Positions 1 through 40,242 of a stretch of DNA of 40,242 nucleotides are shown here, one piece after another. Location: contig JAUIBT010000028.1 in NCBI GenBank assembly GCA_030428255.1, forward strand, positions 1 to 40,242. The letters are read 5' to 3'. Positions within the stretch are counted from its first letter, which is position 1; each line of letters starts with the position of its first letter. Both the position numbers and the translations under genes were made by a program. The stretch comes from Alphaproteobacteria bacterium (lineage in GTDB: Bacteria > Pseudomonadota > Alphaproteobacteria > UBA7985 > JAUIBT01). The notes below the pieces were generated by a model. It saw nothing but the letters and a program-made list of their open reading frames with translations, was not told the DNA's origin and ran no database searches.

Positions 1-113
1 TGTTCTGCCGCCTCAAGGATTTCCGCAGAATAGCAACGCGCTATGACAAACGGGCAGACGTCTTCCTCTCCGCTGTCTATCTCGTGGCGGCCGTGGTCTG
101 GTGGGCCAATTGA
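1..113 (+). CDS. IS5-family transposase, C-terminal fragment
   Basis: The reading frame enters at base 3 and ends at the TGA at 111-113, giving 36 residues. They begin FCRLKDFRRIATRYDKRA and end AVVWWAN. The R-I-A-T-R-Y-D-K spacing followed by a hydrophobic tail ending in WW is typical of the C-terminus of DDE transposases of the IS5 family, including the last part of the catalytic region. The start and most of the gene lie left of the window, so whether the element is intact cannot be judged. Confidence 0.75.
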   Translation, partial: FCRLKDFRRIATRYDKRADVFLSAVYLVAAVVWWAN

Positions 114-122
114 GTCCGAACC
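1..122 (+). mobile_element. Right end of an IS5-family insertion sequence (partial)
   Basis: The first 113 bases encode the C-terminus of an IS5-family transposase, so the window opens inside an insertion sequence. The bases just after the stop (GAGTCCGAACC, about 112-122) look like the terminal repeat of this group, and a CTAG at 123-126 could be the target site. The other end lies outside the window, so the exact boundary is an inference. Confidence 0.6.
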
Positions 123-564
123 CTAGTCGAGCGGTGCAGCTCCGCCTAGGGATGCATGCAAGGGGTTTGCCACGCGCTGGCAGGCCCCTTTACTGTACTG
201 GGCTGGTGTGGCAGTTATGAGTGGGATGGCGCGAAGAATTTGGGAGACAGGAGCGAGAAGCACCAAATTCCTTGCTACATGGCTGGGTCACGGGCTTGAC
301 GCCTCAGCAATTGCCCAACCAACGACGAAGCTCACAAGAAAATCGCAGCAGCAACTATTGGCGGACTGAAGGCTGCTGACGATGTTGCTCTCGGATACGG
401 TATGGGTGTCCTTGTGGGCGTAACGACCAGCAGTCCAGCAGTCGGTAAGGCGGCGGGGCAGCAACGGGTGTGGACGCCGTGATAATCGCGCGGTGATTTA
501 TTATCTAACGGGACCTGTGCATCCTAGGTGAAGTGCCTCGCGTGGTGCCGCCGCTAAGCCTCTG
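114..564. other. Gene-poor stretch with possible decayed coding remnant
   Basis: No convincing gene is seen between the IS end and the methionine sulfoxide reductase gene. A plus-strand frame from about 329 to the TGA near 482 reads as a Gly/Ala-rich peptide (for example KIAAATIGGLKAADDVALG), which could be the tail of a decayed gene. It has no start codon with a ribosome site and I do not recognise it. A strong hairpin at 160-191 is listed separately. Confidence 0.4.
160..191. terminator. Long hairpin, possible terminator
   Basis: AAGGGG at 160-165 pairs with CCCCTT at 185-190, two T/G wobbles follow, and TGCCA at 168-172 pairs with TGGCA at 178-182 around a five-base loop. The stem is about 13 base pairs. 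The T tract is only three bases, so a terminator role is tentative. It lies just past the IS end. Confidence 0.4.
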
Positions 565-1053
565 TTAGGCCTCTGTAAGACCCTCTGGCCGCGCGCCGAA
601 AATCTCCGCGAGCAGCGCCTCGATCGTGCGGGCATCTTGTTTGTCAAAGAAATCAGGCTGGTCGCTGTCGATGTCGAACACGGCGATCAAGTCCCCGTTG
701 CGATCCCAGACCGGCAGCACTAGCTCAGATTGGGTCGAGCTGGCGCAAGCGATGTGGCCTGCAAAGGCGTTGACATCGGGTACGAGCTGGGTGGCCTGCT
801 CGCGCGCCGCCGCGCCGCAGACCCCGCGTGCAAAGGGGATGGCCAGGCAGCCGTGGCCGCCCTGATAGGGGCCAATCTTCAGCAGATCGGGCGCGACAAC
901 GCGGTAGAATCCGACCCAATCGAAACCCTCAACGCCTTGATACAACTCACAGGCGACGGTGGCCATGCAGGCGATGGCGTCGTCTTCACCCGCGCATTGC
1001 AGCCGCGCAGCGTAACAGGCTTGGTCAAGTTGCGCGCGTTTGTCCTCAGCCAT
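565..1053 (-). CDS. msrC: Free methionine-(R)-sulfoxide reductase (GAF domain)
   Basis: A 162-residue single GAF-domain protein of the fRMsr family, which reduces free methionine-R-sulfoxide in the cytoplasm using thioredoxin. Visible signatures are DWVGFY near 45-50, the GPYQG segment at 61-65, and three cysteines at 69, 79 and 103 placed as in the E. coli and yeast enzymes; C103 lies in the ACASSTQSELVLPV block. Length fits the family. Its ATG overlaps the stop of the upstream NnrU-family gene by 8 bases, which suggests translational coupling. SUMT, NnrU and this gene run in the same direction with small gaps and may form one operon. Family assignment is firm; activity is inferred. Confidence 0.88.
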   Translation of the reverse strand: MAEDKRAQLDQACYAARLQCAGEDDAIACMATVACELYQGVEGFDWVGFYRVVAPDLLKIGPYQGGHGCLAIPFARGVCGAAAREQATQLVPDVNAFAGHIACASSTQSELVLPVWDRNGDLIAVFDIDSDQPDFFDKQDARTIEALLAEIFGARPEGLTEA

Positions 1054-1603
1054 AGAGAGGGCTCACGCCGAACAGGAAGGGGTGGGCTAGCAGCAGCACG
1101 ACATAGGCTACCAGGCCCGCAACGACGGTCGTAATCAGGGCGCGCTGGCTATAGACCGGGGTCGGGCCCTTGGGCCGCCACAGACGCGACAGCAATTGCA
1201 GGGCGGACAGCAGGGCAAAGGTGCCGAAAAGCCAGGCCGAACGGGTCTCGCCATTGGCCAGGTAGTGCAGCAAGCCCCAGAGCATGACGCCGGTGGTCAT
1301 GGGATGCGGGATAAAGCGGCGAAGCGGCGTTTTGGTGCCATTGCTGGCCAGCAGGATGAAGACCAGCGGCATGAGCGCCAGCGTTAGGTGACGCGCCCAA
1401 GTGGCGGGCTCGCGAAAGCTGTCGGCGGGCGCAATGATGAAGCCCCAGATCACCAGGGCCAGGCTGGCGAGTGACAGCAGGCTGAAGACACCGCGATAAG
1501 CTTTGTCGCCCAGCTTGGCCTTCACTGCGCGGTGCAAGGGCGGCACGGAGGGCAGCAGGTGGATTAGGGAAAAGACCAACAGGCCGATTAGTAGCAAGGT
1601 CAT
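1046..1603 (-). CDS. NnrU-family integral membrane protein
   Basis: A 185-residue polytopic membrane protein with about five to six hydrophobic segments, starting MTLLLIGLLVFSLIHLLPSVP. The central block with R-F-I-P-H-P, GVMLWGLLHYLANGE and the following hydrophobic run matches the NnrU family. The name comes from a gene near nitrite/nitric oxide reductase loci, but many members have no link to denitrification and the molecular role is unknown. The conserved histidines in the HP and LLH motifs could bind heme, but that is only a suggestion. It lies 40 bases after SUMT and overlaps the methionine sulfoxide reductase start. Confidence 0.82.
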   Translation of the reverse strand: MTLLLIGLLVFSLIHLLPSVPPLHRAVKAKLGDKAYRGVFSLLSLASLALVIWGFIIAPADSFREPATWARHLTLALMPLVFILLASNGTKTPLRRFIPHPMTTGVMLWGLLHYLANGETRSAWLFGTFALLSALQLLSRLWRPKGPTPVYSQRALITTVVAGLVAYVVLLLAHPFLFGVSPLYG

Positions 1604-1643
1604 AGGGGCTCCGTTGCAAGCAAGGCCATAGGCCGATGGGGGC

Positions 1644-2459
1644 TTAGCCTAGAGGATTTGCCACCAGGCGTCGACCATCAAGCGCGCCTTGCCAGTCCAA
1701 GCCAGCGCGCAGGCGCACAACATCACCAACCACGATGATGGCGGGCGGCTCCAGGCCAGCGGCGGCCACGTCCTCAACGCAAGCGGAAAGACTGGTCTCA
1801 AGCACCTGCATGCTGGGCAAGGTTGCGTTGCAGACCAGCGCCACGGGCTCGCTGTCAGGGCGCCCCGCGCGGCGCAACTGCTCGACGATCTCCGGCAGGT
1901 GCTTCATGCCCATATAAAAGACCAGTACCGGGGCGCTCTTGACCAGCGCCTGCCAGTCGATATCGTCCGGAACGTCGCCCGCCATGGAGTGGCCCGTGAT
2001 AAAGGTGACTGCCGTGTTGACCTGGCGATGGGTCAGCGGAATGCCCGCATAAGCCAGGCCGCCCAGACCGGCAGAGATGCCCGGTATGACGCGAAATGGC
2101 ACATCATGCTCGACCAGGGCCAGGGCCTCTTCGCCGCCGCGGCCGAAAACAAAGGGATCGCCGCCCTTCAGGCGCAAGACCCGCTTGCCCGCCCGCGCCA
2201 GCTCGACCAAGCGCGCTGAGATATCGGCCTGGAGCGCGCTGGGTTTGCCGCCACGCTTGCCCGCGTATTCGCGGCTGGCCTCTGGGTTGACCAGATCCAA
2301 GCAGCGCTCATCGACCAAGGCGTCATAAACAAGGTGGTCACACGAACGCAGCGCATGATAAGCATGCAGCGTGAGCAGGCCGGGGTCGCCAGGCCCGGCA
2401 CCACAGAGCCAGACCCAGCCCGGCTCGAACGAGGGCAGGGTATCAAGTATATCGGTCAT
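1644..2459 (-). CDS. cobA: Uroporphyrinogen-III C-methyltransferase (SUMT)
   Basis: SUMT methylates uroporphyrinogen III at C2 and C7 with S-adenosylmethionine to give precorrin-2, the entry to corrin and siroheme synthesis. The 271-residue protein has the tetrapyrrole methylase motifs in order: GAGPGDPG at 20-27, VYDALV at 44-49, LKGGDPFVFGRGGEE at 97-111 and VIPGISA near 124-130. The frame is open 106 codons further upstream, but that part overlaps divergent cbiD and is unlike the family. The ATG at 2459 (MTDILDTLPS) is therefore preferred. There is no fused CysG-type oxidase/ferrochelatase part, so this is the stand-alone form. It is divergent from cbiD, with only about 55 bases between the two starts. 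Confidence 0.93.
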   Translation of the reverse strand: MTDILDTLPSFEPGWVWLCGAGPGDPGLLTLHAYHALRSCDHLVYDALVDERCLDLVNPEASREYAGKRGGKPSALQADISARLVELARAGKRVLRLKGGDPFVFGRGGEEALALVEHDVPFRVIPGISAGLGGLAYAGIPLTHRQVNTAVTFITGHSMAGDVPDDIDWQALVKSAPVLVFYMGMKHLPEIVEQLRRAGRPDSEPVALVCNATLPSMQVLETSLSACVEDVAAAGLEPPAIIVVGDVVRLRAGLDWQGALDGRRLVANPLG

Positions 2460-2513
2460 GTCTTCGTCATAAGCGCAAGGCGGATGAGGACAAAGAGGAA
2501 AAGCGGCGCGCTT

Positions 2514-3638
2514 ATGCCAAAGCCCGACAGCAACGCAAAACCGCAGCCCGAGGCCGCTACAGCACTGCGGCGTGGCTGGACGACAGGGGCCTGTGCAACC
2601 GCTGCGCTCAAGGCGGCTTTGACGGGGTTGCTGAGCGGGCGTTGCCCGGACCCGGTGACGATTCGCTTGCCCAAGGGTCAGGAGCCAGCCTTTGCTCTGG
2701 CGCTGGAGCACATCGAGCCGGGCCGCGTGACTTGCGGCATTATCAAAGATGCGGGCGATGATCCCGATGTGACCCACGGCGCGTTGGTGAAAGTCACCGT
2801 GCGAGCGGGCTCAGCGGGGCAAGGGCTGCTGCTGGAGGCAGGCGAGGGCGTCGGTGTGGTGACGCGCGCCGGGCTGCCGATTGCGGTTGGGCAGGCCTCG
2901 ATCACGCCGGTGCCACGCGCCATGATGCAGGCAGTGGTCGAGCAGGTCTGTCATCAACAGGGCTGCGCGTCGGATTTCACGGCCACGGTCTCGATTCCAG
3001 GTGGGCAGGCGCTGGCGGAAAAGACGCTGAACCCGCGCCTGGGCATCCTTGGCGGCCTGTCGATCTTGGGCACCACAGGCATCGTCATTCCCTATTCCTG
3101 CAGCTCGTGGATTCATTCCATCCATCGCGGCATCGACGTGGCGCGGGCCGCTGGGCTGACCCACGTGGCGGCCTCGACGGGCTCGACCAGCGAAGCGCGC
3201 ATTCAGGCGCTGTATGATCTGCCGGACCAAGCGCTGATCGACATGGGCGATTTTGCGGGCGGCACGCTGAAATATCTGCGCGATCATCCTGTGGCGCGCT
3301 TGTCGCTGGCGGGGGGGGTCGGCAAGTTTGCTAAGCTGGCTCAGGGCTTCATGGACCTGCACGCCCATCGTTCGCAACTCGACATTGATTGGATGCTGGC
3401 TCTGTGTCGCGAACTGGCTGCGCCAGAGCCTGTGTTGAGAGCCGTCGCGGAGTCGCAGACCGCGGCCCAGATCTTGGGGATTTGCCGAGATTATGGCGAG
3501 AACTTGGCGGAGCGCCTCTGCCAGGCCATCGCTGATCGGGCCCGCGCCCAGGCGCAATCTGTGGTTGGTGACGCGGTTCGTGTGGAAATCCACCTTTTTG
3601 ATCGCCAAGGACACGCTTTAGCACAATCCTTTGCGTAA
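2514..3638 (+). CDS. cbiD: Cobalt-precorrin-5B C1-methyltransferase CbiD
   Basis: CbiD methylates C1 of the corrin ring during ring contraction chemistry. The 374-residue product has the N-terminal signature RRGWTTGACATA at 19-30 and the SCSSWIHSIHRGID / ASTGSTSEA region in the middle, both diagnostic. The frame stays open back to 2334, but that part is antisense to cobA. An in-frame ATG at 2484 is also possible; 2514 was chosen for the typical length before the RRGWTTG motif, although its purine-rich GAGGA lies about 14 bases upstream, longer than ideal. It is classically an anaerobic-route enzyme, yet it sits here with cobW, which usually marks the aerobic route. Confidence 0.93.
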   Translation: MPKPDSNAKPQPEAATALRRGWTTGACATAALKAALTGLLSGRCPDPVTIRLPKGQEPAFALALEHIEPGRVTCGIIKDAGDDPDVTHGALVKVTVRAGSAGQGLLLEAGEGVGVVTRAGLPIAVGQASITPVPRAMMQAVVEQVCHQQGCASDFTATVSIPGGQALAEKTLNPRLGILGGLSILGTTGIVIPYSCSSWIHSIHRGIDVARAAGLTHVAASTGSTSEARIQALYDLPDQALIDMGDFAGGTLKYLRDHPVARLSLAGGVGKFAKLAQGFMDLHAHRSQLDIDWMLALCRELAAPEPVLRAVAESQTAAQILGICRDYGENLAERLCQAIADRARAQAQSVVGDAVRVEIHLFDRQGHALAQSFA

Positions 3639-3745
3639 CTCTTGCACATCTTGTCGTTACACCAGGCTCAACACAACGGGCTTGAGCGCGACTTCAGCGC
3701 TGGCTTGTCGAAAAACGCCGATAAGAAACGCAAGAGGGATCGCTC

Positions 3746-3982
3746 ATGAAAGTCACCATGCCGAAGATTGCACAACGCCTAGGTCGTTTGGCCGCCGCTT
3801 TGACCTTCCTAGGTCTCTTGTTGTTTGCGCTGACCTCAGGTGTCTCAGGCCTGGAGCGCGCCCTGGCCCCGCAAGCCCCCAACTTCGCGCCCAGCGCCGA
3901 GCCCATGAAGCGCTATCAAAGCATTTTGGTGCAGCATCGCATGCGCTATGTGAAACTGCGCTATTTGGACGGCCCAGTCTAA
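3746..3982 (+). CDS. Small exported or membrane-anchored protein, unknown
   Basis: A 78-residue protein not recognised as any named family. An AGAGGGA ribosome site at 3733-3739 sits six bases before the ATG, which supports translation. Residues 1-15 are basic (two K, two R), followed by a hydrophobic stretch from about 16 to 33 (AAALTFLGLLLFALTSGV). This looks like a signal peptide or single membrane anchor. The remaining 45 residues are proline-rich and then basic, ending KLRYLDGPV. It lies between cbiD and cobK on the same strand, about 107 bases after cbiD. A cobalamin role is guilt by association only. Confidence 0.6.
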   Translation: MKVTMPKIAQRLGRLAAALTFLGLLLFALTSGVSGLERALAPQAPNFAPSAEPMKRYQSILVQHRMRYVKLRYLDGPV

Positions 3983-4038
3983 GGCCCCAAGGCGCGCAGC
4001 CATAGTTTCGGCACGACAGGTTTGATATAGTTGCGCCC

Positions 4039-4773
4039 ATGAGCAGACTTCTGATTCTGGGCGGAACGCAAGACGCGCGCGCGTTGGCGAGTGCGCTTGC
4101 AGACCAAGGCCACGACCTTACCTACTCCTTAGCTGGTGCGACGCAAGATCCGCGTGTGCCTGATGGCGTGCACATGCGCCGAGGCGGCTTCGGTGGCGTT
4201 GATGGCTTGGTCGGCTGGTGCCTCTTGAACGACGTGCGCGCCTTGATCGATGCGACCCACCCCTTTGCAGCACGCATGAGCCGCAATGCCGTTAAAGCAG
4301 CGCTGATGCTGAACCTGCCCTGCCTGCGTCTGGAGCGCGAGATTTGGCGCGCGGAGCCGGGCGACGCCTGGACGCTCTACGCGCGTTTGGACGACATGGT
4401 GTTGAGCTTGGCGGACATGTCCGGTCGGCGTGTGTTGCTGGCCATTGGCCGCCAAGATGTCTTTCGCTTTGTTCCCCTTAAGCAGCATCATTTCTTGGTT
4501 CGCTCGGTTGAGCCGCCCCCACGATATCCGCCCGACAGCCAAGCTTTATTAGCACGCGGCCCTTTCTCGCCGGAAGACGAAGAGGCGTTGCTGCGCGATC
4601 AAGGCGTGGATCTGGTCATTGCCAAGAACGCGGGCGGCCAATCTGGCTACAGCAAGCTGCAGGCCGCGCGGACGCTTGGCCGCGAAGTCTGGCTTCTGGA
4701 GCCGCCAGCCCTGCCGCCAACCAGTCTGGCCGCCAGTCGCGATCAGGCTTTGGCCTGGGTCGCCCAGCTCTAG
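4039..4773 (+). CDS. cobK: Precorrin-6A reductase CobK/CbiJ
   Basis: A 244-residue NAD(P)H-dependent reductase that converts precorrin-6A (or its cobalt form) to the dihydro product in corrin synthesis. Features seen: an N-terminal nucleotide-binding start LILGGTQDARALA (5-17), the conserved DATHPFA motif at 71-77, LLAIGRQDV near 136-144, VRSVEPPP near 155 and IAKNAGG near 196-202. Length matches the family. The ATG at 4039 is the only sensible start. It is in the same direction as cbiD and cobU and is probably co-transcribed. Confidence 0.93.
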   Translation: MSRLLILGGTQDARALASALADQGHDLTYSLAGATQDPRVPDGVHMRRGGFGGVDGLVGWCLLNDVRALIDATHPFAARMSRNAVKAALMLNLPCLRLEREIWRAEPGDAWTLYARLDDMVLSLADMSGRRVLLAIGRQDVFRFVPLKQHHFLVRSVEPPPRYPPDSQALLARGPFSPEDEEALLRDQGVDLVIAKNAGGQSGYSKLQAARTLGREVWLLEPPALPPTSLAASRDQALAWVAQL

Positions 4774-4867
4774 GCGATGTGGCGTTTTCTTGCCAGAATG
4801 TCGCAGGCAAGATGGCGACAGTCGGTTCGGGCTGGCCACGCTTGTGGCAAACTGCCAAGCTAGAGAC

Positions 4868-5125
4868 ATGACTGAAGACTTGCGCCTCCTGACCCGCAAG
4901 CGTCGCCCACGTCGGCGCATGGTGGACACCAGTATTCCCTCGCCTTGCATCCAAGTATGCCAGGTGGAAAACGATATCTGCGTTGGCTGTGGACGCAGCG
5001 TCGATGATATTCGTGCTTGGATTATTATGACCGCCGACGAGAAAACCCAGAGCCTGCATGACGCAGAGCAACGGTTGGCCGCACAAACGCGCCGAACTGA
5101 CGAGGCGCTGAAAGAGGTTGCCTAA
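4868..5125 (+). CDS. DUF1289 family small cysteine protein
   Basis: An 85-residue protein with the DUF1289 signature SPCIQVCQVENDICVGCGRS (about 25-44), then the typical IRAWIIM and a charged helix. The four cysteines (C-x3-C, then C-x2-C) suggest a metal or iron-sulfur site, but no function is established for the family. The frame is open further upstream to 4619, antisense to other frames and overlapping cobK; the ATG at 4868 gives the usual family size. The stop lies one base before the cobU ATG, so the two are probably translated together. Confidence 0.8.
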   Translation: MTEDLRLLTRKRRPRRRMVDTSIPSPCIQVCQVENDICVGCGRSVDDIRAWIIMTADEKTQSLHDAEQRLAAQTRRTDEALKEVA

Positions 5126-5126
5126 G

Positions 5127-5630
5127 ATGGCAACTAAGACGCTGGTTCTGGGTGGCATTCGTTCGGGAAAATCGACCTTGGCTGAAAGCCTGATGGCGAG
5201 CACGGCACCGCCCTATCTGTATATCGCAACCGCCGAGCAGCATGACGATGGCATGCGCCAGCGTGTCACCCAGCATCAAGCCCGCCGTGGCGGGGATTGG
5301 CGCTTGTGCGAAACCCCTTTGGACCTACCCGACGCCGTTCGTTCTGCGCGTCAGCCTGTCTTGGTGGACTGTTTGTCCATGTGGGTAAGCAATCTTTTGT
5401 TAGCAGAACGGCCCCTTGAGCCCGCTTTCGAGGCGCTGGTTGCGGCCCTGCAAGCCAGCGATCAGGCCATAATTTGCGTCAGCAACGAAGTGGGGTTGGG
5501 CGGGATCTCGGCCAATGCTTTACAACGACGCTTTGCCGACACCCTGGGCTTGCTCAATCAACGGGTTGCTGGCATGTCAGACCAGGTGTTTTTCATGGCG
5601 GCAGGCTTGCCGCTCAAATTGAAGGGGTAG
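5127..5630 (+). CDS. cobU: Adenosylcobinamide kinase / guanylyltransferase
   Basis: A bifunctional enzyme (CobU in Salmonella, CobP in Pseudomonas naming). It phosphorylates adenosylcobinamide and transfers GMP to give AdoCbi-GDP for nucleotide loop assembly. The 167-residue protein has the P-loop GGIRSGKS at 9-16, the guanylylation histidine at about H50 in QHQARRGGDW, the VDCLSMWVSNLL block at 80-91 and SNEVGLG near 122. The ATG at 5127 has AAAGAGG nine bases upstream; a TTG at 5118 is in frame but overlaps the ribosome site. The gene begins right after the DUF1289 stop and ends five bases before cobW. Confidence 0.93.
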   Translation: MATKTLVLGGIRSGKSTLAESLMASTAPPYLYIATAEQHDDGMRQRVTQHQARRGGDWRLCETPLDLPDAVRSARQPVLVDCLSMWVSNLLLAERPLEPAFEALVAALQASDQAIICVSNEVGLGGISANALQRRFADTLGLLNQRVAGMSDQVFFMAAGLPLKLKG

Positions 5631-5635
5631 GCCTC

Positions 5636-6691
5636 ATGGCGCGCATTCCAGCCACGGTCATCACGGGCTTTCTTGGGGCAGGCAAGACCAGTCTGATCCG
5701 CCACCTGCTGACCCATGCCAGCGGCAAACGGATCGCACTGCTGATCAACGAGTTCGGCGATGTCGGCGTTGACGGCGAAATATTGAAGGCTTGCGGCGCG
5801 CCCTCTTGCAGCCAAGACGATATCATCGAGCTGGCCAATGGCTGTATCTGCTGCACGGTGGCCGACGATTTTTTGCCGGCGATTGAGGCCTTGCTGGCGC
5901 GCGAGCCCAAGCCCGATCACATCATCGTTGAGACTTCGGGGCTGGCATTGCCCAAGCCCTTGGTGAAAGCCTTCGCTTGGCCCGATGTCAAAGCGGCGGT
6001 GACGGTTGATGGCGTGGTAACGGTGCTGGACGCTGCGGCCTTGGCCGCCGGACGCATCGCCGACGACTTGGCCGCTTTGGAGGCTCAGCGCGCCGCCGAT
6101 GAGACCCTGGACCACGAAAGCCCGATTGAAGAGCTGTTCGAAGAGCAATTGGGCTGCGCGGATCTGGTGATCTTGAACAAGATGGATCTGGTGTCCGATC
6201 AGGCCGACGCTCTGCTGGCCAAGCTCCGGCCTATGATCCGCCCGGGTGCGCAAATCCTGCAAGCCCAGGGGGCAGCGGTCGATTCCGCCGTCGTGCTGGG
6301 GCTAGAAGCAGCTGCCGAGGATGATCTGGACTCGCGCCCCTCGCACCACGACGATGGACACGAGCACGACCACGAGGATTTCGAGACCTTTATCGTTGAA
6401 CTGGCCCCGCTGGCTTCGCAAGACGCGCTGGAGCCTCTGCGAGCGGCGATTGCCGATTTGGTCGCCCGCCACCCCATCTATCGCATCAAAGGCTTCGCCG
6501 AGGTACTGGGCAAGCCCATGCGCCTGACGTTGCAAGGCGTGGGGCCGCGTTTGGAGAGCTATTTTGACCGCCCTTGGCAGGCCGACGAGACCCGGGCTAC
6601 CCGCCTGGTGGTGATTGGTGCGCACGGCCTGGACCAGGCGGCGATTGCGCAAGGGTTGCGCGCGGCGGTTTTGGCACAAGCCGCTGAATAG
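5636..6691 (+). CDS. cobW: CobW, GTPase of the COG0523 metallochaperone family
   Basis: A 351-residue P-loop GTPase. It has Walker A GFLGAGKTS at 11-19, INEFGDVGVD near 37-46, the metal-binding GCICC at 69-73, the ETSGLALPKP switch region near 100-110, and NKMDL for guanine recognition near 180. A histidine/aspartate-rich metal loop (HHDDGHEHDHEDFE) follows, and then the CobW C-terminal domain. CobW is thought to supply cobalt to CobNST cobaltochelatase, but cobN does not follow here. The frame is open into cobU; the ATG at 5636, with AAGGGG upstream, gives the correct N-terminus. Confidence 0.92.
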   Translation: MARIPATVITGFLGAGKTSLIRHLLTHASGKRIALLINEFGDVGVDGEILKACGAPSCSQDDIIELANGCICCTVADDFLPAIEALLAREPKPDHIIVETSGLALPKPLVKAFAWPDVKAAVTVDGVVTVLDAAALAAGRIADDLAALEAQRAADETLDHESPIEELFEEQLGCADLVILNKMDLVSDQADALLAKLRPMIRPGAQILQAQGAAVDSAVVLGLEAAAEDDLDSRPSHHDDGHEHDHEDFETFIVELAPLASQDALEPLRAAIADLVARHPIYRIKGFAEVLGKPMRLTLQGVGPRLESYFDRPWQADETRATRLVVIGAHGLDQAAIAQGLRAAVLAQAAE

Positions 6692-6703
6692 TCGCGAGAA
6701 TTT

Positions 6704-6732
6704 GAAAGGGTCGGGGGCTTGGCTCCCCTTTC
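6704..6732. terminator. Hairpin between cobW and tRNA-Thr
   Basis: GAAAGGG at 6704-6710 can pair with CCCTTTC at 6726-6732 around a 15-base loop, with an alternative GGGG/CCCC pairing inside. It sits after the cobW stop and after the 3' end of the opposite-strand tRNA, where a shared terminator is expected. There is no clear T tract, so confidence is low. Confidence 0.3.
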
Positions 6733-6802
6733 GGGGCCCCATGGTGGCTCACGCGGTATCAAACGCAGTTGGATGACAGGTCTCGCGCCACCTTGGGAAA
6801 GG

Positions 6803-6878
<76 letters not shown>

Positions 6879-7089
6879 ATAAGCGAGGTCGTTTGCTAAC
6901 CAATGCCGGGACAAAAGGCAAGAGGCTTTTGCACTCCGCGACTTGCTTTTTTGTCTCCACTTAGCCCATATGCCTGCCATAGCGACCAAGGTGTCAACCG
7001 CTAGGCTCCAGTGCCGAAGCGGGGAGGCCCCTGCAATTTACAGCCAGGTTGATCCGCGCAACCATCCTTTAGCCAGCGAGCCGAAGACC

Positions 7090-7815
7090 ATGACCAAGCC
7101 TTCGGGCCCCAAGCCGACCCGCCGCCGCAAGGCACAGGAGACCAAACCGCCGCGCCGCGCTGGTGCTGCTCGCGCCAGGCCGGGCGCGAGCGCTGGCCTG
7201 CCTGCTGGCAAAACGCCGACGGGCGGTATGTCGTCTCCCGCAAATCTGGCTACAAGACCGCCGGCAAATCTTGGCGCCGAACAAAGCGCACAAGAGCGTA
7301 TGCTGCAAGTGGCGGTGATCTTGGGCGGCCATGGTATCAAGGGGCAGGCACGGCTGAAGGTTTTCATCGAAGATCCCTTGGCGCTGGGCGATCTTTCTCC
7401 CATCCTGGACGCGCATGGCAAGACCTGGCGGCTGAAACCTCAGACCTTTGCTAAGGGTGTGCTGATCGCCCAAGTGGGCGACCTGCGTTATCGCGATCAG
7501 GTTGAAGCCTTAAAGGGGCTCAAGCTGTTTGTGCCTGCTTCGGCACTGCCCGAGACCGACGATGACGAATTCTATCCGCACGAGTTAGAAGGCCTGCGCG
7601 CCCTGCGCCCGGACGGATCGCTGTTCGGCGAAGTGGTGAACCTGCGCGACTACGGTGCAGGCGACCTGCTGAATGTACGCCTGGCTGAGACCGGCAAGCA
7701 GGAGCTGTTTGCCTTCACAAAGGCCGTGGTGCCCGAGGTCAAGGTGGCCGAAGGTTATTTGGTGATCGACCCGCCGGGCGAGGTGATCTCCCGCGATGAA
7801 GAGGGCGTGCACTGA
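7090..7815 (+). CDS. rimM: Ribosome maturation factor RimM
   Basis: RimM binds S19 and helps mature the 30S head. The recognisable protein begins near residue 71 ([20 protein letters not shown]), with the RimM N-terminal barrel to about 165 and a PRC-barrel domain after it ([10 protein letters not shown]...[15 protein letters not shown]). With the ATG at 7090 the protein has 241 residues, including a 70-residue N-terminal tail rich in Ala, Pro, Arg and Lys that the family normally lacks. ATGs at 7228 and 7300 are possible alternatives, and 7300 would give a standard 171-residue RimM. The stop overlaps the trmD start (TGATG). rpsP, often directly upstream in bacteria, is absent; a tRNA is found instead. 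Confidence 0.9.
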
Positions 7816-8579
7816 TGGCGGATGACAGCGCTTTTAACGACAGCGCCCCGAACGACAGCGGCTCGAACCACCCCGCTGTGACCGCGCCTTGGCGAGCAAC
7901 CGTTATCACGCTGTTTCCCGAGATGTTCCCAGGGCCACTGGGCCAAGCGCTGGCCGGCAAGGCTCTGGAAGCGAATCGGTGGCAACTCAACACGCTGAAC
8001 CTGCGCGATTTCGCCACCAACAAGCACAATCGGGTCGATGATGTGCCCTATGGTGGGGGCGCTGGCATGGTAATTATGCCCGATGTGGTGCATGGGGCCA
8101 TCGAAAGCCTGGCCGATCAGCCCGGAGAGCTGATTTATCTGTCTCCGCGCGGCAAAGTGCTTGATCAGGCGCTTGTCCGCTCCTATACCTCAGCGCCTGG
8201 CGTGAAACTGCTTTGCGGCCGGTATGAAGGCGTGGACCAAAGGGTGCTTGATCACCACAAGGTCACCGAAGTCTCGGTCGGCGATTATGTCCTGTCTGGC
8301 GGTGAGCTGGCGGCCATGATCCTCTTGGATGCTTGTGTACGTCTCCTGCCTTCGGTCATGGGGAATGTGGACAGCGGCCAAGACGAAAGCTTTGAGAGCG
8401 GTCTACTGGAATATCCGCACTATACCCGGCCCGCTGAGTGGCAGGGCAGGGCGGTGCCTCCTGTGCTGCTGTCAGGACACCACGCGCAGATCGATGCCTG
8501 GCGCACAAACCAGGCCGAAACAATAACACAGGAGCGACGACCCGATCTTTGGGCGCGCTACCAGCGATTTAGGAACTGA
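7815..8579 (+). CDS. trmD: tRNA (guanine37-N1)-methyltransferase TrmD
   Basis: A SPOUT-class methyltransferase that makes m1G37 in tRNAs reading CNN, CGG and related codons, preventing +1 frameshifts. The 254-residue protein shows [19 protein letters not shown], the [18 protein letters not shown] block, [15 protein letters not shown], and the trefoil-knot motif [17 protein letters not shown]. The first about 24 residues are an unconserved Ser/Asn/Asp-rich tail with a repeated N-D-S pattern. The ATG shares one base with the rimM stop, indicating coupled translation, and rplS follows four bases after. Confidence 0.95.
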
Positions 8580-8583
8580 AACC

Positions 8584-8997
8584 ATGAACTTGCTGCAACA
8601 GCTTGAGCAAGAAGAAATGAACCGTGTGTCAGCCGGTAAGGAAATTCCGGATTTTGCACCGGGCGACACTGTCAAAATCAACGTGAAGGTTGTCGAGGGC
8701 ACTCGCGAGCGTATCCAGGCCTATGAAGGTGTCTGCATTGCGCGCAAGAACCGCGGCCTGAACTCGTCTTTCACCGTCCGCAAGCTGTCTTACGGCGAAG
8801 GCGTTGAGCGTATCTTCCCACTGTACAGCCCCCGCGTTGACAGCATCGAAGTGATCCGTCGTGGTCGCGTGCGTCGCGCGAAGCTCTACTACCTGCGTGG
8901 TCGCCGTGGTAAGTCTGCTCGTATTAAAGAGAAGACAACCGGCTGGGCGGCAAAGCTGAACGCTGCTGAGCGTCAGGCGCGCGCTGCCAACAAATAA
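8584..8997 (+). CDS. rplS: 50S ribosomal protein L19
   Basis: L19 lies at the 30S/50S interface. The 137-residue product has the standard L19 body: [56 protein letters not shown] and [23 protein letters not shown], with a short C-terminal extension rich in Ala/Lys typical of alphaproteobacteria. It is the last gene of the rimM-trmD-rplS run, and a hairpin follows eight bases after the stop. Confidence 0.97.
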
Positions 8998-9005
8998 ACG
9001 GCTCC

Positions 9006-9037
9006 GCGCTTGCTGCCGGTCATCGGCGGGCAAGCGC
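9006..9037 (+). terminator. Stem-loop after rplS
   Basis: GCGCTTGC at 9006-9013 pairs perfectly with GCAAGCGC at 9030-9037, and the interior TGCCG/CGGCG extends the stem. The long GC-rich hairpin lies just after the ribosomal operon and is probably its transcription end or a stability element. No T tract follows, so it is not a textbook intrinsic terminator. Confidence 0.5.
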
Positions 9038-9206
9038 TCCAGCTCGATTATTGCAACCCGACCAGCCCAAGGCGCCCTGCGTCTGGCGGCTTGTCGGGTT
9101 CGTTGCTTTTATCTAGAACTGGGCCCGCAGGCTGCGTGAAAGCGCCCGCCGACCAGTGATCCTTCCTTCGCCGCGCCCCAGCGGCATTGCCTTTTCGAGG
9201 TCTACC

Positions 9207-10250
9207 TTGCCTTTCGGTTTCACCCGCGCTGAGCTTCACCCCGGCCTAGCCCCCCGCCGCGTCGGCCTGATGGGCGGCTCTTTTAATCCACCGCACGCGG
9301 GCCATCTGCACATCTCGCGCGAGGCTATCAAGCGCTTGGGTCTGGATCAGGTCTGGTGGCTGGTTAGTCCTCAAAACCCCATGAAGCCCAGCGATGTCAC
9401 GCGTCCGTTCGGGGAGCGCTTTGAAGAGTGCTTGGCCTTGACGGAACATGACCGTCGCATCGTAGTCAGCGACTTTGAAGAGCTGTTGGATTTGCAAATG
9501 TCAGCCGACACCATGCAGGCCTTGCACGCCTCCTTCCCAGAGACCGATTTCGTGTGGATTATGGGCAGCGACATTCTGGCCGAATTGCACGAATGGGAGA
9601 TGGCCGAAGACTTCGTGGCCCAAGTTCCCATGGCGGTCTTCCCGCGTCCTGGATCGGTCATGGCGGCCTTGAACAGCGTCATGGCGCGCAAGTTAGCGCA
9701 CGTTCGCTATGAGGGGCCTGCCAATGGCTTCATGGAGTTCGACGCGCCGGCTTGGACCCTGGTGCCCGCTTCGATGAAAGACATCTCCTCGACCCGTTTG
9801 CGGGCTGAGCGCTTTGAGGCCGAGCAGCGCGCTCTGGTGGACATGCCGCGCCAACGCGGCGGTGTGGTGGTGGGCGGCCAAGCGCCCAAAGCCGAAGAAC
9901 GCGTTAAAATCAAAACGCCAGAGGACATGCGCGATCTGGTGCTGTCGATTCTTGAAGACAACAAGGCTGAGGATGTCAACGTCGTTGATCTAGCGGGCAA
10001 GTCCGCTCTGGCTGATTATATGATCATCGCCTCAGGCCGTGCGGCACCGCACGTCAAGGCTATGTCTGACAACGTGCAACGCGCGATCAAGAAAGGTGGC
10101 CGCAAGACCCAAAACGTGGCCGGTCAAGGCAACGGCGACTGGGTCTTGTTGGATCTCGGCGACGTGGTGGTCCATTTGTTCCGCCCAGAGGTGCGCGACT
10201 TTTACCAGCTCGACCAGCTTTGGCGCAGCGAGTTGCTCGACCAAGCCTAA
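9207..10250 (+). CDS. nadD: NadD-RsfS fusion: NaMN adenylyltransferase + ribosome silencing factor
   Basis: One uninterrupted frame encodes two proteins that are normally separate. Residues about 16-205 are nicotinate-nucleotide adenylyltransferase: GLMGGSFNPPHAGH (HxGH nucleotidyltransferase motif), WWLVSPQNPMK, WIMGSDILAELHEW and the C-terminal ISSTRLR motif. After a linker of about 40 residues, residues about 235-347 are RsfS (DUF143): LEDNKAEDVNVVDLAGKS, ADYMIIASGRA, GDWVLLDLGDVVVHLFRPEVRDFY. RsfS binds L14 and blocks subunit joining in starvation. The TTG at 9207 was chosen because GAGG sits six bases upstream; a GTG at 9156 is an alternative. An internal ATG at 9843 could allow separate RsfS translation, though no strong ribosome site is obvious. 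Confidence 0.9.
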   Translation: MPFGFTRAELHPGLAPRRVGLMGGSFNPPHAGHLHISREAIKRLGLDQVWWLVSPQNPMKPSDVTRPFGERFEECLALTEHDRRIVVSDFEELLDLQMSADTMQALHASFPETDFVWIMGSDILAELHEWEMAEDFVAQVPMAVFPRPGSVMAALNSVMARKLAHVRYEGPANGFMEFDAPAWTLVPASMKDISSTRLRAERFEAEQRALVDMPRQRGGVVVGGQAPKAEERVKIKTPEDMRDLVLSILEDNKAEDVNVVDLAGKSALADYMIIASGRAAPHVKAMSDNVQRAIKKGGRKTQNVAGQGNGDWVLLDLGDVVVHLFRPEVRDFYQLDQLWRSELLDQA

Positions 10251-10464
10251 GGCCTCAGTCGCCTGCGCCCGCAAACCGATAGTGCCGTCCCCGGCCCGAT
10301 GCAGGACAGCAGCCCTTGATGGCGGACCTTGAGGGCGACACTTGAAGGCGGCAATCGTAACCGCCGCTGCGCTGCATAAGCATGAAGATCGTACCTGCTG
10401 AGCCTGCCCGACATTGCTTTGGCGGGCGATCAGGACTCTGGCAGGCGATCCGGCGCGTTGCGCG
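10251..10464. other. Convergent gap without a gene
   Basis: This 214-base gap lies between the nadD-rsfS stop and the opposite-strand usp stop. It has two small inverted repeats, GGCGG/CCGCC at 10347-10365 and GCCCG/CGGGC near 10408-10429, which may act as weak terminators for the converging genes. No coding signal is seen. Confidence 0.35.
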
Positions 10465-11319
10465 TCAGCGAAGCAGCAAGATCGGCACCTTGCAGGCCCG
10501 TACCATCGCTGTCGTCGTCGAGCCAATAATCAGGCTGCGAATGCGCGAGTGGCCAAAGGCTCCCATCACCACCATGTCAAAGCCCTCGGCTTCAACCAGT
10601 GCGCCAAGTGCCGCTTCGGGCTGGCCGTCAATGCGGCGTGCTTTGGCGGCCAGTCCTGCGTTTTGAAGGCGCGCCAAGGCGTCGTTAAGGCCTCGGTCCG
10701 TTGCGCCCGGTGGATTGCCCACCACGACCAGCTCAACCGCCAGCCCTTGAGCCAGCGGACTGGTCGCCAGATAGTCCACCGCAGCTTGCGCGGAAGCACC
10801 GCCGTCAAAGGCCAGCAACAGCGAGGAGATGGGGCGGAACTGGCGCGAGGCGACAAACACCGGTTTGTGGCTGGCGCGCACGATGCGCTCAAGGTTGGAG
10901 CCTAAGTGGCCCTTGGCAAAGTCGGCGGCCTCACCGCGTTTGCCGATCAGGATGAGGGCGGCTTCCGTCTCGACCTGGCCGACGGCCTCAACCAAATCGC
11001 CGTGGCGCAGGCGCTCTGTGATGTCGGTAATGCCACCTTCGCGCAAAATGGCCTCGGCGTCTTCCAGAATGGCGCGGCCTTGTTGACCGACCAGCTTGGC
11101 GCGCTGTTCGTCCAGGGTCGAGAGCTGCTCCAGCAAAGCGCTACGTGCCCCCAGACGGATCGCGCCGGATAGATCGCCGGTTTGGGTGGCCTCTCGGCGG
11201 CCCAACACGTGCATCAGCTCCACCGGGGCCTTGAGGCGCTGGGCCAGCCAAACGGCGTGATCGCAAACGCTCTGGGCGTAGATTGATCCGTCGATCAGGG
11301 CGATGATTTTATCAGACAT
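10465..11319 (-). CDS. Tandem universal stress protein (two UspA domains)
   Basis: A 284-residue cytoplasmic protein made of two UspA domains, about 1-158 and 163-284. Each ends in the ATP-binding pattern G-x2-G-x9-G-S/T: GKRGEAADFAKGHLGSN in the first domain and GAFGHSRIRSLIIGSTTT in the second, so both halves may bind ATP. Usp proteins modulate stress responses; partners are unknown. The start is 12 bases after the SulP transporter stop on the same strand, so the two genes are almost certainly co-transcribed. The Usp may regulate or respond to the transporter. Confidence 0.9.
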   Translation of the reverse strand: MSDKIIALIDGSIYAQSVCDHAVWLAQRLKAPVELMHVLGRREATQTGDLSGAIRLGARSALLEQLSTLDEQRAKLVGQQGRAILEDAEAILREGGITDITERLRHGDLVEAVGQVETEAALILIGKRGEAADFAKGHLGSNLERIVRASHKPVFVASRQFRPISSLLLAFDGGASAQAAVDYLATSPLAQGLAVELVVVGNPPGATDRGLNDALARLQNAGLAAKARRIDGQPEAALGALVEAEGFDMVVMGAFGHSRIRSLIIGSTTTAMVRACKVPILLLR

Positions 11320-11331
11320 GGGCCTGTCTCC

Positions 11332-12822
11332 TTAGTGCGCTGTCAACTGATCAAGAGCGCCGGGTTTATCGTGGATCGCCAGGCGGTCTACGATGGTCTC
11401 CGACGCGCGGTTCATGCCAACGATCTTGACCTCAGCACCATCACGGCGGAACTTCAAGACCGCCATGTCCAACGCCGCCACCGAAGAGATATCCCAGATA
11501 TGAGCCTGACTGACGTCGATGGTCACTTGCTCAAGGGCTTCCTTGAAGTCAAAGGCGGCCATGAAGCGCTCGACGCTGGCAAAGAACAACTGGCCCTCAA
11601 CCCGGTAGGTGCGCGCGCGCCCGTCCGCCGAAATGCTGGAGGTGACGCGGAAGAGCTGGGCAATCTTTGCGGCAAAGAAGATGCCGGACAACAGCACGCC
11701 GACGCCCACGCCAATCGCCAAGTTGTGGGTGAAGATTACAAAGGCCACGGTCGCAAGCATGACCACCGACGAGGACTTGGGGTGTGAGCGCAACGCCTTA
11801 AGCGAGGACCAAGAAAAGGTGCCGATGCTGACCATGATCATAATGGCCACCAAAGCCGGCATAGGGATGCGTCCAACCCAGTCGCCCAAGCCCACGCAGA
11901 ACACCAACAGCATCGCGCCTGCAAAGAAGGTGGATAGGCGCCCGCGGCCACCAGACTTCACGTTGATCATGCTTTGGCCGATCATTGCGCAACCTGCCAT
12001 GCCGCCGATAAAACCGGTCGCGGTGTTGGCCAAGCCCTGTCCTATGCACTCTTGGTTGCGATCTGATGTCGTGTCGGTCAGATCATCAACGATGTTTTGC
12101 GTCATGAGGCTTTCGAGCAAGCCCACCGCTGCGACCGCCAGCGAGTAGGGGGCAATGATTTGCAGCGTTTCAAACGTCAAGGGAATTTGCGGGATCAAGA
12201 AGACCGGCAGCGTATCGGGCAACTGGCCCATGTCGGCCACGGTGCGCACGTCCCAGCCAAACGCTAATGTCAGAGCGGTCAGCACGACAATGGTCACCAG
12301 CGGTGAGGGCACCGCCTTGGTGAGCAGGGGGAACAGGTAGATGATGGCCAAACCCGCCGCCACCAGCACATAGGTCAGCCAGGTGACGTGGCGCGGGTCT
12401 AGCTCTGGCAGCTGTGCCAAGAAGATCAAGATTGCCAGCGCATTGACAAAACCCGTCATGACTGACTTGGAGACGAACCGCATGATGCTGCCGAGTTTCA
12501 AGAAGCCCGCAGCAATCTGAAACAGGCCCGCCAAGACCGTTGCGGCCAGCAGGTATTGCAAGCCGTGATCGCGAACCAATGTGACCATCAGCACCGCGGT
12601 AGCGGCCGTGGCGGCTGAGATCATGGCGGGGCGGCCACCGGTAATCGCGCAGATGACCGCGATGGAAAAGCTGGCATAGAGGCCGACCTTGGGGTCAACG
12701 CCTGCGATGATCGAAAAGGCGATGGCTTCAGGGATCAGGGCCAGGGCTACGACCAGACCGGACAGCAGGTCGCCGCGCACGTTGCCGAACCATTGCCGGC
12801 GGTAGGTTTCAAGAGAAATCAT
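11332..12822 (-). CDS. SulP-family inorganic anion transporter with STAS domain
   Basis: A 496-residue SLC26/SulP transporter. About 10-12 hydrophobic segments run from residue 15 to 385, with the family signature region [27 protein letters not shown] near 28-54, and [25 protein letters not shown] in the middle of the transport domain. A C-terminal STAS domain follows (about 405-496; [18 protein letters not shown]). Substrates in the family include sulfate, bicarbonate (BicA type), chloride and dicarboxylates; the sequence alone does not decide. Its sulfate-family kinship is suggestive given the sox cluster, but that lies 13 kb away. The frame is open 61 codons upstream; the ATG at 12822 gives the normal N-terminus. 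Confidence 0.9.
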
Positions 12823-13229
12823 GGGTGTCCATCGTTTGCGCCTCGCTGAGCTTGGCTTGGGTGTGCAGCCAGCCGGGCGCTTGGTCGAAGCCGCGCGTTC
12901 GGGCTTGCGATCCAGACCCTTAGCTGGCGGCCACGCTTGGTGACCTATTGCTGGCCAGGTGTGGCTCGTGAGGCGATTATTTTTGGGTTTACGGTTGCCA
13001 TGCAAACCCGCAGGGCCAAAGCAGAGGGCGCTAGGTCAGCGCGGCTTGGCGTCTGCAAGGTGCTAGCAAAACAGGGAAGAAGGGACTGGCTTCTTAGCCG
13101 CTCGTCTGGGGTGAGGTCAAGCCGTGCATGCCGATTGACTTTGATGTCCATATCGGTTGCAGTGTGGCCGGGGTGGGCTGGCACTGCTTGGCGGTGCGAG
13201 GATCCAACGATTTGCAACAGGAGCGCGGT
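12823..13229. other. Divergent intergenic region sulP / kynA
   Basis: About 400 bases separate the SulP start from the kynA start. It should hold the promoters of both transcripts. A possible kynA promoter is TTGACT at about 13135 with a 17-base spacer to TGCAGT, but the match is weak. No RNA gene, repeat or additional coding sequence could be supported. Open frames here are extensions or shadows of the flanking genes. Confidence 0.35.
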
Positions 13230-14081
13230 GTGAGCGATCAGACAAACAAGCAGGCCTATAACCCCGAAACCGACGGCGCCAAGATGGGCTTTGCCGACGC
13301 CATGTCCTATGGCGATTATCTGCACCTCCAGACAGTCCTTGACCAACAGCACCCGCTCAGCAAGGCCCACGATGAACTGCTGTTCATCATCCAGCATCAA
13401 ACCTCTGAGCTGTGGATGAAGCTTGTGCTGCATGAGATGTCGGCGGCCCGCCAGGCGCTGAAGGCTGGGCAGGTGACGCCCATGTTCAAGATGCTGGCGC
13501 GTGTCAGTCGCATCTTTGAGCAGCTCAATGGTCAGTGGGAGGTGCTGCGCACCATGACGCCCGCCGACTACAGCCATTTTCGCGAGTCTCTGGGGCCATC
13601 GTCGGGCTTTCAGTCCTGGCAATACCGCATGATCGAATACGTGCTGGGCAACCGCAACCCCAACATGCTGCGCCCGCACGAGCACATGCCAGCGATCCGC
13701 GATCAGCTCGCCCACGAGCTAACACAGCCGAGCTTTTATGACGAGGTGGTGGTCTATTTGTTCCAAACGCTCGACGGAAATTTGGACCGCATGCCAGCCC
13801 CGCAGTTGGACAAGCCGCACGAAGCGCAACCCGAAATTCAGGCTCGTTGGAAGCAGGTCTATCAAGATGTTGAGACCCACTGGACGCTCTATGAACTGGG
13901 CGAAAAGCTGGTGGACCTGGAGGACTATTTCCGTCGCTGGCGCTTTAACCACGCAACCACGGTTGAACGCGTCATCGGCTTTAAGTGCGGTACGGGGGGC
14001 ACCTCGGGCGTGCAATACCTGCGCCGTATGCTCGGTGTCGAGCTATTCCCAGAACTTTGGCACGTCAGAGGTGAACTGTGA
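13230..14081 (+). CDS. kynA: Tryptophan 2,3-dioxygenase
   Basis: A heme enzyme opening the indole ring of L-tryptophan to N-formylkynurenine, the first step of the kynurenine pathway. The 283-residue protein has the family blocks YGDYLHLQTVL, HDELLFIIQHQTSELWMKL (with the heme-site region), FRESLGPSSGFQSWQYRMIE, and the C-terminal FKCGTGGTSGVQYLRR that binds substrate. The GTG at 13230 has AGGAG six bases upstream; the frame upstream (to 13128) is unlike the family. The stop overlaps the kynU GTG start by four bases. Confidence 0.95.
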   Translation: MSDQTNKQAYNPETDGAKMGFADAMSYGDYLHLQTVLDQQHPLSKAHDELLFIIQHQTSELWMKLVLHEMSAARQALKAGQVTPMFKMLARVSRIFEQLNGQWEVLRTMTPADYSHFRESLGPSSGFQSWQYRMIEYVLGNRNPNMLRPHEHMPAIRDQLAHELTQPSFYDEVVVYLFQTLDGNLDRMPAPQLDKPHEAQPEIQARWKQVYQDVETHWTLYELGEKLVDLEDYFRRWRFNHATTVERVIGFKCGTGGTSGVQYLRRMLGVELFPELWHVRGEL

Positions 14082-15265
14082 GCCTACCCCGCAAAGACTT
14101 ATTTGAACTGCCTGAAGGGCTGATCTATTTGGATGGCAACTCCCTGGGGCCGCTCCCCAAGGGCGCGGCTGCGCGCGCCATGCGCACCATCGAACAGGAG
14201 TGGGGCGGCGAGCTGATCCGCGCCTGGAACACCGCAGGCTGGATGGACATGCCCAAGCGCATCGGCGATCGCATCGCGGGGCTGATCGGTGCGCCTCACG
14301 GCTCGGTGGCGACCGGGGACACGCTGTCGATCAAGGTCTATCAAGCGCTGGCGGCGGCTCTGAAAATGCGCCCAGAGCGCCGCGTGATCTTGTCGGACAA
14401 AGGCAACTTCCCCAGCGATCTGTATATGGCGCAAGGCCTGATCGACACCATCGACAAGGGCTATGAGCTGCGAACGCCTGAGCCCGAGGCGGTGGCCGAT
14501 GCTATCACTGAGGAGGTGGCGGTGGTCATGCTGACCCAGGTCGATTACCGCAGCGGGCGCATGCACGACATGCAGGCCATAACCCAAAAGGCTCATGCGG
14601 TAGGGGCGGTGATGATCTGGGACTTAGCCCACTCTGCGGGGGCCGTGCCGGTCGATATCGCTGGCTGCGAAGCCGAGTTTGCGGTCGGTTGCAGCTACAA
14701 GTACTTGAATGGCGGGCCCGGTGCACCAGCCTTTATCTATGCCCGGCCCGACTTGGTTGAAAGTATTCAGCCCGCCTTGGCTGGCTGGTTGGGACATGCC
14801 AGCCCCTTTGCCATGGAACTGGGGTATCGCCCGGCCATGTCCACCGAGCGCCTGCGGGTGGGCACACCACCCATTGTTCAGCTCGCTTTGCTGGATGCGG
14901 CTATGGACGCTTGGGAGGGGGTGGACATGCAGGCTCTGCGCGCAGCCTCGCTGGCCCTGTCGGAGCGCTTCATCGCCGAAGTCGAGGCCCGCTGTCCGAG
15001 TTTGACGCTGGCCTCGCCGCGCGATCCGGGGCAGCGTGGCAGCCAGGTTTCCTTTGCCTTTGAGCAGGGCTATGCGGCCATGCAAGCGCTGATCGACCGC
15101 GGCGTCATCGGTGATTTCCGCGCGCCCGACATCATGCGTTTTGGCTTTACGCCGCTCTATTTGGATGAGGGCGACGTGGTGGCGGCCGCCGAGATTATCG
15201 AGCAGGTCATCAATCAGGGCCTGTGGCAAGATCCCAAATACCAAGTCAAGTCACGGGTGACTTGA
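14078..15265 (+). CDS. kynU: Kynureninase
   Basis: A PLP enzyme of fold type I that cleaves kynurenine to anthranilate and alanine. The 395-residue protein has IYLDGNSLGPLPK near 16-28, D182 and H185 in WDLAHSAGAV, and the PLP-lysine K208 in the GCSYKYLNGGPG motif. Length fits bacterial KynU. The GTG start overlaps the kynA stop (GTGA), so the two are coupled. A kynurenine formamidase (kynB), which would link KynA to KynU, is not in the window. Confidence 0.95.
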   Translation: MSLPRKDLFELPEGLIYLDGNSLGPLPKGAAARAMRTIEQEWGGELIRAWNTAGWMDMPKRIGDRIAGLIGAPHGSVATGDTLSIKVYQALAAALKMRPERRVILSDKGNFPSDLYMAQGLIDTIDKGYELRTPEPEAVADAITEEVAVVMLTQVDYRSGRMHDMQAITQKAHAVGAVMIWDLAHSAGAVPVDIAGCEAEFAVGCSYKYLNGGPGAPAFIYARPDLVESIQPALAGWLGHASPFAMELGYRPAMSTERLRVGTPPIVQLALLDAAMDAWEGVDMQALRAASLALSERFIAEVEARCPSLTLASPRDPGQRGSQVSFAFEQGYAAMQALIDRGVIGDFRAPDIMRFGFTPLYLDEGDVVAAAEIIEQVINQGLWQDPKYQVKSRVT

Positions 15266-15292
15266 GCGGTCATGCCCACAAAGGAAGCGGCC

Positions 15293-16267
15293 ATGAAGGT
15301 TCACATCTTAGACGATTGGTTTGATACCTTGCGCAATCTGCCCTGCTTTGAACGCCTGGCAGGCCATGAAGTCAAGGTCTGGACCGATCATGTCGCCGAC
15401 GAAGCGGCCTTAGCGGACCGGATTCAGGACGCCGAGGCGCTGGTGCTGTTCCGCGAGCGCAGCCCGGTGACACGCAGTTTGTTGCAGCGCTTGCGCAATC
15501 TAAAGCTCATCTCCCAACGCGGCGTCTATCCGCACGTGGGCGTGGCAGCCTGTAGCGATCAGGGCGTGTTGTTCTGCTCAAACACCCAGGTGGGGCTGCC
15601 CTCCTATGCCGCTGCTGAGCTGACCTTTGCGTTGATCTTGGCCGGGATGCGCCAGTTGCCCCAGCAAATGGCGTCGGCCAAAGCGGGGCAGTGGCAAATG
15701 GGCGTCGGTAAGACCCTCCGTGGTCGCCAGTTGGGGCTCTACGGCTATGGTCGCATTGGCAAAGTGGTAGCGGACTATGCACGCGCTTTCGGTATGCGCG
15801 TGGTCTGGTGGGGTTCAGATGAAGGGCGGGCGCGGGCCACAGCGGCGGGCGAAACAGTTGCTGCCAGCCGCGACGACTTCTTTGCCGCCAGCGATGTGGT
15901 CAGCCTGCACCTGCGCTTGACGCCAGCTAGTAAGGGTTTGATCACCGCACAAGACTTGGCCGCCATGCAGCCGGGCGCTCTGCTGGTCAATACCTCGCGC
16001 GCGGGCTTGATCGAAGCGGGGGCCTTGTTGGCTGCGCTTGATGCCGGGCGGCCCGGAACGGCTGCGACCGACGTGTTCGACAGCGAGCCGTTAACCGATC
16101 CAAACGACCCTTTGCTGGCGCATCCGCGCTTGATCGCGACGCCGCATATTGGTTTTGTGACCGAAGATGAATTCGACTTCCAGTTCAACGACATTTTCGA
16201 GCAAATCCAAGCCTATGCGGCGGGCGCACCCATCAACATGATCAACCCCGAAGTCTGGACCGGCTGA
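15293..16267 (+). CDS. D-isomer-specific 2-hydroxyacid dehydrogenase
   Basis: A 324-residue NAD(P)-dependent dehydrogenase of the PGDH/hydroxypyruvate reductase superfamily. The Rossmann motif is GLYGYGRIG at 148-156, and the catalytic residues are R236 (TSRAGLI), E265 (DSEPL) and H285 (PHIG). The ATG at 15293 has AAGGAAG six bases upstream; an ATG at 15272 is in frame but has no such site. It lies 27 bases after kynU and is probably in the same operon. The substrate is unknown. A role with the 2-oxo acids of amino-acid breakdown is possible, but it is not a known kynurenine-pathway step. Confidence 0.88.
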   Translation: MKVHILDDWFDTLRNLPCFERLAGHEVKVWTDHVADEAALADRIQDAEALVLFRERSPVTRSLLQRLRNLKLISQRGVYPHVGVAACSDQGVLFCSNTQVGLPSYAAAELTFALILAGMRQLPQQMASAKAGQWQMGVGKTLRGRQLGLYGYGRIGKVVADYARAFGMRVVWWGSDEGRARATAAGETVAASRDDFFAASDVVSLHLRLTPASKGLITAQDLAAMQPGALLVNTSRAGLIEAGALLAALDAGRPGTAATDVFDSEPLTDPNDPLLAHPRLIATPHIGFVTEDEFDFQFNDIFEQIQAYAAGAPINMINPEVWTG

Positions 16268-16273
16268 AGGGCT

Positions 16274-16290
16274 GGCGCGGCCAAAGCGCC
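16274..16290. terminator. Small hairpin between convergent genes
   Basis: GGCGC at 16274-16278 pairs with GCGCC at 16286-16290 around a seven-base loop, in the 31-base gap between the dehydrogenase stop and the mazG stop. Position suggests a bidirectional terminator; the stem is short and no T tract follows. Confidence 0.3.
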
Positions 16291-16298
16291 TGCGCGCG

Positions 16299-17186
16299 TC
16301 AGTCAGGCGAGCCTGCGGCCAGCTTGGCTTTGGCGCGTTGCCAGGCGGCTTCCAGTTCGCGCAAATCTTTGTCAGCCAGATCGCCCGGCTCTTGTTCCAT
16401 CAAGCGAAAACGGCGCTCAAACTTGGCGTTGGCGCGGCGTAAAGCTTCCTCGCTGGATACGCCCATGCGGCGCGCCCAATTGACCAGGGTAAACAGCAGG
16501 TCACCGAATTCGTCTTCTATGGCGTCGCTGTTCCCTGTCTGGCGGGCTTCGCGCAGCTCCAACAGCTCTTCTTGCACCTTGGCCTCGATGCCTTCCATTT
16601 CCGGCCAGTCGAACCCCACGCGCACAACCCGCTTTTGGATCTTCTCGGCGCGCAGCAGAGCGGGCAGGGCGCGGCCCACATCGGCTAAGATCGAAGCGTC
16701 TTGGCGTTGGCTGTTCTTGTGCTCAGCGGCCTTGATCGCTTCCCAGTTGGCTTTGATCTCGCCGGTTTCCTGAGCGTTGCCATCGCTGCCGCGCCGGCTT
16801 AAGGCCTGGCTTTGGCTGATATCTTGGGGATTGGGGCCAAAGACATGCGGGTGGCGGCGGATCATCTTTTCGCTGATGGACTGGGTGACAGCGGCCAGGT
16901 CGAATGCGCCCGCCTCGTCGGCCATTTGTGCGTGGTAGACCACCTGCAGCAACAAGTCACCCAGCTCGCCCTTCAGGTCTGCAAGGTCGTTGCGCTCAAT
17001 GGCATCGGCAACTTCATAGGCCTCTTCGATGGTATAGGGTGCGATGCTGGCAAAGTCTTGCTCCAGATCCCAAGGACAGCCCCCGTTCGGGTCGCGCAAG
17101 CAGGCCATGACCTCACGCAAGAGCGCCAGGCCGTCAAGACCGTCGAGCCGGGCGCGCATGGCGTGGTGATATTGGTTGCTGGACAT
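16299..17186 (-). CDS. mazG: Nucleoside triphosphate pyrophosphohydrolase MazG
   Basis: An all-alpha NTP pyrophosphatase that hydrolyses (d)NTPs to NMP and PPi. The 295-residue protein has two MazG domains. The first has the family start CLRDPNGGCPWDLEQDFASIAPYTIEEAYEV and the metal-binding E-x2-E...E-x2-D pattern (EEAYEVADAI and KGELGDLLLQV). The second has VQEELLELREA and EDEFGDLLFTLVNWARR. It lies downstream of rne on the same strand, but an intrinsic terminator separates them, so it probably has its own promoter or read-through expression. Confidence 0.94.
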   Translation of the reverse strand: MSSNQYHHAMRARLDGLDGLALLREVMACLRDPNGGCPWDLEQDFASIAPYTIEEAYEVADAIERNDLADLKGELGDLLLQVVYHAQMADEAGAFDLAAVTQSISEKMIRRHPHVFGPNPQDISQSQALSRRGSDGNAQETGEIKANWEAIKAAEHKNSQRQDASILADVGRALPALLRAEKIQKRVVRVGFDWPEMEGIEAKVQEELLELREARQTGNSDAIEDEFGDLLFTLVNWARRMGVSSEEALRRANAKFERRFRLMEQEPGDLADKDLRELEAAWQRAKAKLAAGSPD

Positions 17187-17236
17187 GGGTACCTCGTCAA
17201 TCTGGACAGGGGCCGCGATGGCCTATGGGGGACAAA

Positions 17237-17271
17237 GAAAAAGCCGAGCAGGGGGCCGCTCGGCTTTTTTT
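17237..17271 (-). terminator. Intrinsic terminator after rne
   Basis: AAGCCGAGC at 17241-17249 pairs with GCTCGGCTT at 17258-17266 around an eight-base loop. An A tract lies on the left and a T tract on the right, so it works in either direction. It lies just past the rne stop on the minus strand and would end the rne transcript before mazG. Confidence 0.88.
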
Positions 17272-17279
17272 GGTTTGCT

Positions 17280-20200
17280 CTAGCGGCCGAGGCTCCACCA
17301 GCCCTTACGCTTGGGCTTGGGAGGTCCGCTGGGCTCTGGCTCAACAGTCGCAGCGGTTGCACTCTCGTCAGGTACGGTGCTGGCCCCTGCTGCGTCTTGT
17401 TCGCTCGGTTCGGCTGCTGCGGCTACCTCGCCAGTGTCTGCAGCCTGATCGACCGGAGCGGCGCTTGCTTGAATGGCTTCGCTCGACACCTCAGCTGCAA
17501 GGTTCGCTGCTTCTGATGCACTTGCCTCTTGAGCCAGGGCCTGCTCCTGAACCGCCTGCTCCTGAACCGCCTGCTCCTGGCCTGTCAGCTCGCCTTGGCG
17601 CTCAGCGTTGGGCTGATCATTGCGGCGGTTTCTCCGCTTGTCGCGGCCCGTGCTGCGTTCTTCCGAGGGTCCGTCCGAATCGCGTCGGCGGCGGTCGCTT
17701 CGGGACCGACGTTCGCGCAGCTCTTGGTCCGTATCCAACAAGGTATCAAAGCTGTCGGCAAAGGCGGGGGCTTGATCCTCGCGCTTGCGACGCCCGCGCG
17801 GCTCTTGATTGCGTTGGCGGCGATCACGGGGTTCGCGATCGGTGTTGAGCAGTTCGTCGAAGCTGCGGGCAAAGAAAACGCGGCGCTCGTCACGGCGGCG
17901 GCCGTTGCGCTGACCACGACCCCGGCGTCCGTTACGTCCACCGCGTTCGTTGGCCTCGTCCTCGTCGTTGCGCTCGTCTGAGGAAGCGTCGAGGCTCTCG
18001 TTGCCGTCTAGCTCACCATCTTCGTCTGAGCGGCGGCGCTTGCGCCCCCCGCGACGACCGCGACGGCGGCGCGCCTTGCTGTCCTCATCCTCATCATCGT
18101 TGGCGTCATCGTCCTCTTCGCGCGCTTCGGGGCGTCCCTTATTGGGGCGCTCATCCTTTGTGCGGCTGGGTCGGCTGCGGCGTTCGTCCTTGGCCTCTTG
18201 CTCGTCACTGCGGCGGCGCGCTCTGGGCGCGGGCTTGTCGGTGCTGCTGCCAGCGATGTCAAAGTCTTCGGCGTGGAACTCGCTGTTCAGGCGCACCTCG
18301 ACTCGCAAGCCATAGCGTTCTTCCAACTCACCGAGCTGCCTGCGATAATTGTTGAGCAGGTCCATGCCCAGGCGCGTTGAACAGGTTAGTGCGATGGTCT
18401 CACCCTCATCCTGTTGGCGCATAGCCGACTCCAAGGAGCGTAGAATCGCACGCACCACCGCTGAGCTGCCGCGCACGTGGCCCAAGCCACCGCAATGGTC
18501 GCAGGTGCTGCGATAGATTTCGTGCAACGACGGACCCAAGCGCTGGCGGGACAGCTCCAGCAAGCCAAAGCTGGAGATTTGGCCGACCTGAATGCGCGCT
18601 CTGTCACCCGCCAAGGCGTCGCGCAAGCGCTTTTCGACCTGGCGGTTGTGCTTGCGCTCTTCCATGTCGATGAAGTCGATCACCACCAGGCCCGCCATTT
18701 GGCGCAGGCGCAGTTGGCGCGCGATTTCGTCGGCGGCCTCAAGGTTGGTTTTGAGCGCGGTGTCCTCGATCGAACGCTCGCGGGTGGCCTTGCCTGAGTT
18801 GATGTCAATTGCCACTAGGGCTTCGGTCTGGTTGATGACCAAATAGCCGCCGGATTTCAGCGAGACGCTGGGCTTATGCAGTTCCTCCAGCTTGGATTCC
18901 ACACCATGAACCTGCATCACCGACTGGCGCGAATCATCGTGCAGGCGCACTTTGTCGAGCTGGTCGGGCATGAGGTTGCCCATCATTTTGCGCGCGATGT
19001 CATAGCCGCGTTTGCCCTCGACCACGATCTCAGAACAATCGGTGGTGTACATGTCGCGCACGGCCCGTTTGATGATGTTGCCCTCCTCATAGATCAGAGC
19101 AGGTGCGGTGGACTCCAAGGTGGTCTTGCGAATCTCGTCCCAGGTGCGCAGCAAGTAGTCATAATCACGCTGGATCTCGGGCTTGTCCTGCTTGCTGCCT
19201 GCGGTACGGACAATGACCGACAGGCTGGTGGGCAGGTTCAATTCTTCAAGAATTTGCTTGAGCTTGCGGCGGTCGCGTGGGTTGGAAATCTTGCGCGAGA
19301 TGCCACCGCCTTTGGGGGTGTTGGGCATCAGCACGCAATATCGGCCCGGCAGGGAAAGGTAGGTGGTCAGGGCTGCACCTTTGTTGCCGCGCTCTTCCTT
19401 GTTGATTTGGATCAGCATAATTTGGCGGCGCTTGATCACTTCTTGGATCTTATAGCGGCGCGCCAAGAAGGCGTGGGACAAGCGGACTTCGTCTTGGGCG
19501 TCGTCCTTGTCGTCGTCGTCTTCGTCGTCAAGGTCGTCGGCGTCACCGTCACCGTCAACGTCGTCGCGATACGCGCGCGCCAGAGCTTCGTCTTCATCGT
19601 CGGCCTCGTCTGGGTCGGTGCTGACGTCTGGGGCATGAGTCTGGTTTGCAGCAGTCTGGTCTTCGGCAGTCTGGTCTTCGGCAGTCTGCTTGTCGGCGGG
19701 GGCGCTGTCGCCCATGGCGCCGGCATTGCGCGTCTTGGCCTCGTCTTCGCTCTGGTCGGCGGCATTGGCCTTGATCGCTTCGGCTTCCGGTTCGTCGGTT
19801 GCTTTGCGCTTGGCGTCAGACTTGCTGCGGCGCGGCGATTTTGCGCCAGGACGGCGGCGGGTGCGGCCGCGCGGCTCGATCATCTGTTCCAGCTCTTGGG
19901 CCAGATTGGGCTCGCCTTTGTCGTCTGTAGAATCCGAGTCTTCTGATTCGTTTGACGCTTGCTGATCTACATCTTGATCTTGGTCAGCGGTCTGCTCATG
20001 CGTCGCAGCTTCGATCTGCCCGTCTTGGACATCAGCGCTCAAACTGTCGCTGAGATCTTCGGGGCGAGTGGCCATCGCCATGCTACCCTTTGGCGAGTCT
20101 TCCGCATTATCTCCGCCATTTTCGGTCGCATCACTCGCGCGCGCCTCTGGCTCCGGTGTGGCCTCAAGATCGGCTGGAGAAACGGGCAGGGGGACATGGG

Positions 20201-20762
20201 GCTGTTCGCTGTCGTCTTGATAGACCGGAATGTCTAGGCGTTCGGTGCCTTGAGAGCCCTCGACTTGGCTTGCATCGCTCGACTTTGCATCTACTGAGCT
20301 GGCATCGTTATCGCGCGCTGCGGCTTCTTCGGCGATGCTGGGGCGGCGGCGGCGGCGGGTGTCAGAAGCGCGTGAGCTGCGCTTGTCCGATCGGCGGCGC
20401 TCCTTGCCAGAGTCCTTGGTTTCGGCGGGTTCGTCGTCGCTTTTGTCTTTGCTGCGCCGTTTGCTTTCGCGATGTTCGCGGGCCTCTTCCATCAGGCGTT
20501 CGCGGTCGGCGATGGGGATTTGGAAGTAGTCTGGATGGATCTCGCTGAAGGGCAAGAAGCCGTGGCGATTGCCGCCGTAGTCGACAAATGCGGCCTGTAG
20601 GGACGGTTCGACCCTGGTGACGCGCGCCAGATATATATTTGATTTTATTTGTCTTCTTTCGACATTGTCGAAATCAACGTCCAAAATCTTGCCGTTGTCG
20701 CCAGCCAAAACCACACGGGTTTCATCTGGCACAGAGGCATCGATGAGCATTTTTTTGCTCAT
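17280..20762 (-). CDS. rne: Ribonuclease E
   Basis: The central endoribonuclease of mRNA decay and rRNA/tRNA processing, and scaffold of the degradosome. The 1160-residue protein starts MSKKMLIDAS with AAAGGA upstream. The S1 domain opens at about 40-95 and is then split by a roughly 330-residue disordered, acidic/basic insertion (about 96-428). The catalytic core follows with D653 (AIDINSG), D696 (VIDFIDM) and the zinc-link cysteines C754/C757 in CDHCGGLGH. The C-terminal part (about 840-1160) is Arg/Asp-rich and disordered. It holds a duplicated SFDxLLxTD motif at 967-975 and 1004-1012, and ends in KRKGWWSLGR, like the GWW tail that binds PNPase in Caulobacter. Family assignment is certain. 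Confidence 0.96.
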   Translation of the reverse strand: MSKKMLIDASVPDETRVVLAGDNGKILDVDFDNVERRQIKSNIYLARVTRVEPSLQAAFVDYGGNRHGFLPFSEIHPDYFQIPIADRERLMEEAREHRESKRRSKDKSDDEPAETKDSGKERRRSDKRSSRASDTRRRRRPSIAEEAAARDNDASSVDAKSSDASQVEGSQGTERLDIPVYQDDSEQPHVPLPVSPADLEATPEPEARASDATENGGDNAEDSPKGSMAMATRPEDLSDSLSADVQDGQIEAATHEQTADQDQDVDQQASNESEDSDSTDDKGEPNLAQELEQMIEPRGRTRRRPGAKSPRRSKSDAKRKATDEPEAEAIKANAADQSEDEAKTRNAGAMGDSAPADKQTAEDQTAEDQTAANQTHAPDVSTDPDEADDEDEALARAYRDDVDGDGDADDLDDEDDDDKDDAQDEVRLSHAFLARRYKIQEVIKRRQIMLIQINKEERGNKGAALTTYLSLPGRYCVLMPNTPKGGGISRKISNPRDRRKLKQILEELNLPTSLSVIVRTAGSKQDKPEIQRDYDYLLRTWDEIRKTTLESTAPALIYEEGNIIKRAVRDMYTTDCSEIVVEGKRGYDIARKMMGNLMPDQLDKVRLHDDSRQSVMQVHGVESKLEELHKPSVSLKSGGYLVINQTEALVAIDINSGKATRERSIEDTALKTNLEAADEIARQLRLRQMAGLVVIDFIDMEERKHNRQVEKRLRDALAGDRARIQVGQISSFGLLELSRQRLGPSLHEIYRSTCDHCGGLGHVRGSSAVVRAILRSLESAMRQQDEGETIALTCSTRLGMDLLNNYRRQLGELEERYGLRVEVRLNSEFHAEDFDIAGSSTDKPAPRARRRSDEQEAKDERRSRPSRTKDERPNKGRPEAREEDDDANDDEDEDSKARRRRGRRGGRKRRRSDEDGELDGNESLDASSDERNDEDEANERGGRNGRRGRGQRNGRRRDERRVFFARSFDELLNTDREPRDRRQRNQEPRGRRKREDQAPAFADSFDTLLDTDQELRERRSRSDRRRRDSDGPSEERSTGRDKRRNRRNDQPNAERQGELTGQEQAVQEQAVQEQALAQEASASEAANLAAEVSSEAIQASAAPVDQAADTGEVAAAAEPSEQDAAGASTVPDESATAATVEPEPSGPPKPKRKGWWSLGR
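17541..17579 (-). repeat. 15-base tandem repeat in the rne tail
   Basis: The unit CTGCTCCTGAACCGC occurs twice in full and once in part, encoding EQAVQ repeats in the disordered C-terminal tail of RNase E. It keeps the frame, so copy number changes would only lengthen or shorten the linker. Confidence 0.8.
19651..19695 (-). repeat. 15-base tandem repeat in the rne S1 insertion
   Basis: Two exact copies of GCAGTCTGGTCTTCG and one diverged copy encode DQTAE-type repeats in the acidic insertion that splits the S1 domain. They are in frame and lie in a region with no fold expected. Confidence 0.8.
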
Positions 20763-21350
20763 TGTATTGTCCTTTCCTCGCAGCCTGGTGCGGGCGTCGG
20801 CGTCCAGAACCTGCTCTTCAGCGGAGTCCTTGCGCTCGAGACGCCCCATGGCGCGATGGTCTGTTATGGTCTTGCCTGAAGCGTCCCTTTGAAATGCGAG
20901 GGCGCCGGAACCAGGCAAGTAACCTGTCATTACCGTTTTGATCCGGTCACCGGGACCGCACCAAGTCTGCCCAAATGGGGCAGCGCTGTTCGAACATCAC
21001 ACGCCGACGTTCTGGACCGCACTTCTTTGGCTCGGTGGCGAAACTTCGCACCGCTCTGCCTTTGGATTGCTGCTGGGCCGCTTATTGGGGCGGGGGCAGC
21101 GACGCAAACGGCTGGAATGTCGCGGGAAGAACGCGGCAAAAAACGCCACGAACAGGGCCGAAGACGTTGGTTTAGCCCTCGACAGTTCTACTGTAATCAT
21201 TTCTTCGCCAATTAACAATGGCCTAAATGCAAGCCAGACCCTCTTGCCACAGGTTTGACGCATTTTCCTCGCGTCCTTGCCTTAGCTGGTTTTTAAACCT
21301 TAGGCTGTTTTGCATGCCGTATTTGGCACTCTATAGTTTAAGCGATTTTC
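20763..21350. other. Divergent region rne / amidase with long rne leader
   Basis: 588 bases without a convincing gene. On the rne side, CTTGCCTG at 20871-20878 is perfectly complementary to CAGGCAAG at 20912-20919, a possible long-range stem in the rne 5' leader about 110 bases before the ATG. RNase E leaders control their own decay in other bacteria, so this could be regulatory. On the amidase side is a promoter-like pair, listed separately. Other open frames here lack ribosome sites. Confidence 0.45.
21310..21337 (+). promoter_or_regulatory. Candidate sigma70-type promoter for the amidase
   Basis: TTGCAT at 21310-21315 and TATAGT at 21332-21337 are 16 bases apart. Transcription would begin near 21344, only a few bases before the ATG at 21351. 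Either the message is nearly leaderless or translation starts further in. Confidence 0.4.
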
Positions 21351-22937
21351 ATGCTGTTAGCGAACCTGATTCAGCCATTTCTTCGTTGCTTCCGCCGGAT
21401 TTTTAGGACCTGCCGCCCGCTCGGGTCGCCGGTTGAAGGTGGGATCAACCTTACGCCAGTGGTGCCATTGGTTGCGAGTTTTGCAGCCCTAGGTTTTGCC
21501 GCGCCCGCTTGGGCGCTAGATTGGCAGGTACAGCGGTTGCAGGTGGCAGCCTTGGCCAAGTCCGAAACCCAAGTCGAAATTGGTCTGGTCGCACCGTCCT
21601 TGGCCGGTAATCTTGCCGGCCAGCAAGCGCTCGAGCGGCGCGGGGTCAAAGCCCAGTACTTTGTTCTGCCGCCAGACGCCGGCCAACCGCATCGCCTGGT
21701 GGTCGATATTCCCAAGGCCGCCTGGCAGGTGCCCAGCGCCGCGCTGCGCAGTGAGGCTGGCATGATCCAGGGATTTCGCTTTGGCCAATATTCAGACAGC
21801 ATCACGCGCTTTGTATTTGAGCTTTCGCGTCAAAGTCGGGTCAGCGACATGCAAGCGGTCTTGTGGCAGGGTCGGGTCGAGTTGCGATTCGCTTTGACGC
21901 CCAGCGACACGCGTCAGACCGCCAAGATGCACACCCTGGTGGCGCGCCCACCAGCGCCCGCCGTGGGGCAGGGTGGCACAGTGATCGAGGCAAGTGCGTC
22001 GCCCTTGGGTCAGTTATTGGTCAAGGCCAGCGCCTCCTTAGGAGGATTGGGCAATGCCGCGCCACTGTTGGCGCCCAAGCCACAGTCCAAGCCAACCACG
22101 ATTGCGCGCCGCTCTTTGCCGATCCGCGCAGAGCGTCGTCCCGCGAGTCCTCAGGTTCAGCGAGCGCCAAGCCAACCCACAGGCATACTCTTGCCCAATG
22201 GCCAGCGGGTGCCTGCGCTCAAGCCGCGTTTGAACACCAAAGCAGGACTTCGCGGTTCGCACCAGCAGGCCAAACCGGTCATCGTCATAGACGCGGGTCA
22301 CGGCGGCAAGGACCCCGGCACGCGTTCGCGGCGCGGGCTGTTGGAAAAGGATGTCACGCTGGTCTTTGCAAAGGCGCTCTATGCGCGCTTAAAGGCAAGC
22401 GGGCGCTATCGCGTTCATCTGTCGCGCGCCGATGATCGCGCTATCAGTCTGGCGGAGCGTCGCAGCTTTGGCGCAGCGGTGCAGGCGGATCTGTTTATCT
22501 CCATCCACGCGGACTTCCTAAAGCATGGCGAGGTGAGCGGAGCGACGATCTACACCCTGTCACAAGAAGCGTCAGACCCGGAGGCCCTAGCCTCCGCACG
22601 GCGCGAAAATGCACACGATGATCTCCACGCCTCCTTGTCGCAAGACCCGGAGGCGGCGCAAGAATTGCTGTCGATGGGATTCCAAAGTCAAAAGAACGAA
22701 GCGGACTTTGCCGCCAAATTGCTTGTGGATCATTTGCGCTCTCAATGGCCTTTGCACAAAAAACCCCTCAAATCTGCCGGATTCAAGGTGCTAAAGTCGC
22801 CAGACGTGCCCTCTTTGTTGATCGAAGTGGGCTATATGTCCAATCGGTATGATTTGGCGTTGATGGCCTCGCCGTTTGAGCATAGACGTTTCGCAGCCCT
22901 GATCGAAAAGGGGCTCAACGACTACTTCGCGCGCTAG
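21351..22937 (+). CDS. amiC: N-acetylmuramoyl-L-alanine amidase (AmiC type)
   Basis: A periplasmic zinc amidase that removes stem peptides from murein during cell division. The 528-residue protein has a hydrophobic export segment ending near APAWA (about 51-55), an AMIN domain that targets the septum (about 56-180), a low-complexity Pro/Arg/Ser linker, and an Amidase_3 domain from about 308. That domain has IVIDAGHGGKDPGTRSRRG (zinc H and E follow), SIHADF and LIEVGYMSNRYD. The stretch before the signal segment is unusually long and basic, and no ribosome site precedes 21351, so the true start may lie further in. It sits 80 bases before PBP1A, as in many alphaproteobacteria. Confidence 0.92.
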   Translation: MLLANLIQPFLRCFRRIFRTCRPLGSPVEGGINLTPVVPLVASFAALGFAAPAWALDWQVQRLQVAALAKSETQVEIGLVAPSLAGNLAGQQALERRGVKAQYFVLPPDAGQPHRLVVDIPKAAWQVPSAALRSEAGMIQGFRFGQYSDSITRFVFELSRQSRVSDMQAVLWQGRVELRFALTPSDTRQTAKMHTLVARPPAPAVGQGGTVIEASASPLGQLLVKASASLGGLGNAAPLLAPKPQSKPTTIARRSLPIRAERRPASPQVQRAPSQPTGILLPNGQRVPALKPRLNTKAGLRGSHQQAKPVIVIDAGHGGKDPGTRSRRGLLEKDVTLVFAKALYARLKASGRYRVHLSRADDRAISLAERRSFGAAVQADLFISIHADFLKHGEVSGATIYTLSQEASDPEALASARRENAHDDLHASLSQDPEAAQELLSMGFQSQKNEADFAAKLLVDHLRSQWPLHKKPLKSAGFKVLKSPDVPSLLIEVGYMSNRYDLALMASPFEHRRFAALIEKGLNDYFAR

Positions 22938-23017
22938 CTGCTGCTTGGCTCCGGCTTTGCCGACCTGCGGCGGCTCAATGCGCCCGCGTCGGACAAAGAA
23001 AAGCAGGAGTCGTCCCT

Positions 23018-25459
23018 TTGTGGATTGCACGCATTATCTCGCTGTTTGTGACCTATGTGCTGCTTGGCGGCATGGTCGCAGGCGCTGGGCTGTTCTGGAT
23101 CATAGAAACCTACGGCAACGAACTGCCGTCGCGTGAAGCGGTGGTCAATCACCAGCCCGCTACCATTACGCGTCTGCACGCTGCCGATGGTACGCTGATT
23201 GCTGAGTACGCCTCAAAGCACCGCCTTTTTATCCCGATTGAGGCCATTCCCAAGCGCGTGCAACAGGCCTTTATCTCCGCCGAGGACAAGTCTTTCTTTG
23301 AGCACCCTGGCATCAATCTGATGGCTGTGGCCAAATCGATCCCCAACAACCTGCACCGCACCTTGCAGGGACGCCGACTGGTCGGCTCCTCGACCATCAC
23401 ACAACAGGTTGCCAAGAACTTTGTTGTGGGCGATGCGCGCGCCATTTCGCGCAAGTTGCGTGAGCTGTTCACGGCTTTGGAGATCGAAAAGGAAATCTCC
23501 AAAAACGATATCTTAGAGATCTACTTGAATGAGATCTATTTCGGCCAGCGAGCATACGGGATAGCGGCGGCTGCGCTGTTAATCTTCAATAAATCGGTCG
23601 AAGAACTTGAGCTGCACGAGGCGGCCTACCTGGCGGCGGTGATCAAGGGCCCTGAGAACTATCACCCGATTGAGGACGCAGAGCGCGCCATCGAACGCCG
23701 CAATTGGGTCATCGGCCAAATGCTGGAAAACGGCTTTGTGTCAAAGGCCGAAGCTGAAGCAGCGCAAGCCATGCCAATCGGTGCAAAGTTAGGTGCCTAT
23801 CGCAAAGTCATTGTCGATAGTGCGCCCTACTTTGCCGAAGAGGTCCGCAAAGAGCTGGTGCGCGACTACGGCATTTCTGAAGTCAACGAAGGCGGGCTGT
23901 CGGTTCGCACGACGGTCGATCTTGAGATGCAGGCCATCGCCGACGATGTGTTGCGCAGCGGCCTATTGGATTATGACAAGCGCCACGGATATCGCGGACC
24001 GCTCGCGCAGCTCGACATGAGCGTGAACGGATGGCAGCAGCGCATACCCCAAGCTTTGAGCGAAATAGAGCGCCCCAAAGGCTGCGATGGCTGGCACATG
24101 GCCGCTGTTCTGGATGTTGGCGCGCGCTCAGCCATCGTTGAGCTGGAAGACGGCAGCCAAGCGCGCATTCGCTTGGAGGATAGCCTGTGGGCCGCCGAGC
24201 CGCGCGACAAGGGGGCGGTCGGCGATGAACCCGACGCCATGGATCAAATCGTTCAGCCCGGTGACGTGGTGATGGTGGAGCTGGCCGAAAGCTTGGCCGG
24301 TGATCGCCGGCTGGCCCTGCTGCAGCAAAAGCCCGAGGTCAACGGCGCTCTAGTCGCTATGAGTCCGCACACCGGCCGAGTTGTCGCGATGTCCGGTGGC
24401 TGGTCTTTTGCGGATTCTGAGTGGAACCGCGCGGTGCAGGCCCGCCGTCAGCCCGGCTCAACCATCAAGCCCTTTGTCTTTTTGGCCGCCTTGGATCAAG
24501 GCTTCTCACCGCGCAGTCAGATCTTGGACAGCCCCGTGGTCTATGAGCAGCCAGACGGTACTATATGGCGGCCAGGCAACTATGATGGCAGATTCTTGGG
24601 GCAACAGCCCATGCGCGTTGGCCTGGAGAAGTCGCGCAACTTGATGACTGTTCGCCTTGCTTCGGCTGTCGGCATGGATACCGTAACAACCTATGCCAAG
24701 CGGTTTGGCATAGGCGACGGCTTTAAGCCCTACTTGTCGTCAGCCTTGGGCGCGACCGAGGCGACCTTGATCGATATGACCACCGCCTATGCCATGCTGG
24801 CCAACGGCGGGCGGCAAATCGTGCCGACCTTTGTTGACCGTATCCAGGATCGCAAGGGCAAGACCCTGTTCCGGCATGACCAGAGACCGTGCTCAAGCTG
24901 CAGTGGCGGTCAATGGCAAGACCAGGCCATGCCCGTGCTGTTGGACGACCGTGTACAGATGGCCGATCCAGTGTCCATATTCCAAATTCAGTCCATGCTG
25001 CGCGGCGTCGTTGAGCGCGGCACGGCGCGCAACACAGTGGGCAAAGTGGTGGATCGCCCGGTGGCGGGCAAAACAGGCACCACCAACAAGTACCAGGACG
25101 CTTGGTTCGTTGGCTTCACCCCGGACTTGGTTGTGGGGACCTACATTGGCTTTGATACACCACGCACCCTGGGGCGCGGCGAGGGGGGCGGATCTGCGGC
25201 TGCACCCATGTTCGCTGAGTTTGTCAACCGCGCGCTTGACGGCACGCCGCCGCAAGATTTTCGAATTCCACGCGGTATCGTCTTGACCGGTGTTGATCCC
25301 AGCACCGGCATGATTGCAGAAGGTACCGATGGCATCTTGGGCGATGTTCTGATGGAGGCCACCCGTAGCGACCGCGAGTTCGAGCAGACCTATACTGACG
25401 AGAGCGGTTATATTACGACAGAGCGAGACGGCTCGACAGCGGGCGCAAAGATCTTCTAA
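23018..25459 (+). CDS. mrcA: Penicillin-binding protein 1A (class A PBP)
   Basis: A bifunctional murein synthase with transglycosylase and transpeptidase domains. The 813-residue protein has one N-terminal membrane anchor (about 5-30). The glycosyltransferase domain has FISAEDKSFFEHPGI (catalytic E89 region), GSSTITQQVAKN and EIYLNEIYFGQ. An OB-like insertion follows at about 325-440. The transpeptidase has S481-T-I-K484, S539-R-N541 and the KTG triad in VAGKTGTTN near 690. The TTG start has AGGAG about nine bases upstream. In many alphaproteobacteria prfB follows, but here the sox cluster does. Confidence 0.95.
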   Translation: MWIARIISLFVTYVLLGGMVAGAGLFWIIETYGNELPSREAVVNHQPATITRLHAADGTLIAEYASKHRLFIPIEAIPKRVQQAFISAEDKSFFEHPGINLMAVAKSIPNNLHRTLQGRRLVGSSTITQQVAKNFVVGDARAISRKLRELFTALEIEKEISKNDILEIYLNEIYFGQRAYGIAAAALLIFNKSVEELELHEAAYLAAVIKGPENYHPIEDAERAIERRNWVIGQMLENGFVSKAEAEAAQAMPIGAKLGAYRKVIVDSAPYFAEEVRKELVRDYGISEVNEGGLSVRTTVDLEMQAIADDVLRSGLLDYDKRHGYRGPLAQLDMSVNGWQQRIPQALSEIERPKGCDGWHMAAVLDVGARSAIVELEDGSQARIRLEDSLWAAEPRDKGAVGDEPDAMDQIVQPGDVVMVELAESLAGDRRLALLQQKPEVNGALVAMSPHTGRVVAMSGGWSFADSEWNRAVQARRQPGSTIKPFVFLAALDQGFSPRSQILDSPVVYEQPDGTIWRPGNYDGRFLGQQPMRVGLEKSRNLMTVRLASAVGMDTVTTYAKRFGIGDGFKPYLSSALGATEATLIDMTTAYAMLANGGRQIVPTFVDRIQDRKGKTLFRHDQRPCSSCSGGQWQDQAMPVLLDDRVQMADPVSIFQIQSMLRGVVERGTARNTVGKVVDRPVAGKTGTTNKYQDAWFVGFTPDLVVGTYIGFDTPRTLGRGEGGGSAAAPMFAEFVNRALDGTPPQDFRIPRGIVLTGVDPSTGMIAEGTDGILGDVLMEATRSDREFEQTYTDESGYITTERDGSTAGAKIF

Positions 25460-25520
25460 GGCCGCTTTATTTTGGGGGCCTCTACCGACGCCCAGGGATC
25501 GGACAAATGGGCCGACACGG

Positions 25521-25973
25521 CTAGTCGTTGGGTCCCAAATGCTTGTCGAGCATAGCGTCGAGATAGCCCCAAAAGAAGCTCTCGTTCAGGTATCCTTCCA
25601 TGCGAGAGACCTCCGCGCCGTCTACGGCCAAAACGAAACTGGGCGTAAATGCAGTGCCCTTTACCTTGAGGTCGTCTGGTAAGGGCTGATGGATGTCCAC
25701 ATAGCGCAGCGTGGCACGTTGGGCCTCGTCGGACTTGTGAAAGTTGGTGCCCACTTCGTCGCGCCATTGTTCGCAGTAGGCGCAACCGATTTGCTCCATG
25801 ACCAACAGCTCGATGCGTGGTTTCGCTTGATCTGCCAGGCCCAGACCGGGCGGGGCAAGGACGGGCAGGCTTAGGGCGCAAGCAATCACAGCAACCATCG
25901 TTGCTCGGCGATTGCGTGAGGCGGGCCTTGCAGTGGTGCGGGCCAGCCAGGTCGGTGCGGTGATGCTCAGCAT
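25521..25973 (-). CDS. soxS: SoxS-like periplasmic thioredoxin
   Basis: A thioredoxin-fold protein of the SoxS/SoxW group. With the ATG at 25973 it has 150 residues, with a basic leader, a hydrophobic export segment (VAVIACALSLPVLAPPGLG), and the redox pair C64-A-Y-C67 in EQIGCAYCEQW. Further conserved parts are YVDIHQPLP, GTAFTPSFVL (cis-Pro loop) and EGYLNESFFWGYLDAML. SoxS reduces SoxYZ or keeps it active in Paracoccus. ATG 25898 or TTG 26021 are alternative starts. It is transcribed away from soxX across a 398-base gap and converges on mrcA. The SoxR repressor gene often beside it is missing. Confidence 0.82.
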   Translation of the reverse strand: MLSITAPTWLARTTARPASRNRRATMVAVIACALSLPVLAPPGLGLADQAKPRIELLVMEQIGCAYCEQWRDEVGTNFHKSDEAQRATLRYVDIHQPLPDDLKVKGTAFTPSFVLAVDGAEVSRMEGYLNESFFWGYLDAMLDKHLGPND

Positions 25974-26097
25974 GGGCGGTGATCTCAACAAGAAGCGGGG
26001 CAAACCAAAAGGCAGGGTCAATCAGCACGGCTGTCTCGCTTGGACGCGCGACCGCCATGCAGTTTGACCTACATAGCGATTCGCTTAACAGATTTCC

Positions 26098-26113
26098 ATT
26101 CACATTTTTGAAT
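26098..26113. promoter_or_regulatory. Putative sox operator 1 (ATTC-N8-GAAT)
   Basis: ATTCACATTTTTGAAT. It matches ATTC-N8-GAAT, which I recall as the consensus of SqrR, a persulfide-responsive ArsR-family repressor related to SoxR and BigR. The flanking bases extend the palindrome to CATTCA/TGAATG. It lies between the divergent soxS and soxX genes. Confidence 0.65.
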
Positions 26114-26144
26114 GTATCGACAATTGGGCTTGATTTATCATTGT

Positions 26145-26160
26145 ATTCCTATAATCGAAT
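26145..26160. promoter_or_regulatory. Putative sox operator 2, overlapping a -10 box
   Basis: ATTCCTATAATCGAAT, the same ATTC-N8-GAAT pattern, 47 bases from operator 1. Its spacer contains a perfect TATAAT at 26150-26155 on the soxX strand. The best upstream partners, TTGATT at 26130 (14-base spacer) or TTGGGC at 26124 (20), are imperfect. A repressor here would block soxX transcription. Confidence 0.65.
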
Positions 26161-26371
26161 GTGATAACGTTTTCTTGAAAGTTAGCCCTCCTTTTCGCCG
26201 CAGGTCACACCTCTTGTGCATGGCGCTCGTTGAGATGGCTGCGGGGCTTCCGGGGGGAAGTCAGTAAGCGAAATGAGCGGGACGTGGTGGTGCGCCTGAA
26301 TTGGGCGACGCTGACACGAGAACGGGCTGGCACGAATAACGAATGTAACAACGCATGCGGGAGGAGAACGC

Positions 26372-26824
26372 GTGAAAACTCTAATCACAGCGCTGGTGGT
26401 TGCGACGACCTTTGCGGTTTCAGCATCAGCTCAGGACATGGCCTATGTGGTCAATGATGATGACTACACCATTGAAAAGTCGCTTACGGGAGTGCCGGGC
26501 GATGCAGGTGCAGGTCAGGCGGCCTTCGTGGGTCGCAAGAAGGGCAATTGCCTTGCGTGTCATGCGGTTGAGCAGCTCAAGGACTCGCAGCTCTTTCACG
26601 GTGAAGTGGGCCCGGATTTGAGTGATGTTGGCAACTCCTACAGCGCCGAAGAACTGCGTCTGCGCATTGTAGATTATAAGGTCATCAATGACGATGTGAT
26701 CATGCCGGCATTTTTCCGCTCAACTGGCCTGAGCAATGTTGGCAAGAAATTTAAAGATAAGACAATCCTTTCGGCGCAAGAGGTCGAGGACATCATCGCT
26801 TATCTGTTGACTCTCAAGTCGTAA
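26372..26824 (+). CDS. soxX: SoxX, monoheme cytochrome c
   Basis: The small subunit of the SoxXA c-type cytochrome, which oxidatively couples thiosulfate to the SoxY cysteine in the periplasm. The 150-residue protein has a signal peptide (1-20, cleaved after ASA), one heme site C60-L-A-C63-H64, and a probable axial Met111 in VIMPAFF. GPDLSDVGNSY and YLLTLKS are typical of the family. The GTG at 26372 has GGGAGGAG upstream. It is first in the soxXYZAB order, 33 bases before soxY. Confidence 0.94.
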   Translation: MKTLITALVVATTFAVSASAQDMAYVVNDDDYTIEKSLTGVPGDAGAGQAAFVGRKKGNCLACHAVEQLKDSQLFHGEVGPDLSDVGNSYSAEELRLRIVDYKVINDDVIMPAFFRSTGLSNVGKKFKDKTILSAQEVEDIIAYLLTLKS

Positions 26825-26857
26825 CATACGGAAAATATACGAAAAGGTCTAATTGAC

Positions 26858-27310
26858 ATGAACCAAATTACTCTTGTCTCTCGACGCTCCTTCGTTCTGG
26901 GAACCGGCGGTCTGGCGGCTCTGCTGGCTCTGCCGCAGGCGGCGTCCGCAAACGAATGGCAGGCCGCTCTTGAAGGGCTGGTTGGCACGTCATCGCCTGC
27001 TGAAGGTCGCGTGGATTTGGCGATGCCCGAAATCGCGGAAAACGGCAATGTGGTCCCCTTTGATGTGACCGTTGATAGCCCCATGACCGACGCGGACTAC
27101 GTGAAGGCTGTTCACGTTGTAGCCACTGGTAACCCGACCCCAGGCGTGGCCTCCTATATGATGTCGCCCGGTATGGGCGAGGCGACCGTCTCCTCACGCA
27201 TGCGACTGGGCAAGACCCAAGAAGTCATCGCGGTTGCGGAGATGAGCGACGGCTCGGTCTATGGCGTAACTACCACCGTTAAGGTGACCATCGGCGGATG
27301 CGGTGGCTAA
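26858..27310 (+). CDS. soxY: SoxY, sulfur-carrier subunit
   Basis: The periplasmic carrier that holds sulfur intermediates on its C-terminal cysteine. The 150-residue protein has a Tat signal (SRRSFVLGTGG at 8-18, cleavage after ASA about 31) and the swinging-arm end VTIGGCGG with C148. The immunoglobulin-like body has VPFDVTVDSPM and VASYMMSPGMGEA. It is exported with SoxZ, which has no signal of its own. Confidence 0.95.
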   Translation: MNQITLVSRRSFVLGTGGLAALLALPQAASANEWQAALEGLVGTSSPAEGRVDLAMPEIAENGNVVPFDVTVDSPMTDADYVKAVHVVATGNPTPGVASYMMSPGMGEATVSSRMRLGKTQEVIAVAEMSDGSVYGVTTTVKVTIGGCGG

Positions 27311-27340
27311 GGCCGCAGCTCGGGCTGCCTGCAGCGGCCC
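27311..27340 (+). promoter_or_regulatory. Hairpin between soxY and soxZ
   Basis: GGCCGC at 27311-27316 pairs with GCGGCC at 27334-27339, with an alternative GCAGC/GCTGC stem inside. It begins right after the soxY stop. It has no T tract, so it is more likely an mRNA stability or processing element than a terminator. This is an inference from position. Confidence 0.3.
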
Positions 27341-27379
27341 CTGTCGATCAGGTTAGATACGAATACAAGGAAATTCATC

Positions 27380-27703
27380 ATGGCAGCTAAGCCACGCGTA
27401 AAAGCCCCCAAGTCCGCTGCGGCGGGCGAAATTGTGACCATCAAGACCTTGGTGCGTCACGCAATGGAAACCGGTCAGCGCAAGGATGCCGACGGCAACA
27501 AGATCCCACGCGATATCATCCACACCTTCGTTTGCACCGTGAACGGTAAGGAAGTGCTGCGCTCAAACTGGGAGTCCGCCGTTTCGGCCAACCCTTACCT
27601 GGCATTCCCGCTGAAGATCGACGAAACCTCAGAGGTGGTGTTCAGCTGGACCGATGATCAGGGTGAAACCGTTTCCACCAAGAAAACTATCACAGTGGCC
27701 TAA
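27380..27703 (+). CDS. soxZ: SoxZ, SoxY partner subunit
   Basis: A 107-residue protein that forms the SoxYZ heterodimer and is carried to the periplasm with SoxY. It has the SoxZ blocks IVTIKTLVRHAMETGQRKD, IPRDIIHTFVCTVNG, and the C-terminal beta strand EVVFSWTDDQGETVSTKK. No signal peptide is seen, as expected. AAGGAA lies eight bases before the ATG. soxA follows 57 bases after the stop. Confidence 0.95.
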   Translation: MAAKPRVKAPKSAAAGEIVTIKTLVRHAMETGQRKDADGNKIPRDIIHTFVCTVNGKEVLRSNWESAVSANPYLAFPLKIDETSEVVFSWTDDQGETVSTKKTITVA

Positions 27704-27760
27704 GCCATGGGAGGGGAGGGCGCGGTCCCTCTTCTTCGCACAACACGGGAGGGAGAAACC

Positions 27761-28594
27761 ATGAAACTCTTTTTGGTTGGTCTGGCTGCATTAGGATTGA
27801 GCCTGGGTGCAGCACAGGCGCAAGACATAGATTGGACCAAGGTCACTTTGGAAGGCTTCGAAGTTCCTTTGGCCTACGAAAATGAAGACGGGGACCTTAT
27901 TCGCTCGGGCTTTACGTTCCGGACCCCCGGAACCCAGGCGATGCAGGAAGACGACTTCGCAAACCCTGCGTTTTGGCGCGTCGATGAGGGCGAGATCGCT
28001 TGGTCTACGCCCGAAGGCAGCGAGGGCAAATCCTGCGCGGACTGTCACGGCGATGCAGCCGAGTCCATGGCCACTGTCGGCACGGAGTATCCCAAGGTAG
28101 ACGCCGAGTCCGGCGAGTTGCTGGCCTTGGAGCACCGCATCAACAAGTGTCGTACGGAAAACATGGGTGCGGAGGCCTATAAGTGGGAATCGCAGGGCAT
28201 GCTGACTATGACCGTATATGTGCGGCATCAGTCGCGCGGTAAGCCGGTCAATGTCGCCGTTGACGGCCCCGCCGCGCCCTTCTTTGAAGAAGGCAAGGCA
28301 CTGTACAACAAGCGTGTGGGTCAGTTGGATATGGCGTGCAAGCATTGCCACGAAGACTACTATGGCAACTACATTCGCGCTGACTTCCTGAGCCAGGGTC
28401 AATCCAATGGCTTCCCGACCTATCGCCAGAAATGGGGCAAGGTTGGCTCGATCCATCGGCGGATACGTGGGTGTATGGGAAATATCCGAGGCGCCAAGTA
28501 CCCCTATGGCTCGCACGAGAACACGGTACTTGAGCTCTACATCGCACATCGCGGCAAAGGCCTGCCGGTCGAGACGCCCGCTGTGCGCAACTAA
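27761..28594 (+). CDS. soxA: SoxA, diheme cytochrome c
   Basis: The catalytic subunit of SoxXA. The 277-residue protein has a signal peptide (1-20, AQA cut) and two heme sites, C92-A-D-C95-H96 and C193-K-H-C196-H197. C238 in RIRGCMG sits where the persulfide-modified cysteine heme ligand is found in characterised SoxA, and C130 is also conserved. It is the diheme form; some SoxA proteins have lost the first heme. The ATG at 27761 has GGGAGGGAG upstream; the frame to 27707 is open but lacks a site. A terminator follows after 22 bases. Confidence 0.95.
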   Translation: MKLFLVGLAALGLSLGAAQAQDIDWTKVTLEGFEVPLAYENEDGDLIRSGFTFRTPGTQAMQEDDFANPAFWRVDEGEIAWSTPEGSEGKSCADCHGDAAESMATVGTEYPKVDAESGELLALEHRINKCRTENMGAEAYKWESQGMLTMTVYVRHQSRGKPVNVAVDGPAAPFFEEGKALYNKRVGQLDMACKHCHEDYYGNYIRADFLSQGQSNGFPTYRQKWGKVGSIHRRIRGCMGNIRGAKYPYGSHENTVLELYIAHRGKGLPVETPAVRN

Positions 28595-28616
28595 GGTGCA
28601 AAGCCGAACCTAAACG

Positions 28617-28646
28617 GGCGGGGCACTTCATAGCCCCGCCTTTTTT
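28617..28646 (+). terminator. Intrinsic terminator between soxA and soxB
   Basis: GGCGGGGC at 28617-28624 pairs perfectly with GCCCCGCC at 28633-28640 around an eight-base loop, followed at once by six T residues. This is the best plus-strand intrinsic terminator in the window, yet it lies inside the sox gene string. It should cut most transcription from the soxX promoter before soxB. Confidence 0.9.
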
Positions 28647-28662
28647 CTCCCAATATTTGAAC

Positions 28663-28678
28663 ATTCGGAAAACGGAAT
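28663..28678. promoter_or_regulatory. Putative sox operator 3 in front of soxB
   Basis: ATTCGGAAAACGGAAT, a third exact ATTC-N8-GAAT match, nine bases before the soxB ATG and 17 after the terminator. TTGAAC at 28657 and TATACC at 28678 flank or overlap it. The spacing (15) is short and the start would nearly coincide with the ATG, so promoter placement is uncertain. Confidence 0.6.
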
Positions 28679-28686
28679 ATACCACG

Positions 28687-30369
28687 ATGTTTGAACGCCG
28701 AGAGTTTATGCAGCTCGCCCTGGCAACCGCCGCTATGACCGGCCTGCCCAGCCTCAGCCGAGCTGCTGCTCACCAGTCCATTACCCAAGATGATATTTTG
28801 TCGTTCGAGGCCAAGGGCCAAGTGACGCTGATGAATCTGACGGACATTCACGCTCAAATCGTGCCGGTATATTTCCGTGAACCGTCGATCAATCTGGGGG
28901 TCGGCCAGGTCTTCGGTCTGCCGCCCCACTTGACCGGCGATTCCTTCCTGTCGCACTTCGGCATCAAGGCCAAAACCCCGCAGGCCTACATGCTGACCAG
29001 CGCTGATTTCGAAGCCATGGCGCGCAGCTATGGCCGGGTTGGCGGGCTCGATCGCATTGCAACTCTGGTTAAGGCCATTCGTGCCGAGCGCGGCTCTGAG
29101 CGCTGCTTGCTGCTGGATGGCGGCGACACCTGGCACGGCTCCTTCACTGCGTTGGAAACGCGCGGTCAGGACATGGTGGATTTGATGAACCTGTTGGGCG
29201 TCGATGCCATGACCGGGCACTGGGAATTTACGTTGGGCGACGAACGAGTTGAGGAACTGGTCGAGGCCTTCAACGGGACGTTTTTGGCTCAAAACGTGCG
29301 TGACAATGAGTGGGACGAGGAGGTGTTTGAGCACACCGCCTTTTACGAAAAGGGCGGCGTGAAGATCGCGGTGATCGGCCAGGCCTTCCCCTACACGCCG
29401 GTCGCCAACCCGCGCTATATGATCCCGGGCTGGTCCTTCGGCATTCGTGAGGACCTGGTACAAGAGCGCATTGATGCCGCGCGCGCCGAGGGTGCCGAGC
29501 TGGTGGTGCTGCTCTCGCACAACGGCTTTGACGTGGATCGCAAGCTGGCTGGTCGCTTGAGTGGACTGGACGTGCTGATGACCGGCCACACCCATGATGC
29601 CATTCCCCAGCCCGAGCAAATCGGCGATACCCTGATGATCGCTTCAGGGTCGAACGGCAAATTCCTATCGCGCCTTGATGTGAAGGTCGAAGGCGGGCGG
29701 ATGGTCGATTATTCCTATAAGCTCATGCCAATCTTGAGCGATGTCATCGCGCCGGATCCGCAGATGGCCGCCGCCGTGGCTCAGGTGCGCGCACCCCACG
29801 CAGGCATGCTGGCGACGCCTTTGGCAACCACCCAGTCGCTGCTCTACCGCCGTGGCAACTTCAACGGCACTTTTGACGACTTGCTGTGTCAAGGCATGCT
29901 GGAGCAGCGCGATGCAGAGATCGCGCTGTCGCCAGGCTTCCGCTGGGGCACCAGTCTGTTGCCGGGTATGGAGATCACAAACGACGATCTGTTGAACCAG
30001 ACTGCTATGACCTATCCTGCCGTCTATCGCTTGGAGTTTACCGGCCAGCAGCTCAAAGACATCTTCGAAGATGTGGCGGACAACCTGTTCAACCCAGACC
30101 CCTACTTCCAGCAGGGCGGCGACATGGTGCGAGTCGGCGGCATGGGCTATACCATTGATGTCAACAAGACCATCGGCAACCGGATTACTCACATGACCTT
30201 AAGCGACGGTTCAGCCGTTGATCCAAGCCGGTCCTATGTCGTTGCGGGCTGGGCATCGGTGAATGAGGGCACAGAAGGTCCGGCGATCTGGGACTTGATG
30301 CGCGATTATTTCGCCGATCACCGACAGGTGGAAATTCCGGTCAACGAGTCGGTCAGGGTCATCACCTAA
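28687..30369 (+). CDS. soxB: SoxB, sulfate thiol hydrolase
   Basis: A dimanganese periplasmic hydrolase that releases sulfate from SoxY-bound S-sulfonate. The 560-residue protein has a Tat-type leader (ERREFMQLALATAA, cleavage near SRAAA), metal-site motifs D53-I-H55 in NLTDIHAQ, LLLDGGDTWHGS, the SoxB hallmark TGHWEFTLG, VVLLSHNGFDVD and MTGHTHDAIPQP, and a 5'-nucleotidase C-terminal domain. An in-frame TTG at 28657 lies upstream, but the ATG at 28687 gives a normal Tat leader. The ribosome site is weak (CGGA about 11 bases away). Confidence 0.95.
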   Translation: MFERREFMQLALATAAMTGLPSLSRAAAHQSITQDDILSFEAKGQVTLMNLTDIHAQIVPVYFREPSINLGVGQVFGLPPHLTGDSFLSHFGIKAKTPQAYMLTSADFEAMARSYGRVGGLDRIATLVKAIRAERGSERCLLLDGGDTWHGSFTALETRGQDMVDLMNLLGVDAMTGHWEFTLGDERVEELVEAFNGTFLAQNVRDNEWDEEVFEHTAFYEKGGVKIAVIGQAFPYTPVANPRYMIPGWSFGIREDLVQERIDAARAEGAELVVLLSHNGFDVDRKLAGRLSGLDVLMTGHTHDAIPQPEQIGDTLMIASGSNGKFLSRLDVKVEGGRMVDYSYKLMPILSDVIAPDPQMAAAVAQVRAPHAGMLATPLATTQSLLYRRGNFNGTFDDLLCQGMLEQRDAEIALSPGFRWGTSLLPGMEITNDDLLNQTAMTYPAVYRLEFTGQQLKDIFEDVADNLFNPDPYFQQGGDMVRVGGMGYTIDVNKTIGNRITHMTLSDGSAVDPSRSYVVAGWASVNEGTEGPAIWDLMRDYFADHRQVEIPVNESVRVIT

Positions 30370-30420
30370 GGCGCGATTTATGGGCAGCGCCTCTTAGGGA
30401 GGCTGAAGAAGGGCATTTCG

Positions 30421-31323
30421 ATGGTATCGATGGAAGAGCTGCAGCTTGTCATCTTGGGAGGTGGGTTTTTTGCCGTTCTCCTCGCCTTTTTGGGCGGTAT
30501 ACTGACCTTCTTTACCCCCTGCGTGTTGCCGATTGTGCCGCCCTATCTTGCCTTTATGACGGGATATAGCGTCGGCAATCTTCAAGATCAGACAGCGGAT
30601 GTTAAGAAAGGGCGGGTACTGGTCGCGGCCCTGGCCTTCGTCCTGGGCTTTTCGATCGTTTTTGTCACCTTGGGCCTGGCCTTCACGTCTGTCAGTCAGA
30701 TATTGCGCAGCTACTTAGGCTCCTTGCAGTCCTTTGCGGGGGTTATGATCTTCGTCATGGGGGTTATTATCTTAAAGCCGCCTTTGCTTGGCGAGCGGCA
30801 AAAGGCAGTTCTGCGATGGGCTGCGGCGCTGATTATGGTTGCGGCAGCCCTTGGATATGCGCCCGCGAATGCCATCTTGGGCCCTGTGCTGGTGGCCGTT
30901 GCCCTGCTGCTGGTTGGCTTTTTTTCTTGGCCCGCGCTCTATTCGGACATGCGCTTTGAAGCCAAGGGCCAAAACACCGGTTTGCTGAAAGCCTTTCTGA
31001 TGGGCTTGGCCTTCGCCTTCGGCTGGACCGCTTGCACTGGGCCCCTATTGGCTGCCGTGCTGGCCGTCACCGCGGAAAGCGCGCAGAACGAGCTGCAAGG
31101 CGCGTTGACCATGCTGGGCTTTGCGGCTGGGCTTGGGGTTCCCTTTGTGCTGACCGCCGTGGCCGTGGGGCGGGCGCTGAAATTTTTCGCTCAGGTCCGC
31201 AAGTATCTTTCGGTGATCGAATTGATCGCGGCGGCCTTGTTGATGCTGACCGGTCTGGCGCTCTATGCGGGCTGGATCAGGGTTGTTGCGCTGTGGATGG
31301 AGCGCTTCATCCCCGCGCTTTGA
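30421..31323 (+). CDS. soxV: CcdA/SoxV-type thiol-disulfide transporter
   Basis: An inner-membrane protein of the DsbD/CcdA family that passes electrons from cytoplasmic thioredoxin to periplasmic SoxW. The redox cysteines are C34 in FFTPCVLPIVPPY and C205 in AFGWTACTGPLL. The protein has 300 residues against about 240 for most CcdA. The surplus is a hydrophobic stretch around 130-170 (AAALIMVAAALGYAP and VLVAVALLLVGFF), which may add two membrane helices. AAGAAGGG precedes the ATG. It lies between soxB and soxW, which supports the SoxV role. Confidence 0.88.
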   Translation: MVSMEELQLVILGGGFFAVLLAFLGGILTFFTPCVLPIVPPYLAFMTGYSVGNLQDQTADVKKGRVLVAALAFVLGFSIVFVTLGLAFTSVSQILRSYLGSLQSFAGVMIFVMGVIILKPPLLGERQKAVLRWAAALIMVAAALGYAPANAILGPVLVAVALLLVGFFSWPALYSDMRFEAKGQNTGLLKAFLMGLAFAFGWTACTGPLLAAVLAVTAESAQNELQGALTMLGFAAGLGVPFVLTAVAVGRALKFFAQVRKYLSVIELIAAALLMLTGLALYAGWIRVVALWMERFIPAL

Positions 31324-31363
31324 TGATGTTGAACCTTTGTCTTGCTTAGGAGGCAGGAAGTCT

Positions 31364-31984
31364 ATGTTGAAATCTGGTCTTTTCGCTGTCGTGCTCACCG
31401 CCAGCGCTTTGATTGCAAGTTTGCCTGCTGGCGATGCGCAGGCCGAGCAAACCTTTACCGACAACGGCATGCACACGGAGCCTTGGTTCGCCCATGACTC
31501 CTTCCTGGAGCTGGCAGACGATCTGGAAGTCGCCAACGAAGAAGGCAAGCGTTTGATCGTGGTTTTTGAGCAAAAGGGCTGTATTTACTGCGAAAAAATG
31601 CACGAAGAGGTGTTGTCCCACCCCTATATTCGCGACTTCGTGAGAGACAATTTCCGGGTCGTGCAACTGGATATGTGGGGACCGCGCATCGTGACCGATT
31701 TTGACGGCGAGGAGCTGGAAGAAAAAGCCTTAGCGCGCAAATGGCGCGCCAACTATACGCCGGGCGTCTTCTTCTTTCCCACCGAAGTTCCGGAGGACAA
31801 TACGCCCTCAGGCCGCGATCTTTGGGTGCATCGCATGGATGGTGCCTTTGGCAAGATCACCTTTACCGCGACCTTCGAGTGGGTGCTCAACAACCTGACC
31901 GAACAGCAAAACTTGCAGCGCTATTTGCTGGAGCGCACCCCAGAGATCCGCAAAGCCCTCAAGGCCGCTGAAAGCAATAGCTAG
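31364..31984 (+). CDS. soxW: SoxW, periplasmic thioredoxin
   Basis: A thioredoxin-like protein that accepts reductant from SoxV for the Sox system. The 206-residue protein has a signal peptide (1-27, cleaved after AQA), and the redox pair C73-I-Y-C76 in FEQKGCIYCEKMH. A cis-Pro loop follows (NYTPGVFFFP) before a C-terminal helix. AGGAGGCAGGAAG lies before the ATG at 31364. It follows the CcdA gene by 40 bases. Confidence 0.9.
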   Translation: MLKSGLFAVVLTASALIASLPAGDAQAEQTFTDNGMHTEPWFAHDSFLELADDLEVANEEGKRLIVVFEQKGCIYCEKMHEEVLSHPYIRDFVRDNFRVVQLDMWGPRIVTDFDGEELEEKALARKWRANYTPGVFFFPTEVPEDNTPSGRDLWVHRMDGAFGKITFTATFEWVLNNLTEQQNLQRYLLERTPEIRKALKAAESNS

Positions 31985-32053
31985 GCCCTTAGTTGGGGCT
32001 GTCAGTGCGCGCTCGACCGATCCCTGGACTGTTTTAGTTTGGAAGGACCCCTT

Positions 32054-32590
32054 ATGACCTCAGTTTTTCGCTCATTCACTCACGGCTTGGCGACAGCGCT
32101 TGTTGCCGGAGCCCTTTGGTCTGGACCCCTTGGCAGCGACGGCGCACAAGCCCAAGACGCCACCGTCAGCTATGAAGCTCTGACGCCCGAACTGGCGCTG
32201 GAGCTGGCGCAAGCGACGCTGGACGCCTGCCGAGAGCGTGGCTTTCAAATCGCCGTTGCCGTTGTGGATCGCTCAGGCTTGCCGCAAGTCATTCTGCGCG
32301 ACCGCTATGCGGGGATTCACACGGTGGACACAGCCACCCGCAAGGCTTGGACAGCAGCCAGCTTCAAGACCTCGACGCTGGACCTGAGCGAGGTGGCCAA
32401 AGAGGGCGGCGAGATGTGGGCGCTGCGCGTGGTGACAAACGCTCTGCCGCTGGGTGGTGGCATCTTTATTGAGAACGGCGAGGGGGCCTTGTTGGGTGCG
32501 GTCGGCGTCTCTGGCGCACCTGGCGGTGAGATGGATCACGAGTGCGCAGAGGTCGGCCTGTCCGTCATCGAAGATCAACTTTTGTTTTAA
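32054..32590 (+). CDS. Exported GlcG/HbpS-like heme-binding family protein
   Basis: A 178-residue protein with a signal peptide (about 1-34, AQA cut) and a GlcG/HbpS (DUF336) domain: LTPELALELAQATLDACRERG, IAVAVVDRSGLPQVILRDRYAG, TATRKAWTAASF, GGGIFIENGEGALLGAVGVSGAPG. HbpS from Streptomyces binds heme outside the cell; most other members have no known role. The ATG at 32054 has AAGGA six bases upstream. It follows soxW by 69 bases and is probably the last gene of the sox transcript. A link to sulfur oxidation is inferred from position. Confidence 0.85.
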   Translation: MTSVFRSFTHGLATALVAGALWSGPLGSDGAQAQDATVSYEALTPELALELAQATLDACRERGFQIAVAVVDRSGLPQVILRDRYAGIHTVDTATRKAWTAASFKTSTLDLSEVAKEGGEMWALRVVTNALPLGGGIFIENGEGALLGAVGVSGAPGGEMDHECAEVGLSVIEDQLLF

Positions 32591-32658
32591 TCGACGGCAC
32601 TTGACCCGCTCTGGCTGCGCTGCCGCCCGGCTTCTTGCTTCCTGTGTTTTGCTGTGGT

Positions 32659-32681
32659 CCTAACGCTTGCGGCGCGTTAGG
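32659..32681. terminator. Inverted repeat between the GlcG-like gene and the ALDH gene
   Basis: CCTAACGC at 32659-32666 and GCGTTAGG at 32674-32681 form a perfect eight-base stem with a seven-base loop. No T tract follows. It may end the sox transcript or serve as an operator for the aldehyde dehydrogenase gene 66 bases further on. Confidence 0.4.
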
Positions 32682-32746
32682 CTTGCCTGAAGGTTGGGCT
32701 GCATGCGGGCGGCCGTGGCCAGGGCTTGCATCAGAAGGAACCGGCT

Positions 32747-34180
32747 ATGACAGAGCTAAACAAGAACTATATCGGCGGCGCTTGGGTCGAAGGCGAGGCG
32801 GTGAGCGAGAATCGCAGCCCGGCCAATCCCGACGATTTGGTGGGGCTCTATGCCAAAGCCGGACGCGACCAGCTTGACGCGGCGGTGGCGGCTGCTAAGG
32901 CGGCACAACCCGCGTGGGCCGCCGCCAGCCCGCAACAGCGCGCCGACGTGCTGGCGCGCGCAGGTGGCTTGATCCTGGAGCGCGCCCAAGACATCGGCCG
33001 CTTGTTGGCCCGCGAGGAGGGCAAGAGCTTGGCCGAAGCCGAGGGCGAGGCAGCGCGCGCCGGGCAAATCTTTCAGTTCTTCGCCGGTGAGTGTGTGCGG
33101 TTGGCTGGCCTGAAGGTGGCGTCCATCCGCCCTGGCGTGGAGGTCGAAGTCACCCGCGAGCCGCTGGGCGTCGTGGGATTGATTACCCCCTGGAATTTCC
33201 CGATTGCCATTCCGGCTTGGAAGGCAGCGCCAGCACTGGCTGCGGGCAACGCCGTGGTGCTGAAGCCCGCTGACCTGACACCCGCATGCGCCCACGTTCT
33301 GACCCAAATCCTGGTCGAAGCCGGGCTGCCCGAGGGTGTCTTTAACCTGGTGATGGGCGCGGGTTCGGTGGTCGGTCAGGCGCTGGTCGAGCACCGCGAT
33401 GTGGCGGGCATATCCTTCACTGGCTCGGTGCCGGTCGGGCGCGGGATCGCGGCCGGTTGCGCTGCGGGCATGAAGAAAGTGCAGCTTGAAATGGGCGGCA
33501 AGAATCCGCTGGTGGTGCTGGACGACGCGGACCTGGAGATCGCGGTCAACTGCGCGCTCAACGGAGCCTTTTTCTCAACTGGGCAACGCTGTACGGCCTC
33601 CTCGCGACTGATCGTTCAGGCGGGCATTCACGACGCCTTTGTTGACAAGCTGGATGCGGCGCGCGCGGCCTTGCGGGTCGGCGATCCGCTGGATGAGGCC
33701 ACGCAGATCGGCCCGGTCGTGTCGGAACAGCAACTTGCCGGCAATCTGGAATACGTCGCACTGGCGGCCCAAGACGGCTGCGAGGTGCGCGGTGGTGAGC
33801 GGCTCAACCGCCCCGGCACGTTCCAGACGCCTGCGCTGTTCTTGGGCGCAAGCAACGCCATGCGCAGCGCGCGCGAGGAAATTTTTGGTCCTTGCGCCAG
33901 CGTCATCAAGGTCGCCGATTTTGACCAGGCTCTGGCTGTGGCCAACGATACCGACTTCGGTCTGTCATCGGGCATCTGCACCGGCTCGCTCAAGCACGCC
34001 ACTGCCTTTAAGCGCGGCTCGCAAGCGGGCATGGTCATGGTCAATCTGCCGACGGCAGGCGTTGACTACCACGTGCCATTCGGCGGGCGCAAGGGCTCCA
34101 GCCTGGGCAACCGCGAACAAGGCGCTATGGCCATGGAATTCTACACCGGCGTGAAGACCTCCTACCTGTTCGCTGGCTAA
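32747..34180 (+). CDS. NAD(P)-dependent aldehyde dehydrogenase
   Basis: A 477-residue cytoplasmic aldehyde dehydrogenase. Motifs seen: TPWNFPIAIPAWKAAPAL with N150, the catalytic base E248 in QLEMGGKNPL, the nucleophile C282 in TGQRCTASSR, and EEIFGPCASV. The overall pattern resembles the alpha-ketoglutaric semialdehyde / succinate semialdehyde group, but substrate cannot be fixed by eye. AGAAGGAA precedes the ATG at 32747. A 298-base gap with a hairpin separates it from the ThDP enzyme gene, so it may be a separate transcript of the same pathway. Confidence 0.9.
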   Translation: MTELNKNYIGGAWVEGEAVSENRSPANPDDLVGLYAKAGRDQLDAAVAAAKAAQPAWAAASPQQRADVLARAGGLILERAQDIGRLLAREEGKSLAEAEGEAARAGQIFQFFAGECVRLAGLKVASIRPGVEVEVTREPLGVVGLITPWNFPIAIPAWKAAPALAAGNAVVLKPADLTPACAHVLTQILVEAGLPEGVFNLVMGAGSVVGQALVEHRDVAGISFTGSVPVGRGIAAGCAAGMKKVQLEMGGKNPLVVLDDADLEIAVNCALNGAFFSTGQRCTASSRLIVQAGIHDAFVDKLDAARAALRVGDPLDEATQIGPVVSEQQLAGNLEYVALAAQDGCEVRGGERLNRPGTFQTPALFLGASNAMRSAREEIFGPCASVIKVADFDQALAVANDTDFGLSSGICTGSLKHATAFKRGSQAGMVMVNLPTAGVDYHVPFGGRKGSSLGNREQGAMAMEFYTGVKTSYLFAG

Positions 34181-34225
34181 TCGCGACCATTGCCGAAGGT
34201 CAAGAGGGCGGGGAGCTGTGACCGC

Positions 34226-34259
34226 AGGCGCTTGCCCGCTGCAACGGGGCCAAGCGCCT
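34226..34259 (+). terminator. Stem-loop after the aldehyde dehydrogenase gene
   Basis: AGGCGCTTG at 34226-34234 pairs with CAAGCGCCT at 34251-34259, with CCG/CGG inside the loop. The core GCGCTTG...CAAGCGC is the same as in the hairpin after rplS. Few T residues follow. It is probably the end of the ALDH transcript. Confidence 0.5.
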
Positions 34260-34478
34260 TCGATCCAACTTTGGCATTAGTAAAGAAAAACTTGTCAGTC
34301 GTTTGATTTTCTTGTTTCCCTGAACGGCGCAGAGTCCGCATCATGGCCTGGTTCGGCGTGTCCGGGCTGGTTGGCCTGTACCCAGATCAAAGATGCAGGG
34401 GCGGGCAAACTTAAGCCGCAAAGCAGGCTGCGACCAGGTGCGGCGCCGGTCAACGTCATAGCGGGAAGCAAGAGAATC

Positions 34479-36170
34479 ATGATGGCAACACCCAATCAAC
34501 GCAACGGTGGTCAGCTTTTGGTCGCGAGCCTCATGGCTCTGGGGGCACGCAAGGCATTTGGCGTGCCGGGCGAATCCTATCTGGCGGTGTTGGATGCGCT
34601 CTATGACACCCAAGGTCAGCTTGACTTTGTGTTGTGCCGCAACGAAGGCGGGGCGGGCTTCATGGCCGCCGCCTACGGTAAGCTGACCGGCAGCCCTGGC
34701 ATTTGCATGGTGACCCGCGGGCCTGGGGTGACCAATGCCTCGATTGGCATTCATACGGCCATGCAAGACTCGGCGCCTATGATCGTGTTCGTTGGCCAAG
34801 TTGGCACCGACATGAAGGGGCGCGAGGCCTTCCAGGAGATCGATTATCGGGCCATGTTTGGCACGGTTGCCAAGTGGACGGTTGAGATCGACCGCGTTGA
34901 GCGCATTCCCGAAATCCTGGCGCGCGCCTGGAAGACTGCCACCACCGGTCGACCAGGCCCGGTGGTCATTGCCCTGCCCGAAGATATGCTGACCAGCCTG
35001 ACCGACGTTGAGCCCCTGAGCCGCCTGCAACCCATCGCCGAGCCCGCGCCCAGCGCCGCCACTATGGCTGAAGTGGCCCGCATTTTGAGCGCGGCCAAGC
35101 GGCCTGTGATCCTCTATGGCGGCTGCAATTGGCAGCCCCAGGCCAGCGCGGCGCTGCAAGCCTTTGCCGAAGGATCGAGCATCCCGGTGGTGTCGGTGTT
35201 CCGCTATATCGACCAGTTCGACAACCACGCGCCGGTCTTCTGCGGCGAGGCTGGGGTGGGCATGGCGCCTGGGGTCAAGCGCCTGCTGGGCGAGGCCGAC
35301 GTGATCTTGGCCATCAACAACCGCTTCGGCGAGAACTCAACCGACGGCTACAGCTTGCTGAGCGTGCCGCAGCCCAAGCAACGCCTGATCCACGTCCATG
35401 CCTCAGACGCGGAAATCGGCAAGATTTATCAGCCCGAGCTCGGCATCCAAGCGGGGCCCAATGCCTTCGCCGAGGCCCTGGCTACGCTTGGCCCAGTGAG
35501 CGGCGATTGGGCTGACTGGTGCGCGCAAGGTCGCGCAGCCTATGAGGCGGGATTTGACCTGCCGCCACAGCCTTCGCCGGTGGATATGGGCCAGGTCATG
35601 GCGCAGTTGGCCAAGGGTCTGCCCGAGGATGTCATCCTCACCAACGGCGCGGGCAACTTTACCATTTGGCCCAACAAGGTCTTCAAATTTGGCCCCAAGG
35701 CGCGCTTGCTAGCCCCGCAAGCCGGAGCCATGGGCTATGGCCTGCCCGCGGCCATCGCAGCCAAGGTGGCCGAGCCCAACAAGACCGTGGTTTGCTTTGC
35801 CGGAGATGGGGATTTCCAGATGAATTGCCAGGAGTTGGCCAGCGCTCTGCAAGCCGGGGCGCAACCGATCATCTTGGTATTGAACAATGGCACCTATGGC
35901 ACCATCCGCGCCCACCAGGAGCGCAACTATCCCGCTCGTGTGTCGGGCACCGACATGGTGAGCCCCGACTTCTCGGCGCTGGCTCGCGCCTATGGCTTCC
36001 ACGCGGAGCGAGTCGAGACCACGGCAGATTTCGCCCCTGCCTTTGAGCGCGCCTTGGCCTCGAAAACAGGCGCGCTCTTGGACCTGGCCATTGCGGCCGA
36101 CGCCATTACCCCGCGCCTGACCCTCAGCCAGATGCGCGCAGCAGCTTTGAAAGCACAGGAGCAGGCATGA
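34479..36170 (+). CDS. ThDP-dependent enzyme, acetolactate synthase-like
   Basis: A 563-residue thiamine diphosphate enzyme of the POX/AHAS family. The N-terminal Pyr domain has FGVPGESYLAVLDAL and the activating glutamate E56 in CRNEGGAGFMA, and the middle domain has PVILYGGC. The C-terminal PP domain has the ThDP/Mg motif GDGDFQMNCQELASAL...ILVLNNGTYGT. Such enzymes decarboxylate or ligate 2-oxo acids; the substrate here is unknown. There is no acetolactate synthase small subunit beside it, so ordinary valine synthesis is unlikely. GGGAAGCAAGAGA precedes the tandem ATGs at 34479/34482. The stop overlaps the hyuA-like start (ATGA). Confidence 0.88.
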   Translation: MMATPNQRNGGQLLVASLMALGARKAFGVPGESYLAVLDALYDTQGQLDFVLCRNEGGAGFMAAAYGKLTGSPGICMVTRGPGVTNASIGIHTAMQDSAPMIVFVGQVGTDMKGREAFQEIDYRAMFGTVAKWTVEIDRVERIPEILARAWKTATTGRPGPVVIALPEDMLTSLTDVEPLSRLQPIAEPAPSAATMAEVARILSAAKRPVILYGGCNWQPQASAALQAFAEGSSIPVVSVFRYIDQFDNHAPVFCGEAGVGMAPGVKRLLGEADVILAINNRFGENSTDGYSLLSVPQPKQRLIHVHASDAEIGKIYQPELGIQAGPNAFAEALATLGPVSGDWADWCAQGRAAYEAGFDLPPQPSPVDMGQVMAQLAKGLPEDVILTNGAGNFTIWPNKVFKFGPKARLLAPQAGAMGYGLPAAIAAKVAEPNKTVVCFAGDGDFQMNCQELASALQAGAQPIILVLNNGTYGTIRAHQERNYPARVSGTDMVSPDFSALARAYGFHAERVETTADFAPAFERALASKTGALLDLAIAADAITPRLTLSQMRAAALKAQEQA

Positions 36171-36211
36171 CCAGCACCCAGATAACCAGCACTCAGATGA
36201 CCAGCACTCAG
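36167..36211 (+). repeat. Three 15-base tandem units at the hyuA start
   Basis: Three 15-base units, each a variant of ATGACCAGCACTCAG (single-base differences only), encode MTSTQ-ITSTQ-MTSTQ. In-frame ATGs lie at 36167, 36197 and 36212, so unit loss or gain would keep the frame and a start codon. Confidence 0.9.
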
Positions 36212-38296
36212 ATGACCGGCCAGTCTATCCGCCTTGGTGCGGACATCGGCGGCACCTTCACCGACGTGGCTCTCGACTGCCGGGGGCAGCTCTTCTCGAC
36301 CAAGGTACTGACCACATACAGCGCGCCCGAGCAGGCCATTTTGGATGGCATCGCAGTGGTGATCGAGCAGGCTGGCATTGCCGCCAGCGAGATCGAGCTG
36401 GTGATCCACGGCACCACGCTGGCCACCAACGCGCTGATCGAACGCCGTGGCGCACGCACGGCGCTGGTGACGACCCAAGGCTTTCGCGATGTCATCGAAA
36501 TGCGCACCGAAAGCCGCTTTGAGCAGTACGATCTGAACCTCAAACTGCCCTTGCCCTTGATCCCGCGCGAGGATCGTTTTGTCGTGGCAGGTCGGATCGG
36601 CGCGCAGGGCCAAGAGCTGCAAGCGCTGGATGAAGCAGCGTTGGAGGAGCTGGCGGACACCCTCAAGGCTGAGGGCTTCGGCGCGGTGGCGATCGGCTTC
36701 ATCCATTCTTACCTGAACCCCGCGCACGAGCAGCGCGCGCGGGACATCCTGGCCGCCAAGCTGGACGTTCCGATTTCCATCTCATCGGAAGTCTCGCCGC
36801 AGATGCGCGAGTTTGAGCGCTTCAACACGGTCTGCGCCAATGCCTATGTGCGCCCGCAGATGGAAACCTACCTCTACCGCTTGCAACAGCGATTGAAGGA
36901 CATGGGCGCGGGTTGTCCCTTGTTCATGATCCACTCCGGCGGCGGGCTAATTTCGGTTGAAACCGCAGCGGCCTTTCCGGTGCGGCTGGTGGAATCGGGC
37001 CCGGCGGGCGGCGCAATCTTTGCCGCTGACATCGCTCAGCGCTTTGGCATTCAGCGTGTGGTCTCCTATGATATGGGCGGAACCACTGCCAAAATCTGCC
37101 TGATCGAAGACTTCCAACCGCAAACCGCACGCACCTTTGAGGTCGCACGCTCCTATCGCTTCTGCAAGGGCTCGGGCATGCCCATCTCGATCCCGGTGAT
37201 CGAGATGATTGAGATCGGCGCGGGCGGGGGCTCCCTGGCTTGGGTTGACGCCATGGGCCGCATTCAAACCGGCCCTGAGTCGGCGGGCTCTGAACCGGGA
37301 CCGGCTTGCTATGGCCGCGATGGCAAGCGCCCGGCGATTACCGACGCTGACCTGGCGCTGGGCAAGCTGGACCCCGACAACTTTGCGGGCGGTAAGATCA
37401 AACTATCTAAGACCGCAGCAGAGGGCGCCATCGCGCGTGAGGTCGGCGACAAGCTCGGCCTGAACGCTGAGGCCGCCGCCTTCGGTATCGTGGAAGTGGT
37501 GGACGAGAATATGGCCAATGCCGCGCGCGTCCATGCGGTCGAAAACGGCAAGAATATCAGCGACAATCTGATGGTGGCCTTTGGCGGCGCGGCCCCGTTG
37601 CACGCCGCGCGCTTGTGCGAAAAGCTGGGCATTGAGGCCTGCTTGATCCCGCAAGGCGCAGGCGTAGGGTCGGCGATTGGCTTCCTGAAAGCACCCTTTG
37701 GCTATGAGGCGCTCAGCTCTCAGATCACCGCCCTGTCGCGCTTTGACGCCGCCAGCATCAACACCTTGTTGGATGAGCTGAAGCACACGGCTGAGAGCTT
37801 TGTGCTTCAGGGTGCCAGCGGTGCCATCGAGCGCGAAGTTGTGGCTTATATGCGCTATGCCGGGCAGGGCTGGGAGATCCCGGTGCCGTTGCCGGATCGC
37901 GCCTTTACAGCCGATGATGCGGCCATGATCAAGGACAGCTTCCGCCAGCGCTATGCTCAGTTCTTTGGCCGCCCAGTCGAGGGGCCAGAGATCGAGTTCG
38001 TCACCTGGTCGGTCAAAGCCCAAGACCAGCGGCCAGCGCCCGAGGCAGTGACACTGGACTGGCGTGGCCAGGGCGGGCAGGTTGGCGCTCTGGGCAACCT
38101 GCGTGCGGTCTTCGACGCCGCCAAGGGCGCACCGCAGGACAGCCAAATCGTCGAACGCAACCAGTTGAGCGCCGGGCAACGCCTGTCGGGGCCAGCGGTC
38201 ATCGTCGAGGACGAAACCTCAACCATCGTCACAACCCCGTTCGATGCCATCATGCAAGCTGACGGCAGCATCTTGTTGCTGCGCAAAGGAGCCTGA
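36167..38296 (+). CDS. hyuA: Hydantoinase/oxoprolinase subunit A family
   Basis: The ATP-binding subunit of an HyuAB-type enzyme that opens cyclic amides (N-methylhydantoin, 5-oxoproline) or, in the related acetone carboxylases, carboxylates ketones. The 709-residue protein has the ASKHA-fold ATPase start GADIGGTFTDVAL, HGTTLATNALIERRGARTALVTT, the SGPAGGAIFA and YDMGGTTAKICLI motifs, GAGGGSLAWVD and GSEPGPACYGRDG. It starts with a repeated MTSTQ tail of 15 residues. AGGAG lies five bases before the first ATG, which overlaps the ThDP gene stop. hyuB follows three bases after the stop. Confidence 0.92.
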   Translation: MTSTQITSTQMTSTQMTGQSIRLGADIGGTFTDVALDCRGQLFSTKVLTTYSAPEQAILDGIAVVIEQAGIAASEIELVIHGTTLATNALIERRGARTALVTTQGFRDVIEMRTESRFEQYDLNLKLPLPLIPREDRFVVAGRIGAQGQELQALDEAALEELADTLKAEGFGAVAIGFIHSYLNPAHEQRARDILAAKLDVPISISSEVSPQMREFERFNTVCANAYVRPQMETYLYRLQQRLKDMGAGCPLFMIHSGGGLISVETAAAFPVRLVESGPAGGAIFAADIAQRFGIQRVVSYDMGGTTAKICLIEDFQPQTARTFEVARSYRFCKGSGMPISIPVIEMIEIGAGGGSLAWVDAMGRIQTGPESAGSEPGPACYGRDGKRPAITDADLALGKLDPDNFAGGKIKLSKTAAEGAIAREVGDKLGLNAEAAAFGIVEVVDENMANAARVHAVENGKNISDNLMVAFGGAAPLHAARLCEKLGIEACLIPQGAGVGSAIGFLKAPFGYEALSSQITALSRFDAASINTLLDELKHTAESFVLQGASGAIEREVVAYMRYAGQGWEIPVPLPDRAFTADDAAMIKDSFRQRYAQFFGRPVEGPEIEFVTWSVKAQDQRPAPEAVTLDWRGQGGQVGALGNLRAVFDAAKGAPQDSQIVERNQLSAGQRLSGPAVIVEDETSTIVTTPFDAIMQADGSILLLRKGA

Positions 38297-38299
38297 ACC

Positions 38300-39946
38300 A
38301 TGAGCCACGCCGCTAGCCACCCATCAAACCTGAGCCAAGTTGAAGAAATCCGCATGCAGGTCATGTGGAACCGGCTGATCTCGGTGGTCGAGGAGCAGGC
38401 CATGACCCTGCTGCGCACCGCCTTTTCTACCTCGGTGCGCGAGGCGGGCGATCTGTCCGCCGGGGTCTATGACCCGCAAGGGCGCATGTTGGCCCAAGCG
38501 GTGACCGGAACGCCGGGTCACGTTAACACCATGGCTGAGGCCGTGCGGAACTTCATTGCAGAAATCCCCCGCGAAGACATGTTCCCTGGCGATACCTATG
38601 TCACCAATGACCCTTGGCTGGGAACGGGCCATTTGCACGACATCACCATGGTCACGCCCTCGTTCAAGGGCAACGAGCTGGTGGGCTTCTTTGCCTGCAC
38701 GGCGCACGTGGTGGACGTGGGCGGGCGCGGCTTTGGCGCGGACGGCAAGTCGGTCTATGAGGAGGGCATCCAGCTTCCGATCATGAAGTTTGCCGAACGC
38801 GGCCAGGTCAACCCCACCCTGCTCAAGCTGTTGCGGGCCAATATCCGCGAGCCCAACCAGGTGATTGGTGATTTCTATTCGCTGGCTGCCTGCAACGACG
38901 TGGGCCATCGCCGCTTAATCGATATGCTGGACGAGATCGGCTTGCCCGACCTGGAAGCGCTAGGCGACTTCATTTTGACCCGCACCCATGCGGCCATGAT
39001 GGAGCGGATTGCAGCGCTGCCCAAAGGGTCTTGGTCGAACGAAATGCTGACCGATGGTTATGACGATCCCATCTTGTTGGCCGCCAAAGTGACCATCGAA
39101 GATACGCGCGTCTTGGTGGACTTCGACGGCTGTGCGCCTGTCAGTCGTTGGGGTATCAATTGCCCGCTGATCTACACCAAGGCTTATGCTTGCTACGCGA
39201 TCAAGTGCGTGGTGGCTCCTGACATACCCAACAACTCAGCCTCTTTGGCGGCGATTGACATTGCCTCACCGGTCAATATCGTCAATGCGCAGCGCCCGTC
39301 GCCGGTCTCGCTGCGTCATGTCATTGGCCACATGGTGCCCGACGTGGTGTTGGGGGCCCTGGCCCAAGCGCTGCCGGGGCAGATCCAGGCCGAGGGCGCA
39401 GGCGCGCTTTGGAACATTCACATCTCTGCGCGGCCAGCGGCAGGCCAAGAGGGCAGGCGGGCCGAGGTGCTGATGTTCAACTCAGGCGGCGGCGGTGCGC
39501 GGCCCAGTGTGGACGGCCTGTCGGCGACGGCCTTTCCGTCGGGCGTCCACACCATGCCCATCGAGGCCACCGAGCACACCGGACCCATTGTCATTTGGCG
39601 CAAGGAGTTGCGGCCCGGATCGGGTGGCGACGGCCAGTATCGCGGCGGCCTGGGGCAGGTGATCGAAATCGCGCCCATGGAAGGCCATGAGTTCGAGTTC
39701 TCGGCCATGTTTGATCGGGTCAATACGCCTCCACGCGGGCGCGACGGCGGCCAAGACGGGGCGGCGGGAAGCGTGATGCTGGACGATGGCACCCGGTTGC
39801 GACCCAAAGGCTGGCAGTTCGTGCCCGCAGGGCGGCGGCTGATCCTCAAGGCTCCGGGCGGCGGCGGCTTTGGCGACCCGGCTGCGCGCGACGCAGAAGC
39901 CCAGGCAGGCGATCAACGCGGCGGCTACCTGGACGAAGACGCTTAG
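38300..39946 (+). CDS. hyuB: Hydantoinase/oxoprolinase subunit B family
   Basis: The partner subunit of the HyuAB-type hydrolase. The 548-residue protein has the family blocks TAFSTSVREAGDLSAGVYDPQG, GTPGHVNTMAEAV, GDTYVTNDPWLGTGHLHDI (likely metal and active-site region), FACTAHVVDVGG, a central domain with PNNSASLAAIDI, and RPGSGGDGQYRGGLGQ near the end. Length fits HyuB. It starts three bases after hyuA and ends 13 bases before the LysR start, so hyuA, hyuB and possibly lysR were one transcript. Confidence 0.93.
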   Translation: MSHAASHPSNLSQVEEIRMQVMWNRLISVVEEQAMTLLRTAFSTSVREAGDLSAGVYDPQGRMLAQAVTGTPGHVNTMAEAVRNFIAEIPREDMFPGDTYVTNDPWLGTGHLHDITMVTPSFKGNELVGFFACTAHVVDVGGRGFGADGKSVYEEGIQLPIMKFAERGQVNPTLLKLLRANIREPNQVIGDFYSLAACNDVGHRRLIDMLDEIGLPDLEALGDFILTRTHAAMMERIAALPKGSWSNEMLTDGYDDPILLAAKVTIEDTRVLVDFDGCAPVSRWGINCPLIYTKAYACYAIKCVVAPDIPNNSASLAAIDIASPVNIVNAQRPSPVSLRHVIGHMVPDVVLGALAQALPGQIQAEGAGALWNIHISARPAAGQEGRRAEVLMFNSGGGGARPSVDGLSATAFPSGVHTMPIEATEHTGPIVIWRKELRPGSGGDGQYRGGLGQVIEIAPMEGHEFEFSAMFDRVNTPPRGRDGGQDGAAGSVMLDDGTRLRPKGWQFVPAGRRLILKAPGGGGFGDPAARDAEAQAGDQRGGYLDEDA

Positions 39947-39959
39947 GGCACGAACAAGC

Positions 39960-40116
39960 ATGGGCAAGCCGCCACAGACGTTTCGATTGCCGCCGCTGAA
40001 TGCGCTGCGGGTCTTCTGGGCGGTGATGCGCATGGGCAGTTTTCGCGCCGCGTCTGAGGAGCTGTTGGTCTCTCCGCAAGCCGTCAGCCAGCAGATCAAG
40101 CAGCTTGAGGATATCT
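39960..40116 (+). pseudogene. LysR-family regulator truncated by an IS66-family element
   Basis: The first 52 codons encode a LysR helix-turn-helix: FRLPPLNALRVFWAVMRMGSF, RAASEELLVSPQAVSQQIKQLED. After LEDI the similarity stops at about 40116, exactly where an IS66-type end begins. The frame then reads 13 or so element-encoded residues to a stop near 40154. The effector-binding domain is missing from the window. The ATG at 39960 is the natural LysR start; the frame is open back to 39870 within hyuB. It lies directly after hyuB and was probably its regulator. The product is expected to be non-functional. Confidence 0.88.
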
Positions 40117-40242
40117 GTATGCGTTGCCTGGGTCCCACAGGGATTTCATCTTGACTGCTGGAAGTTCCAAGGCAGCAATTCGTCAAGCCTGCTAGCGGGG
40201 TGGCCCGCGGCGATTGCCTCAAGGGTTGCCTTTAGGTAGGCG
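40117..40242 (-). mobile_element. IS66-family insertion sequence end (partial)
   Basis: The element starts near 40117 with GTATGCGTTGCC, resembling the GTAAGCG-type termini of IS66 elements, and contains the end of an IS66 transposase. It runs off the window. IS66 elements make 8-base target duplications; the bases before the junction, GGATATCT at 40109-40116, are the predicted duplicate. Confidence 0.75.
40146..40242 (-). CDS. tnpC: IS66-family transposase (TnpC), C-terminal fragment
   Basis: On the minus strand the last 31 codons before a TGA at 40148-40146 read AYLKATLEAIAAGHPASRLD followed by ELLPWNFQQSR. The HPxSRxDELLPWNF ending is diagnostic of the IS66 family DDE transposase C-terminus. 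The rest lies outside the window to the right, so its integrity is unknown. Confidence 0.85.
   Translation of the reverse strand, partial: AYLKATLEAIAAGHPASRLDELLPWNFQQSR

Follow-up and report, generated by a model that had tools for sequence, protein, structure and literature searches.

The thiosulfate-oxidation (sox) gene cluster in the 40,242-nucleotide stretch analyzed here (the window) carries a repeated palindrome, ATTC-N8-GAAT, and raises the question of which protein might recognize it and which genes it might control. An exact scan of the full 40-kb window retrieved exactly three matches, in agreement with the original prediction, which had listed these three sites and no other. Two of them lie in the gap between soxS and soxX, i.e., predicted operator 1 (ATTCACATTTTTGAAT, 26098..26113) and predicted operator 2 (ATTCCTATAATCGAAT, 26145..26160); the third, predicted operator 3 (ATTCGGAAAACGGAAT, 28663..28678), lies between soxA and soxB.

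The gene soxS (25521..25973, minus strand), coding for a periplasmic thioredoxin, is divergent from soxX and was recognized through a phmmer match (E 1.1e-17) to the PDB entries 3d4t/3dml, which we take to be Paracoccus SoxS. On the plus strand it is followed by soxX (26372..26824), soxY (26858..27310), soxZ (27380..27703), soxA (27761..28594), and soxB (28687..30369). The products of soxX, soxA, and soxB pass the NCBIfam equivalog models TIGR04485, TIGR04484, and TIGR04486, respectively, and those of soxY and soxZ match Pfam PF13501 and PF08770; together with the PDB match, these assignments bear out the gene names of the original prediction.

Palindromes of this kind could arise by chance in A/T-rich intergenic DNA. 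Dinucleotide shuffles of the window contained 0.44 sites on average and at least three in 0 out of 100 cases; block shuffles of the soxS/soxX and soxA/soxB gaps (350 + 92 bp) gave an expectation of 0.006 sites, and three sites in 0 out of 200,000. One-mismatch versions of the pattern showed no excess in the window (8 versus 10.2 expected). Two congeners, whose SoxB is 90% identical, were each searched independently, and all three window sites are exact in both of them: operator 1 has the same place and half-sites, operator 2 is kept, the two are separated by 47 bp in each of the three species, and operator 3 maintains its position, ending 9 bp upstream of the soxB ATG, with a changed spacer. 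This conservation refutes chance for the three window sites.

The scan was then extended to the whole genome (3.5 Mb, 58 contigs), which harbors 25 exact sites versus 5 for a control pattern, i.e., ATTC-N8-GAAT read backwards. The claim that the palindromes are confined to the sox cluster holds therefore within the 40-kb window, but not genome-wide. A simple gene finder based on codon usage, applied to the stretches around the sites, assigns 10 of them to coding DNA and classes 15 as intergenic. Beyond the window, intergenic sites were found 78 bp upstream of soxC, 5' of pmpA, 5' of a persulfide dioxygenase gene, at two SoxT/TsuA-type (soxT-type) transporter genes, in the petA/trmL gap, and at an M20 amidohydrolase gene. 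These sites and the three of the window make up the ten out of 15 that have a counterpart at the equivalent place in at least one of the two congeners, nine being common to all three species (including the soxC site, always at the same distance). The remaining one, a transporter/cytochrome c site (L020), is matched in congener G002 alone. The matches in the genome are hence not few, yet the ten recurring in the congeners are located mainly (8/10) at sulfur genes.

In the aligned sites the half-sites are identical at 152 out of 152 positions, a figure due in part to construction, since the regions were paired for both having exact sites; identity drops to 70% in the spacers and to 56% in the outer flanks. 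The ten sites yield an extended consensus of roughly RYATTC-N8-GAATRT. As to recurrence of place, checked with the single backwards pattern, none of the 21 control sites of the three genomes shares its surroundings with another. On sequence grounds, the palindromes mark a dispersed putative regulon, wider than sox.

Some of the non-sox sites deserve a separate description. The one in the gap between petA (Rieske protein) and trmL (L017:3039) ends at the trmL start codon, about 220 bp 5' of petA, and is kept in both congeners; no ATTC-N8-GAAT was found 5' of petA in 19 other relatives, so that it is taken as genus-specific. The M20 amidohydrolase site (L026:3029), which adjoins the gene for the ATPase inhibitor zeta subunit, is kept in the three species, where ACATTC...GAATAT stays and the spacer and downstream flank are unrelated. 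Moreover, both congeners (L107:2709 and L121:2817) possess an exact site about 100 bp 5' of the NAD(P) transhydrogenase gene pntA, which is absent 5' of pntA in the genome of the window.

A wider comparison was possible since a SoxB scan of genome contigs retrieved 80 loci. A dyad test was carried out on the intergenic DNA of 44 sox loci from other species (L125–L169 minus the congener L144), mostly alphaproteobacterial, by comparing 64 A/T-matched words at 9 spacers (576 combinations). ATTC-N8-GAAT was the top dyad with 19 hits, usually just 5' of soxX; the next best had 12, and the mean of the words at the N8 spacer was 1.5. When whole loci including coding DNA were considered, several other words at other spacers outnumbered it. 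An exact site no more than 350 bp from soxX occurs in 10 of the 42 scorable, more distant loci, often where an ArsR gene resides in the same cluster; in several genomes of the same class harboring a SoxR homologue (L125, L085, and L087), the exact site is absent 5' of soxX. Even though 15 of the 25 genomic sites fall in genes or at places not common to the congeners, the probability that the palindromes are fortuitous appears negligible: shuffles, the reversed control pattern (whose sites never recur), the conservation of position and half-sites, and the rank of this dyad in independent sox loci led us to reject chance.

Other arrangements were observed in these loci. SoxR homologues lacking both sensor cysteines (replaced by Tyr and Arg) are encoded in the sox clusters L153, L157, L158, L160, L161, L164, L165, L168, and L169, belonging to Roseinatronobacter, Natronohydrobacter, Roseibaca, and Rhodobacteraceae; L165, L168, and L169 keep the exact operator 5' of soxX despite this. 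In L131, L137, and L141 (Rhodospirillaceae and Rhodospirillales MAGs), the ArsR protein of the sox locus differs in its recognition helix (e.g., PANMSQHLSWLK), and the exact site was not found in the stretch scanned.

Concerning the candidate regulator, the genome harbors a sole close homologue of the SoxR/SqrR/BigR type of ArsR proteins, encoded on another contig (C10, 154984-155403, minus strand). This gene is located beside soxC and divergent from it, with an operator in between, an arrangement shared by all three species. Its product (the C10 protein) possesses the ArsR-type winged helix (PF01022, 45.9 bits, cut-off 22), and SqrR and BigR are among its PDB matches. Its recognition helix, RQSLVSQHLTRLR, is similar to that of SoxR proteins encoded within sox clusters, and in the phylogenetic tree it clusters with same-order homologues (support 94/92).

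The original prediction had called for an ArsR protein with two conserved cysteines. The first is present: Cys68 (RLLILC) aligns with the conserved cysteine of helix alpha2 and is also found in both congeners. The canonical second position, in alpha5, is instead occupied by Leu134, and by Met or Leu in the congeners, so that the second cysteine stands only in a shifted form. Cys130 and Cys137, four residues before and three after position 134, are conserved in all three species; given this spacing, they would fall on about the same helix face, if the helix runs on. Among about 50 homologues, this arrangement was seen in this genus only. Since the canonical position is Leu or Met, the C10 protein fails one defining feature of SoxR/SqrR/BigR proteins, and it may still work like one.

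This displacement, together with eight other HTH_5 matches in the genome, could be taken to indicate that the palindromes belong to a different regulator, either a further ArsR protein or some unrelated factor whose palindrome is similar, and that the C10 protein has other targets. We consider this unlikely: the other HTH_5 proteins are distant (the next-best match of the C10 protein in the genome has an E-value of about 1e-3) and several of them are fused to other domains, whereas an operator separates the C10 gene from soxC in all three species. Furthermore, the SqrR group has this consensus, and in the same-order genome G006 the canonical relative is encoded in a locus with two ATTC-N8-GAAT sites and pmpAB. 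Binding of the C10 protein to the sites is thus the reading that we retain as probable.

The position of the sites relative to expression signals bears on how the bound protein would act. As the original prediction had noticed, one site of the soxS/soxX gap spans a TATAAT (26150..26155, plus strand), a possible -10 box in the soxX direction, seen in the sequence inside operator 2; it is TATAAA in one congener, no good -35 box was found for it, and the promoter scan did not report it as a promoter. The only promoter-like site that the scan retrieved in this gap is the pair TTATCA-N16-TACAAT (26140..26167, minus strand; 9/12 matches, 0.2 expected), directed towards soxS, with operator 2 lying between and over its boxes. 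Scans of both gaps did not reveal any consensus promoter before soxX or soxB.

An intrinsic terminator (28616..28641, plus strand) was detected between soxA and operator 3, and its stem and T-run are kept in both congeners; the terminator is thus conserved in three species, although soxXYZAB is usually drawn as a single unit. Because operator 3 follows this conserved terminator and abuts the soxB start codon (it ends 9 nt 5' of it), soxB is probably under a control of its own, through either promoter occlusion or a roadblock. A leaderless soxB transcript from TTGAAC-N15-TATACC was also considered and dropped: the -10 would be just 4 nt 5' of the ATG, the -35 is missing in one congener, and the scan gave no promoter.

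For the relative HlyU, a role as transcriptional activator has been described (PMC10509353), and operator 1 lies about 260 bp 5' of the soxX start, where no good promoter was found; the C10 protein might then bind and activate, or antirepress, at some sites, rather than being a simple repressor. Such a behavior seems improbable to us, as SoxR, SqrR, and BigR repress, and operator 2, over promoter-like elements, and operator 3, abutting the soxB start, occupy the usual positions of repressor sites. By analogy with these proteins, the C10 protein most likely represses, with sulfane sulfur relieving the repression.

Altogether, we assign a probability of roughly 0.87 to the reading, based on sequence comparison, that the three palindromes are operators of the SoxR/SqrR/BigR-like repressor encoded on C10, released by sulfane sulfur and serving a regulon that extends beyond sox. 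A dimer of this protein would bind the ATTC half-sites, covering the promoter elements of the soxS/soxX gap and blocking the start of soxB. Sulfane sulfur, the presumed signal by analogy with known sensors, would bridge the cysteines of the repressor, which would leave the DNA, so that sox would be switched on by oxidizable sulfur compounds. Through the same operator, sox would be coordinated with soxCD, pmpAB, the persulfide dioxygenase gene, and the genes of the two SoxT-type sulfur transporters; petABC or trmL and the M20 amidohydrolase gene would probably join them in this genus. The original prediction that sox is controlled by a repressor encoded elsewhere in the genome is supported, and none of the points that could have spoken against it (sites scattered at genes unrelated to sulfur, lack of a homologue, lack of conservation in relatives) turned out to do so.

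A further, more tentative possibility is that the second reactive cysteine has moved along alpha5, to Cys130 and/or Cys137, giving a three-cysteine sensor, maybe with another sulfur bridging, and that the regulon has spread to the bc1 genes and the M20 amidohydrolase gene, which would tie respiration to sulfur sensing. If the petABC site is real, the availability of sulfur would set the expression of the bc1 complex in these bacteria. In any case, what was a bare pattern is now a concrete predicted regulon, for which an uncultured alphaproteobacterial genus has one candidate regulator. The genome of the window and the two congeners offer three natural sequences for studying how large a displacement of its second cysteine a persulfide sensor tolerates before it no longer senses.

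The comparison with known systems places the putative regulator close to several of them. It shares with SqrR of Rhodobacter capsulatus the operator word and spacing, the ATTC-N8-GAAT consensus (PMC9774250) having been given correctly in the original prediction, as well as the ArsR fold, a similar recognition helix, and the alpha2 cysteine; it differs in the shifted second cysteine and in its targets, which here center on sox, soxC, SoxT, and pdo. The SoxR of Hyphomicrobium represses the sox and SoxT1A genes (PMC10451225, PMC12423496, PMC11582611) and loses DNA binding once sulfur bridges its two conserved cysteines (PMC10451225, PMC12423496), and SoxT1B passes the signal (PMC11582611). The control of sox and soxT-type genes predicted here, where the putative operators precede both, would resemble that exerted by SoxR of Hyphomicrobium denitrificans, Paracoccus pantotrophus, and Pseudaminobacter salicylatoxidans. 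SoxR-type homologues sit inside the sox clusters of relatives, whereas the regulator gene is here apart from soxXYZAB, beside soxC; soxB has its own predicted operator, and the position of the second sensor cysteine has shifted. As in the case of BigR of Xylella, Agrobacterium, and Acinetobacter, the predicted operator is found at pmpAB-like genes and at the gene for a persulfide dioxygenase (half of Blh); unlike BigR, the regulator is encoded outside the operon in question, and its score against the NCBIfam BigR model NF040642 (66.1 bits) is under the cut-off of 155. Escherichia coli YgaV is its best PDB sequence match (E 9.6e-18), but the targets of YgaV are anaerobic respiration genes, different from those proposed here. 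The kind of system is therefore known; new are the displacement of the cysteine, a predicted operator for soxB alone, and the petA/trmL and M20 sites, which are specific to the genus.
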